Shown one piece after another: positions 1-64,000 of a stretch of DNA of 64,000 nucleotides. The translations under genes and the position numbers were made by a program. The notes under the pieces are model-generated. The model had not been told where the DNA came from. It saw only the letters and a list, made by a program, of their open reading frames with translations, and ran no database searches. Each line of letters begins with the position of its first letter. The first letter of the stretch is position 1. Where the stretch lies: NCBI GenBank assembly GCA_002700385.1, contig PADC01000008.1, positions 226,485 through 290,484 on the forward strand, given 5' to 3'. The stretch is from Cycloclasticus sp. (GTDB lineage Bacteria; Pseudomonadota; Gammaproteobacteria; Methylococcales; Cycloclasticaceae).

Positions 1-3000
1 TCTGCTAGAGCATCGATCGTTGCTTTCGCGCCTGCAATTGTTGTGCAATACGTTGCTTTATTTTGTAATGACTCTCGTCGAATTGAGAATGAATCTGTAA
101 TTGCTTGCTTGCCTTCTGTCGTATTAACAACCAATTGAATACTTTCATTTTTAATCACATCAACGATGTGCGGTCTACCCTCGTTGACTTTATTCACCAC
201 GTCGCACTCAATGCCCTCAGCCCTTAACGCTTCAGCCGTTCCTTTTGTCGCTAAAATCTGCTTGCCTCGAGATATGAGTGTTTTCGCTAACGTTATGATT
301 TTATCCTTATCTCCTTCCCTGACACTGAACAACACCTTATCCTTATCAGATAACTCAATGCCAGCTGCCCGTTGCGATTTACCAAATGCTTCGCCAAAGG
401 TCTCGCCAACACCCATCACTTCACCCGTAGATTTCATTTCAGGCCCCAGCAAGGGGTCAACATTCGGGAATTTAACAAACGGGAAAACAGATTCTTTAAC
501 CGAAAAGTAATCTGGAATAATTTCTTTTGTTGTCCCCTGCTCAGCGAGTGATCGCCCCGTCATACACCGAGCGGCAATTTTCGCTAAAGGATAACCCGTT
601 ACTTTAGAAACAAAAGGCACCGAACGAGAAGCACGTGGGTTGACCTCAAGAATATAGATATCCTGACCTTTAATGGCAAATTGAATATTCATCAAACCAA
701 CAACCCCTAGCTCTTTTGCTAGAGCCTTGGCTTGGATGCGCATTTTATCCTGCACATCCTGAGACAGGTCGAAAGGTGGCAAAGAACACGCAGAATCACC
801 CGAATGAACCCCGGCTTGTTCGATATGTTCCATGATCCCACCTACTAATAATTCCTCGCCATCGAAAATAGCATCAACATCCACCTCAACAGCATCATCA
901 AGGAATCGGTCCAGCAGGACAGGTGAATCGTTTGACACGCTCACAGCTTCACGCATGTAGGTTCGCAATTCAGCTTCGTTATAAACAATTTCCATTGCAC
1001 GGCCGCCTAATACATAAGAGGGTCTGACAACCAATGGATAACCAATTTCATCGGCCAGCACAACGGCTTGCTCTGGGTCACGGGCAGTCCTATTCGGTGG
1101 TTGTAACAACCCGAGCTTTTCAACAAGTTGCTGAAACCGCTCACGGTCTTCCGCCAAGTCGATGGCCTCGGGTGATGTTCCAATAATCGGCACACCGGCA
1201 GCTTCTAGGTCTTCAGCTAATTTTAAAGGTGTTTGCCCCCCATATTGAACAATAACGCCTTTCGGCTTTTCAATATTTACAATTTCAAGCACATCTTCCA
1301 GTGTCAGCGATTCAAAATACAAACGATCTGATGTATCAAAATCGGTTGAAACCGTTTCAGGGTTACAGTTCACCATGATCGTTTCATATCCATCTTCACG
1401 CATGGCCAACGCTGCGTGTACGCAGCAATAATCGAACTCAATCCCTTGACCAATTCGGTTCGGCCCACCACCTAAAACCATTATTTTTTCACGGTCACTC
1501 GGCTGTGATTCGCATTCCTCTTCATAGGTTGAGTACATATATGCCGTTGACGAGGCAAACTCACCGGCACACGAATCAATTCGCTTGTACACAGGGCGAA
1601 TATTCATACCTTGGCGAGCAGCTCTAACCTCGCTTTCCTCCACACCCAGTAAATACGCTAATCGCGCATCAGAAAATCCCTTACGCTTAAGACGATAAAG
1701 GCTGTGCTTATCTAAGTCAGACAAGTTTTTCTTGATTAAGCGATCTTCTTCATGCAATAAATCTTCAATCTGAACCAAAAACCAGCGGTCAATTTTCGTC
1801 TGTTCAAAAATGCTTTCCAGACCAAATCCTTTTCTAAAAGCATCCGCAAGGTAACGAATACGATCTGCTCCTGGCTGTTGGATTTCTTGCCTGATAACGG
1901 TCTCAATACCTTCTTCATTGATATCAACTATCGAGTCTAAACCATTCATGCCCGTTTCAAGCCCACGTAAAGCTTTTTGCAGAGACTCTTGAAATGTACG
2001 CCCAACAGACATCACTTCGCCCACCGATTTCATCTGTGTCGTTAGACGATCATCTGCGGAAGGAAATTTTTCGAACGTAAAACGCGGTATTTTTGTTACC
2101 ACATAATCTATTGAGGGTTCGAAAGATGCCGGTGTTGCGCCACCGGTAATTTCGTTACTTAACTCATCCAAGGTATAGCCAACCGCCAATTTTGCAGCCA
2201 CTTTCGCTATTGGAAAGCCGGTTGCTTTTGAGGCTAACGCTGATGAACGCGAAACACGAGGATTCATCTCGATAACAATCATCGCGCCATTGTCTGGATT
2301 AATGGCAAACTGAACGTTTGATCCGCCTGTATCAACACCAATTTCTCGCAACACATCTATCGATGCATTACGCATGATTTGGTATTCTTTGTCTGTGAGC
2401 GTTTGAGCAGGTGCGACGGTAATGGAATCACCCGTATGCACACCCATTGGGTCAAAATTTTCTATCGAGCAAATAATAATGCAATTGTCCTTATGGTCGC
2501 GGACAACTTCCATTTCGTACTCTTTCCAGCCTAAAACAGATTCTTCAATCAACAATTCGTTGGTCGGTGACAAGTCAATCCCACGTTCACAAATTTCTAT
2601 GAACTCTTCACGGTTATAGGCAATGCCACCACCGCTTCCACCCATAGTGAAAGAGGGGCGAATAATGGTTGGAAAACCAATAGCCTCAAGCGCTTCATAA
2701 GCTTGATCCATATCATGCGCGACAAATGATCGAGGTGTTGAAAGACCAATTTTCGTCATTGCTTTTTTAAATAAATCTCTATCTTCTGCCTTATCTATGG
2801 CTTCTTTTGTCGCGCCAATCATCTCAACATTATGTTTGGCAAGTACGCCATGGCGATCAAGATCTAAAGCACAGTTAAGTGCTGTCTGCCCACCCATAGT
2901 GGGCAATAAAACATCGGGCTTCTCTTTTTCAATAATCTTTTCAACGGTCTGCCAATCAACGGGTTCAATATAAATCGCATCCGCTGTTTCAGGATCGGTC

Positions 3001-3164
3001 ATAATGGTGGCCGGATTGGAATTCACCAAAATGACACGGTAGCCTTCTTCTCTTAACGCTTTACAGGCTTGTGTTCCTGAATAATCGAATTCACAGGCCT
3101 GACCAATAACTATAGGGCCTGCACCTAGAAGTAAAACGGATTGAATATCGGTTCTTTTTGGCAT
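1..3164 (-). CDS. carB: carbamoyl-phosphate synthase large subunit (C-terminus cut by window edge)
   Basis: Makes carbamoyl phosphate from bicarbonate, ammonia and two ATP, feeding pyrimidine and arginine synthesis in the cytoplasm. The ATG at 3162-3164 opens with [16 protein letters not shown] followed by [10 protein letters not shown], the standard CarB N-terminus with its first ATP-grasp half. The frame stays open to the left edge for 1,054 codons. Family members are about 1,070 residues, so only some 20 residues of the allosteric MGS-like domain and the stop lie outside. It sits 85 bases behind carA on the same strand, the usual carAB operon order. No internal defect was seen. Confidence 0.96.
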
Positions 3165-3249
3165 AATTCTCTTTATCTAGTGTTTACGACTACTCATCGT
3201 ATATTCCCAACCGGATGTCGGTTTTAAATTTTGCAATCAGCGGTTTTTA

Positions 3250-4383
3250 TTAGGCCTTATTCGCAGCCATCAAATCAGTAAATTTGTCAAACAAGTAAAC
3301 AATATCTTGTGGGCCAGGGCTCGCTTCTGGGTGCCCTTGAAAACCAAACGCAGGACAGTCAGTTCTTTCAATACCTTGCAAACTCTTATCAAACAAAGAA
3401 ACATGTGTTGGTTTTAAATTGTCAGGTAAAGACTCCGCATCGACTGCAAACCCATGGTTTTGACTGGTGATCATGACACGTTGTGTTTCCAGATCTTGGA
3501 CGGGGTGGTTGCCACCATGATGACCAAATTTCATTTTTACCGTTGAAGCGCCACTGGCCAGCGCCAATAATTGGTGGCCTAAACATATACCAAAAATGGG
3601 GATTTTCTTATCAAGCAATGCTCTAATGGCGTTAATCGCATAATCACAAGGCTCAGGGTCACCGGGCCCATTCGACAAGAAAACACCGTCAGGTGACATG
3701 GCAAGCACCTTTGATGCCGTTGTTTCCGCTGGCACGACATGAACATCACAGCCCGACGCAACCAACAACCTCAAAATATTCCGTTTAACGCCAAAATCAT
3801 ATGCCACGACTTTAAAGCCGGGCTTTTTATCAATCGCTTCTTTTTTGGGATTTAACTGCCACACCGACTCCGTCCAGCCAAAAGCTTTCTCTGTGCTAAC
3901 TTTTTTAGCAAGGTCTAACCCCTTAAGCGGCACTGTCTTTTTTGCTAAGCCCAGTGCAGCAGCCTCATCGACACCAGACCCGGCGATGATACAGCCTCGC
4001 TGAGCCCCTTTTTCACGCAAAATTCTTGTTAATTTCCGAGTATCTATATCGGCTATGGCTACGATTTGATGTTTTGTTAAATAATCTGTTAAAGAGCCTT
4101 CTGAACGCCAATTACTATGAAGCAAAGGCAAGTCCCTGATCACCAAACCCCGCGCATGAACCGCTGTAGATTCCTCATCTTCAACATTAACACCTACGTT
4201 GCCTATATGAGGATAAGTTAGGGTAACAATTTGATGTGAATAAGATGGATCCGTGAGGATTTCTTGATAGCCCGTCATGGACGTATTAAAAACGACTTCA
4301 CCCGTTGCATGGCCTGTAGCGCCAATTGATTGGCCGTGGAACACACTACCGTCTTCGAGAACCAGTATCGCTATGTCAGACAA
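3250..4383 (-). CDS. carA: carbamoyl-phosphate synthase small (glutaminase) subunit
   Basis: Hydrolyses glutamine and channels ammonia to CarB. At 377 aa it is of normal length. The N-terminal CPSase domain reads [11 protein letters not shown] and [16 protein letters not shown]. The C-terminal class I amidotransferase domain has the nucleophile elbow FGICLGHQ and the His/Glu motif GHPEASPGP. The start is TTG, chosen because AGGTGG lies six bases upstream and no ATG fits the conserved N-terminus. An inverted repeat lies just upstream (4405-4442). It precedes carB in the same operon. Confidence 0.96.
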
Positions 4384-4404
4384 ATTACACCACCTTTAGA
4401 TATG

Positions 4405-4442
4405 CAAAACGGGAAGAGCCGTTACTGGCACTACCCGTTTTG
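4405..4442 (-). terminator. hairpin upstream of carA, terminator or leader structure
   Basis: Arms CAAAACGGG (4405-4413) and CCCGTTTTG (4434-4442) pair perfectly over 9 bp. Inside the 20-base loop GCC and GGC can pair as well. On the minus strand the right side ends in TTTT, so it could terminate the oxidoreductase gene that ends at 4521, or act as a carA leader element. The sequence alone does not decide. Confidence 0.4.
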
Positions 4443-4520
4443 ATTGTTAATTTATAACTGCAAATTTTACTGGATTTTATGTCGTTTTGTCCATTCCAAC
4501 ACAATCATATTTTTACCGTT

Positions 4521-5813
4521 TTACCGAGCCACATCCAACGACCTGGATAAATAAGCATTCATAACCAATGTTGGATCTTCTTTTAACTTTTCTTTCCAAT
4601 CCCCCAACGGGATTTCAGATTGTATTAAGCCACGTAAAACACCAATAAAATCCGTTCGACCGACTGTTATCGCTCCAACCAATAAATCATCTTTAAAATT
4701 TAAACGGACGTATTTGTAATTTTCCTTATCAAGCAAAACAGCACTCTCGCCACCTTCAACGCCACCCCAGCTGCCAAACGATGTTGATACCAAACCTGAT
4801 GTATCAAGAACATTCATACTTAAACTGCCTTTGTAGCTAGCGTTTCCACCCATCATGTTGACTGCCGCGATACGCCCATGATCAACGGCTGTTGGCTGAA
4901 TAGCATGCACCGAATGCCCACCTGTTGAAAAATCAGGCCCTTGCGCAACATCACCAGCTGCATAAATGTCTTCTATATTGGTACGAAGACCCGCATCGAC
5001 AAGGATACCATTATCTGTTTTTATGCCGCTGCCTTCTAAAAATTCTATATTTGAATAGACACCAGTTGCTACAATGATTAAATCAAACTCGGTTAAACTG
5101 TCATCATCTCGTTTTAGCGCAGGACCCGGCTCTATTGATTTAATGCTACTGGGAAGGATCATATGGACGCCTTTCGCTTCGCACCATGTTTGAATCAATT
5201 TACCCGCTGTTTCATCCATCATACGGCTAACCATATAGCCCGTACGACCAAGCATCACCGTAAGATCAACCCCTTTTTTTACCATTGCCTCAATAATAAT
5301 AGAGGCTACAAAACCCGCACCCAGCAACGCGACTTTTGATCCAGGCTTAATCGCATCAAGAATCTGACGCCCGTCTTCAAGCGTCCAACAATTTACGACG
5401 CCGGCCGTATCCGAACCGGGAAAAGGACAATTTGCAGGACGAGAACCCGTGGCGATCAATAATTTGTCATAGTCAAAAAAATCGCCATGATCTGTCGTGA
5501 CCGTATGCTTTTCTGGGTCTATTTTTTCAACCTTTGCTACGACGTGATCAATTTTAAGGTGTTCAAAATGGCCGTCTGTTTTTCTAAGGTGGGTCCCCGT
5601 ATCCTCAATGATTCCGCTAAGATAATACGGCAAAGCCATGCGTGAATAAGGTGATTCTTTTTCTTGGCCGATCATTGTAATTGAACATCTTGGATCAGCT
5701 TTTCTGAGCGTCTCAGCGGCTCTAACTGAGGCAGGCCCTGCACCAATCAACACATATTTTTTGACACCGGGTGCTGAAGGTTGATTCGACTCAACGGCTT
5801 TGGTTTCCAACAT
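4521..5813 (-). CDS. FAD/NAD(P)-dependent oxidoreductase (pyridine nucleotide-disulfide family)
   Basis: A 430-aa flavoprotein of the rubredoxin-reductase/nitrite-reductase-like class. The N-terminal FAD-binding Rossmann motif is VLIGAGPASVRAAETL (residues about 21-36). A second dinucleotide motif, VALLGAGFVASIIIEAM, lies mid-protein, and IYAAGDVA is the FAD-ribityl motif near residue 285. No CxxxxC redox-active disulfide is visible, so it probably passes electrons from NAD(P)H to a protein partner or small acceptor. ATG at 5813 has a strong GGAGAAG site. It stands between carA and dapB without an obvious functional link. The exact substrate is unknown. Confidence 0.85.
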   Translation of the reverse strand: MLETKAVESNQPSAPGVKKYVLIGAGPASVRAAETLRKADPRCSITMIGQEKESPYSRMALPYYLSGIIEDTGTHLRKTDGHFEHLKIDHVVAKVEKIDPEKHTVTTDHGDFFDYDKLLIATGSRPANCPFPGSDTAGVVNCWTLEDGRQILDAIKPGSKVALLGAGFVASIIIEAMVKKGVDLTVMLGRTGYMVSRMMDETAGKLIQTWCEAKGVHMILPSSIKSIEPGPALKRDDDSLTEFDLIIVATGVYSNIEFLEGSGIKTDNGILVDAGLRTNIEDIYAAGDVAQGPDFSTGGHSVHAIQPTAVDHGRIAAVNMMGGNASYKGSLSMNVLDTSGLVSTSFGSWGGVEGGESAVLLDKENYKYVRLNFKDDLLVGAITVGRTDFIGVLRGLIQSEIPLGDWKEKLKEDPTLVMNAYLSRSLDVAR

Positions 5814-5987
5814 TTTTTCTTCTCCTATTCAACGGACACCATGCTTGCTTCTTATTGGAAGAGTCAAAGCCTGATATCAAACAATTTATAAAAACAGCCT
5901 AATGTAAATCCCCTGTTTTTTTAACTGATTCTTATGCTATTTAATGTCATAGATGTTAACAGAAATTAATCAACACGAAACAAGCTT

Positions 5988-6794
5988 TTAATTATTCAGG
6001 CCGAGCACATCCTGCATGTCGTACAAACCCGTTGGTTGACCTTTTACCCAACAAGCAGCTCTGACAGCACCGGTAGCAAAGGTCATTCTACTGGTGGCTT
6101 TATGGCTAATTTCAATACGCTCGCCTTCATCGGCAAACATGACCGTATGCTCACCCACAATATCTCCCGCTCTGATGGTTGAAAAACCAATCGTACCCTC
6201 TTCGCGCTCCCCAGTAATACCTTCTCGAGCATAAACTGCACAATCGCTTAAATTTTTATCCATTGCATTAGCAACAACTTCACCCATTTTTAATGCTGTA
6301 CCGGAAGGCGCATCAACCTTGTGTTTATGATGTGCTTCAATAACTTCAATATCCACAGAATGCCCAATTGCTTTTGAAGCCAATTCAAGAAGCTTCAAGG
6401 TTACATTAACGCCTATCCCCATATTCGGCGCAAACACAATGGGTATTGAGCTTGAGGCCGCCTGTATTTTGTTTTTTTCTTCATCGGTAAAACCAGTGGT
6501 ACCTATCACCATGGCCTTGTTGTTTGCTTGGCAGAAAGCCAGCTTTTCTAGGCAGGCTTCAGGGCGCGTAAAATCAATTAAAACATCAAACTCATTCGCC
6601 GAGTTTTTATAGTCTGAAATGATTTGCACCGGTTGAAACGCCAAACCAGCTACATCACCAACTTCTTTGCCGATAACGGGAGAGCCTTCACGTTCAATAG
6701 CCACACCTAACGTTGCCAATTTATTCTGCTGGCAAGCCTTAATTAAATTAACGCCCATGCGTCCACTAGCACCCGATATCGCTATTTTCACCAT
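5988..6794 (-). CDS. dapB: 4-hydroxy-tetrahydrodipicolinate reductase
   Basis: Reduces the dapA product with NAD(P)H in the diaminopimelate/lysine pathway. 268 aa, normal for the family. It begins with the nucleotide-binding [13 protein letters not shown] and carries the diagnostic [16 protein letters not shown] catalytic/substrate motif. [10 protein letters not shown] is the conserved mid-protein segment. ATG at 6794 is preceded by AGAAGG. It follows dnaJ on the same strand after 66 bases, so read-through from the heat-shock operon is possible. Confidence 0.96.
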
Positions 6795-6860
6795 CTCATT
6801 ACCTTCTCACTGTTTTTAAGCGGCTGATTATGCAGCCATTTTTTAAATTGACTGTAATCG

Positions 6861-7991
6861 CTACGACTTCATCTTGTCAAAAAAGCTTTTAACACCGCCT
6901 AACCATGAATGTTCTTGCGGGTTGTGTTTCGTTCCGCCCGTTTTGAAAGAAGCTTCTAATTGCTCAACCAATGCCTTTTGCTCAGCCGTTAAATTGACGG
7001 GTGTTTCAACACTGACTCGGCACATCAAATCCCCAACAGGACCGCCTCTTACAGGTTTAACACCCTTACCCCGTAACCTAAATAATTTACCCGTTTGCGT
7101 TTCGGCAGGCACTTTTAGTTTTACTTTGCCTGACAACGTTGGGACCTCTAACTCACCCCCTAAAGCAGCCGTCGCAAAACTAATTGGCATATCACAATAT
7201 AAATCGGCACCATCGCGGGTAAAAATATTGTGTTCACGCACATTAACTTGTACGTACAAATCGCCTGCTGGCCCACCATGATCACCTGCCTCACCTTCCC
7301 CGCCTAAACGAATCCTATCACCCGTATCAACACCCGCTGGAATCTTAACCGACAAGGTTTTTTGCTCTTTTGTTTTACCGGTACCACGGCATTTCCCACA
7401 AGGGTCTTTAATTTCAGAACCTGAACCATGGCAAGTGGGGCATGTCTGCTGAACAGAGAACATGCCTTGTTGCATGCGCACTTGTCCATGCCCGCCACAA
7501 GTCGAACAAATACTTGATTTTCCACTTTTAGAACCGGTGCCCTTACAACTTGTACAGCTAACAGATGTTGGCACCTTGATTTTTGTCTCCAGGCCGAAGA
7601 CAGCATCTTCTAACGATAAGTCCAAGTTATATCTTAAGTCTGCACCGCGAGTCACATGGCTACGACGACTGCCGCCGCCTCCGCCACCGAAAATATCACC
7701 AAACACATCACCAAACACGTCGCTGAATGAATCACCCCCATGTCGAGCACCACCGCCCATTGATGGGTCAACTCCTGCATGCCCAAATTGATCATAAGCG
7801 GCACGTTTTTGTTCATCACTTAAAACTGCATACGCTTCTTGAATCTCTTTGAATTTTTCTTCGGCCTTTGAATCACCTGTATTTCTATCGGGGTGATATT
7901 TCATGGCTAGACGCCGGTACGCTTTCTTTATTTCGCCTTCACTGGCATTACGTGCCACGTTTAGGGTTTTATAAAAATCTTCTTTTTCCAT
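6861..7991 (-). CDS. dnaJ: chaperone protein DnaJ
   Basis: Hsp40 co-chaperone that delivers substrates to DnaK and stimulates its ATPase. The ATG at 7989-7991 gives [10 protein letters not shown], the usual beginning; an in-frame TTG three codons earlier would add MRI but is less likely. The J domain has the HPD signature in KYHPDRN. A Gly/Phe-rich linker follows, then four zinc repeats ([32 protein letters not shown]) and the C-terminal substrate domains. Third gene of grpE-dnaK-dnaJ; the dnaK-dnaJ gap contains hairpins. Confidence 0.97.
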
Positions 7992-8017
7992 AATTCTCAA
8001 ATCGTTAATACGTCAAA

Positions 8018-8061
8018 GCCACCGATAAATCGGCGGCCATGTCGCAGCCCTAAATCGGGCT
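8018..8061 (-). other. paired hairpins in the dnaK-dnaJ gap
   Basis: Two inverted repeats stand side by side: GCCACCGAT with ATCGGCGGC (8018-8037, one G-U pair in RNA) and AGCCC with GGGCT (8046-8061). Neither is followed by a U-tract on the minus strand, so they are more likely RNA processing or stability elements that set dnaJ expression below dnaK than terminators. Confidence 0.4.
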
Positions 8062-8096
8062 ATATTTTAAGTAACTTAAAACCGTGGTTTTAAGGC

Positions 8097-10025
8097 TTAT
8101 TTTTTATCGTCTTCTTTTACTTCTTCAAACTCAGCATCAACAACATCATCTGCTTTTGCGTCTTTTTCAGCGTCTGCGGAGGCGCCTTCGGCCGCTCCTT
8201 GTGCACCTGCATCAGCATACATTTTCTCGGCTAGCTTACCGGACAACGCAGTGAGTTCTTCCGTTTTTTTATCAATTGCCTCTTTATCATTCCCTTTAAT
8301 AACGTCCTGAAGTTCTTTAATCGCCGCTTCTATTTCAGTCTTTTCTGAATCATCAATCTTATCACCCATCTCTTCAATTGATTTCTCAGTAGCATTAATC
8401 ATGCCTTCAGCGTGGTTTCTAGCAGTAACCAATTCATGTAACTTACGATCTTCTTCGGCATGAATTTCAGCATCATTGATCATTTTTTCGACTTCTTCAT
8501 CTGATAAGCCGCTAGATGCCTTAATTACAATGGATTGTTCTTTACCAGTCGCCTTATCTTTAGCCGATACGTTCAAGATACCATTAGCATCAATATCAAA
8601 TGAAACTTCAATTTGCGGCGTCCCACGTCGTGCTGGCGGAATATCTTGAAGGTCAAAACGGCCCAAAGACTTGTTGCCTGAAGACATTTCACGCTCACCT
8701 TGCAACACATGTATCGTTACTGCCGTTTGGTTATCTTCCGCTGTCGAGAAAGTTTGCGATGCTTTGCTTGGAATGGTTGTGTTTTTCTCGATGAGCTTGG
8801 TCATCACACCGCCCATTGTTTCAATACCCAATGACAATGGCGTTACATCTAAGAGCAACACATCTTTCACGTCACCCGATAACACACCTGCTTGAATCGC
8901 TGCACCTACCGCAACCGCCTCATCAGGGTTAACATCTTTGCGTGGTTCTTTGCCAAATAATTTAGCAACGGCTTCTTGGACTTTAGGCATACGGGTTTGC
9001 CCACCAACCAAAATCACGTCATCGACATCGGAAGCAGATAAACCGGCATCCTTAAGCGCTGTTTCACAAGGCTCAACGGTACGTTCCACAAGATCAGCGA
9101 CTAACGACTCAAGTTTTGCACGTGTTAGTTTAACGTTTAAGTGCTTCGGGCCAGATGCATCGGCTGTAATGTAGGGAAGGTTGACATCTGTTTGTTGATT
9201 AGATGACAACTCAATTTTTGCTTTTTCTGCCGCTTCTTTCAAACGCTGAAGAGCTAAAGGATCGTTGTGTAAATCCACACTATTTTCTTTCTTAAACTCA
9301 TCGGCCAAGAAATCAATGATGCGCAAATCAAAATCTTCACCACCCAAGAAAGTATCACCATTTGTTGATAACACTTCGAATTGGTGCTCACCATCAATTT
9401 CAGCGATTTCGATGATTGACACGTCAAACGTACCCCCACCTAAATCGTATACTGCAACCGTACGATCACCACTTTTCTTATCCATACCATAAGCCAACGC
9501 TGCAGCAGTCGGTTCATTAATAATACGTTTAACCTCAAGACCGGCAATTTTACCTGCATCTTTTGTCGCTTGACGTTGTGAGTCGTTAAAGTAAGCAGGC
9601 ACTGTAATAACCGCTTCGGTTACCTCTTCACCCAAATATGCTTCCGCATCTTTTTTCAGTTTCATTAAGATACGCGCAGCAATTTCTGGCGGCGCCATTT
9701 TTTTGTCTTGCACTTCAATCCACGCGTCACCGTTGTCTGCTGCTAAGATTTTATAAGGCACCATGCTGACATCTTTTTGTACAACGTCATCTGTAAATTT
9801 ACGCCCAATTAAACGTTTTGTAGCAAACACTGTATTAGTTGGGTTTGTTACTGCTTGACGTTTTGCTGATTGACCAACAAGGACGTCTTTTTCTGCGGTA
9901 AACGCAACAATAGAAGGTGTCGTTCTCGCTCCTTCACTATTCTCAAGTACTTTCGCATTGTCGCCATCTAAAACGGCAACACACGAGTTCGTTGTTCCTA
10001 AATCAATACCAATAATTTTAGCCAT
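8097..10025 (-). CDS. dnaK: molecular chaperone DnaK (Hsp70)
   Basis: ATP-driven protein-folding chaperone, 642 aa, full length. It begins [18 protein letters not shown], has the phosphate motifs [14 protein letters not shown] and [11 protein letters not shown], the interdomain linker [19 protein letters not shown], and an acidic C-terminal tail ending [11 protein letters not shown], which recruits co-chaperones. It lies between grpE (66 bases upstream) and dnaJ (105 bases downstream to its ATG) and is presumably transcribed from the sigma-32-like promoter before grpE. Confidence 0.98.
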
Positions 10026-10091
10026 GTAAATATCTCCGAAATTAAATCATTTTTTCTGTTAGTTACGATGTGAGGTCAGTGAATTAATTTT

Positions 10092-10715
10092 TCAAGCCTG
10101 CTCATCAATTTTCTTTGTTTCTTCAGGCGCTTGCGATTGCGACACAATCACCATGGCTGGACGTAACAAGCGTTCATTAAGCGTGTAACCCTTTTGAAAA
10201 ACCTGAATAACGGTATTGGGTTCATGGTCAGCACTTGGAACCATTGACATCGCCTGATGCAACGCCGGATCAAAACTTTCACCTTCCGGGTTTACTTGAT
10301 TAACACCCGACTTTTCTAAGGCGGAAAGCAGTTGCTTTTGTGTAAGCTCCATTCCCTCTTTAATAGCCGTTACATCACCACTAGCTGTCTCTGCTGAGGC
10401 AAGCCCCATCTCCAAACTGTCAACTACCGCCAACATATCTTTAGCAAACTTTTCAACTGAAAAGCGGTGTGCTTTTTCAACATCTTTTTGGGTACGACGA
10501 CGAATATTTTCGACCTCGGCTTTCGCCAACAGGACTTTCTCCCAGTTCTCATCAGCACGTGCCTTTGCGGCTTCAAGTTCAGCTTGCAAATCGACTACTT
10601 CTGTTTCCTCATTCAACTCAACTGTTTCATCAACGACTTCTTCAACTGTCTTTGTTTCTTGTTCCATGGTTGATTGGTCAATATTTTCCTGATCTGTTTG
10701 TTCGTCAGAACCCAT
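10092..10715 (-). CDS. grpE: nucleotide exchange factor GrpE
   Basis: Releases ADP from DnaK. 207 aa. An acidic, disordered N-terminus (about 45 residues) leads into the long coiled-coil ([29 protein letters not shown] begins it, split here at about residues 46-74) and the beta-wing head with the signature [12 protein letters not shown] and [27 protein letters not shown] at 10715 has GAGGA upstream. First gene of the grpE-dnaK-dnaJ operon and divergent from nadK, a common gammaproteobacterial arrangement. Confidence 0.96.
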
Positions 10716-10780
10716 AGTCTATCCTCGTCTTAACTTGATTGATGTCGTTACTTACTCGGTGTAAGCATGAATTTTTAGCT

Positions 10781-10808
10781 TAATGGTGATAATTTTTGAG
10801 ATTTCAAG
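10781..10808 (-). promoter_or_regulatory. sigma-32 (heat-shock) type promoter of grpE-dnaK-dnaJ
   Basis: On the minus strand CTTGAAA (10802-10808) is followed after 13 bases by CACCATTA (10781-10788). These match the RpoH consensus CTTGAAA / CCCCAT with spacing in the accepted range. It lies about 65 bases upstream of the grpE start. The rest of the 308-base grpE-nadK gap shows nothing else recognisable. Confidence 0.65.
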
Positions 10809-11023
10809 GCTTAATTAAAACTTTTGTAGCCGGCGCGAACTCTTGTGATCAAACAGCCTATTTACGGTTATAGCCCGCTAATATTCCTCACGAGAGTTAA
10901 ACCTAAAGCATTGAGAAAAAGTGCGGTTGATCGACACGGCAATTTTTTTAATCTTAGGCTTTATATTTTAGGCGCAAATTCTCTGACTTGGTGTAAAATT
11001 TTCAAACCATGCAGAGGAACAAG

Positions 11024-11908
11024 ATGAATACGCAATTTAAACAAATTGGGCTTATCTCTAAACCCGATACAAAAGACATCTCTAAAACAGTTCAAAGTTT
11101 ATACAAATTACTCAAAAAGGCTGATGTTCAGGTGTTCATTGACCCTGAAACGGCCCATCACATTTCCTTGCCTGACGAACAGGTTATGCCGCCCAGCTCT
11201 TTAGCCAATCGCTGTGATCTCATTATGTCTATTGGCGGAGATGGTACATTATTATCCGCTGCACGCGCCTTGGTTAATACCAATGTCCCTTTACTCGGCA
11301 TTAATCTAGGTCGGCTCGGTTTTTTGGTTGATATTTCGCCCACAGAGATGGCTGTTCAACTCAAACAAATTCTTGAAGGTTCCTTTCATGAAGAGGAACG
11401 CATTATTTTGAATACTCAGATTGTCCGAGATGATCACGTTGTTCACGAGCAATCTGCTTTTAACGAAGTGGCCATCCACCGGCTTAACTCTCCGGGTTTA
11501 ATTGATATTGAAACCTACGTAAATCAACGTTTTGTCAACGCTCAGCGTTCGGACGGACTTATTATAGCCACACCAACCGGCTCAACAGCTTACGCTTTGT
11601 CTGGCGGTGGCCCTCTCATGCACCCCTCTTTGAACGCCATTGTGCTAGTGCCCATCAATCCACACACCTTGAGTAATCGTCCGATTGTTGTTGATGGCAA
11701 CAGTGAAATAAACCTTCGATTCAGCCAACGCGACAAGCACGAAGCACAGCTAACTTGCGATAATTTAGTCCTTCCTGAGATCCTTGAAGATGATCTGATT
11801 CATATTAAACGACACCCCAAGAAAATACGCTTATTACATCCGACAGATCATGATTTTTTCAATATTTTGCGTGTAAAACTAGACTGGAGCAAAGCTCCCC
11901 AAACATAA
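11024..11908 (+). CDS. nadK: NAD kinase
   Basis: Phosphorylates NAD to NADP. The catalytic GGDGT motif lies in MSIGGDGTLLSAARAL, and the family signatures GINLGRLGFL and SDGLIIATPTGSTAYALSGGG follow. ATG at 11024 is preferred because GAGGAAC sits six to ten bases before it; an ATG five codons earlier (11009) lacks such a site. The product is 294 aa, normal length. It is divergent from grpE and directly followed by recN after three bases. Confidence 0.95.
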   Translation: MNTQFKQIGLISKPDTKDISKTVQSLYKLLKKADVQVFIDPETAHHISLPDEQVMPPSSLANRCDLIMSIGGDGTLLSAARALVNTNVPLLGINLGRLGFLVDISPTEMAVQLKQILEGSFHEEERIILNTQIVRDDHVVHEQSAFNEVAIHRLNSPGLIDIETYVNQRFVNAQRSDGLIIATPTGSTAYALSGGGPLMHPSLNAIVLVPINPHTLSNRPIVVDGNSEINLRFSQRDKHEAQLTCDNLVLPEILEDDLIHIKRHPKKIRLLHPTDHDFFNILRVKLDWSKAPQT

Positions 11909-11911
11909 AAA

Positions 11912-13582
11912 ATGCTTCGATCTATTGATATTAAAGGGCTAGCGGTTGTGGACCAACTCAGTCTTGATCTACAACAAGGCATGACCGTCCTGACGGGTGA
12001 AACAGGTGCTGGCAAATCCATTTTACTCACCGCAATGAAATTATGCCTTGGGGAACGCGCAGATGCCTCGCTTCTAAGACCCGGAGTTAGCAAGGCCGAC
12101 TTGAGTTTAGACTTTGATATCACGACCATTCCTGCCTGTCAGCAATGGCTGAGTGATAACGACCTTGACGATCAGCAAGAATGCCTGGTGCGACGGACCG
12201 TTAACTCTGAGGGTCGCTCAAAAGCCTATATCAATGGCCAAATTGTTAACTTAAAAACATTACAACAACTCTCGGAACACCTCATCAGTATTCACGGTCA
12301 ACACGCACATTTAGATTTACTGCATTCGCACAAACAATGTGCCTTGCTAGATGCTTCGTTACCCACTCAAACCACCTTAACTAACTGTCAAAAAAGTTTT
12401 GATAAATGGAAAACATTGAATGAGGAACTTCATCTTTTAACTGATGGCAATGATGACAACGACAGCGAAAAGCAATTATTTGCATACCAAATCACTGAAC
12501 TGGAACAAGCAGACGTACTTGAAATTAACTACGATGAATTGGTGCAGAAACAGGTTATCGCATCAAACATGAGTCAAATCATTGAAATCTCGGAAAATCA
12601 AATCAATCGTCTTTATGAAAATGAAAACCATTCTATTTATAGTCAACTCAGCAGCACCTGCCATGAGTTAGAGCGATTGGCAGAACTAGCGCCCGAGTTT
12701 TCAGCTGTGACAGAGCAAATTCAAGAAGCCAGCATCCAAATTCAAGAGGCCAGCAGAGATTTAAGAACGCAAATTGATAAACAAGACGACGACCCTGAAC
12801 AACTCGATTTACTGAACCGACAACTCGACTCGATCCATGAATTAGCTCGAAAATTACAGATCGAACCTCAGCAACTCGACGAAAAATATCAACAGCTCGT
12901 CTCTCGACTTGAATTGCTTGAAAACCGAAATGAACGATTAGCAACCATTCAACAAGAGATTCATCAAGCTGAGCAGAGCTATCAAGAACAGGCGGCATTA
13001 CTGCATACGGCGCGTGTGAAAAGCGCCTCAAAACTCAGCAAAGAAATTACAAAAACACTAAAAACACTCGGACTACCCGATGGGGAATTCAATATATCCA
13101 TCAACTATTTAGGCGAACAAAAGCCCCAAAGGAATGGGCTGGATGATATCTCGTTTCATGTTACAACCAATCCGGGCATGCCCGCTTCACCCATTGGAAA
13201 AGTGGCCTCGGGTGGCGAACTTTCTCGCATCAGCTTGGCAATACAAGTGGTTACCACTCAAAGCAATACCACACCGACTTTAGTATTCGACGAGGTGGAC
13301 GCCGGTATAGGGGGTGGCGTTGCCGAAACCGTTGGAGTTTGTTTACGAGAAATAGCCAATGATCGGCAGGTGCTTTGCGTCACTCACCTCCCACAAGTGG
13401 CTGCACAAGGGCACCATCATTTATTTGTCAGCAAACAAAAGGAATCTGAGCAAACTAAAACAAAAATAGAATCACTTAACCCAACAGATCGCATTCACGA
13501 GGTCGCTCGAATGTTGGGGGGCATCGATTTGTCAGATAAAACCCTTGCCCACGCAAAAGAAATGGTGGAAAAAGCTATTTAG
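11912..13582 (+). CDS. recN: DNA repair protein RecN
   Basis: SMC-like ATPase acting in double-strand break repair. 556 aa. Walker A is GETGAGKSILL near the N-terminus, a long central coiled-coil runs from about residue 150 to 370, and the C-terminal ABC signature and Walker B read KVASGGELSRISLAIQ and TLVFDEVDAGIGG. It follows nadK by three bases and overlaps the convergent fur gene by eight bases at its 3' end. No clear LexA box was seen upstream, so it may depend on the nadK promoter. Confidence 0.95.
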   Translation: MLRSIDIKGLAVVDQLSLDLQQGMTVLTGETGAGKSILLTAMKLCLGERADASLLRPGVSKADLSLDFDITTIPACQQWLSDNDLDDQQECLVRRTVNSEGRSKAYINGQIVNLKTLQQLSEHLISIHGQHAHLDLLHSHKQCALLDASLPTQTTLTNCQKSFDKWKTLNEELHLLTDGNDDNDSEKQLFAYQITELEQADVLEINYDELVQKQVIASNMSQIIEISENQINRLYENENHSIYSQLSSTCHELERLAELAPEFSAVTEQIQEASIQIQEASRDLRTQIDKQDDDPEQLDLLNRQLDSIHELARKLQIEPQQLDEKYQQLVSRLELLENRNERLATIQQEIHQAEQSYQEQAALLHTARVKSASKLSKEITKTLKTLGLPDGEFNISINYLGEQKPQRNGLDDISFHVTTNPGMPASPIGKVASGGELSRISLAIQVVTTQSNTTPTLVFDEVDAGIGGGVAETVGVCLREIANDRQVLCVTHLPQVAAQGHHHLFVSKQKESEQTKTKIESLNPTDRIHEVARMLGGIDLSDKTLAHAKEMVEKAI

Positions 13583-13985
13583 CGCAATCACTACAAACCC
13601 CATAGATATACAAACTATGGTCCGTCATTTGATAACCTTTTTCTTCGGCAATCACTTTTTGGCGCTGTTCAATCAGCTCATCAAAAAACTCATCTACTCG
13701 ACCACATTTCACACATAAAATATGGTCATGATGCTCCTCTTGACTTAATTCAAAGACAGAATTTCCACCTTCAAAATAATGCCGATTGACTAAACCCGCC
13801 CCTTCAAATTGTGTTAGTACACGATACACCGTTGCCAAGCCAATCTCTTCCCCATCCTCTAAGAGCGCTTTATAAACATCTTCTGCCGATAAATGTTTAG
13901 TGCCGCTACTTTGCAACATATCTAGTATTTTTAACCGAGGCAAAGTAACCTTTAAACCAACAGCTCTTATATCTTTTGACTCCAT
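13575..13985 (-). CDS. fur: ferric uptake regulator Fur
   Basis: Iron-responsive transcriptional repressor, 136 aa. The ATG at 13985 gives MESKDIRAVGLKVTLPRLKI, matching the start of other Fur proteins, and has GAGG ten bases upstream; the frame is open about 20 codons further but that extension is not Fur-like. The HTH region reads LSAEDVYKALLEDGEEIGLATVYR. The metal sites are EEHHDHILCVKCGRV (HHDH and CxxC) and the C-terminal CSDC. Divergent from bamE, convergent with recN. Confidence 0.95.
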   Translation of the reverse strand: MESKDIRAVGLKVTLPRLKILDMLQSSGTKHLSAEDVYKALLEDGEEIGLATVYRVLTQFEGAGLVNRHYFEGGNSVFELSQEEHHDHILCVKCGRVDEFFDELIEQRQKVIAEEKGYQMTDHSLYIYGVCSDCAK

Positions 13986-14065
13986 TTCAACCTCGAATTT
14001 AGGGTGGATATAAAAGTGAGATAATGTATCATCACTCTTTAACAATCATACACAGATGACTCTAA

Positions 14066-14560
14066 ATGCGAAAGCTTCTCATTTTTATAATACTCTTAAT
14101 TTCAACTGTTTTTCTGTTCGCCTGCTCGTCGACTAAATCAATAAACGACTCCATGCGGGACATGGCTGATACACTACCCGGGGTCTATAAAATCAACGTC
14201 CAACAAGGAAATTTGGTCACTCAGGAAATGGTTGATCAACTCCGCCCTGGGATGGATAAACGTCAAGTTAAATTTATATTAGGCACACCGCTGTTATCCG
14301 ATCCGTTTCATAAAAATCGTTGGGACTATTTTTATGACTCAAAGCAAGCTGGGAAACAAGTAAAAACAGAACGTATTACAGTTTTTTTTGACGCTGACAA
14401 GCTGATCAGCCTTAAAGGTCATTTTAAGCCAAGCAATGAATTTAAACCGATGACCATTAACACTGAAGTCATTGATGTGCCAGAGCGTGTAGAAAGGCAA
14501 AGGACCGTTTTTGAGAAAATTCTTCATGCTATTGGAATAGAACAAGAAGATAAACTGTAG
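14066..14560 (+). CDS. bamE: outer membrane assembly lipoprotein BamE (SmpA/OmlA)
   Basis: Subunit of the Bam complex that inserts beta-barrel proteins into the outer membrane. 164 aa. Lipoprotein signal with lipobox LFAC (Cys about residue 20). The BamE domain contains YKINVQQGNLVTQEMVDQL, LRPGMDKRQVKFILGTPLL and DPFHKNRWDYFY, which define the family. Next to fur, as in most gammaproteobacteria. A thioesterase gene follows after one base, so the three genes 14066-15443 look co-transcribed. Confidence 0.93.
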   Translation: MRKLLIFIILLISTVFLFACSSTKSINDSMRDMADTLPGVYKINVQQGNLVTQEMVDQLRPGMDKRQVKFILGTPLLSDPFHKNRWDYFYDSKQAGKQVKTERITVFFDADKLISLKGHFKPSNEFKPMTINTEVIDVPERVERQRTVFEKILHAIGIEQEDKL

Positions 14561-14561
14561 T

Positions 14562-14990
14562 ATGACCACACACCCCTATTTAGAAAAAATATGTCAAACA
14601 CCGCATGCCAAAAAATTAAATTTAACGCTCATCAAAGCAGATAAAACATCGGTTACTCTCAAGTTGCCCTACAGTAAAGAGATTATTGGCGATTCGATAA
14701 ACAATTTTATCCACGGAGGCGCAGTCACCACAGCCATTGACACAGCATGCGGCGCCGCCATCTTTCAAAAACAAAAAAATTTACGAGCCTTGGCCACGTT
14801 GGATTTGAGAGTGGACTATGTCTGCCCCGCTCCATCGGGTGCTGATGTTAACGTTTATGCAGATTGTTACCACTTAACAAATACCATTGCTTTTGTACGT
14901 GCAACTGCCTATACCGATGACATTAAAGCCCCTATTGCAACCGCCATTGGTACGTTTATGCGTTCGAACAAACCGTTTCCAATAGACTAA
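14562..14990 (+). CDS. PaaI-family acyl-CoA thioesterase (hotdog fold)
   Basis: 142 aa single hotdog domain. The active-site helix motif is NFIHGGAVTTAIDTACGAAI, with the HGG and the Asp eight residues after it as in catalytic PaaI thioesterases. LDLRVDYVCPAP is the usual central strand. It probably hydrolyses an aryl- or short-chain acyl-CoA; the substrate cannot be told from sequence. One base after bamE and contiguous with a second hotdog gene. Confidence 0.85.
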   Translation: MTTHPYLEKICQTPHAKKLNLTLIKADKTSVTLKLPYSKEIIGDSINNFIHGGAVTTAIDTACGAAIFQKQKNLRALATLDLRVDYVCPAPSGADVNVYADCYHLTNTIAFVRATAYTDDIKAPIATAIGTFMRSNKPFPID

Positions 14991-15443
14991 ATGAACTTGC
15001 TAGACAAACTTAATGATATCAAGGCTCGCCATGATTATGAGGCCCTTATCGACCTGATTCCCTATGCTAAAACGATCGGTGTTGAAACCAGTATGATCGG
15101 GGAAAGCATCGTCTCCAGCTTGCGTTTCACAGAAGATAACATTGGTAACCCTGCCATCCCTGCTTTGCATGGTGGTGCCATTGCAGGTTTTATGGAAAAT
15201 GCTGCCTTGCTCCATTTAATCTGGGAAATAGAACTCACCAATATCCCAAAAATTATAGATTTTTCCATTGATTACCTTCGACCAGGACAAGCCACCTCAA
15301 CTTACTCTAAGTGTCATATTATTCGGCTAGGGAGCCGTGTTGCTTTATGTAATGTTACCGCTTGGCAAGAAGATACTAACAAGCCGATTGCCCAAGCTCG
15401 CGGGCATTTTCTATTATCTGAAAACAAGCCGATCAAACCTTAA
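14991..15443 (+). CDS. second PaaI-family thioesterase-like protein
   Basis: 150 aa hotdog protein starting at the base after the previous stop codon. The motif is ALHGGAIAGFMENAALLHL: the HGG is kept, but the usual Asp position carries Glu. IDFSIDYLRPGQ is the family strand. It may be a heteromeric partner of the preceding enzyme or an enzyme with altered substrate. The hairpin at 15448-15476 ends the operon. Confidence 0.8.
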   Translation: MNLLDKLNDIKARHDYEALIDLIPYAKTIGVETSMIGESIVSSLRFTEDNIGNPAIPALHGGAIAGFMENAALLHLIWEIELTNIPKIIDFSIDYLRPGQATSTYSKCHIIRLGSRVALCNVTAWQEDTNKPIAQARGHFLLSENKPIKP

Positions 15444-15447
15444 ACAA

Positions 15448-15476
15448 AAAGCCTTGCATAAAAATCACAAGGCTTT
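15448..15476. terminator. bidirectional terminator between thioesterase and dioxygenase genes
   Basis: AAAGCCTTG and CAAGGCTTT (9-bp perfect arms, 11-base loop) lie between two convergent genes. On the minus strand the stem is followed by TTTTTGTTT, a good U-tract; on the plus strand the tract is shorter. Confidence 0.75.
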
Positions 15477-15502
15477 GCGCTTCAAGGATGATGATTTAAT
15501 GG

Positions 15503-16753
15503 TCATACATCCATTAATTTTCTATAACCTTTCCACAAAGAACGAATCGCTCCTTCAGTCACAAAATGATCATCCGTGCCTGTGCCGACACCGCCCATTT
15601 CCAGCACATTTGTATAATCGCCATCACGGACAATCGCTTTTTGACATAGCTCTGTAGACTCACCATCTTCCATTGATATTAGCCCGGCCGGGCCGACTAA
15701 ATTCAATTGCTTTAAACGGTAACGACGGAGTTCTTCGGTATCATCGGCATAACCAAAAAAGGTCCACACCAGTTCAAACTCATTTTCATTTTTTGGCAAA
15801 ATTTGACGAAACGCTAATGTGTTTTGAATTTGATGAACAACTAAAGAAGGAAACAGTGAGAAAATGACGGTTGTCGTGTCATCATCAAATTCTTTTGCAC
15901 CCGCCAACAACGACATATCAGCTAATTGATAGGTACCCTCCTGGTAAGTTCGTGTCTTGTCACTCTTTACATCATCCAACTTACTTTCATCTTCTTTGCT
16001 GCTTTCCACCCAAAGGACAGAATGCACATCGTTATTGACAATGGTACCGCCGCCTAATGAAGCACGATAAATACCAAAAGTCGGGTGAAATAAATGCAAC
16101 AAGCTCGCATGATACGGGTCTTTGGTATTCTCTGAATAAAACTTCCAGTTACCGGCTATATATTGGCGAGTATGGCCTAGCACCTCTATGGGGCCCTTCA
16201 TGATGCGTTTAAAATGATAAGACACGTCTTCACCCATGTAGCTTTCAATATCGGGCGTGTCATCACTAAACGTGCCGAAAATAACACCGCAGTAATTTAC
16301 CACCCGCACTTTTCGTAAACTGTGCTCTGTTTTATCAAACTCTTTCGGCATACCGCCTTTTCCACCAAGGCCTCGTTGAAAAGGCACACCACGGAGGTCA
16401 CCTTTCGCATCAAATGCCCATTGATGATAGACACACGTGTAGGCACCGTCTTCCGACTTGCCGTGTCGTTCTCGACAAATTTCAGCGCCTCGATGAGCAC
16501 AACGGTTCACCCAGGCATAAATTTCATTGTCTTGGCCTCGAGTAACCACCACCGGTGTATCACCAATATAGGTCGACTTAAAGCTCCCTTTTTCAGGTAA
16601 TTCTGCTTCTGTGGCCAGGTAATTCCAAGTTGGTCCATTGTGAATTTTTTCTTGCTCAAGATCATAGACCTCACGGCTGTTAAAAATTGAATAAGGAACG
16701 GCCGTATAGTCTGTACCAGCTGGCCATTTTAAATGTGCAGGGGTTATAGTCAT
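15503..16753 (-). CDS. aromatic ring-hydroxylating dioxygenase, large (alpha) subunit
   Basis: Rieske non-heme iron oxygenase, 416 aa. The N-terminal Rieske [2Fe-2S] centre uses CAHRG and CVYHQW (CxH, 19 residues, CxxH). The catalytic domain has ENTKDPYHASLLHLFH, with the bridging Asp and the HxxxxH iron ligands. The sequence style is that of benzoate/anthranilate/salicylate-type oxygenases rather than naphthalene dioxygenase, but the substrate is unknown. ATG has AAGGAG upstream. It lies 11 bases after the beta-subunit gene, and no ferredoxin or reductase gene is nearby. Confidence 0.9.
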   Translation of the reverse strand: MTITPAHLKWPAGTDYTAVPYSIFNSREVYDLEQEKIHNGPTWNYLATEAELPEKGSFKSTYIGDTPVVVTRGQDNEIYAWVNRCAHRGAEICRERHGKSEDGAYTCVYHQWAFDAKGDLRGVPFQRGLGGKGGMPKEFDKTEHSLRKVRVVNYCGVIFGTFSDDTPDIESYMGEDVSYHFKRIMKGPIEVLGHTRQYIAGNWKFYSENTKDPYHASLLHLFHPTFGIYRASLGGGTIVNNDVHSVLWVESSKEDESKLDDVKSDKTRTYQEGTYQLADMSLLAGAKEFDDDTTTVIFSLFPSLVVHQIQNTLAFRQILPKNENEFELVWTFFGYADDTEELRRYRLKQLNLVGPAGLISMEDGESTELCQKAIVRDGDYTNVLEMGGVGTGTDDHFVTEGAIRSLWKGYRKLMDV

Positions 16754-16764
16754 TTTATGTCTCC

Positions 16765-17250
16765 TTAAATAGGGATAACCATCAACGTTGTAATTCGATG
16801 CGTGTCATATATAGCGGTACGTTCTTTAAATTTCAGAACGCCATTTTCACGGACAATAACATCAACGTATCGACCGACGTTATAAACCGTACTTTCACCA
16901 TCATTACAGGTTTTAAACACAGCATAATTAGACTGAACCTTGATCGTGTTGCCATCTTCAGTGCTAATAACAGGGTGACTGGTAATGTGCCGGTACCATT
17001 GAACTTGATAGATATTGGCGTGCCTTAACGCTGTAATCCTATCGCGCAGCATACCCTGACTATCACACCACATGACGGCTGTCGGTTGACCTATTTCGTG
17101 GTTCTCTCTGGGAATAACTTGATACAAACAATTTTCGGTAAAAAAGTCCGGCCAATGCTCTAAGTTATCATCATCGATACACTGAACATAAGCGTCAAGC
17201 AACTGATTTACCTCGTTTTTTAGCTCAAGGCTAATATTAGTATTTGACAT
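16765..17250 (-). CDS. aromatic ring-hydroxylating dioxygenase, small (beta) subunit
   Basis: 161 aa SnoaL/NTF2-like beta subunit that packs the alpha3beta3 hexamer. Recognisable segments are VNQLLDAYVQCIDDDNLEHW near the N-terminus and YRHITSHPVI, followed by FKTCNDGESTVYNVGRYVD. The start ATG at 17250 is fixed by GGAGG eight bases upstream; an upstream in-frame start at 17283 would place the ribosome site inside the gene. It precedes the alpha gene, the reverse of the common order. A perfect palindrome lies just upstream of the ribosome-binding site. Confidence 0.88.
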   Translation of the reverse strand: MSNTNISLELKNEVNQLLDAYVQCIDDDNLEHWPDFFTENCLYQVIPRENHEIGQPTAVMWCDSQGMLRDRITALRHANIYQVQWYRHITSHPVISTEDGNTIKVQSNYAVFKTCNDGESTVYNVGRYVDVIVRENGVLKFKERTAIYDTHRITTLMVIPI

Positions 17251-17266
17251 TGCGTCTCCTCCGTTT

Positions 17267-17285
17267 AATTGCATTAAATGCAATT
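17267..17285. promoter_or_regulatory. palindromic operator candidate before the dioxygenase operon
   Basis: AATTGCATT-A-AATGCAATT is a perfect 9-1-9 inverted repeat, starting a few bases upstream of the beta-subunit ribosome-binding site. A palindrome in this place would suit a repressor responding to an aromatic substrate, but no regulator gene is adjacent. Confidence 0.5.
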
Positions 17286-17422
17286 TTCGCGGCCAGTATC
17301 ACACGCAGCTAAATGCCAAAAAATGATAACAATCAGAATATTAGAGAGTGATCATGCTTACATTATTAGAAATTGACATGGATCAGAAAAAAGGTTTTGT
17401 TAGGTCACCATCAACGATAAAA

Positions 17423-17454
17423 AAAGGCACTTAACCCTTCAGTTAAGTGCCTTT
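17423..17454 (-). terminator. leuA rho-independent terminator
   Basis: AAAGGCACTTAAC and GTTAAGTGCCTTT form a perfect 13-bp stem with a 6-base loop. Read on the minus strand it is followed by TTTTTTT, 66 bases after the leuA stop codon. The 236 bases between the dioxygenase and leuA genes otherwise hold only the operator candidate. Confidence 0.85.
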
Positions 17455-17519
17455 GGCTACTATTGATAAGAAGGTAATGCTGAACCTAAGCGATCATTTT
17501 TTATTGTATTGGCTTTTAT

Positions 17520-19073
17520 TCAAACACCTTTATAGGCCTGGGGATGAATACGCTCCTGCCCACTAAAAAGCCTGTTTAACGCATTCACATACGCTTTGGC
17601 AGATGCAATGACAATGTCCGTGTCAGAACCGTGGCCATTAACAATACGACCACCCTTTTCCAATCTGACAGCCACTTCACCTTGAGAGTCCGTTCCCTCC
17701 GTTACATTACTCACTGAATAAAGCTGAAGCGTTGACTCACTCGATATGATCTGTTCAATCGCCTTGAAGGTGGCATCAACCAACCCGCTACCTTGAGATG
17801 TCGCGGTTTTTTCCACTTCATCGACCATTAACGTAATACTGGACTCGGGCCTTTCTCCCGTTTCAGAACACGCCTTCACCGAAACCAGTTTAATCGCTTC
17901 ACTGAATATTTCTTCCATCTTAAAGTCGGATAAAAGGGCTTGAATGTCTTCATCGAAAATTTCAGATTTTTTATCCGCTAAATCTTTAAAACGACGAAAT
18001 GCGTTATTCAGCTCTTCTTGACTATCCATTGTTATATTGAGCTGTTCCAAACGATCTTTAAATGCACTTCGGCCCGATAGCTTACCCAACACTAACTTAT
18101 TGGAACTTAACCCAACGTCTTCTGCCAACATAATTTCGTAAGTTTCACGTGATTTCAATACGCCATCCTGGTGAATACCCGATTCATGTGCAAAGGCATT
18201 AGCACCCACGATCGCTTTATTAGGCTGTACGGCAAACCCCGTTATCCCAGACACTAATCTTGAACACGTCATAATTTGCGTTGTATCGATGCCCACATCA
18301 CAGGGAAATAAGTCTTGTCGTGTACGCACGGCCATCACCACTTCTTCAAGCGCCGCATTGCCTGCTCGTTCACCTAATCCATTAACCGAACATTCAACCT
18401 GACGCGCACCGTTCATCACACCCGCCAATGAATTAGCCACTGCCAAGCCCAAATCATTATGGCAATGGGTAGAAAATATCGCCTTATCAGAATTAGGTAC
18501 ATTTTCTATTAACTGCCGAATGGTATTGCCGTATTGATCAGGCAAGTTATAACCAACCGTATCGGGAATGTTAATCGTCGTTGCACCTGCGTCAATAACC
18601 GCTTCAATAATCCGACACAAGAAATCAAGGTCTGAACGGCCAGCATCTTCAGGTGAAAATTCAACATTATCCGTAAAGTTTCTAGCCAGCTTGACGGCAT
18701 CAACCGCTTGCTCAAAAACTTGATCGGGCGTCAACAACAACTTCTCTTTCATATGCAAGGGTGAAGTCGCTATAAAGGTATGAATGCGTGAGGCATTCGC
18801 CTGTTTTAGTGCCTTACCCGCCCGCTCAATATCTTCACGGTTTGCACGGGCTAAACCACACACAACACTGTCTTTAACAGCGCCTGCAATGCTTTGTACA
18901 GCCTTAAAGTCTCCTTCACTTGAAATTGGAAAACCCGCCTCAATAATGTCAACTTTCATTTTTTCCAATGCTTTGGCAATGCGTAACTTTTCCTCCGCTG
19001 TCATTGCTGCACCAGGGCTTTGCTCACCATCGCGCAAAGTGGTATCAAAAATTATTAACTTCTCTTTACTCAT
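17520..19073 (-). CDS. leuA: 2-isopropylmalate synthase
   Basis: First enzyme of leucine synthesis: condenses acetyl-CoA with 2-oxoisovalerate. 517 aa. The N-terminal TIM barrel starts with [16 protein letters not shown]; the metal-binding [13 protein letters not shown] and the signature [18 protein letters not shown] follow. The C-terminal LeuA dimer domain for leucine feedback occupies about residues 395-510. ATG at 19073 has GGAG upstream. A leucine-rich leader lies 90-210 bases upstream and a strong terminator downstream, so the gene is monocistronic here. Confidence 0.96.
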
Positions 19074-19139
19074 TTCTAAACTCCAAATGTCATTTTAATG
19101 ACAAATTTTTTCTTATTTTTTAAACGTTGGGTAACAGCG

Positions 19140-19282
19140 TTTCACCTCGCCAGGACTCTTAATTAGCCGCGAGGCGGCAGTCGGGAGAGACTGAGAAGAA
19201 GAGGATGCTGAGCAACAGACAAACAAGCATAAAGCTCACTCGCCGTGCTTTTAACATGTATATGGATATCAGCAAATTTCAT
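19140..19282 (-). promoter_or_regulatory. candidate leuA attenuator leader with Leu-rich peptide
   Basis: Upstream of leuA two overlapping short frames pass through the same Leu-codon cluster. One runs 19282-19163 (39 codons, containing HPLLLSLSRLPPRG). The other runs 19230-19159 (23 codons, containing LVCLLLSIL) with GAGTGAG before its ATG. The transcript can form CAGTC/GACTG and GCCGC/GCGGC hairpins, and alternatively CCTCGC (19173-19178) with GCGAGG (19144-19149), which excludes the second. This is what ribosome-mediated attenuation needs, but no U-tract follows, so the terminator step is not visible. Confidence 0.4.
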
Positions 19283-19322
19283 GACCGTTAATATAAGCTA
19301 TTTGTTATTTTTTTCAAAATAA

Positions 19323-19631
19323 TTATCCATTGGCTGAACGCGCACCTTTTTTAGTCACTTTTCCAGCTTCCGCACGTTGGCGCCTCACTTCTTTTGGATC
19401 GGCAATTAATGGGCGATATATTTCAACACGGTCCCCTGCTCTCAACGGTGTATCAAGCTTACAGGGCTTGCTAAAAATACCCACCGAATTTTTTGCTAAA
19501 TCAATGTCTGGAAAAGTTTGTAAAATGCCAGATTCCTCTATCGCTGTTTGTGCCTTTAGTCCCTCCCTATAGGGCACAACCAAAATCAATTGTTTTTTAG
19601 GTGTTGCGTATGCAACTTCTACATTACCCAT
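19323..19631 (-). CDS. rnfH: RnfH family protein (ubiquitin-like beta-grasp, UPF0125)
   Basis: 102 aa. The N-terminus reads [21 protein letters not shown], and the signature [26 protein letters not shown] is diagnostic for RnfH. The molecular role is not established; the name comes from association with rnf electron-transport genes in other genomes. It overlaps the ratA 3' end by eight bases, the standard ratA-rnfH pair. The C-terminus is basic (KVTKKGARS). Confidence 0.93.
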
Positions 19632-20055
19632 ATATTTCGTCTGCTCGTTTTATAAAAGATTCAATGAGAGAACCACATATTTGACTGAAAATAGCACTAA
19701 AAACATAGTTGCTAACCGAACTTTTAAATTCAAAATCAATTTCCATCGTTATTTTACAGGCATTATCTCGAAGGTGCTTAAAACGCCATTCCCCCTGCAT
19801 GAATTCAAAAGGGCCGTCTAACAACTCAAGCTTGATGCTTTCACCTGCTTTTAATTGGTTCTTTGTACTAAAGACCTTATGAAGCACCTTCCAGGCCACC
19901 TCAAGTTCAGCAGTCATTTCATCGGTTGATTCAGATATAACCTTGCTACTTTTACACCACTTCAAAAAATCTGGGTACGATGCCACATCATTAACAAGGT
20001 GAAACATCTCTGTCGCCGAATGACGCACTAAAGCACTACGTTCAATTTTATGCAT
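19624..20055 (-). CDS. ratA: RatA/COQ10-type START-domain protein
   Basis: 143 aa START/polyketide-cyclase-like domain. It begins [33 protein letters not shown], split by the diagnostic SAxxMFxLVNDVxxYPxFLPWC pattern (residues about 10-30). In E. coli RatA was described as a ribosome-association toxin; the same family in mitochondria (COQ10) binds ubiquinone. Either role fits. Co-directional with and overlapping rnfH; ubiquitous beside smpB in gammaproteobacteria, here separated from it by a transporter gene. Confidence 0.9.
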
Positions 20056-20059
20056 GAAA

Positions 20060-21412
20060 TTAAATCACGCCTATTGCTTTAAAGAAAACAATAATAACCG
20101 CAAGGGGTGAAATAAATTTAATTAAAAACTGCCAACTTTTATACAACACTGGTTTTGTAAAACTTAACTCCTCAGCACTGGCCTCTTTACTCATTATCCA
20201 ACCCGCAAAAATAGCAATGCATAAGCCACCCAGAGGCAGCATCACGTTTGCCGTTAAGTAATCTAAAATATCAAAAAAGGTTTTACCCAATAGCGTTACA
20301 TCGGCAGTCAAATTAAAAGACAGCACCGTCCCGATACCCACTACCCATGTTGCTAAGCCGGCCCATATACAAGCGCGCATTCGACTCATGTTTTTATTTT
20401 CAACCAGCCAGGCGACCGCTGGCTCAATTAAAGAAATAGAAGACGACCAAGCCGCAAAAACAAGCAAGATAAAAAACAAAGTACCAAATAATGAGCCATA
20501 AGCCATATGACCAAAAGCAATCGGCAATGTCTGAAAAATAAGACCCGGCCCACTACCTGGTTCTAACCCATTAGCAAAAACAATCGGGAAAATAGCCAAA
20601 CCAGCGAATAAAGCCACCGCCGTATCTGTCAAAGCAATCAGTGAAGCTGTTGAGCCAATTGATACCTTTGAAGGAAGATACGAACCGTAGACCATAATCG
20701 CCCCCATCCCTAAACTTAAGGTAAAAAAGGCATGGCCCATGGCTGTTAAAACACTCTCACTCGTGACTTTCGAAAAATCTGCTTTAAATAAAAATGAAAC
20801 CCCTTGCTCAAAAGCGCCTTGCTCCATTGAATAGCCAATTAATAAAATTAAAATTGCTAATAAAGCCGGCATCAAAAACTTAACTGTTCGCTCTAAACCC
20901 TTCACACCACGCGCTACAACCAACATCGTCATAATCATGAATAAACTATGCCATGCCAATAACTTTTCAGGGTCTGCTATCAGTTCCCCAAATATATTGC
21001 TTGCTCCATCTGGAGTCACCCCTTCAAAAACGCCAGAAGCCACACGCACTACATACGCCATGGCCCAACCTGCAATCACGCTGTAATAAGATAAAATTAG
21101 AAACCCTGCAATAACACCCAGCCACCCTAACCAAGACCAGAACGGGCTAACCGCAGACTCTTGAGCTAATTCCTTCATTGTATTAATAGGACTTTGCCTG
21201 CCTCTACGACCCAACATGATCTCAGCCATCATAATGGGTAGGCCTATCATCAAAATACACAGCAAATAAATCAGTACAAACGCCCCACCACCGTTTTCGC
21301 CTGCAATATAGGGAAACTTCCATATATTACCCAAACCAACAGCTGAACCTGTCGCTGCCAAAATAAAAGCCAACCGAGTTGACCATTGCCCGTGTTGCGA
21401 TATTTTTCTCAT
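20060..21412 (-). CDS. sodium-dependent neurotransmitter-symporter family (SNF/NSS) transporter
   Basis: 450 aa, about 12 transmembrane segments. TM1 carries the Na+/substrate-site motif LAFILAATGSAVGLGNIWKF, followed by FPYIAGENGGGAF. GHAFFTLSLGMGAIMVYGSY is the conserved TM6-7 region. Members (LeuT, TnaT) import amino acids with Na+; the substrate is unknown. It lies four bases before ratA on the same strand and divergent from smpB. Use of sodium matches the nhaD antiporter elsewhere in the window and suggests a saline habitat. Confidence 0.9.
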   Translation of the reverse strand: MRKISQHGQWSTRLAFILAATGSAVGLGNIWKFPYIAGENGGGAFVLIYLLCILMIGLPIMMAEIMLGRRGRQSPINTMKELAQESAVSPFWSWLGWLGVIAGFLILSYYSVIAGWAMAYVVRVASGVFEGVTPDGASNIFGELIADPEKLLAWHSLFMIMTMLVVARGVKGLERTVKFLMPALLAILILLIGYSMEQGAFEQGVSFLFKADFSKVTSESVLTAMGHAFFTLSLGMGAIMVYGSYLPSKVSIGSTASLIALTDTAVALFAGLAIFPIVFANGLEPGSGPGLIFQTLPIAFGHMAYGSLFGTLFFILLVFAAWSSSISLIEPAVAWLVENKNMSRMRACIWAGLATWVVGIGTVLSFNLTADVTLLGKTFFDILDYLTANVMLPLGGLCIAIFAGWIMSKEASAEELSFTKPVLYKSWQFLIKFISPLAVIIVFFKAIGVI

Positions 21413-21527
21413 GAAACAACAATTTTAATTTTTATCATGGAGATAAATTAACTCAACTTCAGCATTTAACCAAGTTAATAACGGAGTTTTATGGCGCTAA
21501 TTTAGCGGCTCGCTTAGAATATCCGCC

Positions 21528-22004
21528 ATGGCAGGTAAAAAGAAAAAAACACATCCCAATTCGATTGCAAGCAACAAAAAAGCAACGCACGATTATTTCA
21601 TTGAACAACGTTTTGAAGCCGGTTTGGTTTTAGAAGGCTGGGAAGTTAAAAGCATTCGCGATGGTCGCGTACAACTTAAGGACAGCTATGTCGTTATAAA
21701 AAATGGAGAAGCTTGGCTAGCAGGCGCGCACATCTCCCCTCTTTTATCCGCCTCAACACACATTGACCCCGTACAAACACGTTTACGCAAACTGCTGCTA
21801 AACCGACGTGAACTAATCAATTTAAAGTCTCTTGTAGAACGCAAGGGTTACACCATCGTACCGCTTTCAATGTATTGGGTTAAAGGCCGAGTAAAACTTG
21901 AAATAGGGTCGGCAAAAGGTAAACAAATGCACGATAAACGCGCCTCTTCCAAAAATAAAGATTGGGAGCGCGAGAAGCAACGCATCATGAAAAATGCCCG
22001 ATAA
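21528..22004 (+). CDS. smpB: SsrA-binding protein SmpB
   Basis: 158 aa partner of tmRNA in rescue of stalled ribosomes. Reads [28 protein letters not shown] across residues 18-45 (the family signature), then LLLNRREL and [11 protein letters not shown]. The basic C-terminal tail [19 protein letters not shown] reaches into the mRNA channel. The tmRNA gene starts 123 bases downstream on the same strand. Confidence 0.96.
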
Positions 22005-22127
22005 ATCAACAAACTTTTATCACCCTCTTTAGCCACACCTAAACACGATATATTGTTAACTTAATAAAATGATGATTAATATTAAAAATGAACTTTCCAT
22101 CCTGTATAGTATCGAACTCATACCAAA

Positions 22128-22502
22128 GGGGGTGACCTGGCTTCGACGTGGGTAGCAAAACCTTAGGTGCATGTCGAGCTTTCAGGAATCTCGTAAAACA
22201 TCTGAAAAAATATAGTTGCAAACGACGACAACTACGCAATCGCTGCCTAAACACCAGTAAATTGCTGTCTGACTGGAGCCGTGCTTATGCGTCCAGAGAC
22301 CTTCGGGTCATTCAGGCATCATAGCTCATAAGATCGTATTGAAGCTTGTTCGGGGCGGATATACTAAAACTTAACCGGAATCGTCTTTGGTCTTCCTAGC
22401 CTATCGGGTAGCCACTGATTAAACTAAAAGTTATAGGATAAACATGTAGAGCCGAGGGCGGAGTACTTGCGGACGCGGGTTCAATTCCCGCCACCTCCAC
22501 CA
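22128..22502 (+). ncRNA. ssrA: transfer-messenger RNA (tmRNA)
   Basis: The 5' end GGGGGTGACCTGGCTTCGAC pairs through GGGGGUG with CACCTCC just before the encoded ACCA at 22499-22502. The T-arm region is GCGGGTTCAATTCCCGC. The tag frame begins with the GCA resume codon at 22218 and reads ANDDNYAIAA then TAA (22218-22250). Length of about 375 bases is normal for a one-piece tmRNA. It releases stalled ribosomes and tags the peptide for proteolysis. Confidence 0.96.
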
Positions 22503-22510
22503 AATTTTTA

Positions 22511-22548
22511 AGTCCTAATGAGCCCTCACCGGCCATTAGGGCTTTTTA
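22511..22548 (+). terminator. ssrA terminator
   Basis: AGTCCTAATG (22511-22520) pairs with CATTAGGGCT (22534-22543) with one G-U, followed by TTTTT. It lies eight bases after the tmRNA 3' end. The following 245 bases up to the regulator gene show no gene. Confidence 0.85.
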
Positions 22549-22792
22549 ATTACCCGCAATTTTACTCTCAGAACATGCAGGTTAATGCGGGCTCCCCTTT
22601 ATTATTACTCGGACAGTTTCAAACGTGCGCTTTCGCAAGCACTTGGCCTCACTCACTTAAATTTTCGCGATAGTATCAGAATTGCCCCCTGATTTAGCTT
22701 AAAGTAAGCTAGGAAAGTGTTAACAGCATTAGCAATTAAACTCCACCCCGTTTTCCCAAAATCCTTTGACCTTGAAAAATGTTAATAGATTA

Positions 22793-23188
22793 CTAATTTT
22801 CAACATTTTCCAAACCGCTGATAATCGGGCAATCAGGTCGGGCATCACCCTGGCAGTTTTCAGCTAGGTGTCTTAACGCTCGGCTCATCTCCTGAATTTC
22901 TTGCGATTTGCGTTCAAGAGCTTCAACATGCTCGAGCGCGAGTCTTTTGACATCAGCGCTCGCACGACTTTGGTCTCGCCAAAGTGCCACCAGCTCGCTC
23001 ATCTGCGTCACTGAAAACCCTAAATCACGAGCCCGTTTAATAAAACAGAGGGTGTTAACATCATTTTCAGAATAACTTCTATAACCCGCTTCAGTTCTCG
23101 ATGCCGGCGAAATCAAACCTTTGGATTCGTAATAGCGAATCATTTTTGCAGAAACACCCGACGCTGCGGCGGCTTTACCAATATTCAT
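22793..23188 (-). CDS. cueR: MerR-family copper-responsive regulator (CueR type)
   Basis: 131 aa. The start at 23188 (MNIGKAAAASGVSAKMIRYY) is supported by AGAGGAAC upstream; the frame is open 11 codons further. The N-terminal MerR HTH has MIRYYESKGLISPASRTEAGYRSY. A dimerisation helix leads to the C-terminal metal loop CQGDARPDC, two cysteines separated by seven residues as in CueR/HmrR, which bind Cu+ or Ag+. It follows copA by 53 bases on the same strand, so it should be co-transcribed with its target. Confidence 0.88.
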   Translation of the reverse strand: MNIGKAAAASGVSAKMIRYYESKGLISPASRTEAGYRSYSENDVNTLCFIKRARDLGFSVTQMSELVALWRDQSRASADVKRLALEHVEALERKSQEIQEMSRALRHLAENCQGDARPDCPIISGLENVEN

Positions 23189-23241
23189 TTGCAGTTCCTC
23201 TTTTGCTAAGTTTCGCTTCACTCAGGCGGATTAAGCAAGAT

Positions 23242-25773
23242 TCAATTAAGATAGACCGGTTTTCCATGCTCAGTGGGTATGTCTGTAACCCCTGCGTCTT
23301 TAGCGAGCTTAAAATGGCGCAAGCGTAGCGCATTGGCAAGCACAAACACCGAGGATAAGGCCATCGCACCGGCGGCAAAGACGGGCGACAGCAGAACTCC
23401 CATTGAGGGGTAAAGAATTCCCGCGGCCACGGGAATTAGGGCCGTGTTGTAAGCAAAGGCCCAAAACAGATTCTGCTTGATATTGCGTATCGTCGCCTTG
23501 GAAATCGCAATAGCATTTGGTACGCCTAGTAGGCTGCCAGACATCAGCACAACATCTGCCGCTTCAATGGCGACATCGGTGCCTGAGCCGATGGCAATGC
23601 CAATATCAGCCTGGGCGAGTGCGGGGGCGTCATTAATTCCATCTCCGACAAATACCAGTTTACCGTGCGCGGCCTTGAGGGCCTGTACCGCTTGCACCTT
23701 ACCTTCAGGCAAGACTTCAGCGACCACCTCGTCTATACCCAGTTTACTGGCAATCGCATGGGCTGTGCGCTTATTGTCGCCAGTGATCATCGCGACTTTC
23801 AGGCCCAGCGAATGTAAGATATCAATCGCTTCCGGTGTTTCTTTTTTGATAGGGTCGGCAACGGCAACAATGGCTGCGAGTGTGCCGTTAAGGGAAACAT
23901 AAAGCGGCGATTTTCCCTCCGCACCAAGGCGAGAGGAGGCCACGGCAAAACCTTCCAGATTGTGACCAAGTTTTTCCATATAGCGATCAGCGCCTATGGC
24001 CACCTTTACCCCGCCCGCATTGGCTTTTACGCCAAAGCCTGTAATGGATTCGAAATGCTCGACCGCAGGTAATTTCAAGCCTTCAGCTTCCGCTGCTGCA
24101 ACGATAGCGCGAGCAACTGGATGTTCTGACTTCTCTTCCACCGCTGCGATCAAAGCCAAGACTTCATTGCGCTCGAAACCTTCAGCAACATCCAGATCAG
24201 TGAGCGATGGCTTGCCCTCGGTGAGGGTGCCGGTTTTATCAAGCGCAACAACCTTGGCGTCCTTGAGTAGCTGCAGCCCTTCACCCTTGCGGAATAGAAT
24301 GCCCATCTCGGCACCGCGTCCAGTGCCCACCATGATTGAAGTAGGGGTAGCTAAACCCATGGCGCAGGGGCAGGCAATGATTAATACAGCTACTGAGTTG
24401 ACAAGAGCGAAGGTTAACGCAGGAGACGGGCCATAGAAGAACCAGGTCATGAACGTTAGCAAAGCCGCTCCGATGATGGCTGGCACAAACCAAAGAGTTA
24501 CTCTATCAACCATGGATTGTATTGGCAGCTTGGAGCCTTGCGCTTGCTCTACCATACGAATAATTTGAGAAAGAACGGTATCGCCGCCTATTGCCGTCGC
24601 TGTTAGCGTAAGCGCTCCCTTCTGATTCACCGTACCGCCCACGACCTGGTCGCCAGCTTGTTTCGCGACAGGAATGGGTTCGCCGCTTATCATTGATTCA
24701 TCCACATAGCTGTTACCCTCGGCCACAGTGCCATCGACGGGTATCCGTCCACCCGGGCGCACGTCGACGAGGTCGCCCGGCTGCACTTCATCAATACTGA
24801 TTTCCAGCACCTGCCCATCGCGTTTTATCCGAGCGGTTTTAGCTTGCAGCCCAATGAGTCTTTTTATGGCAAGTGATGTGCGCCCCTTCGCTCGGGCCTC
24901 CAAAAAACGGCCCAACAGAATGAGCGTAATAATAACGGCAGCCGCCTCATAATAAACGCTGACGGTGCCTTGCGGTAAAACAGCGGGAAAAAATGTCGCT
25001 GTAGTGGAAAAGCCCCATGCTGCCGAAGTGCCCAAAACAACAAGTGAGTTCATGTCAGGGGCTCGACGCAGTAACGCAGGTACACCATGCTTGAAAAAAC
25101 GCATACCCGGCCCGAGAAGGACCAAACTGGCGAGAATAAACTGGATGTACCAACTTACCTGTAGACCAAACGAATTAGCGATAAAGGTATGGACACCAGA
25201 GAAAAAATGAGAACCCATTTCAATAACAAAGAGCGGTAGCGTAATGACAGCGGCAATAATGAGATCTCGCTTGAGTACCGCTAACTCAGCATCTTTTCTC
25301 TCTTCCACTTCTTCGGAATCTTGCCCGGTCTGGCTTGCGAGGCTGGCCTCATACCCCGCATTTGCGACAGCTGCGACCAGCGTATCAAGGTCCGCATGGC
25401 CACGAATATTAGCTCGCTCGGTGGCCAGGTTGACTGTCGCCTCTTGCACACCGGGAACGGCCAATAACGCGCGTTCGACTCGGCCAACGCATGAGGCACA
25501 GGTCATACCTTTTATTGCCAGTTCGACGCCGGAAGCTGGGACCGAGTAACCCGTTTTCTCTATCGCTTCAACCACTTTACTTGGGTCAAGCGATTCGGCT
25601 GAGCGAATGGTTGCCCGCTCGGTGGCCAGGTTGACTTCTACTTGTGAGATGCCATCCACTTTCTTAAGCGCATTTTCCACACGCCCAACACAAGAGGCGC
25701 AACTCATGCCCTCAATTGGGATACTGAAGCGTTTAGTTTCTGGTGAATCCTGTTTAGATGGACTGTTCATCAT
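23242..25773 (-). CDS. copA: copper-exporting P1B-type ATPase
   Basis: 843 aa inner-membrane Cu+ pump. Two N-terminal heavy-metal domains carry GMSCASC (about residue 19) and GMTCASC (about 89). The membrane CPC motif is in [12 protein letters not shown] (about 467). The phosphorylation motif DKTGTLTEG is at about 511, SEHPVARAI at about 548, TGDN at about 662 and [16 protein letters not shown] at about 708. Full length. By eye its codon use is more GC-rich than the neighbours, suggesting acquisition. A CueR-type operator-promoter lies just upstream. Confidence 0.95.
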
Positions 25774-25811
25774 TTGCCCCCTCTTTGAGTCTTAATTGAA
25801 GATTTACAGAA

Positions 25812-25842
25812 ACGATAAACCTTCCAACGATGGCAAGGTCAA
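25812..25842 (-). promoter_or_regulatory. CueR-type operator/promoter of copA
   Basis: On the minus strand TTGACC (25837-25842) and TATCGT (25812-25817) are separated by 19 bases, the overlong spacing used by MerR-family activators. The spacer holds the imperfect dyad ACCTTGCCA/TGGAAGGT, close to the known CueR operator. It lies 39 bases upstream of the copA ATG and fits the cueR-like gene in the same operon. Confidence 0.75.
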
Positions 25843-26031
25843 GTCTTTTTGAGAAAAAAAGCAAATTTCCGTGTTGTTTTTCGAATGCTGGGCAAAAAAT
25901 TACAACAAGTTGTCGAATACCGGTTGACCTTACCATTATTGGAACCTCTATCGTTTTGGGAGATTTGCGGATTCTCGCGAGTCAAAACCAGCTTAAATTT
26001 TTCATTCACTAACGATATGAGGTTACCGTTG

Positions 26032-26781
26032 ATGCCTTACTCAGTATTCTTTAGATTCATCCACCTTTTTTGTGCTCTAGTTGTTTTTGTACTCATACCC
26101 CTTGGTTTCTTTATGAAAGCAGTGGATGACGAAGAACTTCTTATCACGCTCTACGATTTGCATAAATCGCTTGGGGTGTTGATTTTGGCCATGGTCGTAT
26201 TTCGAATATACATGAGAGTAAAAACCGTCAAGCCAACAAGCTCTGCCAGTCATACCCGGCTAGAGCGCGGATTATCACACATTACGCACAAGAGCCTTTA
26301 TACTCTGCTGCTGGTTATGCCAGTGTCGGGCTGGCTTATGTCTAACGCAGCGGGCTTTCCGGTTTCGTTTTTTGGACTATTCGAACTCCCGGATTTGGTC
26401 GCCAAGAATGATGAAACTATGGCCATTTACCAGAATATTCATTTTTTTGCTGCCTTCGTCTTGATCACCCTGATCATGCTGCATGCTGCTGGCGCCCTAA
26501 AGCATCATTTCATAGATAAAGACACGACGCTAAAGCGCATAAGTTCTAATAATCTAGGTAAAGCCGGGGGAATTCTTATTGCATCAACGACGAGCTTGTT
26601 TTTTGCTGTATCTATTTATCTTTGGGTATCAGGTGAAGGCGTTCAAAACACAGCACATGAAAACGCGCATGCGGCGGGTCATGCCAGTATCGAGGTTTCG
26701 CCACATGGATTACCTGCAGAGGGTATTAGTGCTTACCCACAAGAGGGCACCCATCAATCTGAGCACCACCGCGATCGTTGA
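26032..26781 (+). CDS. cytochrome b561 family protein with His-rich tail
   Basis: Four-helix, di-heme b-type cytochrome of the bacterial b561 (YodB/CybB) class in the inner membrane. Heme-ligand segments are YDLHKSLGVLILAM, HITHKSLYTLLLVMPVSGWL and HFFAAFVLITLIMLHAAGAL. The start at 26032 (MPYSVFFRFIHLFCAL) has GAGG upstream; the frame is open to 25849 but that stretch overlaps the copA promoter and is not family-like. The C-terminal 45 residues contain six His in a hydrophilic tail, a possible metal-binding feature next to copper genes. Divergent from copA. Confidence 0.85.
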   Translation: MPYSVFFRFIHLFCALVVFVLIPLGFFMKAVDDEELLITLYDLHKSLGVLILAMVVFRIYMRVKTVKPTSSASHTRLERGLSHITHKSLYTLLLVMPVSGWLMSNAAGFPVSFFGLFELPDLVAKNDETMAIYQNIHFFAAFVLITLIMLHAAGALKHHFIDKDTTLKRISSNNLGKAGGILIASTTSLFFAVSIYLWVSGEGVQNTAHENAHAAGHASIEVSPHGLPAEGISAYPQEGTHQSEHHRDR

Positions 26782-26842
26782 CAGGTAATAAGATACCAAA
26801 TTTCCTTTAATGGTGAGATCTATGAGCAAAGCCAATTGTCAA

Positions 26843-27019
26843 CGGAGTTTCTGCTAGCTTCTGACAAATCAGACTCCGAAGCTCCTGCGTAAGCATAAAC
26901 CCGCATTAGCTTACTAAAGCAACTGGGGGGCTAATTCAGTTCCTATTATGGAAACCAAACCGGCGTCCCGTCCCACCACCAATTGAAGAAGGTGAACTGA
27001 TCTCAGTTCACCTTTTTTT
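26843..27019 (+). ncRNA. candidate structured small RNA ending in a terminator
   Basis: In the 601-base gap between the cytochrome and the restriction operon four inverted repeats follow each other: CGGAGT/ACTCCG (26843-26878), GTAAGC/GCTTAC (26889-26914), AACTG/CAGTT (about 26921-26942) and a strong terminator AGGTGAACTG/CAGTTCACCT (26990-27013) followed by a run of T. No credible protein frame covers it. It could instead be the untranslated tail of the cytochrome mRNA. No promoter was convincing. Confidence 0.35.
26990..27019 (+). terminator. rho-independent terminator after the cytochrome b561 gene
   Basis: AGGTGAACTG and CAGTTCACCT form a perfect 10-bp stem around ATCT, followed by seven further T-rich bases. 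It separates the copper block from the restriction-modification operon. From 27020 to the promoter at 27303 nothing was recognised; a minus-strand frame at 27080-27337 was not believed. Confidence 0.8.
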
Positions 27020-27302
27020 ATGCCTGCGCCCCGCGCTACAGGCCTTATGTGGCAGGGGTTTACGGACTTCGTACCATTCTTAATCTCGGACTATCCAAGG
27101 CAAATATTCTCTAAATTGCCGAATACTCTCTGTGCCTCTCCCCTTGCCACAGACCCCAAGTCCATGACCAGAGAACAGAGAACCCTTTAAAATCAGTAGC
27201 TTATTATCGGACTCATCAAAAGGTTTGTTGGGTGAATTGGATAGGCAAACACACCAAACATAAATTATTTTTACAGTAATGACGTTTTTGCAATTTTTAG
27301 CA

Positions 27303-27331
27303 TTGACAATCAAACAGTCTGCACTTAAACT
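27303..27331 (+). promoter_or_regulatory. sigma-70 promoter of the type I R-M operon
   Basis: TTGACA (27303-27308), a 17-base spacer and TAAACT (27326-27331). The predicted start is about 45 bases before the ATG at 27383, which has GGAGAGAG as ribosome-binding site. This is the best promoter in the gap and would read the whole 27383-36558 gene set. Confidence 0.65.
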
Positions 27332-27382
27332 CAGCATTAAATTACAGAAACGCCGTTACAGCATTTTTATATTGGAGAGAGC

Positions 27383-27964
27383 ATGAAAGCAAAATTGAAG
27401 AGCATTGCTTCCGTTCAGATGGGGCACTCTTTCCGCACAAGGTTAGATCCCGACCAGAGCGGCAATGTCGCAGTTATTCAAATGAAGGATCTTACTGAAG
27501 ATAACCGACTAAATCGTGATGAGCTAGTCGTCATTGATATGGAAGAGCTCAAAGAAAAGCATCGAGTAGAAGTGAACGACATTGCTTTTAGATCTCGAGG
27601 GCTTACAAACACCGCTGCCCTTATTAATGCCGAACTAGATAATGCAGTTATTGCAGCTCCGCTACTTCGCATTCGAGTAGAAAAGAAAAACAAGATCGAT
27701 CCAGCATACCTTTGCTGGTTCATTAATCAGCCCGCATCGCAGGCAACGTTGCTGAGTCAATCGACCGGCACAGTGCAGCGTACCATAGGAAAGCCAGCAC
27801 TGGAGAGCTTGGAGCTTTTAATCCCACCTATGGATGCACAAATAAAGATTGTTGAGCTGGAGCGGCTAGCCCTTGAAGAGCAAAAAATAATGAAAGAGTT
27901 GGCAGAGAAAAAGCGCCAGCTTATGGAAGGAATTCTGATGTGTTTTGCATCGGAATCCCAGTGA
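27383..27964 (+). CDS. half-size type I specificity (HsdS-like) subunit
   Basis: 193 aa, about half a normal HsdS. It has one target-recognition domain: N-terminal LKSIASVQMGHSFRTRLDPD, then VNDIAFRSRGLTNTAALI and the closing ESLELLIPPMDAQIKIVELE, which leads into a coiled-coil helix (ALEEQKIMKELAEKKRQLMEG). A single-TRD protein must dimerise or replace half of a full S subunit to work with HsdM. It heads an operon that also encodes a full HsdS (31386-32615). It is not a visible truncation: start, ribosome site and stop look normal. Confidence 0.8.
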   Translation: MKAKLKSIASVQMGHSFRTRLDPDQSGNVAVIQMKDLTEDNRLNRDELVVIDMEELKEKHRVEVNDIAFRSRGLTNTAALINAELDNAVIAAPLLRIRVEKKNKIDPAYLCWFINQPASQATLLSQSTGTVQRTIGKPALESLELLIPPMDAQIKIVELERLALEEQKIMKELAEKKRQLMEGILMCFASESQ

Positions 27965-28046
27965 TTGCAGTCAGTGGGTTCTTAGAGCGTTCAAAGTGTT
28001 GCAGCACATTGAACAAGGTAGTTAACCAATAAAAGGTAAAGTAAGT

Positions 28047-28292
28047 ATGACAAAAAATATTAAATCTAGCAACAACTCTACTCGCCACGTTGTGCCTCAT
28101 GCAGATGGATGGGCCAACAAGAAAGGTGGATCTGATCGCGCTAGCAGTGTTCACTCAACGAAAAAAGAGGCCGAAGCAGCTGCCCGTGCACAAAGCAAAC
28201 GGGAAGGCTCAGAGCTATTTGTTCACGGTAAAAATGGACAAATACAGCGCAAAGATAGCCACGGCAATGACCCTCGCAATATTAAAGGGTAA
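28047..28292 (+). CDS. DUF2188 domain protein
   Basis: 81 aa. The core HVVPHADGWANKKGGSDRAS and STKKEAEAAARAQSKREGSELFVHGKNGQIQRK, split at residue 40, matches the DUF2188 pattern (an HVVP-WAVK start, a KxxAxxxAR helix, a VHGKDGKI strand end). Function unknown in the family; such proteins recur in defence and mobile regions. AAGGTAAAG precedes the ATG. It sits 82 bases after the half-S gene and nine bases before the next small gene. Confidence 0.75.
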   Translation: MTKNIKSSNNSTRHVVPHADGWANKKGGSDRASSVHSTKKEAEAAARAQSKREGSELFVHGKNGQIQRKDSHGNDPRNIKG

Positions 28293-28301
28293 GGAGTTCT
28301 T

Positions 28302-28532
28302 ATGACTGATGAATACAAGAAAAAAATAGGCATACCCGAATCGCACACTCTTAATATTTTGAATAGCCAGTGGACTCAGAGAAAAGGTCAAGACACTGAC
28401 ACGTATGAATGTGAAGAGCTCAACGAGCAAGGTGAACCAATTGCTAGATACACAGTAAAAGACAGTACATCAATTTACCCTCCGTTTGGTCGGTCGATTA
28501 CATGGACTCAATCATCCGTAATTAACATTTAG
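28302..28532 (+). CDS. small protein of unknown function in the R-M operon
   Basis: 76 aa, not recognised. It has a good ribosome-binding site (AAGGAG, eight bases before ATG) and follows the DUF2188 gene closely, so it is probably real. The sequence is polar, with an acidic middle (DTDTYECEELNEQGEPIARY) that looks like a beta-hairpin. It has no signal peptide or membrane segment. A hairpin separates it from hsdM. Confidence 0.6.
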   Translation: MTDEYKKKIGIPESHTLNILNSQWTQRKGQDTDTYECEELNEQGEPIARYTVKDSTSIYPPFGRSITWTQSSVINI

Positions 28533-28551
28533 CAATTTAATTAACTTCAAT

Positions 28552-28575
28552 CGGGGCTGATTACAGTCAGCCCCG
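28552..28575 (+). other. intra-operon hairpin before hsdM
   Basis: CGGGGCTGA (28552-28560) and TCAGCCCCG (28567-28575) form a GC-rich 9-bp stem with a 6-base loop. No U-tract follows, so it is more likely an mRNA processing or stability element separating the small genes from hsdM than a terminator. Confidence 0.55.
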
Positions 28576-28601
28576 CAACAAAATTTGAGGGCACAGTTAT
28601 T

Positions 28602-30236
28602 ATGAAAACAGGTATGAACAATAAGATTCAACAAAAAGACATCAATAATGCAGCATGGGCTGCTTGCGACACTTTCCGAGGCGCTGTTGATCCAGCACAA
28701 TATAAAGACTACATCTTGGTTATGCTGTTTGTGAAATATATTTCCGATGTATGGAATGACCACTACGAAGAATACAAAAAGCAGTATGGCGATGACGACA
28801 CTCGCATTAGACGAAAGCTTGAACGTGAACGTTTTCTACTTCCGATGGTTGAGCTAACTGAAGAGGTCGAAGACCCAGCAACCAAAGAAAAGAAAACCAT
28901 CGTTACCGATAAGTTTTTGGCCAACTATTATTCCTTATTTGAGCGCAAGAACGAGCCGAATATTGGCGAACTAATCAACATTGTTTTAGAGCATATTGAA
29001 ACAGCGAACAAGTCAAAACTAGAAGGTGTTTTCCGAAACATTGATTTCAATAGCGAATCGAATTTAGGGAAAACCAAAGATCGAAATCGTCGCCTTAAAA
29101 CTTTACTTGATGACTTTAATAAGCCCGCTTTAGATATGCGGCCTTCCCGCGTTTCTGAAGACGTTATTGGTAATACCTACATTTACCTTATTGAGCGTTT
29201 TGGCTCAGATGCGGGCAAAAAAGCCGGTGAATTCTACACGCCACACAAAGTATCGGAGTTAGTAGCAAGGTTAAGCGCCCCCAAAGCTGGCGCTCGTATA
29301 TGTGACCCCGCTTGCGGATCTGCCGGGCTGCTCATTGAGGCTGCTCGACAAGTAGGTGATCGAAACTTTTCTCTCTACGGCATGGAAGTAAATGGCAGCA
29401 CTTGGGCACTTGCCCGTATGAACATGTTTCTTCACGGTGCTGACTCAGCCCGTATCGAGTGGTGCAACACGCTAACCTCCCCCGCATTGGTCGAAAACGA
29501 CCGGCTCATGAAGTTTGATAATGTAGTCGCTAACCCGCCATTTTCACTCGACAAATGGGGTGCCGATGACGTAGCAGAAGACCGATATAATCGCTACTGG
29601 CGTGGCTTACCACCAAAATCAAAAGCTGACTTTGCATTTATTAGCCACATGGTCGAAGCAGCTGTTGAAAAAGAAGGCCGAATTGCCGTGGTGGTTCCTC
29701 ATGGCGTGCTATTCAGAGGTGCCGCTGAAGGCCGAATCCGCCAAAAGATGATCGAGGAAAACTTACTCGATGCAGTTATTGGCCTGCCAGGAAATCTATT
29801 CCCTAGTACAGGCATTCCTGTCGCTATCCTAATGTTTGATCGCTCTCGAGAAAAAGGCGGGGCTAATGAAAGCCGTAAAGACGTTTTATTTATAGACGCC
29901 AGCGGTAAAGAACATTACCAAGCAGGTAAAAACCAAAATATCCTGCTTGATGAGCACTTAGATAAAATCGTTGCGGCGGTTGCTGCGCGTGAAGAAGTTG
30001 AAAAATACGCTCATGTGGCCTCATTTGAAGAGATCAAAGAAAACGACTTCAATCTGAATATTCCTCGCTATGTAGATACCTTTGAAGAAGAAGTCGAGAT
30101 CGACATTACAGCCGTTCAAGCTGAAATCACCACACTTGAAGCCGAGCTAGCTGATGTTCGCCAGAAAATGGCTGAGATGCTTAAAGATGTCGTGCCAGCA
30201 AACGCTGCAAAACAGACTGCGGAGGTGACTAAATGA
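28602..30236 (+). CDS. hsdM: type I restriction-modification methyltransferase subunit HsdM
   Basis: 544 aa N6-adenine methyltransferase. The N-terminal HsdM helical domain begins with INNAAWAACDTFRGAVDPAQ. AdoMet motif I is DPACGSAGLLIEAA (about residue 233) and the catalytic motif IV is NPPF in VVANPPFSLDKWG (about 309). VVPHGVLFRG follows. The C-terminus is a coiled-coil (AVQAEITTLEAELADVRQKMAEM). ATG at 28602 has GAGGG ten bases upstream. The stop overlaps the DinD start (ATGA). Confidence 0.95.
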   Translation: MKTGMNNKIQQKDINNAAWAACDTFRGAVDPAQYKDYILVMLFVKYISDVWNDHYEEYKKQYGDDDTRIRRKLERERFLLPMVELTEEVEDPATKEKKTIVTDKFLANYYSLFERKNEPNIGELINIVLEHIETANKSKLEGVFRNIDFNSESNLGKTKDRNRRLKTLLDDFNKPALDMRPSRVSEDVIGNTYIYLIERFGSDAGKKAGEFYTPHKVSELVARLSAPKAGARICDPACGSAGLLIEAARQVGDRNFSLYGMEVNGSTWALARMNMFLHGADSARIEWCNTLTSPALVENDRLMKFDNVVANPPFSLDKWGADDVAEDRYNRYWRGLPPKSKADFAFISHMVEAAVEKEGRIAVVVPHGVLFRGAAEGRIRQKMIEENLLDAVIGLPGNLFPSTGIPVAILMFDRSREKGGANESRKDVLFIDASGKEHYQAGKNQNILLDEHLDKIVAAVAAREEVEKYAHVASFEEIKENDFNLNIPRYVDTFEEEVEIDITAVQAEITTLEAELADVRQKMAEMLKDVVPANAAKQTAEVTK

Positions 30237-31096
30237 AGCAAGAGGTCATCACCCAGCTAAATCAACGCTTTAACCAAATCAGCCATATTTGGGAAGGCTC
30301 AGAGGTCGAGTACTGGTTCGCTCGCGACCTACAAGAAATACTGGAATACAGCGATTGGCGCAACCTTCTTAAAGTGATCGAAAAAGCCAAAGAAGCCTGT
30401 AGTAACAGTGCTGGCAAGGTGGAAAACCATTTCGTTGACGTCAACAAGATGGTCAGCATCGGCTCGGGTGCCGAGCGGGAAATTGACGATATTATGCTCA
30501 CCCGCTATGCCTGCTACTTGGTAGCGCAAAACGGTGACCCACGTAAAGATGCCATCGCCTTCGCCCAAAGCTACTTCGCCCTGCAAACCCGCAAGCAAGA
30601 GTTAATAGAAGAGCAGCTGCGCCTACAAGACCGCATTCAAGCGCGCGAGAAGCTTAAAGAGTCCGAAACCGAGCTATCTAAGAATATTTATGAGCGCGGC
30701 GTAGATGATCGAGGCTTTGGCCGTATTCGCTCCCGTGGCGATGCGGCACTGTTTGGTGGCAATACTACCCAAAGCATGAAAAACAAGCTTAGTGTGCCCA
30801 AAAGCCGCGCTTTGGCCGACTTTTTACCCACCGTGACGATTGCCGCCAAAAACCTCGCCACCGAAATCACCAATCACAATGTGCGCCAGAACGACCTACA
30901 AGGTGAAAAGCCCATCACCGACGAGCACATACAAAACAACAAAAGCCTGCGCGATATGCTTGGTGAGCGCGGTATTAAGCCCGAAGAGCTTGCCGCAGAA
31001 GAAGACCTAAAAAAACTGGAACGACGCGTTAAATCCGACGAAAAGCGCCTAATCAAAGCCGCCGAATTACCCAAAAATGCCAAGGAGGAAAAATGA
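30233..31096 (+). CDS. dinD: DNA-damage-inducible protein D (DinD) family
   Basis: 287 aa. The N-terminal BRO-N/DinD domain reads VEYWFARDLQEILEYSDWRN, then CSNSAGKVENHFVDVNKMV and MLTRYACYLVAQNGDPRK, all close to E. coli DinD, which is LexA-regulated and inhibits RecA filaments in vitro. The second half (GFGRIRSRGDAALFGG, PITDEHIQNNKSLRDMLGERG) is that of the other DinD subfamily. It sits between hsdM and hsdS with 4-base ATGA overlaps, as seen in many type I loci. A role linking DNA damage to restriction control is an inference. Confidence 0.9.
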   Translation: MKQEVITQLNQRFNQISHIWEGSEVEYWFARDLQEILEYSDWRNLLKVIEKAKEACSNSAGKVENHFVDVNKMVSIGSGAEREIDDIMLTRYACYLVAQNGDPRKDAIAFAQSYFALQTRKQELIEEQLRLQDRIQAREKLKESETELSKNIYERGVDDRGFGRIRSRGDAALFGGNTTQSMKNKLSVPKSRALADFLPTVTIAAKNLATEITNHNVRQNDLQGEKPITDEHIQNNKSLRDMLGERGIKPEELAAEEDLKKLERRVKSDEKRLIKAAELPKNAKEEK

Positions 31097-31389
31097 TGCT
31101 AAACACACCACACCATTTTTCCCAAGTGGGAAATAAGGTCGACCTCCAGCTTATGGGTAGCACTGAGTTAGCCGCCAACCTATTCCGCGCCACTCAAACT
31201 GAAGAGAAGCTCAAGCGCGACGAGGTCGATAATAAGACCCAAGCCAACCAAACGCATTTTGAGGTAGGCGCGAAGGTAAGGGAAACCATTCAAGAGTTAG
31301 GCGGCACTATGCCCGAAGATTTGCCAAAACCTGACTTAAGTATTCCGCAATTGGCGCGTGCGCAGAAGAAGTTGGAGGGGGATAAATGA
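31093..31389 (+). CDS. detached DinD C-terminal domain protein
   Basis: 98 aa. From about residue 20 it reads LMGSTELAANLFRATQTEEK, then NQTHFEVGAKVRETIQELGG and TMPEDLPKPDLSIPQL. From memory this is nearly the C-terminal third of E. coli-type DinD. The N-terminal 19 residues are unlike it. The full DinD just upstream has a different second half, so this is an extra domain and not a simple split of one gene. The start ATG overlaps the dinD stop, and the stop overlaps hsdS. The frame is intact and closely coupled, which argues for expression. Confidence 0.8.
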   Translation: MMLNTPHHFSQVGNKVDLQLMGSTELAANLFRATQTEEKLKRDEVDNKTQANQTHFEVGAKVRETIQELGGTMPEDLPKPDLSIPQLARAQKKLEGDK

Positions 31390-32615
31390 AAAAATACCCA
31401 TGGAAAGCAGTTAAGCTGGATAAGGTTGCCGATATCCAAACGGGGATTTCAAAAAGTGCATCTCGAAAATTAACTGACCCAATAGAAGTTCCATATTTAA
31501 GAGTGGCAAATGTGCAAGATGGACATCTTGACCTTTCAGTAATTAAATACATTTCGATTGAACGGAAAAACCTAGAACGTTACACACTTCAGGCAGGAGA
31601 TGTACTCCTTACAGAAGGCGGCGACTTCGACAAGCTAGGGCGTGGTACTGTTTGGAAAAATGAAATCGAAACATGCGTGCATCAAAATCACGTATTTTCG
31701 GTTAGAACGGATCCTAATATTTTATTGCCCGAATTTCTAAACATCCTGACTTCTAGTAGCTATGGTAAGCGTTACTTCATAAGCTGCTCAAAACAAAGCA
31801 CAAACTTGGCAAGCATCAATTCTTCACAACTCAAACAATTCCCAGTACTTCTACCTCCAAAAGACCTACAAAAGTCTATTGTATCGACATTAAATTTCTG
31901 GGATACCGCCATCGAAAAAACCGAAGCATTAATTGCGGCCAAGGAAAAGCAGTTTGAGTGGCTAACTCAAACTATTATTCGTGAGGAGTGTCCGCACTGG
32001 AAACATTATTTAGCAAAAGAGCTATTTGACAGTGTTTCATCTAAAGGACATCCAGATGAAGAGCTTTTATCCGTAACTCAAGATAGGGGCGTCATACCTA
32101 GAACCATGCTAAAAGGCCGGGTAATGTCACCCGCAGGCAGCAGAGCGGGATACAAGTTAGTAGAAAAAGGTAATTTTGTAATTAGTCTACGCTCGTTTCA
32201 AGGTGGCCTTGAATATTCTGCCTACCGAGGAATTGTTAGCCCTGCATACACCATTCTTTCGCCAAAGAAAGAAATAAACTCAAACTTCTATCGTCATTTT
32301 TTTAAATCATATGTTTTCGTAGAAAAATATTTGTCTGTAGCAGTTATTGGCATCCGTGACGGAAAGCAAATCAGCTCAACTGATTTCGACACGGTAAAAA
32401 TCCCTTACCCTGATATTGATGAGCAAGTAAAAATCGCGTCAAAGCTAGATACTGCTCGCCAAGAAATTAATTTACTCAAAGACATCCTTGAACAATACCG
32501 CCTACAAAAACGCGGTTTAATGCAAAAGTTGCTAACTGGCGAATGGCAAGTTAGTACTCAGGATCAAACTACTGAGGAAACACGTAAGGAGCTATCGAAG
32601 GAGAGAATCGCATGA
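31386..32615 (+). CDS. hsdS: type I restriction-modification specificity subunit HsdS
   Basis: 409 aa with two target-recognition domains. TRD1 is about residues 5-175 (AVKLDKVADIQTGISKSASR to PVLLPPKDLQKSIVSTL). The first conserved helix (FWDTAIEKTEALIAAKEKQFEWL) follows. TRD2 is about 205-365 (KELFDSVSSKGHPDEELLSV to TVKIPYPDIDEQVKIASKL), then the second helix ending GLMQKLLTGEW. This sets the bipartite DNA target of the HsdMRS complex. ATGA overlaps on both sides couple it to its neighbours. Confidence 0.93.
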   Translation: MKKYPWKAVKLDKVADIQTGISKSASRKLTDPIEVPYLRVANVQDGHLDLSVIKYISIERKNLERYTLQAGDVLLTEGGDFDKLGRGTVWKNEIETCVHQNHVFSVRTDPNILLPEFLNILTSSSYGKRYFISCSKQSTNLASINSSQLKQFPVLLPPKDLQKSIVSTLNFWDTAIEKTEALIAAKEKQFEWLTQTIIREECPHWKHYLAKELFDSVSSKGHPDEELLSVTQDRGVIPRTMLKGRVMSPAGSRAGYKLVEKGNFVISLRSFQGGLEYSAYRGIVSPAYTILSPKKEINSNFYRHFFKSYVFVEKYLSVAVIGIRDGKQISSTDFDTVKIPYPDIDEQVKIASKLDTARQEINLLKDILEQYRLQKRGLMQKLLTGEWQVSTQDQTTEETRKELSKERIA

Positions 32616-35600
32616 GTACACCGCCCGTTAACTATAATGTAGACGCTAAGCCTGAAAGCTTTGAGTTTAACGAAAAGTACTTGTCACAGATTCCAGCATT
32701 ACAACAGCTGATAAACTTAGGCTATCAGTATTTAACGCCTGAGCAAGCGCTGGCTGAGCGCGGTGGCCGAACGTCTAACGTCATCATGGAAGGTATTCTT
32801 CGCAAGCAACTCAAAAAGATAAACCGCATTAATTATAAAGGTGGGGAGTATCTTTTTAGCGAGGAAAACATCCAATCGGCCATTCAAAAACTTAAAAACT
32901 TCAAGTTTGATGGCCTGCAAAAAACCAACGAAGCGATCTACGATCTGATCACTTTGGGTTCCGCCATGGAGCAAACCATTGAGGGCGATTCAAAGAGTTT
33001 TACGCTGAACTATATTGATTGGAAAACGCCATCGAATAATAGTTTTCATGTGGTGGCTGAGTTTTCTGTAGAACGAGCACGCAGCACTGAAACCGTTCGG
33101 CCGGATATTGTTTTATTTGTGAATGGCATCCCGTTTAGCGTGATTGAATGCAAGACACCCAAAGTCGATGTTGAACAAGCCGTGTCGCAAAATATCAGAA
33201 ACCAGGGTGATGACTATATCCCTCGCCTATTCACCTTTGTTCAGCAAGTTATGGCGGTGAATAAAAATGCAGCGCAGTATGCCACAGCAGGCACACCTAA
33301 AAAGTTTTGGGGTGTGTGGAAGGAACAAGAAGACAAAGAAGTCGATATTGATAAGGCGGTAAATACGGCGCTTAGCAATGATGTAAAAGCGCAACTATTT
33401 AGTGGAGAGTTTTCCACTGCCAGAAATTTTTTTGATGCGTTAGAAGCTGAGGGTAAGCGTTTAGTTACAGAACAAGACAAGTCTATCTATAGCCTATGCA
33501 GGCCAGAACGACTTCTCGATCTGGTTTACCGCTTTACACTTTTTGATGGGGGTATTAAAAAGGTGGCCCGCTATCAACAATATTTTGTCATTAAGGCTAC
33601 GATAGCTCGAATCAAAAAGCTGGGAGTAAAAGAAGCCCGACAAGGCGGCGTTATTTGGCATACCCAAGGTTCGGGAAAATCCCTAACCATGGTCATGCTC
33701 ACCAGAGCCATGGCGCTTGATCCTCAGTTAATTAACCCCCGAATCATTCTGGTCACCGACAGGGATGACTTAGATAAACAGCTTGGCAACACCTTTGCTG
33801 CATGCGGTTTAAGTCGTGAACGTGCCACTTCTGGGCGTAATCTAGTTAAGCATCTCAAAGACAAAGTAGGCCTCATCACAACACTGATTCATAAATTTGA
33901 GAAGGGTTGGGTTGCAGAAAAGTTTGTCGATGAGTCACAGGATATATTTGTACTTGTTGATGAAAGCCATCGAACCAACTTTGGATCGCTGGCAGCTAGA
34001 ATGCGGCAAATGCTGCCTAACGCTTGTTTTCTTGGGTTTACCGGAACGCCTTTGCTTAAAAAGGAAAAAAATAATTTTGCCAAGTTCGGCGGCCTGATAG
34101 AGCCTCATTACACGATAAAGCAAGCTGTAGCGGATGAAGCCGTATTGCCGCTGCTCTATGAAGGCAGACACATTGAAATGGAACAGAATCAGTCTGCTAT
34201 CGATCTGTGGTTTGAACGCCATACGGCTGATTTGAGTAAAGAGCAAAAAGCCGACCTTAAAAAGAAATACGCTCGTGCTGAAATGCTTAATAAAGCAGAT
34301 CAGGTCATCTATATGCGAGCTTTCGATATTAGTGAGCATTTTCGAGCCAACTGGCAAGGCACAGGCTTTAAAGCGCAACTCGTCGCGCCAGGAAAGCCTG
34401 CTGCGCTTAAATATCAAAAGTTTCTTCAAGAGATTGGTACAGTAACAACTGAAGTAGTCATTTCAGGACCCGATACGCGGGAGGGTCATGAAGAGGTTGA
34501 TGAAGGTCCTACAGACGAAGTCGGCAAGTTCTGGGAAAAAATGATGAAACGCTTTGGCTCAGAGGAAGAGTACACCAAGCAAGTCATCAATCAATTTAAA
34601 CACGGTGATGACCCAGAAATATTGATCGTCGTGGATAAGCTTTTAACGGGGTTTGATGCGCCTCGAAACACTGTCTTGTATCTATGCAGAACGCTTAGAG
34701 AACATACCCTTTTACAGGCGATTGCTCGGGTCAACCGGCTTTACGAAGGCAAAGAGTTCGGATATATCGTCGACTATGCAAGCGTACTGGGTGAATTGGA
34801 CGAAGCACTTACCATGTATGAAGCGTTCGAGGGGTTTGATGAGGATGATTTAGCGGGAACATTGACTTCAATAAATGAAGAAGTTTTCAAGTTGCCTCAA
34901 CGTTATTCCGACTTATGGGATTTATTCAAGGAAGTTAAGAACTCGAAGGATGAAGAGGCCTATGAGGTCCTGCTAGCAGATGACGAAGTGCGTGAGGAGT
35001 TTTATGAGTGCTTATCAGCATTCAGTAAGTCGCTTGGCATCGCATTATCATCTGAACAATTCATTATGAATTCAGATGAAAATAAGCTGAAAAAATATAA
35101 GGATGACCTTAAACGATTCCAGAACCTAAAAGCCGCAGTTAAATTGAGATATGCAGAGGCCATTGATTACCGCGACTACGAGCCAAAAATCAAGAAACTA
35201 CTGGATACCCATATTCAGGCGAATGAAGTAACCCAGCTAAACGAGCCTGTTAATATTTTTGATGAGAAAATGTTTAATATGGTGAAAGAGGATCAGGGGG
35301 TTTATCAGACAAAAACAACTGCCTCTAAAGCAGATACCATTGCACATGCTACCAAGCGTAGCATCTCAGAAAATATGGATGAAGACCCTGCTTTTTATGA
35401 AAAGTTTTCAAAGCTAATTCAGGAGGCCATTGATGACTTTAAGGCAAGAAGAATATCTGACCTTGAATACTTAAACCGTGTAATTGATATTCGTAATAAA
35501 GTTGCCACTAAGCAACATGACGATGTACCTGACAATATTCGCGAGAACGATGAAGCTTGTGCTTATTTCGGCTTGGTCAAACCCTTTTTCATGCTCTACG

Positions 35601-35848
35601 ACATGGACGAGGATCAGATCGACACTATTGCTTCGGAAACTTCGCTTGCTATTCAGCGGATAATAGACGTTCATTGGAAGGTCGATTTTTGGGACGATTC
35701 TGACGTTCAAAAAACGGCAATGAATGATATCGATGATTATCTATACGATGAGGTAAAAGAGCAGCATGGCGTAGCTCTTAGCTTGGAACAAATGGATGAG
35801 ATTATCGAAAAAACAATGCAAGTTGCTAAGCACAGGAGACATCATTGA
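32612..35848 (+). CDS. hsdR: type I restriction endonuclease subunit HsdR
   Basis: 1,078 aa DNA translocase and nuclease. The N-terminal PD-(D/E)xK nuclease core is RPDIVLFVNGIPFSVIECKTP (about residues 163-183). SF2 helicase motifs follow: Walker A GSGKS in HTQGSGKSLTMVM (about 353), DESH in VLVDESHRTNFGS (about 449), FTGTPLLKKE (about 476) and motif VI QAIARVNRLYEGKE. The C-terminal 350 residues form the helical domain that docks on HsdM. Full length, no interruption. Its start overlaps the hsdS stop (ATGA). Confidence 0.95.
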   Translation: MSTPPVNYNVDAKPESFEFNEKYLSQIPALQQLINLGYQYLTPEQALAERGGRTSNVIMEGILRKQLKKINRINYKGGEYLFSEENIQSAIQKLKNFKFDGLQKTNEAIYDLITLGSAMEQTIEGDSKSFTLNYIDWKTPSNNSFHVVAEFSVERARSTETVRPDIVLFVNGIPFSVIECKTPKVDVEQAVSQNIRNQGDDYIPRLFTFVQQVMAVNKNAAQYATAGTPKKFWGVWKEQEDKEVDIDKAVNTALSNDVKAQLFSGEFSTARNFFDALEAEGKRLVTEQDKSIYSLCRPERLLDLVYRFTLFDGGIKKVARYQQYFVIKATIARIKKLGVKEARQGGVIWHTQGSGKSLTMVMLTRAMALDPQLINPRIILVTDRDDLDKQLGNTFAACGLSRERATSGRNLVKHLKDKVGLITTLIHKFEKGWVAEKFVDESQDIFVLVDESHRTNFGSLAARMRQMLPNACFLGFTGTPLLKKEKNNFAKFGGLIEPHYTIKQAVADEAVLPLLYEGRHIEMEQNQSAIDLWFERHTADLSKEQKADLKKKYARAEMLNKADQVIYMRAFDISEHFRANWQGTGFKAQLVAPGKPAALKYQKFLQEIGTVTTEVVISGPDTREGHEEVDEGPTDEVGKFWEKMMKRFGSEEEYTKQVINQFKHGDDPEILIVVDKLLTGFDAPRNTVLYLCRTLREHTLLQAIARVNRLYEGKEFGYIVDYASVLGELDEALTMYEAFEGFDEDDLAGTLTSINEEVFKLPQRYSDLWDLFKEVKNSKDEEAYEVLLADDEVREEFYECLSAFSKSLGIALSSEQFIMNSDENKLKKYKDDLKRFQNLKAAVKLRYAEAIDYRDYEPKIKKLLDTHIQANEVTQLNEPVNIFDEKMFNMVKEDQGVYQTKTTASKADTIAHATKRSISENMDEDPAFYEKFSKLIQEAIDDFKARRISDLEYLNRVIDIRNKVATKQHDDVPDNIRENDEACAYFGLVKPFFMLYDMDEDQIDTIASETSLAIQRIIDVHWKVDFWDDSDVQKTAMNDIDDYLYDEVKEQHGVALSLEQMDEIIEKTMQVAKHRRHH

Positions 35849-36558
35849 TGTCAGCAATGACATATTCTATTACATACGGAGGGGGAGAAATCCCCTTTCA
35901 AATATCCTTTTCTAAAAGAAAGTCATTAGAAATATCCGTTCATCCTGACAAATCCGTTTTTGTTAAAGCACCAGAAGGAACAGAAAGACTAGCGATTGAA
36001 GAGAAAGTTAAAAAACGCGCCCGCTGGATTAAACGCCAAATACAATACTTTGATCAGTTTGATCCCAGAACCCCCTCAAGAAAATACGTTAGTGGAGAAA
36101 GTCATTTATATTTAGGGAAAAAATACCGTCTAAAAATCACGGAAGGTTCTGAAAATAACATTCTCTTGAAAAATGGTTTTTTCATATCCACGACCGATAG
36201 CAGCAAGCATGAGAATGTTGAGGCGATCTTGAACGAATGGTACCGATCAAAAGCCAATCTTTATTTAACTAAATCTTTTGAGGAGTGTTGGGCAAAGTTC
36301 AAACTCAATGATACTAGCAAGCCCATCGTGAAAATCATGAAGCTCAAAAAACGTTGGGGCAGTCTCTCAAAAAACAAAACATTAACTCTAAATCTTGACC
36401 TGATAAAAGCTCCGAAAGAATGCATCGAGTACGTGATCATTCATGAGTTATGTCACTTAGTGCATCATAACCATAGTCCTGAGTTCTATAGACTGCTTGA
36501 ACGCTCTTTGCCCGACTGGGTAAAACGTAAACACAAGCTTGAAATGGCGCTCATTTAA
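35848..36558 (+). CDS. YgjP-type (DUF45) zinc metallopeptidase
   Basis: 236 aa. The zinc motif is HELCHLVHHNHSPEF (HExxH plus the downstream His). KRWGSLSKNKTLTLNLDLIKAPKECIEYVI is the diagnostic stretch before it, split at residue about 190. The N-terminus has KRKSLEISVHPDKSVFVKAP. ATG at 35848 shares one base with the hsdR stop (TGATG), with CAGGAGAC upstream. DUF45 proteins recur next to type I R-M genes; the substrate is unknown. Its position suggests co-expression and perhaps control of HsdR turnover, which is inference. Confidence 0.88.
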   Translation: MSAMTYSITYGGGEIPFQISFSKRKSLEISVHPDKSVFVKAPEGTERLAIEEKVKKRARWIKRQIQYFDQFDPRTPSRKYVSGESHLYLGKKYRLKITEGSENNILLKNGFFISTTDSSKHENVEAILNEWYRSKANLYLTKSFEECWAKFKLNDTSKPIVKIMKLKKRWGSLSKNKTLTLNLDLIKAPKECIEYVIIHELCHLVHHNHSPEFYRLLERSLPDWVKRKHKLEMALI

Positions 36559-36987
36559 GCAACATATCTCATAGCTTCAGTGCTTCTGCGGCTTACCAAC
36601 CCATTCAACTTCCGCCCACCAGCCCAAACCCATCGCATAAGCTGCTCTGGCACCTCAGCATGAGCATGGCGGTTGATCTTTCTTCGAAGGGTCGATCGCT
36701 GGAAGGCCCCCTGACCCCAGATTGAAGGTAAATGAAACCAACGCATCAAACTGACCATCTGTGAGTGGGAGGTTCACCAAACGCAGGACCGCTCGTTCTG
36801 CTGATTCAACGTCCTTGCGCAATAGTTCTTCGGCTTCAGTCTCACTGATCTCATTAAAAGATTCGCCCGAACGGACCAAATTCCCATAGCCGATGGTTGG
36901 GTATCCGGCTGGGCAGATGTAAACCGTCGGACTAAAGCCTTCGAACCGCTTGATCAAGTCAATGCCATCTTGGGTAATGTGGCGCAT
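36555..36987 (-). pseudogene. phage lysozyme (GH24 endolysin), one-base frameshift
   Basis: The ATG at 36987 gives MRHITQDGIDLIKRFEGF; the T4-type catalytic triad spacing E-x8-C-x5-T is intact in EGFSPTVYICPAGYPTIGYG. After NLGSG the frame breaks in a run of five C (36707-36711, plus strand). With four, the frame would continue AFQRSTLRRKINRHAHAEVP and end naturally with GRKLNGLVSRRSTEAMRYVA at 36555. Total would be about 143 aa, normal for the family. No holin, spanin or other phage gene is near. It is either a prophage relic or a homopolymer sequencing error. Confidence 0.85.
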
Positions 36988-37043
36988 ATTACTGCCCCCT
37001 GGCTTTTGCCAAGGCACGCTGACCAAACCAGAAGCTCATCAAC

Positions 37044-37538
37044 CTGTGGCAAACAGTTTTATTATTTCAGACTGGTTGGCTGGTCCTTGTTTCATGCCAC
37101 GACAGTTTGCTTTACTTAATCTCAATCGCTTTGATTTTGCTTTATTTGCTGCTCGACCTGTATAAGGCAAAGCAGAAAGATTATTTATCGTACGCCTTGC
37201 CGAAGCTTTTAATGTTTATAAGCGGTTGCCTGGCAGATTGGAGTTTAGCCAAGCTTGAGTTTATTCAGTTTGCTGCTGATGGCCCGACTCTGCCCCTTTG
37301 GTTAGTGTTACTTTGGCTGCTTTTTTCTATTACATTTGAACAGTGTTACTGCTGGTTAAGCGGTAAGCTAAAGGTGGCCGCTTTATTGGGCGGTTTATTT
37401 GGCCCAGCTTCATATTGGGCTGCCAGTAAATTGTCCTCAGTCAATATTCAAATGCCAGTCGAATTTACCTTGTTAAGTGCTGCTTTTTGGGCCACGCTGT
37501 TTGTGACTTTTATTAAAAAAAGATCGCTGGCCGCTTAA
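37044..37538 (+). CDS. DUF2878 membrane protein, start codon uncertain or lost
   Basis: Four or five transmembrane helices. The family signature is LADWSLAKLEFIQF, followed by LPLWLVLLWLLFSITFEQCY and GGLFGPASYWAASKL. The frame is open from 37023 and reads KLINLWQTVLLFQTGWLVLV before the first TTG (37107); that is the conserved N-terminal helix of DUF2878, so translation must begin before 37107. No ATG or GTG is in frame there; CTG at 37044 is the only candidate. The native start may have been removed where the phage remnant joins. Function unknown. Confidence 0.65.
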   Translation: MWQTVLLFQTGWLVLVSCHDSLLYLISIALILLYLLLDLYKAKQKDYLSYALPKLLMFISGCLADWSLAKLEFIQFAADGPTLPLWLVLLWLLFSITFEQCYCWLSGKLKVAALLGGLFGPASYWAASKLSSVNIQMPVEFTLLSAAFWATLFVTFIKKRSLAA

Positions 37539-37915
37539 GCGCTCACTAATGTCGAGTTAACCGCGGTTGAAATCAATAAGTCGACCATTAAATCTGAAGC
37601 GCCTAAGTGAGGCGAAAGGCTAATATTGATGTTTGTGTGACGAGCCGTACACCTATTAATAATATTAGGTATATCTTCCACCACATGTCGTCCGGAATTA
37701 AGAAAGTAAGGTAAAACGGTAATTGACGTTGCACCCTCTGCAATACACTGCTCAATCCCTTCAGGAATCAATACATCGCTTAGCTCCAAAAATGCTGGCT
37801 TAACAATGTCGTATTGTTCACCGCAGTTCTTTTTAAGCTTTTCAGCTAGTTGGGCCACCTCATCATTCGATTGTTTGCGTCGGCTACCATGCGCAACCAG
37901 TAATAATGCGTTCAT
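37535..37915 (-). CDS. CbiX/SirB-type chelatase, short form
   Basis: 126 aa single-domain protein like CbiX-S/SirB, which insert metal (Co2+ or Fe2+) into sirohydrochlorin for cobalamin or siroheme. The N-terminal metal-ligand His is in LLLVAHGSRRKQSNDEV and the second is in FLNSGRHVVEDIP. The 3' end overlaps the convergent DUF2878 gene by four bases, and the 5' end overlaps the psiE-like gene by 32 bases. Metal specificity cannot be read from the sequence. Confidence 0.88.
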   Translation of the reverse strand: MNALLLVAHGSRRKQSNDEVAQLAEKLKKNCGEQYDIVKPAFLELSDVLIPEGIEQCIAEGATSITVLPYFLNSGRHVVEDIPNIINRCTARHTNINISLSPHLGASDLMVDLLISTAVNSTLVSA

Positions 37916-38366
37916 TATTTAATGCTCCCATCATTATTTTTTCCAGTAAATAATAAGTATCGCCTGACGCTAAAATAATCCCAGCGACGGCAAACATAAG
38001 CCTTGTGGAAACAAACTGATAGTCAATAATAATGACTTTTCTTGCCCTCGCCATCAAGGCAGTCATTACTCGTCTTAACGGAAAAACATCGGTTCTGATG
38101 TATAAAACAATATTTTGGAATATCTCAATGGCGATTAAAACCGCTAGAAATGCCGCAAAGGTCTTAAAAATATCCGATGGGTTTAACAATAAAAAAGGAG
38201 GTGCTAACAGTTGGTTATATATCACATAAAAAACATCCGCGACGCCCCAAAAAATAACCAGCACCATCAAGACAGCACGTATTTTAATAGCCGCTTTTAT
38301 GGTCTTATGCAAGATAGAAATTAAAGGGTCGTGGTGCTCGGTAGATAATTCAAGATTCTGGCTCAT
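37884..38366 (-). CDS. PsiE-family membrane protein
   Basis: 160 aa with four predicted membrane segments: VLMVLVIFWGVADVFYVIY, FKTFAAFLAVLIAIEIFQNI, a short third helix near DYQFVSTRLMFAVAGIILAS, and the phosphate-starvation-inducible PsiE signature YIRTDVFPLRRVMTALMARARKV before it, split at residue about 110. Function unknown. It overlaps the cbiX gene by 32 bases, which suggests translational coupling. The last residues (NNERIITGCAW) lie in the overlap. Confidence 0.82.
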   Translation of the reverse strand: MSQNLELSTEHHDPLISILHKTIKAAIKIRAVLMVLVIFWGVADVFYVIYNQLLAPPFLLLNPSDIFKTFAAFLAVLIAIEIFQNIVLYIRTDVFPLRRVMTALMARARKVIIIDYQFVSTRLMFAVAGIILASGDTYYLLEKIMMGALNNERIITGCAW

Positions 38367-38396
38367 GTCAGGTGCTCTTTAGATTTATAGCGCTAA

Positions 38397-38924
38397 TTAC
38401 TGGTTAACGAAAATTAACCCTGAAGTGTCAAACCCAATAGATTTTGACATTGAGATAAACTTATCGATTACCTCTGGTTTAACGGTAGGCGTTCTTGCTA
38501 ACAACCATAAGTAGTCTTTGTTTGGGCCCGATACAAAGGCATATTGATAGCCTACAGTATCCAACTCAAAAACAATATACGAACCATAAAAGGGGCCAAA
38601 AAATGATACTTTTAAATGCCCTTTATTGGCCTCACTCACAAAATAAGCTTTACCTTGGGCTTCTTGCCAGGCATTATTGTCGGCTGAAAACCCACGGTTA
38701 ACAACGTTAATACCACCGTCTTCTCTTAAGCTGTAGTCTGCGGTGACTTTGCTAAGCCCTCTTTCAAAAGAATGGTCTAGCCGCGCAATTTCATGCCATG
38801 TTCCTAAATACCGTTCAAGCTGAAAATTTTCAACCGGTTTGATCCCCTCTGGTATGCCAACACATCCGGACAGGATAAAAACAACACTACAAAAAAAATA
38901 AGCTATGGTTTTTTTGCTAAGCAT
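38397..38924 (-). CDS. blc: outer membrane lipocalin (Blc-like lipoprotein)
   Basis: 175 aa. Lipoprotein signal with lipobox ILSGC about residue 20. Lipocalin motif 1 is YLGTWHEIARLDHSFERGL and the later motifs are TADYSLREDGG and YLWLLARTPTV. Bacterial lipocalins bind lipids or lysophospholipids at the outer membrane. The ATG at 38924 is preferred; a GTG five codons earlier (38939) is possible and would overlap the photolyase gene by eight bases. Last gene of the light/stress operon. Lipocalins often accompany LitR-photolyase loci. Confidence 0.9.
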   Translation of the reverse strand: MLSKKTIAYFFCSVVFILSGCVGIPEGIKPVENFQLERYLGTWHEIARLDHSFERGLSKVTADYSLREDGGINVVNRGFSADNNAWQEAQGKAYFVSEANKGHLKVSFFGPFYGSYIVFELDTVGYQYAFVSGPNKDYLWLLARTPTVKPEVIDKFISMSKSIGFDTSGLIFVNQ

Positions 38925-38931
38925 AGGCTGA

Positions 38932-40344
38932 CTATACACCTTTAAAAGCGGACAGCGCCCTTAAACGACCCCGTTTTAAATCAACAATCGGGCTAGGGTA
39001 ATTTTCCGGTCTATTCCTGGCGCTGGGTAAATGAATGTCTTTATCTGATAAGTGTGCCAGCTCAGGCAGGTAATGGCGAATAAAGATACCCTTTGGATCA
39101 AACCGTTGTGATTGAGTGACCGGATTAAAAATTCTAAAGTAAGGCACTGAATCAGAGCCTGTTGAGGCACACCATTGCCAGCCCCCATTGTTTGCCGACA
39201 GATCACCATCAATTAAATGTTGCATAAACCAACGCTCACCTAAGCGCCAGTCTATCAATAAGTGTTTCGTTAAAAACATAGCGACTATCATCCGCAAACG
39301 GTTATGCATCCATCCCCTTGTTAATAGCTGCCGCATGGCTGCATCAACAATAGGAAGGCCTGTTTTACCGTTCTGCCATGCCGCCAATTGCTCTTCATCA
39401 TGTCGCCATTGAATCTGCTCTGTTTGCAGCTTCAAGGGCTTATGTTGAGACACTTGTGGAAAATCAATCAAGGTGTGTTTATAAAATTCACGCCACAGCA
39501 ATTCGTTTTGCCAAATATGTACACCATCACTCATTTCACAATACAACGTTGCGTGCCAACACTGTGCAACGGAGAGTATTCCGCTGGCTAGATACGGGGA
39601 AAGTCGACTGGTGCCGGCTAAAGAAGGAATATCCCTGTCAGTTTTATAATCATGAATAGGCTGCTGACAAAATTCAGTCAGTCGCGTTAGGGCTTGCTGT
39701 TGACCGGCAGGCCAAAAGGTTTGTATTTTTTCTGAAACCGTTGGCCAGGCTATGTCTGCAAGCTGACACTGCCCGCTCAATTTCCTCGTTGCCTTGTCGC
39801 TTAATTTTTCGCAAGGATCAGGTGCAGGATAGAGGCTAGGAGGGGTCGCAAGCCGCTGCCGAGCTTGTGCTGAAAACGCCGTAAACACTTTATAAGGTGT
39901 GCCGGTTTTAGTCCGTATACTTGCTGGTGGTAGCAGCAATTGGTCGTGATGCTCTTGATAAGCCACGCCACTGTCTTGGCATCGTTCAATAACGTCTGCA
40001 TCTCTTTGACATTCGTTAACGGCTAGCTCCGCGTTAACGTGCACTTGCTTGATAGCCCACTTCTGACAAATAGTGGCGACTAAATCAGGAATTTGCTGGT
40101 AGCTATCAAGCTGAAAAAAGTGCAATTTAATATTAAGTGCCGCTAAGTCTTTTTCAAGTTGAACGAGATTGCGGTGCCAAAAGTCTATTTTTACCGCTGC
40201 ATCATTATGCTGATGCCATTGCTGTGGTGTGGCAATGTATATTGCAATAACCGGCTGTGTCGATTGGCAAGCATGGTAAAGCGCGGGGTTATCAAGGGTG
40301 CGCAAATCATTACGAAACCAAACTAATTCATGCTGTGCCGACAT
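38932..40344 (-). CDS. phrB: deoxyribodipyrimidine photolyase (class I)
   Basis: 470 aa blue-light flavoenzyme that repairs cyclobutane pyrimidine dimers. The ATG at 40344 (MSAQHELVWFRNDLRTLDN) shares a base with the upstream stop codon (TAATG). The N-terminal antenna domain is followed by the FAD domain, with GRPxW-type motifs GLPIVDAAMRQLLTRGWMHN and NNGGWQWCASTGSDSVPYFR, split at the WQWCASTG core, and FNPVTQSQRFDP. Coupled to the MerR regulator gene, so light or stress induction is likely. Confidence 0.94.
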   Translation of the reverse strand: MSAQHELVWFRNDLRTLDNPALYHACQSTQPVIAIYIATPQQWHQHNDAAVKIDFWHRNLVQLEKDLAALNIKLHFFQLDSYQQIPDLVATICQKWAIKQVHVNAELAVNECQRDADVIERCQDSGVAYQEHHDQLLLPPASIRTKTGTPYKVFTAFSAQARQRLATPPSLYPAPDPCEKLSDKATRKLSGQCQLADIAWPTVSEKIQTFWPAGQQQALTRLTEFCQQPIHDYKTDRDIPSLAGTSRLSPYLASGILSVAQCWHATLYCEMSDGVHIWQNELLWREFYKHTLIDFPQVSQHKPLKLQTEQIQWRHDEEQLAAWQNGKTGLPIVDAAMRQLLTRGWMHNRLRMIVAMFLTKHLLIDWRLGERWFMQHLIDGDLSANNGGWQWCASTGSDSVPYFRIFNPVTQSQRFDPKGIFIRHYLPELAHLSDKDIHLPSARNRPENYPSPIVDLKRGRLRALSAFKGV

Positions 40345-41246
40345 TAGCGTTTTGTTTTTTCTAGCCAAGTTTTCATCGCAGCGGAATGCCAAGCGTTACT
40401 GCTATGGCCGCCTACAAAGTCGATACCCAGGCTAGTTAATTGCTCACGGTGAATATCCGACGCCAAGCCACAGCAGAGGATCCCATCTTTCCACAGCGTG
40501 CTTAGGTTAGCTAATGGCTTAAATGCTCTTTGTTCTATGCGTTGTTCTGCATACACGATCAATGGCCATTCAGCGCTATTACGTAAACGTGTTAAGCCTG
40601 CTAAATTCTCAACTTTACTAAAGGCATTAACACGAATACCACTTTGCAAAAGCAAAATATGCAGCAAATAATAACCCAATGACGGCCCATTAAGGTCTAG
40701 ACTTGCGAGGTAGCAATGCCCTTGTAGTTTTTGTTTTTCTGTACGCAAGGTCATTATTAGCGTTTGCCGTTGCCAACTTTGTTGCCATAGCTGTTGTTCC
40801 AGCTGGTAGCCCAGCGGCTGTTGCTGCCAGCGTTGGGCTAATGTTGCCTGCAAGGGTTGGTATACGTATTCACAGAGTGTAATAAACGGCACCGATTTGT
40901 TTAATCGGTCCAGCAGCTGGCTTAGACCAGGCTCCTTAAGTGCTGTGATGCTCGACAACAATTTGTTTTGCTCTACAAGCCATTGCGCAGCAACCGGCGC
41001 AGCTGCAGCAGATGATTTACCACTGGCAAGCAAAGCGGCCACTTTGCTAATCGCTACACCACGGTTTAGCCACGACAATATGTGTTGAATGTCCTGAATA
41101 TTACCTTGGTTATACACACGATGACCCTTCGCTGTTCTTTGTGGCTTAATTAAGCCATAACGCCGCTCCCATGCGCGCAAGGTGACCGAGGCCACCCCGG
41201 TTTGTTGGCTAACATCGCCAATCGTAAAAGTTTTTTCAGATGGCAT
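40344..41246 (-). CDS. MerR-family regulator of the MlrA/LitR/CarH group
   Basis: 300 aa. The N-terminal MerR HTH is FTIGDVSQQTGVASVTLRAW, then ERRYGLIKPQRTAKGHRVY. The C-terminal half has the B12-binding-like fold of LitR/CarH, but the cobalamin motif E/DxHxxG is replaced by LDLNGPSLGY, so it probably does not bind B12 through a His ligand and may work like MlrA/BluR. It overlaps photolyase (TAATG) and follows the DUF523 gene with an 11-base overlap. A matching operator lies at 42231-42256. Confidence 0.85.
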   Translation of the reverse strand: MPSEKTFTIGDVSQQTGVASVTLRAWERRYGLIKPQRTAKGHRVYNQGNIQDIQHILSWLNRGVAISKVAALLASGKSSAAAAPVAAQWLVEQNKLLSSITALKEPGLSQLLDRLNKSVPFITLCEYVYQPLQATLAQRWQQQPLGYQLEQQLWQQSWQRQTLIMTLRTEKQKLQGHCYLASLDLNGPSLGYYLLHILLLQSGIRVNAFSKVENLAGLTRLRNSAEWPLIVYAEQRIEQRAFKPLANLSTLWKDGILCCGLASDIHREQLTSLGIDFVGGHSSNAWHSAAMKTWLEKTKR

Positions 41247-42180
41247 TACGTAAACTCAAATCGTCTGGATAAGGTTGCAAATAAGCCTGCTTTTCAATGT
41301 AGGGGTCGGGGTGGTTGTTAAAATGATGTTTAAGCAAGGTAATGGGCACAATTAGCGGCACTTGATGAGTACGGTATTGTTCAATAAGCTTACCTAGCTC
41401 TTGTTTCTCTTTGGCGGATAGCACTTTTTTCAAATACCCCTGCAAATGCATTAACACATTTGTGTGGGTTTTACGGGTGGCAAGAACGCTTAAATTTTCC
41501 ATTAACAAACTAAAATAACGCTCTGCCAAGTCATAAATATCGTGCTTGCCCGCATCGGCCAATAATCGACCAAGCTCAACATAATGCGTGGGGGTACGCG
41601 CCATTAAGCAATACTTATAACTCGCGTGAAATTCAAGAATACCTTGATAACTAAGCCCTTGTTTCTTGAGTTGTTGCCAATTGTGATAGGCATAAACCCG
41701 CGTGATAAAGCTTTCCCTCAGCACTGCATCTTCTAATCGGCCAGACTCTTCAACGGGTAATAATGGATTAGCCTGCATAACGGCTTTAGCATAAACCCCA
41801 CGACCGGGTTCAGCCGCAGGATAACCACCTTCTTGATAAACTTTGACCCGAAACACCCCGCAACTGGGGGACTTCTGCATAAATACATAACCGCATAATT
41901 CATTTAGCTGTTGCGCTTTATGTTCACTGTATGTCTTTAGCTGGTCGGTGTAATCTAAGCTGTTATCGTGAACAGCCACCACCTTAGGCGCCTGTACCTC
42001 GCCAATAAGGCGAATGGGTTTTCTAGGAATAGACATGCCGCTGGCTACTTCAGGGCATTCAGGCACAAACTCAAAATAACGAGAGAGGCTATCGGTACAA
42101 AGATGAGAGTGCTTATGACCGCCATCAAAACGCACCTCATGACCCAGCAAGCAACTGCTAATGCCTACTTTTATTTTCAT
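41236..42180 (-). CDS. DUF523-DUF1722 protein (YbgA/TudS-like)
   Basis: 314 aa two-domain protein. The N-terminal DUF523 domain has cysteines in GISSCLLGHEVRFDGGHKHS, FVPECPEVASGMSIPR and QKSPSCGVFRVKVY, the three-Cys set that holds a [4Fe-4S] cluster in thiouracil desulfidase TudS. The C-terminal DUF1722 (YbgA) domain has KYCLMARTPTHYVELGRLLA and VLMHLQGYLKKVLSAKEKQE. First gene of the light/stress operon; in other gammaproteobacteria it also neighbours photolyase. Role unproven; desulfuration of modified bases is suggested by family. Confidence 0.9.
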   Translation of the reverse strand: MKIKVGISSCLLGHEVRFDGGHKHSHLCTDSLSRYFEFVPECPEVASGMSIPRKPIRLIGEVQAPKVVAVHDNSLDYTDQLKTYSEHKAQQLNELCGYVFMQKSPSCGVFRVKVYQEGGYPAAEPGRGVYAKAVMQANPLLPVEESGRLEDAVLRESFITRVYAYHNWQQLKKQGLSYQGILEFHASYKYCLMARTPTHYVELGRLLADAGKHDIYDLAERYFSLLMENLSVLATRKTHTNVLMHLQGYLKKVLSAKEKQELGKLIEQYRTHQVPLIVPITLLKHHFNNHPDPYIEKQAYLQPYPDDLSLRNAI

Positions 42181-42209
42181 TGTTAATATTCCTTAATAGA
42201 CGGTAAGTA

Positions 42210-42256
42210 AGAATAGCAGCTTATAAAAAGTTGTACAAGAATGTTATTTTGTACAA
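42210..42256. promoter_or_regulatory. MlrA/LitR-type operator and divergent promoter region
   Basis: TTGTACA (42231-42237), 12 bases, TGTACAA (42250-42256): the spacing and half-sites of MlrA/LitR-type MerR operators. On the minus strand TTGTAC (42233-42238), a 17-base spacer and TATTCT (42210-42215) form a sigma-70 promoter whose -35 lies inside the operator, giving the DUF523-regulator-photolyase operon. The plus-strand epimerase gene starts 41 bases beyond the operator, so both directions may be controlled. Confidence 0.7.
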
Positions 42257-42296
42257 ATATATGCCATTATAAAGCCATCAATTAAAGGTCATTTCT

Positions 42297-43205
42297 ATGA
42301 AACATGTTCTTATAACCGGTGGTACAGGCTTAATTGGCTCGGCTTTGTGTAAATTATTGCTAAGCGAGCAGCATCAGATCACCGTACTTAGTCGGCAGCC
42401 CGACACAGTGCCTGCTAAATGCGGCCAACTTGTTAAAGGTATTCAGTCGTTAAGCGATATAAGTGATAACACACCGATTGATTGGGTTTTCAATTTGGCG
42501 GGTGAGCCGATTGCCGATAAGCCGTGGACTAAAAAACGCAAGGCGTTGCTGGAAGCAAGCCGAATTGAGCTAACACGACAACTTGTTGACTGGATCGCCC
42601 AGCGTAAAAACGCACCAGACTGTTTAATTAGCGGCTCAGCTATCGGATGGTATGGCGATGGCAAAGACACGGTGTTAACAGAGCACAGTGGTTTTGTGGA
42701 TGAATACAGCCACTGGTTATGCGAGGCATGGGAGCAACAGGCACTGCGCGCCAAAGAGTTTGGTGTGCGTGTATGCACCATACGAACCGGCTTAGTGTTA
42801 GCGCCAACAGGTGGCTTTTTACATAAAATGCTGCTGCCCTTCAAATTAGGCCTTGGGGGAAAGCTCGGCTCTGGTCAACAGCACATGCCTTGGGTGCATA
42901 TTAACGATATAGTAGGCTTGCTGGCATTCCTTGCTAATAACGAACAAGCTCAAGGGCCATTTAATGCGTGCTCGGCTAACCCAGTGCGTAACGATGAATT
43001 TACCAAAACCTTAGCGCAGACCCTGCATCGTTATGCGTTTATTCCAATCCCTGCTTGGTTACTTAAAGGCGTGTTAGGTGAAATGTCCGGCTTATTATTA
43101 ACAGGGCAACGAGCCATTCCCGAAAAAGCTCAAGCAATGGGTTTTGACTTTGCTTATTCTGATTTGCAAACAGCGTTAACAGATATTTTACAAACCAAAC
43201 ACTAA
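42297..43205 (+). CDS. TIGR01777-type NAD(P)-binding epimerase (YfcH-like)
   Basis: 302 aa extended-SDR protein. The N-terminal Rossmann motif is VLITGGTGLIGSALCKLLL. DWVFNLAGEPIADKPWTKKRK is the family signature, and SGSAIGWYGDG carries the Ser/Tyr active-site region. DUF1731 lies at the C-terminus (PIPAWLLKGVLGEMSGLLLT). The substrate is unknown. Divergent from the DUF523 operon across the shared operator; hemH follows after 14 bases. The same gene occurs in photolyase clusters elsewhere. Confidence 0.88.
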   Translation: MKHVLITGGTGLIGSALCKLLLSEQHQITVLSRQPDTVPAKCGQLVKGIQSLSDISDNTPIDWVFNLAGEPIADKPWTKKRKALLEASRIELTRQLVDWIAQRKNAPDCLISGSAIGWYGDGKDTVLTEHSGFVDEYSHWLCEAWEQQALRAKEFGVRVCTIRTGLVLAPTGGFLHKMLLPFKLGLGGKLGSGQQHMPWVHINDIVGLLAFLANNEQAQGPFNACSANPVRNDEFTKTLAQTLHRYAFIPIPAWLLKGVLGEMSGLLLTGQRAIPEKAQAMGFDFAYSDLQTALTDILQTKH

Positions 43206-43219
43206 CAGCGGACGATTTC

Positions 43220-44236
43220 ATGACAAACAAAGCAGTATTATTGGCTAACCTAGGATCACCAGACCATACCGATACAGCCTCAGTCCGGCGCTATTTAAAT
43301 CAATTTCTAATGGACCCCCACGTTATTCAGTTACCGTGGTTATTGCGCCGAATGATTGTTAGCCTGTTTGTATTGCCAACACGGCCAAAAGCTTCTGCTG
43401 AAGCCTATAAAAGTGTCTGGATGAATGAAGGTTCGCCGTTGATTGTTTTATCAGAGCGGCTTAAAAACGCATTGCAACCTCAATTAGAAATGCCTGTCGC
43501 AATGGCCATGCGCTATGGTAAGCCCAGTATTGAAACGGAATTATTAGCGCTCAGTCAACAAGCCGGTATAGAAGAAGTCCTGTATATCCCACTGTATCCG
43601 CATTTTGCCGATAGCACCGTCACCACCTCTATTGAAGAAGCCGAGCGGGTTATTAAAGAACACGATCTAAACATCAAGCTTAACGTTGTTGCACCGTTTT
43701 ATGACCAACCTGACTATATTAATGCCTTAGTACACAGCGCCCAACCCTATTTAGAGCAAGCCTACGATCACCTCGTTTTTAGTTATCACGGCTTACCCGA
43801 ATCGCATATTACAAAACGCGACCCAACGGGCCAACATTGCCTGCAAAGTGCAGAGTGTTGCCAACACCCAAGCGAAGCGCATAAAACCTGTTATCGTCAC
43901 CAAGTGATGCGCACCACGCAATGTTTTGTAGAACAGGCGCAGATAGCGCCAGAAAAATACTCGGTTAGTTTCCAATCTCGGCTTGGCCGCGCTAAATGGT
44001 TAGCGCCTAATACAGAAGACCGCTTGCGCGAACTGGCCCAATCAGGCATTAAAAAAGTCCTGGTGATTTGCCCCGCTTTTGTCACAGACTGTTTAGAAAC
44101 ACTCGAAGAAATAGCCATCCGTGCAGATGAGGTATTTAAGGAAGCTGGGGGAGACAAGTTACAGTTAATTCCGTGTCTTAATGATCACCCTGCTTGGGTT
44201 AATACACTAAACGCTTGGTGCGAAGCAAAGGAATGA
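43220..44236 (+). CDS. hemH: ferrochelatase
   Basis: 338 aa. Inserts Fe2+ into protoporphyrin IX, the last step of heme synthesis. The N-terminus AVLLANLGSPDHTDTASVRR is typical; the catalytic His is in LVFSYHGLPESHI and the Glu motif in PAFVTDCLETLEEI. Co-transcribed with the epimerase gene. Placement under a LitR-like operator fits the idea that ferrochelatase is raised in light to limit photosensitive porphyrins. Followed by about 500 bases without a gene. Confidence 0.95.
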   Translation: MTNKAVLLANLGSPDHTDTASVRRYLNQFLMDPHVIQLPWLLRRMIVSLFVLPTRPKASAEAYKSVWMNEGSPLIVLSERLKNALQPQLEMPVAMAMRYGKPSIETELLALSQQAGIEEVLYIPLYPHFADSTVTTSIEEAERVIKEHDLNIKLNVVAPFYDQPDYINALVHSAQPYLEQAYDHLVFSYHGLPESHITKRDPTGQHCLQSAECCQHPSEAHKTCYRHQVMRTTQCFVEQAQIAPEKYSVSFQSRLGRAKWLAPNTEDRLRELAQSGIKKVLVICPAFVTDCLETLEEIAIRADEVFKEAGGDKLQLIPCLNDHPAWVNTLNAWCEAKE

Positions 44237-44733
44237 TAAGGAACTTAAGCTTGGCAAAATACCCTTGAACTTAATCGCGGCCTCAATAAGAGATAACTGA
44301 GTAAAAACAACATGCATACTTTAACCTTGGGCTCGAATTGTTTACACGCTGCCCAGGCATAATTACTTGCAAATTTTCATACCCGCGACGAGTGGGTATT
44401 TATGGCTCATAGCCAAACTTAAGCAATTAATTGGCGCCTGAGGCACACAATGTTTTTGGAACTGCCGCGTTAATGGATATCTCGCAAACAAGCATGTAAA
44501 CCGGCATGGATTGCCGTTCCTATTTTTAGCTTAAATTAACATCCAAAAATCACAATAAACGGAAAACCTCTATTTAAAAAACGATAGTCAAAAAACACAC
44601 GGCACCATATCAAAACCTAGTTTTCTGATAACACTCATAGTAGTATCAGCCCTTAATGATTTTTGTTTCCTCTAAAAATAAAGAAACACGTCAAAAAAAC
44701 CCCATAACTCTCCAACACGATAAAAGGAATACA
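44237..44733. other. intergenic stretch without recognised gene
   Basis: About 497 bases between hemH and mhpF. Small hairpins are present: ATACCC/GGGTAT (about 44380-44402), TGGCT/AGCCA (44403-44415) and CGGCA/TGCCG (about 44502-44517). A poor frame at 44656 joins mhpF but has no ribosome-binding site. No tRNA or open frame was convincing. It probably holds the mhpFE promoter and perhaps decayed sequence. Confidence 0.4.
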
Positions 44734-45648
44734 ATGGAAAAAATCAAGTGTGCATTGATTGGTTCTGGCAATATTGGCACAGACCTTATCTATAAAATTC
44801 GACGAAGCCCTTATCTGGAACCTGTCTGGATGGTGGGGATCGACCCTGAATCCGAAGGCCTGCTCCGCGCTAAAGACATGGGGCTAAAAATTACTTCCGA
44901 TGGGGTAGATGGTTTATTGCCTCATGTCCAAGAAGACAACATTCAAATAGCCTTTGATGCGACCAGCGCATATGTCCACGCAGAAAATAGCCGTAAACTA
45001 AATGAATTAGGTGTTTTAATGATCGACTTAACACCGGCGGCCATTGGGCCTTTATGTGTCCCGCCTGTTAACCTGAGTGAACACACTGAAAAGCTGGAAA
45101 TGAATGTGAATATGATTTCATGTGCCGGTCAGGCGACTATTCCTATTATCAGCGCTGTTTCTAAAATTCAATCGGTTGAATATGCTGAAATTGTAGCCAG
45201 TCTTGCTTCAAAGTCTGTAGGAATTGGCACCCGTGAAAATCTGGATGAGTTTACTTACACAACATCAGGCGCCATTGAGTCAGTGGGAGGCGCCCGTAAA
45301 GGAAAAGCACTCGCAATTATTAACCCGGCTGAGCCCCCTCTTATCATGCGGAATACAATTTACTGTATTACCGATGACAAGCCTGACGAGAAAAAGATTG
45401 TTGCCTCGATCCTGGCGATGATCGAAGAAGTCAAAAAGTATGTTCCAGGGTACAAGCTCATCAATGGACCCATTTTTGATGGAAACAAGGTTTCCGTCTT
45501 TATGGAAGTCGAAGGACTGGGCGATTATTTACCCAAATATGCCGGTAATTTAGATGTAATGACGGCTGCTGCAACCCGAACGGCAGAAATGTTTGCAGAA
45601 GAAATTCAATCGGGAAAAATAACACTAAAACCTACAGAGGCTGCGTAA
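44734..45648 (+). CDS. mhpF: acetaldehyde dehydrogenase (acylating)
   Basis: 304 aa. Oxidises acetaldehyde to acetyl-CoA with NAD+ and CoA in the lower meta-cleavage pathway. N-terminal Rossmann [20 protein letters not shown]; the catalytic Cys is in [34 protein letters not shown] precedes NPAEPP. The start at 44734 is backed by AAAGGAA; the frame is open 26 codons further without support. The stop shares a base with the mhpE start (TAATG). Product length matches MhpF/DmpF/XylQ. Confidence 0.94.
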
Positions 45649-46718
45649 TGAGTGAAGCAACTAGCGAAAAATTAAGTTCCTTGGATGGCCGTAAGGTTAT
45701 TCTGCATGACATGTGTTTACGTGATGGCATGCATGCTAAAGGAGAACAGATTTCTGTAGAAGAAATGGTAAAAGTAGCCACGGCCTTGGATGACGCGAAT
45801 GTACCTTACATACAAGTAACTCACGGTGCTGGCTTGGGAGGCAATTCTCTTCAACACGGATTTTCAATGGCCAGCAATGAAGAGTATATTTCCGCTGTGG
45901 CTCCCTTGATGAAACAGGCTATCATCTCAGTTCTTCTGATCCCAGGCATGGGAACGATGAAAGAACTACAAGCAGCCTACGATGCCGGGGCACGTAGTGT
46001 TCATGTGGCCACCCACTGCACAGAAGCCAACACATCACCGCAGCACATTGCATATGCCCGAAAGTTAGGCATGGATACAACGGGGTTTTTAATGATGGCT
46101 CACTTGAATGATGCCAAAGGCTTAGCAGAACAGGCGGCTTTGATGGAATCATACGGCGCACAGACAGTTTATTTAACCGATTCGGCCGGCTATATGCTGC
46201 CTCAGGATGTGACTCGGTGTATTTCTGCACTTCGTGACACGTTAAAACCTGAAACCGAAATCGGCTTCCATGGGCATCATAACCTTGGAATGGGTATTGC
46301 AAACTCCATTGCTGCGATTGAAGCAGGAGCAAGCCGTATTGACGGCTCTGCCGCTGGCTTAGGCGCGGGTGCGGGTAACACCCCTCTTGAAGTATTTGCT
46401 GCTGTTTGCGAGCGCATGGGCATCCAGACCGGTGTTGACCTGTTTAAGCTGATGGACTTATCCGAAAACATTATTCTCCCAATGATGGACCATATCATTC
46501 GCGTTGACCGAGAATCGTTAACCTTAGGATACGCCGGTGTTTATTCAACTTTCTTACTTCATGCAAAACGTGCTTCTGAACGTTTTGGCATTCCTGCGCG
46601 GGATATTTTAGTGGAATTAGGCCGCAAGAAAATGATTGCCGGCCAAGAAGATATGATTGTCGACACAGCAATGACAATGGCTAAAGAACGAGGGTTAGAC
46701 ATTACGACAAGCGTGTAA
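45648..46718 (+). CDS. mhpE: 4-hydroxy-2-oxovalerate aldolase
   Basis: 356 aa. Splits 4-hydroxy-2-oxovalerate to pyruvate and acetaldehyde, passed directly to MhpF. HMGL/DRE-TIM barrel with [17 protein letters not shown] (metal Asp and Arg) and [20 protein letters not shown] (His ligands). The C-terminal communication domain starts near residue 280. The two genes form a self-contained pair; the dioxygenase, hydrolase and hydratase steps that feed them are not in this window. A strong terminator follows. Confidence 0.94.
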
Positions 46719-46734
46719 ATTCAACCTGAATTTC

Positions 46735-46773
46735 AAAAAAAGCCTTACTAAATTAAAGAGTAAGGCTTTTTTA
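46735..46773 (+). terminator. mhpFE terminator
   Basis: AAAAAAAGCCTTACT pairs with AGTAAGGCTTTTTT across a 9-base loop, ending in a T-tract. Symmetric enough to act also for the convergent lipoprotein gene that ends at 46800. Confidence 0.88.
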
Positions 46774-46799
46774 CTGAACTAAAAATTCAAAACCAACAG

Positions 46800-47405
46800 T
46801 TAAAGCCCAAGCGCCTCTCTTGCTAAAGAACCACCAGATCCCTGCAAAGGACCCAGCGGGTTTTTACGTGATTTTTCAGAATCCATGAACGGCACGCCAC
46901 TCCAAATTTTATAAACAGCCACACCGTTATCTAACACAATCAGCGCATCAAATCGCCAACCGGTTTCAATCGTTTTTCGCTTAAAACCCAACAAATCATT
47001 AAACACACTGCCTACACGTTTCCTTTTAATCACCCCCGGGTGCGCTTCATACGCAATACAAGCTTCTTTCTTAGCCAGACAATTTCTAACACTCAAGGGC
47101 AAATGTTCTAACTTAATAGAATTCGTCGGCATAAATTTCTGAAGAATATCTAAATAAGACAAAATTTTTACGTTAGGCGTCGAATAGGGGTCAAACCCCA
47201 ATTGCCGCAACTCCTCAACCGTTGTTTGATTGAGAATAACTTTTTCATAAGCTGACTTCGCCTGTTGAAAACCCTTCCAAGGCGACTTGGTCACCTCCTC
47301 AGTTCTTGGCAGTGGACTACCACACGCCATTAGCCCCAAAAAACTGACCATTAACATATAAGAAAACAAACGACGCAATGAAACTTTATTTATGCTGACA
47401 AACAT
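46800..47405 (-). CDS. lipoprotein of unknown function
   Basis: 201 aa. Lipoprotein signal with lipobox LMAC (Cys about residue 28). Residues about 50-75 (YEKVILNQTTVEELRQLGFD) resemble the helix-plus-glycine pattern of BamE-like SmpA folds, and the region after it carries two Cys (RNCLAKKEACIAYEAHPG). I do not recognise a named family. It stands alone between mhpFE and deaD. Confidence 0.75.
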   Translation of the reverse strand: MFVSINKVSLRRLFSYMLMVSFLGLMACGSPLPRTEEVTKSPWKGFQQAKSAYEKVILNQTTVEELRQLGFDPYSTPNVKILSYLDILQKFMPTNSIKLEHLPLSVRNCLAKKEACIAYEAHPGVIKRKRVGSVFNDLLGFKRKTIETGWRFDALIVLDNGVAVYKIWSGVPFMDSEKSRKNPLGPLQGSGGSLAREALGL

Positions 47406-47543
47406 TCAAGGTTCTCATGTTGACCCGTCTAAAGCATAACGGATTCCCGTCTATTTTAATCATTCTAAAAACGTTTCATTGACAATTTTCTAATTTAGCT
47501 CTTGAATCGATCGGTTAATTTACAATTTCTAAGTGTAAAAGTT

Positions 47544-47549
47544 TATAAT
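47544..47549 (+). promoter_or_regulatory. -10 element of deaD promoter
   Basis: A perfect TATAAT lies 75 bases before the deaD ATG. The best -35 candidate, TTTACA, is 19 bases upstream, somewhat far. The resulting leader of about 65 bases contains no obvious hairpin. Confidence 0.4.
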
Positions 47550-47623
47550 GCCCCATTAACTCTGATACAGCGTATAGAGTAAAACTCCTCAACACCTCTA
47601 GCATCCCAATTTAAGGCCCTATC

Positions 47624-49396
47624 ATGACATCCCAACCTTCCATAGGCTTCGCTGACTTAGCGTTGTCTAAACCTGTAATGGACGCTCTAAAACGCATCGG
47701 TTACGAACAACCTTCACCCATTCAAGCTGAAGCAATACCGCACCTTTTAGAGGGACATGACCTGATTGGCACCGCACAAACTGGCACTGGTAAAACAGCT
47801 GCGTTTGCTCTTCCCCTTCTCTCTAAATTGGATATAACAAAAGCTAAGCCACAGGTTTTAGTGCTTACACCCACACGCGAATTGGCCATTCAGGTAGCAG
47901 AAGCTTTCAAAACTTATGCCAGTGCTATGAAGGGCTTTCACGTATTACCCATATACGGTGGTCAAGGCATGGACGCGCAATTAAGGCAACTCCGTCGTGG
48001 TGTACAGGTGGTGGTTGGCACACCGGGTCGTGTGATGGACCATTTACGCCGAAAAACATTGAAATTAGATGACCTCGATACCATCGTGTTGGATGAGGCC
48101 GATGAAATGTTAAGAATGGGCTTTATTGAAGATGTGGAGTGGATACTGGAACAAACACCCCCGCAACGCCAGGTAGCACTTTTCTCCGCAACCATGCCGG
48201 CCCCCATCCGACGGGTTGCCGACAACTATTTAAGTGCACCCAAAATCGTTAAAATCGTTTCAAAAACATCGACGGTTGAACGCATAGAACAGTCCTTTTG
48301 GATGGTGAGTGGCTTGCATAAATTAGATGCCTTAACACGTATTTTAGAAGTAGAAGATTTCGACGGTATCATCATGTTTGTGCGTACAAAAGCCCTGACC
48401 GTTGAGCTTGCTGAAAAGCTGGAAGCACGCGGTTACTCGGCTTCTGCCATTAATGGTGATATGTCTCAAGCTTTACGTGAACGAACGATAGAGCAATTAA
48501 AGAAAAAACACATAGATATTCTGGTCGCCACCGATGTTGCAGCACGTGGCATTGATGTCGCTCGAATCAGTCATGTGGTCAATTACGACATTCCATATGA
48601 TACCGAAGCTTATGTACACCGTATTGGCCGAACAGGCCGCGCAGGGAGAACAGGCAAGGCTATTTTATTTGTAGCGCCACGCGAACGTCGCCTGTTACGT
48701 GCTATTGAAAAAGCAACACGTCAACCTATCAACCCAATGGAGTTACCTACCCGTCAACAAGTCAATGAAAAGCGAGCAAACGATTTTAAGGCCACAATCA
48801 CTCAGGTTGTCGCTAATAAAAAACTGGACTTTTTCCATCAACTGATTCAATCCTATCTCGACGAACACGATGTGGATCCCATTCAATTAGCAGGAGCTTT
48901 AGCTTACTTAGCTCAAAAAGAAAAACCGTTAGTCCTTGAAGAGGCAGCGAAAAAATCTTCCGCTCGGGTTAGTAAACAACCTAAAACGGAAAGAAGAAGC
49001 CAATCTTTACGCCCAAACAAAGACGATTTACCTAAAAGCAAACGAGGCAATGTAAAGGTACCGATGGACAACTATCGAATTGAAGTGGGGAAAAAGCATC
49101 ATGTCACCCCAGGGGATATTGTTGGTGCTATTGCTAATGAGGCCGATGTTGAGCCAAGACATATTGGTCATATTGAATTAAACGACGAACACAGCTATGT
49201 TGAACTACCGATCGGCATGCCAAAAATCGTCTTCCAAAGCCTTAAGAAAGTGCGCGTACGTAACCACCCTTTAAATATCGAAATCAGCGACCATGTAGCG
49301 AAACAGAGCGCCACATCGGCTAAACCTGTTAAAGGAAAGAAAAAAACGTACACTAAGAAACCCAAAAAGAAAAAGAATAATAAACCTTTAAAATAA
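47624..49396 (+). CDS. deaD: DEAD-box ATP-dependent RNA helicase (DeaD/CsdA type)
   Basis: 590 aa. Q motif FADLALSKPVMDALKRIGYEQ at the N-terminus, Walker A AQTGTGKTAAF, DEAD in VLDEADEMLRMGF, SAT in LFSATMP, and motif VI HRIGRTGRAGRTG. The C-terminal DbpA-type RNA-binding domain (about residues 485-555, KVPMDNYRIEVGKKHHVTPG onward) and a Lys-rich tail match CsdA, which acts in ribosome assembly and mRNA decay in the cold. slyX follows after two bases. Confidence 0.94.
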   Translation: MTSQPSIGFADLALSKPVMDALKRIGYEQPSPIQAEAIPHLLEGHDLIGTAQTGTGKTAAFALPLLSKLDITKAKPQVLVLTPTRELAIQVAEAFKTYASAMKGFHVLPIYGGQGMDAQLRQLRRGVQVVVGTPGRVMDHLRRKTLKLDDLDTIVLDEADEMLRMGFIEDVEWILEQTPPQRQVALFSATMPAPIRRVADNYLSAPKIVKIVSKTSTVERIEQSFWMVSGLHKLDALTRILEVEDFDGIIMFVRTKALTVELAEKLEARGYSASAINGDMSQALRERTIEQLKKKHIDILVATDVAARGIDVARISHVVNYDIPYDTEAYVHRIGRTGRAGRTGKAILFVAPRERRLLRAIEKATRQPINPMELPTRQQVNEKRANDFKATITQVVANKKLDFFHQLIQSYLDEHDVDPIQLAGALAYLAQKEKPLVLEEAAKKSSARVSKQPKTERRSQSLRPNKDDLPKSKRGNVKVPMDNYRIEVGKKHHVTPGDIVGAIANEADVEPRHIGHIELNDEHSYVELPIGMPKIVFQSLKKVRVRNHPLNIEISDHVAKQSATSAKPVKGKKKTYTKKPKKKKNNKPLK

Positions 49397-49398
49397 AA

Positions 49399-49605
49399 AT
49401 GGATAAAAGAATCACAGAACTTGAGATTAAAGTAGCCTATCAAGAAGACACGATCCAACAATTAGATCGCGTTATTTGTCAGCAGCAAGATCAAATTGAT
49501 TCATTAAAAAAACAAATGACTCAACTGATAAAGAATGCTCAACAAGCTACAGAAGAAGGTAGAAACTTGTTATCTGATAGTAATGAAGTACCGCCCCACT
49601 ATTAA
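49399..49605 (+). CDS. slyX: SlyX family protein
   Basis: 68 aa, almost entirely a coiled coil: RITELEIKVAYQEDTIQQLD at the N-terminus and the QxxQIDxLKxQM repeat after it match SlyX. Function unknown. Directly downstream of deaD, probably co-transcribed, and 35 bases before the GTPase gene. Confidence 0.88.
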   Translation: MDKRITELEIKVAYQEDTIQQLDRVICQQQDQIDSLKKQMTQLIKNAQQATEEGRNLLSDSNEVPPHY

Positions 49606-49640
49606 GCGGTCACCCTTAAACAAATGAACACCGACCCATC

Positions 49641-50561
49641 ATGAGTATTAACTGGTACCCAGGGCACATGCATAAAGCCCAAAAGGAGATCAAAAAAAGA
49701 CTTCCTGACGTTGATATGTTTATAGAAGTTCTGGATGCAAGAATTCCCTACAGCAGTGAAAATCCCATGTTAGCAACCATACGTGGTGATAAACCCTGTA
49801 TAAAAATTCTTAACAAAACTGACCTAGCCGAACCCGAGATAACAAAAGATTGGCAAAATTATTTAGAAAAAAACAAGCACACAAAAACACTGGCTCTCAA
49901 TTTAAATCAGCCAAATAAACGTGAACAAATATTTTCATTATGTAAGAAACTAGTACCCAGCAAAGGGACAAAAATTTCGCCCATCACCTGTCTCATTACC
50001 GGTATTCCCAATGTTGGAAAATCAACCCTGATCAATACATTGGCTAATAGAACGATTGCCAAAACGGGCAATGAACCCGCAGTGACACAAACACAGCAGC
50101 GCATTGACTTGGGCAATAACCTAATTTTATTCGATACCCCGGGTTTGCTATGGCCAAAAGTAGACAATGAAGACAGCGGATACCGTTTAGCCATGACAGG
50201 TGCAATAAAAGATACCGCCATAGAATACGATGATATTGCTTACTATGCAGCAGAATATTATTTAAATGAGCACCCAAATTTACTAATGAAGAGGTACGAT
50301 CTTGAAGAACCACCCTTGGATGAAACCACACTACTTGAAGCTCTTGGCAAAAAGCGCGGCGCCTTAATCAGTGGCGGGCGCGTTGACCTGAAAAAAGCAT
50401 CGACCATTTTTATTCATGATTTCAGAAGCGGCTCACTGGGCCAAATCACGCTTGAAACCCCTCAACGGGTTGAAAGAGAAATCGCTAAAACAGAAAAATT
50501 AATGGCCGAAAAAGCCGCCTTGAAAGAACAGCGAAAGAAAAAATGGAGAAATAATAAATAG
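49641..50561 (+). CDS. ribosome biogenesis GTPase (RbgA/YlqF type)
   Basis: 306 aa circularly permuted GTPase: the G4 motif NKTDLA (about residue 57) comes before G1 GIPNVGKSTLIN (about 121) and G3 DTPGLLWP. It starts with the diagnostic INWYPGHMHKAQKEI. In B. subtilis RbgA matures the 50S subunit. Follows deaD and slyX, another ribosome-linked set, on the same strand. Basic C-terminal tail. Confidence 0.92.
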   Translation: MSINWYPGHMHKAQKEIKKRLPDVDMFIEVLDARIPYSSENPMLATIRGDKPCIKILNKTDLAEPEITKDWQNYLEKNKHTKTLALNLNQPNKREQIFSLCKKLVPSKGTKISPITCLITGIPNVGKSTLINTLANRTIAKTGNEPAVTQTQQRIDLGNNLILFDTPGLLWPKVDNEDSGYRLAMTGAIKDTAIEYDDIAYYAAEYYLNEHPNLLMKRYDLEEPPLDETTLLEALGKKRGALISGGRVDLKKASTIFIHDFRSGSLGQITLETPQRVEREIAKTEKLMAEKAALKEQRKKKWRNNK

Positions 50562-50615
50562 CTCTTTATCTTTTATTTCTCCTTATCATTTTTTAACCCC
50601 CATAAAAGCAAGCGT

Positions 50616-51209
50616 TCATGCTTTATTTTTATAAAATTTAAATGCGATTAAGCCAGCCAGTATCATCAAGATCGCTATCAGTATCGCACCGCTATTTTTC
50701 TTATAAAAATTCGCACGATTAAATGCTTCATCAGCTGATACAACAAAACTAAAAGCCGCAGCAACCGGGTGATTATCTACCCGCTTATTTTCATCTGCTT
50801 CTAAACTAACAAGAACTTTATATTTCCCTTCCAAAGGTTTTAAAAAGGGAATATACATCGTACCGGTTGGATATAACTGTTCTGGAAAAGACTGAACCGT
50901 CATAAAGCCTGTCTGTTCTTCTTTCTTAATATCCACCTTAATCGGCATATTCCTAAGCTTCTCATCCACAAAGTCCAACACCAAAACCGCTTCTTCTGAG
51001 TCCGTGATTGATTTACACAGCTCCTCGGTGCCAAATAGTTCGGGTTGATACGCTGTAAAATGGAGCATATAGCCTGATAATCGAAAGGTGCAATAATCTT
51101 TCTCTATTTCAACGCCACCATGCGCTTGAACATACGAGCTTGTTATTGAAGCAGAAAGGAAAATAAAAAACAAAACCCCTTTTTTAAAGGTAAAAAAGGG
51201 GTTTCTCAT
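50616..51209 (-). CDS. periplasmic membrane-anchored accessory protein of the copper monooxygenase operon
   Basis: 197 aa. A signal peptide ends SSYVQA, so the mature protein would begin with HGG or AHGG, an N-terminal His arrangement able to bind copper. The conserved-looking stretch is KDYCTFRLSGYMLHFTAYQP followed by GTEELCKSI. A C-terminal membrane helix (GAILIAILMILAGLIAFKFY) anchors it. I associate the CxxxxxGxxxxHFTAYQPE pattern with nitrifiers and methanotrophs from memory. Likely copper handling for PmoCAB, by position (AmoD/PmoD slot). The ATG at 51209 is chosen; a TTG at 51227 would overlap pmoB. A terminator-like hairpin lies inside its first codons. Confidence 0.75.
   Translation of the reverse strand: MRNPFFTFKKGVLFFIFLSASITSSYVQAHGGVEIEKDYCTFRLSGYMLHFTAYQPELFGTEELCKSITDSEEAVLVLDFVDEKLRNMPIKVDIKKEEQTGFMTVQSFPEQLYPTGTMYIPFLKPLEGKYKVLVSLEADENKRVDNHPVAAAFSFVVSADEAFNRANFYKKNSGAILIAILMILAGLIAFKFYKNKA
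51173..51204 (-). terminator. terminator-like hairpin inside the start of the accessory gene
   Basis: AAACCCCTTTTTT (51173-51185) and AAAAAAGGGGTTT (51192-51204) are perfect 13-base arms with a 6-base loop. On the minus strand the stem is followed by a T-rich run (TTTTGTTTTTTATTTT counting from the stem end). It begins two codons into the accessory gene, 16 bases after the pmoB stop. It should end most pmoCAB transcripts while letting a fraction through. Confidence 0.7.
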
Positions 51210-51219
51210 ACGAACTAAA

Positions 51220-52512
51220 CTAGTCAACGAATGTAGGCAGTATTTGCCCAGATAATTCTGAAATCATTCTATTTCCTTCACTATCAAAGAAAAATAGCAA
51301 GGCACCGTAACTGCTTTCAGGGTCGTTCATCAGACTACTTAATCGTTCCGTTTCCCAAGCCACATCTGTCGCATTGATTTTAATTAGACGACTTTCACCT
51401 GGCTGGATCGGTGTGTTGTCTGACACTCCAAGTGATTTATCAGCGACCAATTCATCAGGGTAACCTTCATCTACTCCCTTCATTGCAAAATCAACATCAT
51501 GATTAATAAATCGGATATTTGCCGCTGTAAACTCACCAAGTTGTATAGGCAAACGAGAGTTATTCGTTATTTCAGCTTCTACGGTGACTGTTCTTCCCGG
51601 TAAGAAATATTCTGCTTTTTTGCTAATCACACCAACTGAAGCATCGTTATTTCTTTGTTTTGCTTTGACTGTTCCCAAACCATCGTTATGGACCGCTAAG
51701 GACATCAAATCAACTTTACCTGCTTGCAGCGGGATTGTTCTGGGGTATTTTTCTTTGGTGATGCTGTTTGCGTATATGAGTACGCCAATAATGAACACAA
51801 TCATGAAAGCCCCAAGGAACTTATCATTTTTTGTGATTAGCTCATTCCAACTGCCTTCTTTAACTTTCAAGAACCTGACAACTAATAGAGGACGCCTCAT
51901 CCACCAAAGTAACCAAAAAACGGCAACAGCAGCCCAAAACAGATGCCAATTAACCACGTTTTGAACAGCATAACTGCCTAGGTTATCGATCACTTGCCCT
52001 GTTCTAGTGGTCACAGAATAAACAAAGTCATCAGCCTCTCCATCAATAGTAATCCAAATCCCTGGACCCACTAGCCCACCTGCAGATTCAACATTTATCA
52101 TAGGATGAACATGATGTTTACCCGGTATTCGGGCTTTCAAAATAACCCTATATTCATAGGTATGCCCTAATTCTGCCCCGGTTGACTGAATCATAGGCAC
52201 TTCATTTAAATAACTGGCTTTTCTAATAAAAACAGGGCCGGGCGTTGCATTTGCTAAAAAAATGGTACTTGGCCCATTAATCACTTCAGGCCAGCTAGAG
52301 AAAAAATGCACTTTTCCGGTTAGTGTCACCTCATCGTTCACCTGGATCGTGCTTCCGTTTTCAACGGACCATTTTGCATCATACCAATGCAGTGTCTTCA
52401 TTCTTAAGAACGGCTCTTGGTTTCTTTCACCATGAGCAAACGCTACGCCAGTCATCACCACTAACATCATCGATAACACCAGTTTCTCGATCATTTTCGA
52501 TAACTTAAACAT
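51220..52512 (-). CDS. pmoB: membrane copper monooxygenase subunit B (PmoB/AmoB family)
   Basis: 430 aa, the periplasmic copper subunit. Signal peptide to residue 26, then HGERNQEPFLRM: mature N-terminal His27 as in PmoB. The HHVHP motif (His134, His136) supplies the other ligands of the conserved CuB-type site. Two cupredoxin domains flank two membrane helices (NWHLFWAAVAVFWLLWW, FLGAFMIVFIIGVLIYA). ATG at 52512 has GGAGG eight bases upstream and touches the pmoA stop. The substrate (methane, ammonia or short alkane) cannot be told by eye. Confidence 0.93.
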   Translation of the reverse strand: MFKLSKMIEKLVLSMMLVVMTGVAFAHGERNQEPFLRMKTLHWYDAKWSVENGSTIQVNDEVTLTGKVHFFSSWPEVINGPSTIFLANATPGPVFIRKASYLNEVPMIQSTGAELGHTYEYRVILKARIPGKHHVHPMINVESAGGLVGPGIWITIDGEADDFVYSVTTRTGQVIDNLGSYAVQNVVNWHLFWAAVAVFWLLWWMRRPLLVVRFLKVKEGSWNELITKNDKFLGAFMIVFIIGVLIYANSITKEKYPRTIPLQAGKVDLMSLAVHNDGLGTVKAKQRNNDASVGVISKKAEYFLPGRTVTVEAEITNNSRLPIQLGEFTAANIRFINHDVDFAMKGVDEGYPDELVADKSLGVSDNTPIQPGESRLIKINATDVAWETERLSSLMNDPESSYGALLFFFDSEGNRMISELSGQILPTFVD

Positions 52513-53334
52513 CTATACAGCCTCCTTAGCATTATCATCGTCTTCATCGGTGTACCCCACCATTTTTTTGAAGCGGTTAGGCACAGTGCCAAGGTTTGTA
52601 ACCCATTCACCAATTTTCCACCAAATAAAGAATAAAACCATACAAACAAAGGCGGAAAAGAACGTTGAAATAATGGTCGACTCACCACCAAATGTCCGTA
52701 ACGTTCCCCGCTCAATGATTCGTAAATATTCGGGTGTGGCGGTACGTGTAAACGTATAACCAATAAGGTCAGCGACATTCACCACCTGATCAATATGCAC
52801 CACAGGTAAATGATAAGGCGCTAAAATGGGCCAATTTGCAGGAGCAAATGCTAATGCCACCGCACTGCCACCAAAGATTGATGTCGCTATCGCATTTCTA
52901 CTGAGAAGTAGCACTAAGTCCATCAGCATTAAACCCGGTATAGCGATAGATGGCCAAATCATGCTATATGGGAAATATGTCCATAGATGGAAGCCTAATA
53001 TTCGACTGACCCATTCCCCAATAACCAAACATAATGCACACAAAGTCCCCGCAATAGGTAAACCAAATTTTTGCATAAAGGGGTAGGACAAGGCCGCAGG
53101 TATAAAAATTAACAGCATGGGTGTTAATGTGACCCAGTTTTTTCTATCTTTCCAGTCTACCCAGAAATCCCAATCGCCCACGGTTAACATAATGTGTATA
53201 TGGAATGCCGCAATAATGGCAAAAAACAGTATCAGAACAACAATCAAATCCAATTGTCGAACAATTTTAGCCGCTGAAGAACCCTTCGTCGTTATCGCAT
53301 TCAGCAGCTTTTTTTCAGGCGCAGTTAAGCTCAT
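52513..53334 (-). CDS. pmoA: membrane copper monooxygenase subunit A (PmoA/AmoA family)
   Basis: 273 aa with seven predicted membrane helices. Family signatures: GDWDFWVDWKDRKNWVTLTP, WPSIAIPGLMLMDLVLLLS, NWPILAPYHLPVVHIDQ, and GYTFTRTATPEYLRIIERGT followed by LRTFG. It is some 20 residues longer than methanotroph PmoA, with an acidic C-terminal tail (GYTDEDDDNAKEAV). AGAGGA precedes the ATG. Gene order C-A-B is that of pmo/amo operons. This is the usual phylogenetic marker and the best sequence for placing the enzyme. Confidence 0.94.
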   Translation of the reverse strand: MSLTAPEKKLLNAITTKGSSAAKIVRQLDLIVVLILFFAIIAAFHIHIMLTVGDWDFWVDWKDRKNWVTLTPMLLIFIPAALSYPFMQKFGLPIAGTLCALCLVIGEWVSRILGFHLWTYFPYSMIWPSIAIPGLMLMDLVLLLSRNAIATSIFGGSAVALAFAPANWPILAPYHLPVVHIDQVVNVADLIGYTFTRTATPEYLRIIERGTLRTFGGESTIISTFFSAFVCMVLFFIWWKIGEWVTNLGTVPNRFKKMVGYTDEDDDNAKEAV

Positions 53335-53379
53335 TTTAAGTATCCTCTACTTATCCAAATATTTTTTAAATCGTATGAT

Positions 53380-53415
53380 AGAGCTGATATATGCTTAAAC
53401 ACACATACCAGCTCT
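53380..53415 (-). other. pmoC-pmoA intergenic hairpin
   Basis: AGAGCTG (53380-53386) pairs with CAGCTCT (53409-53415), with an inner TATG/CATA pairing. No U-tract directly follows on the minus strand. Hairpins in this gap are known as processing or stability elements in amo/pmo operons; that role here is inference. Confidence 0.5.
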
Positions 53416-53427
53416 ACAAGAATGTAG

Positions 53428-54135
53428 CTAGGAGGTTAACTCACCTTTCTCATCAACTACTTTAGGCATGATCACTATCATGCGTTTGACAATTTGGTGC
53501 AGCAATCCAGCTAACGCTAAGATAGACCAACCAAAAAATACGAAGCCCCAGTGTAATGGCACAGTGAAATACTCTTCCATTAACCAGAATGCATGCCCCC
53601 ATTCATTGTAACCCACTGTAGGTAACAACATAAACGGGCCACAAACAGTCAACACCAAGGGGAGAGAGATACGCTTAGCAAATACAGGCAACCGGGTGAT
53701 AGCATAAGTAAACAAACTAAACCCGATAATAATGAAAACCGGCATAGCCATGTAAAACAGGAAGATATGACTGGGTGTAAAGCTGGTGTCTCGGACAACT
53801 GTTTGATGCCATGTCGCATCTTGTTCTGCATAGAAACTACCCGCAAAATAGAAACCAAATGCGTAAACAGCCAACATGCTGACCCAATGGATCATTCGAT
53901 TCATTTCTTTTCTCGGTGTTAATTCATTGAGTTTTTTGTCTCGGGTTAGCCAAAAATAGGTGACGAAAACAAAAAACAGTATCACCTCTACAATTAATTC
54001 ACCCCAGAAAACTGTCATCCAATATTTATCAAACAGTGGGTCGGTAGAATCCAGTCCATAATCCCAAGCAGCCCATTGTTGATACCACCTTGCAATACCA
54101 AAAATTGCAATGAGTATGAACAACCCCATAAACAT
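53428..54135 (-). CDS. pmoC: membrane copper monooxygenase subunit C (PmoC/AmoC family), N-terminus apparently frameshifted
   Basis: The open frame from the ATG at 54135 is 235 aa. It keeps the metal site of PmoC: Asp106 and His110 in AEQDATWH and His123 in DTSFTPSH, plus VGYNEWGHAFWLMEE. Family members are about 260 aa and this start has no good ribosome site. Upstream in the same frame it reads KKPQKIEGWKLNLKP without a start. The real start is probably ATG 54203 behind GAGGAGG, one frame away; adding one A in the A6 run at 54175-54180 joins them, giving about 258 aa. First gene of the operon. Confidence 0.88.
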   Translation of the reverse strand: MFMGLFILIAIFGIARWYQQWAAWDYGLDSTDPLFDKYWMTVFWGELIVEVILFFVFVTYFWLTRDKKLNELTPRKEMNRMIHWVSMLAVYAFGFYFAGSFYAEQDATWHQTVVRDTSFTPSHIFLFYMAMPVFIIIGFSLFTYAITRLPVFAKRISLPLVLTVCGPFMLLPTVGYNEWGHAFWLMEEYFTVPLHWGFVFFGWSILALAGLLHQIVKRMIVIMPKVVDEKGELTS

Positions 54136-54203
54136 CGGCTTTAAGTTTAACTTCCAACCTTCAATTTTTTGCGGTTTTTTAATCCCTCTTGTGTAACAGC
54201 CAT
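54136..54203 (-). other. out-of-frame N-terminal segment of pmoC
   Basis: ATG at 54203 with GAGGAGG five bases upstream starts MAVTQEGLKN and stops after 18 codons. If one A is added to the six-A run (54175-54180, plus-strand T) it reads MAVTQEGLKKPQKIEGWKLN and runs into the pmoC frame. This is the expected true N-terminus of pmoC. Confidence 0.75.
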
Positions 54204-54236
54204 GTAGCCTCCTCAGATTTTTTTTATAACGGCTTA

Positions 54237-54265
54237 ACGATAACTCCTAACATACGTTTGGTCAA
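54237..54265 (-). promoter_or_regulatory. candidate pmoC promoter
   Basis: On the minus strand TTGACC (54260-54265), a 17-base spacer and TATCGT (54237-54242) lie about 35 bases before the probable pmoC ATG at 54203. The -10 is weak (four of six), which would fit an activated promoter. Confidence 0.5.
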
Positions 54266-54270
54266 TAGAT

Positions 54271-54292
54271 AAAAATGATTTAAATCATTTTT
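54271..54292. promoter_or_regulatory. 22-bp perfect palindrome upstream of the pmo promoter
   Basis: AAAAATGATTTAAATCATTTTT is an exact inverted repeat, written here as two 11-base arms AAAAATGATTT/AAATCATTTTT. It lies six bases upstream of the candidate -35. The core TGAT-N4-ATCA matches the FNR/CRP-family pattern TTGAT-N4-ATCAA in eight of ten positions. The rest of the 324-base gap to nhaD is very AT-rich and shows nothing else. Confidence 0.6.
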
Positions 54293-54527
54293 TAAATGGG
54301 CTTAAAAATATAGATAAAGTGACATTAAATTTATAAAAAAAATTTTTAACAAAGAGTTAAGACTTATCAATTTATCTTTAAATTTATCTAATAGATTTAC
54401 GTTATTATTCTTTAGGTCTGATTCAGTCATGACTAATTATGTTGCTAAGCAGCAAGTTAATATATAATGGTTGATTACCTCTACATCTGACCTTCTTAAC
54501 CAACCATTACCAAGAAAATAACTGCTA

Positions 54528-55967
54528 ATGAAATTCTTAACTTGTCCAGTCAACGCCTTATTATTACTTTTCATACCAGGCTTAGCCTTTTCCGCTAACG
54601 CGCCTGAATATACCCGACTCGATTTAACGAATAGCACTGTGGGGTATATAGCTCTGGGGATTTTTGCTTTGGCCTATACACTCGTTATTTTTGAAGAGCA
54701 ATTGCATTTACGTAAATCAAAACCTGTCTTAATGGCTGCTGGAATTATTTGGGTAATGATTGCTATTGTTTACCAACGTAATGGTTTTGATCATGCTGCT
54801 GAAGAGGCGCTACGTCATAACTTTCTTGAATTCACTGAACTCTTTTTCTTCCTCCTTGTGGCGATGACTTATATCAACGCAATGATTGAACGTAGGGTAT
54901 TTGACGCCTTAAGAGGTTGGTTGGTTGAAAAAGGCTTTAGCTACAGAGCTCTCTTTTGGCTCCTAGGTATTTTAGCCTTTTTTATCTCCCCCATTGCTGA
55001 CAATTTAACGACTGCTTTAATTATGTGCACCGTCGCCTTAACGGTAGCCAAAAAAGAGCCTAAATTTGTTGCCCTATCTTGTGTTGCTATTGTTGTTGGG
55101 GCAAATGCGGGGGGCGCCTTCAGTCCCTTTGGTGATATTACAACCTTAATGGTCTGGCAAAAGGGGCTCGTCGACCTATCTGAATTTCTTGTATTATTTA
55201 TTCCTTCAGCCGTTAACTATCTTATTCCCGCGGCCATTATGCATTTTTTTATTCCAACAGGCTCACCCGAGAAAGTTGAGGGCCATGTGGTCATCATGAA
55301 ACCGGGCGGCACGGCTATTATCATTTTGTTCTTACTAACTATTGCTACCGCAGTTTGTTACCATAACTTCCTGCATTTACCCCCTGTTATCGGCATGATG
55401 ACGGGTCTAGCGTACTTAAAGCTTTTCGGTTATTACCTTCAACGGCGCAAACTTAATGGCAAACTCGATGAAGACCTTTTTAGTGACAACATTGATTCGT
55501 TAGGTTTTGATGAAAAAAATACCACGGGGTTTAATGTTTTTAATGCCATTGCCCGAGCTGAGTGGGATACATTATTCTTTTTTTATGGTGTCATTATGGC
55601 GGTAGGCGGCTTGGGATTTATTGGGTATTTAGGACTCGCTTCTGAGGCCATGTATGGTCAATTAGGTCCAACAACAGCAAACGTCATTGTCGGCATCTTG
55701 TCAGCAATAGTTGATAACATTCCTGTCATGTTTGCTGTGTTAACCATGCAACCGGAGATGTCTCACGGCCAATGGCTACTTGTCACCTTAACTGCAGGTG
55801 TTGGCGGGAGTTTATTGTCTATTGGTTCCGCTGCCGGCGTTGCTCTGATGGGGCAAGCTCGTGGTATTTATACCTTTGCTTATCACCTAAGGTGGATGCC
55901 TGCCATTGCTTTAGGTTATGCTGCCAGCATTTATGCACACTTATGGATTAACGCCTCACATTTTTAA
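54528..55967 (+). CDS. nhaD: NhaD-type Na+/H+ antiporter
   Basis: 479 aa, about 12 membrane helices after a signal-like first segment. The NhaD/ArsB-superfamily signatures are FISPIADNLTTALIMCTVAL, VGANAGGAFSPFGDITTLMV and AIVDNIPVMFAVLTM. Exports Na+ (and Li+) in exchange for H+, typical of marine and halotolerant bacteria. Divergent from the pmo operon. No good ribosome site before the ATG. It is not obviously linked to mobB, which starts 22 bases after its stop. Confidence 0.92.
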   Translation: MKFLTCPVNALLLLFIPGLAFSANAPEYTRLDLTNSTVGYIALGIFALAYTLVIFEEQLHLRKSKPVLMAAGIIWVMIAIVYQRNGFDHAAEEALRHNFLEFTELFFFLLVAMTYINAMIERRVFDALRGWLVEKGFSYRALFWLLGILAFFISPIADNLTTALIMCTVALTVAKKEPKFVALSCVAIVVGANAGGAFSPFGDITTLMVWQKGLVDLSEFLVLFIPSAVNYLIPAAIMHFFIPTGSPEKVEGHVVIMKPGGTAIIILFLLTIATAVCYHNFLHLPPVIGMMTGLAYLKLFGYYLQRRKLNGKLDEDLFSDNIDSLGFDEKNTTGFNVFNAIARAEWDTLFFFYGVIMAVGGLGFIGYLGLASEAMYGQLGPTTANVIVGILSAIVDNIPVMFAVLTMQPEMSHGQWLLVTLTAGVGGSLLSIGSAAGVALMGQARGIYTFAYHLRWMPAIALGYAASIYAHLWINASHF

Positions 55968-55989
55968 TGCAATACTCGGTTGAAATGTC

Positions 55990-56514
55990 ATGAATGCCGC
56001 TTTGTCACTCCCCGTTCTAGGATTTAGTGCCAATAGCGGTACGGGAAAAACCACCCTGATCAGCCTTCTCATCCCCCTTTTAAAAGAACGTGGATTACAA
56101 GTTGGCTTAATCAAGCACAGTCATCATAATTTTGAAACTGATCAACCTGGCAAAGACAGTTACCGACTCAGAAAGGCGGGAGCCTCGCCGGTTCTTCTGG
56201 TTTCAAAATATCGTCGAGCTATCATCACCGAGTTACCGGGTGACGAACCTAAACTTGAAGACCAATTAGCTTGCTTTCCAGCCGACTCTTTAGATTTAAT
56301 AATTGTTGAGGGGTTCAAGCATGAATCCTTTCCAAAAATAGAACTGCACCGTGCTGAACTCAATGCACCCCTGTTATTTCGTCATGACCCTTCAATAATT
56401 GCTATTGCCAGTGACACACCCTTATCTACTCCGCTCCCCTGCCTGGATTTAAACAAACCAGAGGAAGTTGCCGACTTTATTTACAACGAATTTTTAAGCA
56501 ATGAAAATGGATGA
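55990..56514 (+). CDS. mobB: molybdopterin-guanine dinucleotide biosynthesis protein MobB
   Basis: 174 aa GTP-binding helper of MobA in making the bis-MGD cofactor. Walker A is FSANSGTGKTTLI at the N-terminus; GLIKHSHHNFETDQPGKDSY is the family signature, and DLIIVEGFKHESFPKIE carries the second conserved stretch. It overlaps moeA by 14 bases, so the two are translationally coupled. Implies molybdoenzymes elsewhere in the genome. Confidence 0.92.
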   Translation: MNAALSLPVLGFSANSGTGKTTLISLLIPLLKERGLQVGLIKHSHHNFETDQPGKDSYRLRKAGASPVLLVSKYRRAIITELPGDEPKLEDQLACFPADSLDLIIVEGFKHESFPKIELHRAELNAPLLFRHDPSIIAIASDTPLSTPLPCLDLNKPEEVADFIYNEFLSNENG

Positions 56515-57736
56515 TTCTTGCGCCACAAGTGATTTACTGACCCTCGAACAGGCTTTAAGCCAAATTTTAAGTGAACTGCCTGCCATCGATGCTTATGAAC
56601 GTGTCCCTTTAAAGCATGCCCTCAATCGAATCACCTACAAGGCAGTGCATGCGGCTATCGATGTGCCTAATTTCAGAAACTCTTCGATGGATGGCTATGC
56701 CTTACGTTCTATTGATAAACATTCAAAAGTACTCAACATTATTGGAACATCATGGGCAGGAAAACCGTTCACAAAACCAATCGCAGATAACGAATGCATA
56801 CGCATTTTTACGGGCGCTTATGTTCCCGACCAATGCGATTGCGTGGTTATGCAAGAAAACGTCCATCGAATTGACGAGACCATTCATCTAACGCAATGGC
56901 CTGTTGAAGGGGAAAATATCAGGCAAGTGGGTGATGACACACAAAAAGGCCAACTTTTATTTGCAAAAGGGAGGAGTTTACAGCCTGCCGATATTGGGTT
57001 ATTAGCATCATGCGGCATTGCCGACGTTGCCGTATTCAAAAAATTAAACGTTGGCTTCTTTTCTACCGGAGATGAACTCGTCCCCATTGGCAGTCAAACC
57101 AAACCTGGACAAATCTTTGACAGCAATCGCTACACCTTACACGCCTTGCTCGAAACAGCCAATATAACGCCTACTGACTTAGGTGTTATACCTGACGACC
57201 CGATCGCCATTGAATCGGCCCTAATAGCTGCCTCTAATGCATGCGATGTAATTATCACCACTGGCGGCGCATCTGTTGGTGAGGCTGACTATATCGTTGA
57301 TATTCTTAAAAAAATGGGTCGCGTTCATTTATGGCAGATAGCCATTAAACCTGGCAAACCACTCGTTTTCGGTTCTATTAACGAAACAGCCTTTTTTGGC
57401 TTACCCGGTAACCCGGTATCGGTTATGGTCACCTTTCAACAAATCGTCCAGCCCGCCCTGCAGACACGGGCAGGATTACAGCAAAACCAAACGCCCATTA
57501 CACTGCAAGCCAAGACAGCGGAGACCATAAAAAAACAACCTGGTCGTACCGAATTCCAGCGCGGTTTTGTTGAAAATATAAACGGCGAACTCGTCGTCCA
57601 TTCGACTGGCAACCAAGGCTCACATATAATCAGTTCAATGTCCAAGGCGAACTGCCTCATTGTTTTGGAGCAATACGCTGCTAACATTGAAAAAGGACAA
57701 CACGTTAACATTCAATTATTGACCCAATCCTTATGA
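56501..57736 (+). CDS. moeA: molybdopterin molybdenumtransferase MoeA
   Basis: 411 aa. Inserts molybdate into adenylylated molybdopterin. Signatures: VPNFRNSSMDGYALRS, RIFTGAYVPDQCDCVVMQEN, FSTGDELVPIGSQTKPGQIFDSNRY split at GSQ, TTGGASVGEADYI and FFGLPGNPVSVMVTF. The C-terminal beta-barrel domain is present. It overlaps mobB upstream by 14 bases and galE downstream by four (ATGA), giving a mobB-moeA-galE transcript. Confidence 0.93.
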   Translation: MKMDDSCATSDLLTLEQALSQILSELPAIDAYERVPLKHALNRITYKAVHAAIDVPNFRNSSMDGYALRSIDKHSKVLNIIGTSWAGKPFTKPIADNECIRIFTGAYVPDQCDCVVMQENVHRIDETIHLTQWPVEGENIRQVGDDTQKGQLLFAKGRSLQPADIGLLASCGIADVAVFKKLNVGFFSTGDELVPIGSQTKPGQIFDSNRYTLHALLETANITPTDLGVIPDDPIAIESALIAASNACDVIITTGGASVGEADYIVDILKKMGRVHLWQIAIKPGKPLVFGSINETAFFGLPGNPVSVMVTFQQIVQPALQTRAGLQQNQTPITLQAKTAETIKKQPGRTEFQRGFVENINGELVVHSTGNQGSHIISSMSKANCLIVLEQYAANIEKGQHVNIQLLTQSL

Positions 57737-58725
57737 AAAAAAAATCCATTTTAGTCACAGGCGGCGCCGGTTACATAGGCAGCCATGTTGTTAAATTACT
57801 TGGCGAACGTGGTGAAAACGTTGTTATTTTAGATAACTTATCAACTGGCTTTAAAAGCGCCGTGTTATACGGAACATTTATTCAAGGAAATACCGGCGAT
57901 ACCGAGCTTGTTAACCGTATTCTACACGAACACAACATCGACTCAGTTCTACACTTTGCAGCCCATACCATTGTTCCCGAATCAGTTGAAAACCCGTTAA
58001 AATATTATCAGAATAATACGTGTTCTACGCGGAACTTACTGGAATGCTGCTCAAAAGCCGGCGTAAAAAACTTTATTTTTAGCTCAACCGCAGCCGTTTA
58101 CGGTGAACTTGAAACCGGTTTTGCCTCTGAAGAGACGCCTAAGGCGCCCATCAACCCTTACGGAAGCTCTAAACTTATGAGCGAGCAAATGATCCGTGAT
58201 TTGTCAAAAGCGACCCCTTTAAAACACGTTATTTTGCGTTATTTTAATGTCGCTGGTTCTGACCCCGAGGGGCAAATTGGCCAATCAACCAAAAACGCTA
58301 CTTTACTCATAAAAGTAGCCGCTGAGGTCGCCGTTGGAAAGCGAGAAAAATTATTGGTATTTGGTACTGATTACCCAACAAAGGATGGAACCGGAATTCG
58401 TGATTATATCCATGTCTCCGATTTAGCTGCAGCACATATTGACGCTCTGGATTATCTTGAAAACAACGGTGAGTCCACGACACTTAATTGCGGTTACGGT
58501 CACGGTTACAGTGTTAAAGAAGTGATCGACGCGATTAACAAAGAAAATGGCTCACCTATTATGGTAGAAGAGATGCCTCGTCGTGCCGGCGACCCTGCTG
58601 AACTTGTCTCTATTGCAAAGAAAGTTCGCCAAACGCTGGGTTGGAAACCTCAATACGATGACTTAAACCTGATCGTAAAAACCTCCCTGGATTGGGAAAA
58701 AAAATTATTAACAAACAAACCTTAG
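57733..58725 (+). CDS. galE: UDP-glucose 4-epimerase
   Basis: 330 aa extended SDR. The N-terminal NAD motif is VTGGAGYIGSHVVKLLG; VLDNLSTGFKSAV and the catalytic Ser plus YGSSK (in NPYGSSKLMSEQMIRDL) follow. HVILRYFNVAGSDPEG is the GalE signature. Interconverts UDP-glucose and UDP-galactose for surface polysaccharide. Coupled to moeA by an ATGA overlap although functionally unrelated. Confidence 0.92.
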   Translation: MKKKSILVTGGAGYIGSHVVKLLGERGENVVILDNLSTGFKSAVLYGTFIQGNTGDTELVNRILHEHNIDSVLHFAAHTIVPESVENPLKYYQNNTCSTRNLLECCSKAGVKNFIFSSTAAVYGELETGFASEETPKAPINPYGSSKLMSEQMIRDLSKATPLKHVILRYFNVAGSDPEGQIGQSTKNATLLIKVAAEVAVGKREKLLVFGTDYPTKDGTGIRDYIHVSDLAAAHIDALDYLENNGESTTLNCGYGHGYSVKEVIDAINKENGSPIMVEEMPRRAGDPAELVSIAKKVRQTLGWKPQYDDLNLIVKTSLDWEKKLLTNKP

Positions 58726-58744
58726 CCATTTACCATCAATATTC

Positions 58745-59920
58745 TTAACCTTCTTTTGCTGCTAAAAAGTTCTTAATTCGTTCCAAGCCCTCTCTAATAC
58801 ACGCTATCGATGTCGTATAGGCAAAACGCAGGTATCTTTCGGGGTGGCTTGTACCAAAGTCTTTACCTGGCGTAGTCGCCACACCAGCATGCTCTAATAA
58901 TTCCAATGCAAATACATAGCTATCATCCGTAAATGCACGGCAATCTGCATAAATATAAAAAGCCCCTTGTGGTTTTTCAAACAACCCAAAGCCCAACGCC
59001 TTTAAACCTGTATACAACACATCTCTTCGATTTTTAAATTCATCACGCCGTTGATATAAGATTTTCAACGTCTCTGCATCAAAAGCTGATAAGGCAGCAT
59101 ATTGCGACGTTGTAGGCGCTGAAATGTATAAATTTTGCATCAGGCGATTAGCAGCTGACACAGCATATTCAGGGACAATTAGCCAACCTAAACGCCAGCC
59201 GGTCATGCCAAAGAATTTGGAAAAACTATTTAATACAAACACGTCTTCTGACATTTCTAAAGCAGAAATAGCCCGCCGATCATAGACAAGGCCATGATAA
59301 ATTTCATCAGAAATTAAAAAACCCTGATGCTCGTTAACCGCCTTGATAATATCCCTTAACTGAGCAGGGCTCACCATCGTTCCCGTTGGGTTAGATGGGG
59401 AGGCAAACATCACCCCGCGTGTTTTATTCGTCCAAGCCTGTGAAATCACTTCTCCGGTCATTTGAAAATTATCGCCCGGCTTAACTTCTAGAGGCCTTGC
59501 TTTCCCACCAAATAAATTAACAATATTATTATTGCAAGGATAGCCAGGGTCACAGGTCAATACTTCATCGCCCTCATCAACCAAGGCGGCTAAAGCAACT
59601 GTTAATGCCCCAGAAGCACCTGGCGTAATAAAAATACGCTCTGGAGAAACCTTGACCTGGTATTCGCAACGATAATATTCCGCAATTTTTTCACGTAACG
59701 CTGGCAAGCCCTGTGCTTTTGTATAATGAACATCACCTAATTCTAAAAACTGTTTCCCAGCCTGTAAAATGGGAGGCGGTGTCGCAAAATCTGGCTCACC
59801 CACTTCCATATGAACAATATCTCGCCCCTCTTCTTCAAGTGCTTGCGCCCTGGCCATAATATCCATAACATAAAAAGGAAATACATTTTCAGCCCGCTCA
59901 GAAACTTTTCCACCCTTCAT
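58745..59920 (-). CDS. class I/II PLP-dependent aminotransferase
   Basis: 391 aa, fold type I. VGEPDFATPPPI and HYTKAQGLPALREKIAEYY are near the N-terminus, NPTGT in ASPSNPTGTMVSP, DEIYHGLVYD, and the PLP lysine in NSFSKFFGMTGWRLGW. RYLRFAYTTS gives the substrate carboxylate Arg. It belongs to the aspartate/alanine/aromatic aminotransferase group; the substrate is not determined. Convergent with galE, divergent from dksA. Confidence 0.9.
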   Translation of the reverse strand: MKGGKVSERAENVFPFYVMDIMARAQALEEEGRDIVHMEVGEPDFATPPPILQAGKQFLELGDVHYTKAQGLPALREKIAEYYRCEYQVKVSPERIFITPGASGALTVALAALVDEGDEVLTCDPGYPCNNNIVNLFGGKARPLEVKPGDNFQMTGEVISQAWTNKTRGVMFASPSNPTGTMVSPAQLRDIIKAVNEHQGFLISDEIYHGLVYDRRAISALEMSEDVFVLNSFSKFFGMTGWRLGWLIVPEYAVSAANRLMQNLYISAPTTSQYAALSAFDAETLKILYQRRDEFKNRRDVLYTGLKALGFGLFEKPQGAFYIYADCRAFTDDSYVFALELLEHAGVATTPGKDFGTSHPERYLRFAYTTSIACIREGLERIKNFLAAKEG

Positions 59921-60077
59921 TAAAAAAACCTTTGTAGAAACCCATGATAAGGTCTATATTTTAAAGCAAGAACGAGCTGCGTACGAACAGTCAAATGGAC
60001 AAAAACATTGCACATTTGTTTAATTTCTGATATTTATTCGCGCTCAATTTTTTTAACCGTTGGTAACAAACAAAATA

Positions 60078-60518
60078 ATGGCTACAAACGAAAACAAAAA
60101 CTTAGACGCAAGTCACCTTGAATTTAAGCCGTACAAAGCTAAAAAAGGTGAAGAGCATATGAGCCCTTCTCAAGTCGAACATTTCAGATCCATCCTCCTT
60201 CAATGGAAAAATGGCTTGATGGATGATGTTGATCGAACAGTCCATCATATGCAAGACGAGGCTTCTAATTTTCCCGACCCAACTGACAGAGCAAGCCAGG
60301 AAGCTGACTTTAGTCTTGAGTTAAGAACACGCGACCGCGAACGTAAATTAATTAAGAAAATTGATGAATCCATCGCTATGCTGAATTCTGGTGATTATGG
60401 TTTTTGTGAAACTTGTGGTATAGAAATCGCTATCAAACGCCTTGAGGCTCGCCCAACAGCAACTCAATGTATTGACTGCAAATCGCTTGATGAAATAAGG
60501 GAAAAACAAAAAATCTAG
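60078..60518 (+). CDS. dksA: RNA polymerase-binding transcription factor DksA
   Basis: 146 aa. Works with ppGpp at the RNA polymerase secondary channel in the stringent response. A coiled-coil region with the tip Asp (DEASNFPDPTDRASQEADFS) is followed by the four-Cys zinc finger CETCG and CIDC (C-x2-C-x17-C-x2-C). The ATG at 60078 (MATNENKNLD) is taken; an in-frame TTG at 60060 is unlikely. Followed by gluQ, the conserved gammaproteobacterial order. Confidence 0.94.
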   Translation: MATNENKNLDASHLEFKPYKAKKGEEHMSPSQVEHFRSILLQWKNGLMDDVDRTVHHMQDEASNFPDPTDRASQEADFSLELRTRDRERKLIKKIDESIAMLNSGDYGFCETCGIEIAIKRLEARPTATQCIDCKSLDEIREKQKI

Positions 60519-60531
60519 CCGTTCCAGCCTC

Positions 60532-61434
60532 TTGGTTGTTACCCATTCAGCCTACCGGGGGCGATTTGCCCCCTCTCCTACAGGTCCCTTACACTTTGGT
60601 TCTTTGTACACCGCTGTTGCCAGTTACTTACATGCGCGTTCCGAAGGAGGTCAGTGGCTCGTTCGAATAGATGACTTGGACCCTTATCGTTGCAAACAGG
60701 AATATGCCTCCAAAATTCTTGATACACTCGTTCAATTTGGCCTCACTTGGGATGAAGACATTCTCTATCAAAGTCATCGCATAGAGGCTTATAAAAGTGC
60801 TTTAAGCAGACTACAACGACTCGAATTACTTTATCCATGCCACTGCTCCAGAAAAAACTTAATGAGCCGACAGGGCCAGCCAGGCCCTTATGATGGCTTT
60901 TGTTTAGCACACCCCCCTAAAGACGGCCAACCAACAGCTTTAAGAATTAAACTGCCCAACAAATACATTTTCTTAAACGACGACGTACAAGGCCCTTCCC
61001 AGCTGGCGCTTAAAAAAGAAATCGGCGACTTCGTTATTTTTCGAAAAGATGACGTCGTTTCGTATCATCTCGCCGTAGTTATCGATGATGACGAGCAAGG
61101 CATTACTCATGTGCTAAGAGGATCCGATTTGTTAGCCAGCACTTACCAGCAGATTCACCTTCAGCAGCTATTGCACTTAAAACACCCTGGTTATGCTCAT
61201 ATTCCAGTCATTAGCGACACTAAGGGCCATAAATTAAGTAAGCAAACCGATGCGCACGATATTTCTTTAGCCCCCGTTAACGAAACACTGATCAACATCC
61301 TGCGCTATTTAAACCTGAACCCACCTCCCAAATTATTGACTGCAAAGTCAACCGATATTTTAGAATGGGGCATTCACGCCTGGTCTCTCAAACGCATTCA
61401 GCCGAAAAACTCCATAATTTTCCAAACTGACTAA
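60532..61434 (+). CDS. gluQ: glutamyl-Q tRNA(Asp) synthetase
   Basis: 300 aa GluRS paralogue without anticodon domain that glutamylates queuosine in tRNA-Asp. YRGRFAPSPTGPLHFGSLYT contains the HIGH-like HFGS; the KMSKS-like motif is KLSKQ; the zinc motif is CHCSRKNL with YDGFC further on. No ATG is available before the conserved GRFAPSPTG; TTG at 60532 is used, without a clear ribosome site, so the exact start is uncertain. Thirteen bases after dksA. Confidence 0.93.
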   Translation: MVVTHSAYRGRFAPSPTGPLHFGSLYTAVASYLHARSEGGQWLVRIDDLDPYRCKQEYASKILDTLVQFGLTWDEDILYQSHRIEAYKSALSRLQRLELLYPCHCSRKNLMSRQGQPGPYDGFCLAHPPKDGQPTALRIKLPNKYIFLNDDVQGPSQLALKKEIGDFVIFRKDDVVSYHLAVVIDDDEQGITHVLRGSDLLASTYQQIHLQQLLHLKHPGYAHIPVISDTKGHKLSKQTDAHDISLAPVNETLINILRYLNLNPPPKLLTAKSTDILEWGIHAWSLKRIQPKNSIIFQTD

Positions 61435-61502
61435 AAAAATCGCCTGTACGTATGCAAATTATTTAAATAGAATCGTCATTGAACCCGATAGAAGCTATTT
61501 AA

Positions 61503-62240
61503 ATGACCACTGAAAAAAATGAGTACGCAACTCAATTCCAAGATTTCATCAACAGCAACGTGCCAGATGAATATAAAGAAGTCATACAGCACTTTCAAAA
61601 TCAAGGGCTTTTTTATCAGCAACTTCTAAAAAAAATAAACAATGATGAACCCGGATTATCTGACTTTTGGAATTTACCTCAAACACTCGGGTTCAATACT
61701 TTATCCGACGGCCAATTGGATTGGCTTCAACTTTATTTTCCCCAGGACACTGACCAAGAAAAGTTAAACAGCTCTTCTCTTCAAGCCTTTTTGAAGACCT
61801 TGACCGATTTACCTGGGCAACTCCAGGAAAACATCCGCGATATACAGTCGGCTCTACAAAAAATGAATCATTTGTACGCAACCTTGAGCAAATCAGCCCT
61901 TGAACAGTTTGAAGCGTTAAAAAACAAATGCACCGACCCTTCTGACGAACAATTGTGTCAATTTTGGTTAACGGCAGGTGAAACAGCTTTTAGCGAAATA
62001 AGCCAAACGCCCGATTATATTGAGGCTCATCAAAAATTTATGAAATCAGCCCATCAACTCAAGGCAGCTCAATTTAACTTTTTTGATACATTCGCACATC
62101 TGCTAGGTCTACCCTCTCAGCAAACCATGAATGACCTGCAAAAAGGCCTGCACACACTTAGAATTGAATTCGCGGAATATAAAGAACAAACCGAGGCCAC
62201 AATCGATGAGCTACAACAAACTATCTGCCGATTAAAATAA
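61503..62240 (+). CDS. phaE: class III PHA synthase subunit PhaE
   Basis: 245 aa, weakly conserved partner of PhaC in class III polyhydroxyalkanoate synthases. It has helical, coiled-coil character, with the WxxxGxxxF-like segment CQFWLTAGETAFSEISQTPD and a C-terminal coiled coil (LRIEFAEYKEQTEATIDELQ). Identification rests mainly on position, 11 bases before phaC, and on general PhaE style. PHA storage suits an organism using carbon-rich substrates. Confidence 0.82.
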   Translation: MTTEKNEYATQFQDFINSNVPDEYKEVIQHFQNQGLFYQQLLKKINNDEPGLSDFWNLPQTLGFNTLSDGQLDWLQLYFPQDTDQEKLNSSSLQAFLKTLTDLPGQLQENIRDIQSALQKMNHLYATLSKSALEQFEALKNKCTDPSDEQLCQFWLTAGETAFSEISQTPDYIEAHQKFMKSAHQLKAAQFNFFDTFAHLLGLPSQQTMNDLQKGLHTLRIEFAEYKEQTEATIDELQQTICRLK

Positions 62241-62251
62241 ATCTTCAACTC

Positions 62252-63298
62252 ATGCCAACAACAACTCAAGAAACCAATAACAGCTGGCAAAAGGATTTTA
62301 TAACACTCATAAAGCAGTTAAGTCATACCGATAGGCAATCGCTTCCAGCAGTCGGCAGCAGCCCAAAAGAACTTATTTATAAAGAAAATAAGCTTCAATT
62401 ATTTCATTACAAGCCATTGGGTGTTAAACAGAAAAAAACACCCATTTTGCTCACGTACGCACTGGTCAATCGACCTTATATTACTGATCTAGAACCCAAA
62501 AGATCTTTAGTACAGGGTTTGTTAGAGCACGGTTATCCCGTTTATTTAATTGACTGGGGCTACCCAGACAGCAGCGATAAATTAACCCGTTTGAATGATT
62601 ATATTAATGGCTATCTGCACCGATGTGTGCAGCACGTTAAACGGCATGCAAAAAGAAAAAAAATAGATCTGTTAGGAATTTGTCAAGGCGGTGTATTTTC
62701 ACTGTGTTACACCGCTCTTCACCCCGATGAAATACGTAAACTCATCACGTTGGTGACGCCCGTTGATTTTCACGCACAGAACGGCCCTTTCAGTACCTGG
62801 GCGGCCGACCTGGATCATCATAACTTACTGACTACTTGCGGCAATATACCCGGTCAACTGATCAACCAACTCTTTAAAACTTTAAAACCTTTTCAGTTAA
62901 ACCGTGAAAAATACCGCCAATTTGATCACTTAGTAAACAAAAAAGAAAACTTGGATACCTTTCTTCGCATGGAACAGTGGCTGAACGATGCACCCGATTT
63001 AACCGGCTACGCAGCAAACGAGTTTTGGGTTAATTTTTATCAACAAAATTATTTACATAAGGGCAAGCTAGAGATAGACGGCCAACCCGTTAAACTATCC
63101 GCTATCACTTGCCCAGTCCATAATGTATACGCGACCAAAGACCATATTGTTCCACCTAAATCAACGCGTGCACTGAGCCAACACATTAAACCCTCTCTTT
63201 ACAGTGAATGCGCTCTAAACGGAGGGCATATCGGCGCATTTATCAGTTTAAAAACTCAACAAGCGCTTATTAAATCACTGCACCACTTTATTGGCTAG
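62252..63298 (+). CDS. phaC: class III poly(3-hydroxyalkanoate) synthase subunit PhaC
   Basis: 348 aa, the short class III length. Alpha/beta-hydrolase fold with lipase-like box GICQGG in DLLGICQGGVFSLCYTAL, whose Cys is the polymerising nucleophile. PVYLIDWGYPDSSDKLTRL, GYLHRCVQHV, VTPVDFHAQNGPFSTWA and the His segment LNGGHIGAFISL complete the signature. Polymerises hydroxyacyl-CoA to storage granules together with PhaE. Confidence 0.94.
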   Translation: MPTTTQETNNSWQKDFITLIKQLSHTDRQSLPAVGSSPKELIYKENKLQLFHYKPLGVKQKKTPILLTYALVNRPYITDLEPKRSLVQGLLEHGYPVYLIDWGYPDSSDKLTRLNDYINGYLHRCVQHVKRHAKRKKIDLLGICQGGVFSLCYTALHPDEIRKLITLVTPVDFHAQNGPFSTWAADLDHHNLLTTCGNIPGQLINQLFKTLKPFQLNREKYRQFDHLVNKKENLDTFLRMEQWLNDAPDLTGYAANEFWVNFYQQNYLHKGKLEIDGQPVKLSAITCPVHNVYATKDHIVPPKSTRALSQHIKPSLYSECALNGGHIGAFISLKTQQALIKSLHHFIG

Positions 63299-63303
63299 AA
63301 CGA

Positions 63304-63570
63304 CTATTTTTCATTTTCCTCAGTCGGTAAAGTCACGCCCTTCATCATCGCATCCCACATCGTTTTTTGAAACCCTTCCATGACTGACAGTTGATCAGGC
63401 ATCGGCATATACAGTTTCATCAATTCAGATAGATCATTTGATTCTATGCCCGCCATTATTTTTTCTCGAACTTTCTCTAAAGCCTCTTGTTGTAGACTTT
63501 GCACATCTGGCAAACCAAACAACTGCCTCATTTCTTGAGGCGTTGCATCAATTTCAATTGTCGCTTTCAT
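63304..63570 (-). CDS. DUF6489-type small protein
   Basis: 88 aa. It begins MKATIEIDATPQEMRQLFGL and carries LMKLYMPMPDQ and GFQKTMWDAMMKG, a pattern of small proteins found beside PHA genes and regulators. Soluble, helical, no signal peptide. Function unknown. Convergent with phaC (five bases between). The repeat protein gene precedes it on the same strand after 68 bases, so these two may be co-transcribed. Confidence 0.78.
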   Translation of the reverse strand: MKATIEIDATPQEMRQLFGLPDVQSLQQEALEKVREKIMAGIESNDLSELMKLYMPMPDQLSVMEGFQKTMWDAMMKGVTLPTEENEK

Positions 63571-63638
63571 CCCACTCTCTTCCTACATACTGGTCATCAA
63601 CATTATTAGAGCGCCTAGAACCTATCTAAAGCAACCCG

Positions 63639-64000
63639 CTACTTTTTAGCATCACCTTCTGTCACCGGACGGCCTGATGGTTTCGGCATCTGCAAACTTG
63701 TCTGCGTGGGCTTTGGCTCAGCTTTCTTAGCGACCGGTTTCGGCGCAGCTTTCTTAGCGGCCGGTTTCGGTGCAGCTTTCTTAGCGACCGGTGTCGGTGT
63801 AGCTTTCTTAGCGGCCGGTTTCGGTGCAGCTTTCTTAGCGACCGGTGTCGGTGTAGCTTTCTTAGCGACCGGTGTCGGTGTAGCTTTCTTAGCGGCCGGT
63901 GTCGGTGCGGCTTTCTTAGCGACCGGTTTCGGTGCGGCTTTTTCAGACTCTTTCTTTGTAACCACCTCCGGTATGTCTGCCAGACCATCGCTAATGAGTT
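63639..64000 (-). CDS. Lys/Ala/Pro repeat (histone H1-like tail) protein, N-terminus outside window
   Basis: The frame is open to the right edge (it reads LISDGLADIPEVVTKKESEK before the repeats), so the start lies outside; a GTG at 63965 inside a GGAGGTG looks like a start only by accident. Eight nine-residue units of the kind APTPVAKKA follow, then AEPKPTQTS and a short end. Such basic AKP tails occur in PhaF-type phasins and H1-like nucleoid proteins; the place next to phaEC favours a PhaF-like granule protein, which is inference. Confidence 0.6.
   Translation of the reverse strand, partial: LISDGLADIPEVVTKKESEKAAPKPVAKKAAPTPAAKKATPTPVAKKATPTPVAKKAAPKPAAKKATPTPVAKKAAPKPAAKKAAPKPVAKKAEPKPTQTSLQMPKPSGRPVTEGDAKK
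63723..63938. repeat. tandem repeat of 27-bp units encoding AKP-rich peptide
   Basis: Eight in-frame copies of a 27-base unit (core TTCTTAGCGACCGG on the plus strand) with mixed variants (AAPKPVAKK, ATPTPVAKK, AAPKPAAKK, AAPTPAAKK). High identity among units suggests recent slippage or unequal crossing-over, so copy number may vary between strains. Confidence 0.85.

Follow-up and report, generated by a model that had tools for sequence, protein, structure and literature searches.

Why does a copper membrane monooxygenase operon of Cycloclasticus, a marine bacterium that feeds on hydrocarbons, carry a hairpin that resembles a transcription terminator inside the first codons of one of its own genes? 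The operon is found on the minus strand of the window, which is the whole 64,000-nucleotide (64-kb) stretch of DNA that was analyzed. Its first three genes encode the enzyme subunits of the pmoC type (53428..54135; PF04896, E 9e-85), pmoA type (52513..53334; PF02461, E 1e-87), and pmoB type (51220..52512; Pfam PF04744, E 4e-132). The fourth gene (50616..51209, also minus strand) belongs to the pmoD family, and its ATG at 51209 lies no more than 13 nt from the pmoB stop codon (TAG, 51222-51220). The encoded protein consists of a signal peptide, a periplasmic domain with two conserved cysteines, and a hydrophobic segment forming a C-terminal helix; C40 and C65 are invariant between it and its relatives. 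It is PmoD, because its family profile matches the PmoD structure PDB 6cpd (6cpd_A, E 1.6e-18) and because it contains the CuA motif Cx7MxHxnC, here as C-TFRLSGY-M-L-H...C. This copper motif has been described for PmoD (PMC6189053), and it varies among relatives, for example as Cx8MH in L065. Downstream of pmoD, a 38-nt hairpin followed by a T-run (50545..50582, minus strand; -14.3 kcal/mol) may be the final terminator of the operon. Its stem, GGAGAAATAA...TTATTTCTCC, is followed by ATTTTTTC and overlaps the 3' end of a convergent GTPase-like gene. This hairpin was missed by the terminator scan, its loop or bulge exceeding the limits of the scan.

The element in question is a stem-loop of 15 bp with a 4-nt loop (51172..51205, minus strand; GAAACCCCTTTTTTACCTTTAAAAAAGGGGTTTT), which starts 14 nt past the pmoB stop codon and two codons into pmoD. 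The original prediction described a perfect 13-bp stem followed by a T-rich tract. Both were confirmed, and the full fold is longer by one A-U pair inside the stem and a G.U pair at its end. The hairpin alone has a folding energy of -17.2 kcal/mol and the 66-nt fold one of -17.7 kcal/mol; the latter corresponds to a z of -4.3 against dinucleotide shuffles, with none of 200 shuffles being equally stable. Directly 3' of the stem is the T-rich tail GTTTTTTATTTT (51160..51171, minus strand), which forms the U-tract of the transcript. The U-tract, taken as TTTTGTTTTTTATTT, has an nT of 5.06 and gives a terminator score d of 21.1, where d combines hairpin energy per length with the U-tract in the style of d'Aubenton-Carafa, using a standard formula and ViennaRNA energies. 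A stable hairpin with a G+C core and a U-tract immediately after the stem are features of an intrinsic terminator, and the location between the co-directional pmoCAB and pmoD is that of an internal operon terminator. Described internal terminators are intergenic, a position that is not strictly defining, and this element lies inside the pmoD reading frame. Moreover, the spacer of 14 nt is short enough for a ribosome at the pmoB stop codon to reach the stem, as in ribosome-mediated attenuators.

Coding sequence and terminator-like hairpin share the same bases, as was first proposed from the window, and this holds whether pmoD starts at its ATG or at an upstream TTG. Of the PmoD signal peptide, the stem codons specify the first part, including the charged n-region, and the tail codons specify Phe-Phe-Ile-Phe of the hydrophobic core. 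Signal peptides tolerate almost any hydrophobic sequence, which leaves room for a hairpin in these codons. The start codon of pmoD is not certain. The ATG is contained in the spacer between the pmoB stop codon and the stem (51206..51219, minus strand), which lacks a Shine-Dalgarno sequence, and the in-frame TTG at 51227 overlaps the pmoB stop codon. A start at the TTG that ends the stem (51173) was judged unlikely, since the signal peptide would then carry no positive charge. Among relatives, a truly intergenic hairpin combined with a misannotated start was rejected at five loci (L065, L068, L069, L070, and L071). At these loci a plausible signal peptide cannot be obtained from any in-frame ATG, GTG, or TTG downstream of the stem, so the hairpin must be translated. 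No in-frame ATG is present from the pmoB stop codon to the stem in L066 and L067, and therefore pmoD either overlaps pmoB or has a non-ATG start there.

Hairpins of this kind are rare in the coding sequence of the window. A coding background of 680 sense segments of 99 nt was taken from 58 ORFs of this 64-kb window only, and the segment with the hairpin was the sole one with d above 0. When the same protein was recoded using local codon usage, none of 400 draws reached the d of the window hairpin. The hairpin sequence is found once in the 2.5-Mb genome and is therefore not a repeat; a mobile element was likewise ruled out by the single genomic copy and by the unrelated stems in relatives.

The genus was sampled with 18 genomes containing 19 pmoB genes. 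Pairwise pmoB identity, rather than a tree, was used to sort these into three paralogue groups (clades A, B, and C). Group A comprises eight loci (that of the window and seven that are 64-71% identical in pmoB) and group C comprises two loci (37%). In both groups pmoD abuts pmoB, and a strong hairpin was found inside the pmoD signal-peptide codons at 8/8 group A and 2/2 group C loci; related loci are not independent observations, though sequence similarity is absent between most of the stems. The distance from the pmoB stop codon to the hairpin is 10-29 nt in group A and 47-49 nt in group C. Across the ten abutting loci, stem sequence is shared only between the closest pairs. For instance, the window has the arms CCCCTTTTTT/AAAAAAGGGG, L068 has CAAGGCA/TGCCTTG, and L065 has TACGGAGGCG/CGCCTTCGTA; the U-tract encodes the hydrophobic-core residues Leu-Phe-Phe-Tyr in L068 and Ile-Phe-Phe-Tyr in L065. 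Fold stability exceeds that of same-protein recodings at all ten loci (0-5 of 500 draws as stable). The score d does so at nine of them (at most 3 of 400 draws), with L071 being less clear (12/400). Conversely, the seven group B pmoD starts, none of which abuts pmoB, showed no significant stability excess over the recoding null.

Two closely related pairs of loci were also compared. In group C, L081 and L082 differ by a U-A to C-G change at a single stem pair, in which both sides are altered and two amino acids replaced (Ile to Thr and Ile to Val), and another C-G pair was gained. Between L066 and L067, all 30 stem bases are identical, and 16 of 102 downstream bases differ (p = 0.02). Together with the recoding excess, this compensatory change and this stem identity indicate that the shape of the hairpin is kept while its letters are not. 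A comparison of relatives had been put forward as a check of the prediction, and the hairpin was indeed kept in 10/10 abutting Cycloclasticus operons while sequence and codons changed. The terminator score was passed by six of the ten embedded hairpins (the window and five others). The remaining four have weak U-tracts (d -1.7 to -8.5; stems -19 to -25 kcal/mol), and for this reason termination may not be a conserved function in every relative.

Further pmoD-like genes were observed in other arrangements. L108:2449-3444 (G010) contains two in tandem with no pmoCAB between them, and the second is frameshifted and retains just a weakened relic of an embedded hairpin (ACACCCC...GGGGTTTTTT). The arrangement would fit a loss of pmoCAB by deletion. 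Two group A operons have an extra pmoD-like gene ahead of pmoC (L110:2728-3264 and L111:4841-5377), which places pmoCAB between pmoD genes.

Group B loci have a canonical intergenic terminator 3' of pmoB at a similar distance (d 27-71), for example GCCCCGCTTTGCGGGGC followed by T8. Where pmoD is present, it starts 106-134 nt past the pmoB stop codon behind a Shine-Dalgarno sequence (duplex -6.4 to -8.9 kcal/mol). In 6/7 cases (L072, L073, L074, L075, L078, and L080) the motif GAACTAA-N6-TATAAT lies between the pmoB terminator and pmoD, and it is likely a dedicated pmoD promoter of group B, judging by its sequence. The motif was also found in L107 and L119. It is absent from the window, where the promoter scan revealed no pmoD promoter behind pmoB. 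In methanotroph families, a terminator follows the pmoB stop codon by no more than about 90 nt at all 30 loci sampled (d 33-73), none of which has pmoD next to pmoB. In several other proteobacteria (L088, L094, L126, L127, L128, and L129) the element is intergenic, just before pmoD. With group B, the methanotrophs, and these proteobacteria all having one, a hairpin after pmoB is a common feature of such operons, and the peculiarity of groups A and C is that the pmoD frame runs through it. The embedded form is not universal, since in Bradyrhizobium pmoD abuts pmoB with no such hairpin at the junction. Free loss in homologues had been named as evidence against the prediction; within Cycloclasticus the hairpin is kept in all abutting operons, but it is absent from those of Bradyrhizobium. 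A single pmoD protein used as query against genome contigs gave no match, and no matches were found among viral contigs and plasmids. Two contigs titled as a Klebsiella pneumoniae MAG (L095 and L102) encode a pmoB-like protein and are probably mislabelled or contaminated bins.

The hairpin is probably the general intrinsic terminator found after pmoB: it would end the pmoCAB transcript, and a coupled pmoD frame without a Shine-Dalgarno sequence would extend across it, making pmoD a read-through product. Based on the terminator architecture, the shared bases, and the presence of the hairpin in 10/10 abutting operons, read-through status of pmoD is likely. In this operon lineage, the pmoD frame would have come to begin at the pmoB stop codon and hence to cross the terminator. 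The majority of transcripts would stop at the U-tract as pmoCAB mRNA whose 3' end is protected by the hairpin. Read-through would yield a minority, more readily when RNA polymerase is closely followed by a ribosome that is completing pmoB and prevents the stem from closing. With the stem directly behind a start that lacks a Shine-Dalgarno sequence, free initiation would be poor on both kinds of mRNA, and pmoD would be translated mainly by ribosomes arriving from pmoB. The net outcome would be much PmoCAB and little PmoD.

The role of the ribosome differs from that first proposed, in which a ribosome starting at 51209 would prevent folding. This is not supported by work in E. coli, where translation of an ORF lowered the efficiency of a terminator located 30 bp inside it by only about 10%, because a ribosome that has just initiated seldom catches up with RNA polymerase within the space of 100 bp (PMC4824070). 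Terminators are, on the other hand, repressed by a ribosome finishing the upstream gene if fewer than about 27-30 nt separate the stop codon from the stem (PMC4824070). Given the 14-nt spacer in the window (10-29 nt in the closest relatives), coupling would come from translation of pmoB, and the ribosome finishing pmoB, more than the one starting pmoD, should oppose termination. The group A spacers overlap in length those of the intergenic group B terminators, which counts against the terminator reading to the extent that the embedded form would not be alone in responding to pmoB ribosomes. Termination would also leave messages on which pmoD has an open start but no stop codon, a further point against this reading, since such messages come at a cost to upstream gene expression in E. 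coli (PMC4824070). Initiation on these messages would be held back in group A by the lack of a Shine-Dalgarno sequence and by a stem that closely adjoins the start. All six group A starts examined lack a Shine-Dalgarno sequence (duplex no better than -2.5 kcal/mol), and bases +4 to +18 after the start are nearly all paired in L064, L068, and L070. Group C starts have a strong Shine-Dalgarno sequence and a more distant hairpin; they do not fit the pmoB-dependent initiation step, and silencing of the start site is therefore not general. A more elaborate version is offered only tentatively. It describes a maintained, translation-gated terminator written wholly in signal-peptide codons, in which ribosomes terminating on pmoB would gate pmoD transcription co-transcriptionally and enable its start, while the hairpin-blocked start without a Shine-Dalgarno sequence would keep terminated non-stop mRNAs from trapping ribosomes.

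It is less likely, although worth weighing, that the hairpin is mainly a 3'-end stabilizer or processing boundary that shields pmoCAB mRNA from 3'-5' exonucleases and terminates only incidentally, with protection following cleavage or Rho-dependent termination further down. The hairpin is more constant than the U-tract, as the four loci with d below 0 and strong stems demonstrate, and for these four mRNA stabilization may be the main role. Outside the genus, L124 and L134 have strong pmoB-pmoD hairpins without a good U-tract (for example GGTCACGGCCGG/CCGGCCGTGACC in L134), which suggests an mRNA-protecting role and would fit it at least as well as termination. In Clostridia, termination and the stability of the upstream mRNA are both governed by internal stem-loops (PMC9045158). 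However, the window copy and five others score as full terminators, and a hairpin with a long U-tract is found at the same place in every group B and methanotroph operon sampled. The two roles are mutually compatible.

There is little to recommend a role confined to translational control of pmoD, in which the hairpin would occlude the start region until opened by ribosomes leaving pmoB. The six group A starts and the three paired start regions described above would agree with such a role, but it would make the U-tracts unnecessary. Moreover, group C genes have a good Shine-Dalgarno sequence, and their hairpin is found about 35 nt inside the coding sequence. In group B, terminators similarly spaced from pmoB are too far from pmoD initiation, about 60 nt or more downstream, to influence it. 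A chance palindrome in an A+T-rich signal-peptide coding segment is scarcely credible: although U-rich hydrophobic codons lift the background and recodings now and then come near observed scores (null maximum 20.1 against a d of 21.1 at L064), it is already contradicted by the presence of the hairpin in 10/10 abutting operons and 0/7 non-abutting pmoD genes, by the compensatory change, and by its uniqueness among the 680 segments.

Read as a terminator, the hairpin gives a testable reason for unequal amounts of three enzyme subunits and PmoD, a putative copper partner, from one operon. The same bases would serve both as a protein targeting signal and as a transcription terminator, with selection acting on shape rather than letters. 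If this is true, signal peptides would be a general site for base sharing between terminators and coding sequence, the hydrophobic core supplying the U-tract. If it is general, the starts of signal-peptide genes would be worth searching for embedded terminators, as ordinary annotation sees coding sequence only.

Terminators inside ORFs have been predicted in many genomes and tested artificially (PMC4824070). In the subset of open-access literature searched, no prior report was found of terminators at pmoB/amoB-pmoD/amoD junctions or of terminators conserved within signal-peptide codons. The homologous amoRCABD operon of Nitrosococcus oceani is drawn with terminators and weak terminators in its map, and in ammonium-induced over starved cells amoD changed 21.9-fold while amoCAB changed -1.1 to 1.4-fold (PMC3772326); no report was found of overlap of a terminator with coding sequence there. 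Ribosome-sensitive attenuators of the pyrBI type also have a terminator stem that a ribosome at a stop codon can reach (PMC4824070). Unlike these, the Cycloclasticus element has no leader peptide, no alternative antiterminator fold among the folds made, and no known signal. Plasmid W48 is similar in that an intrinsic terminator works close to where a downstream cistron begins, yielding non-stop transcripts (PMC4824070). It is an artificial construct in E. coli with a working ribosome-binding site and a terminator 30 bp inside the ORF, whereas the Cycloclasticus case is natural and, in group A, lacks a Shine-Dalgarno sequence. Internal terminators that set subunit ratios are already known; what appears new, as judged from open-access papers, is a conserved terminator in signal-peptide codons. 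The internal terminators of clostridial ABC importers are similar in having a stem-loop between high- and low-expressed operon genes, variable U-tracts, and a proposed role in stoichiometry control (PMC9045158). Those elements sit in long intergenic regions, whereas in Cycloclasticus there is almost no intergenic region and the stem and U-tract are themselves codons of the downstream gene.
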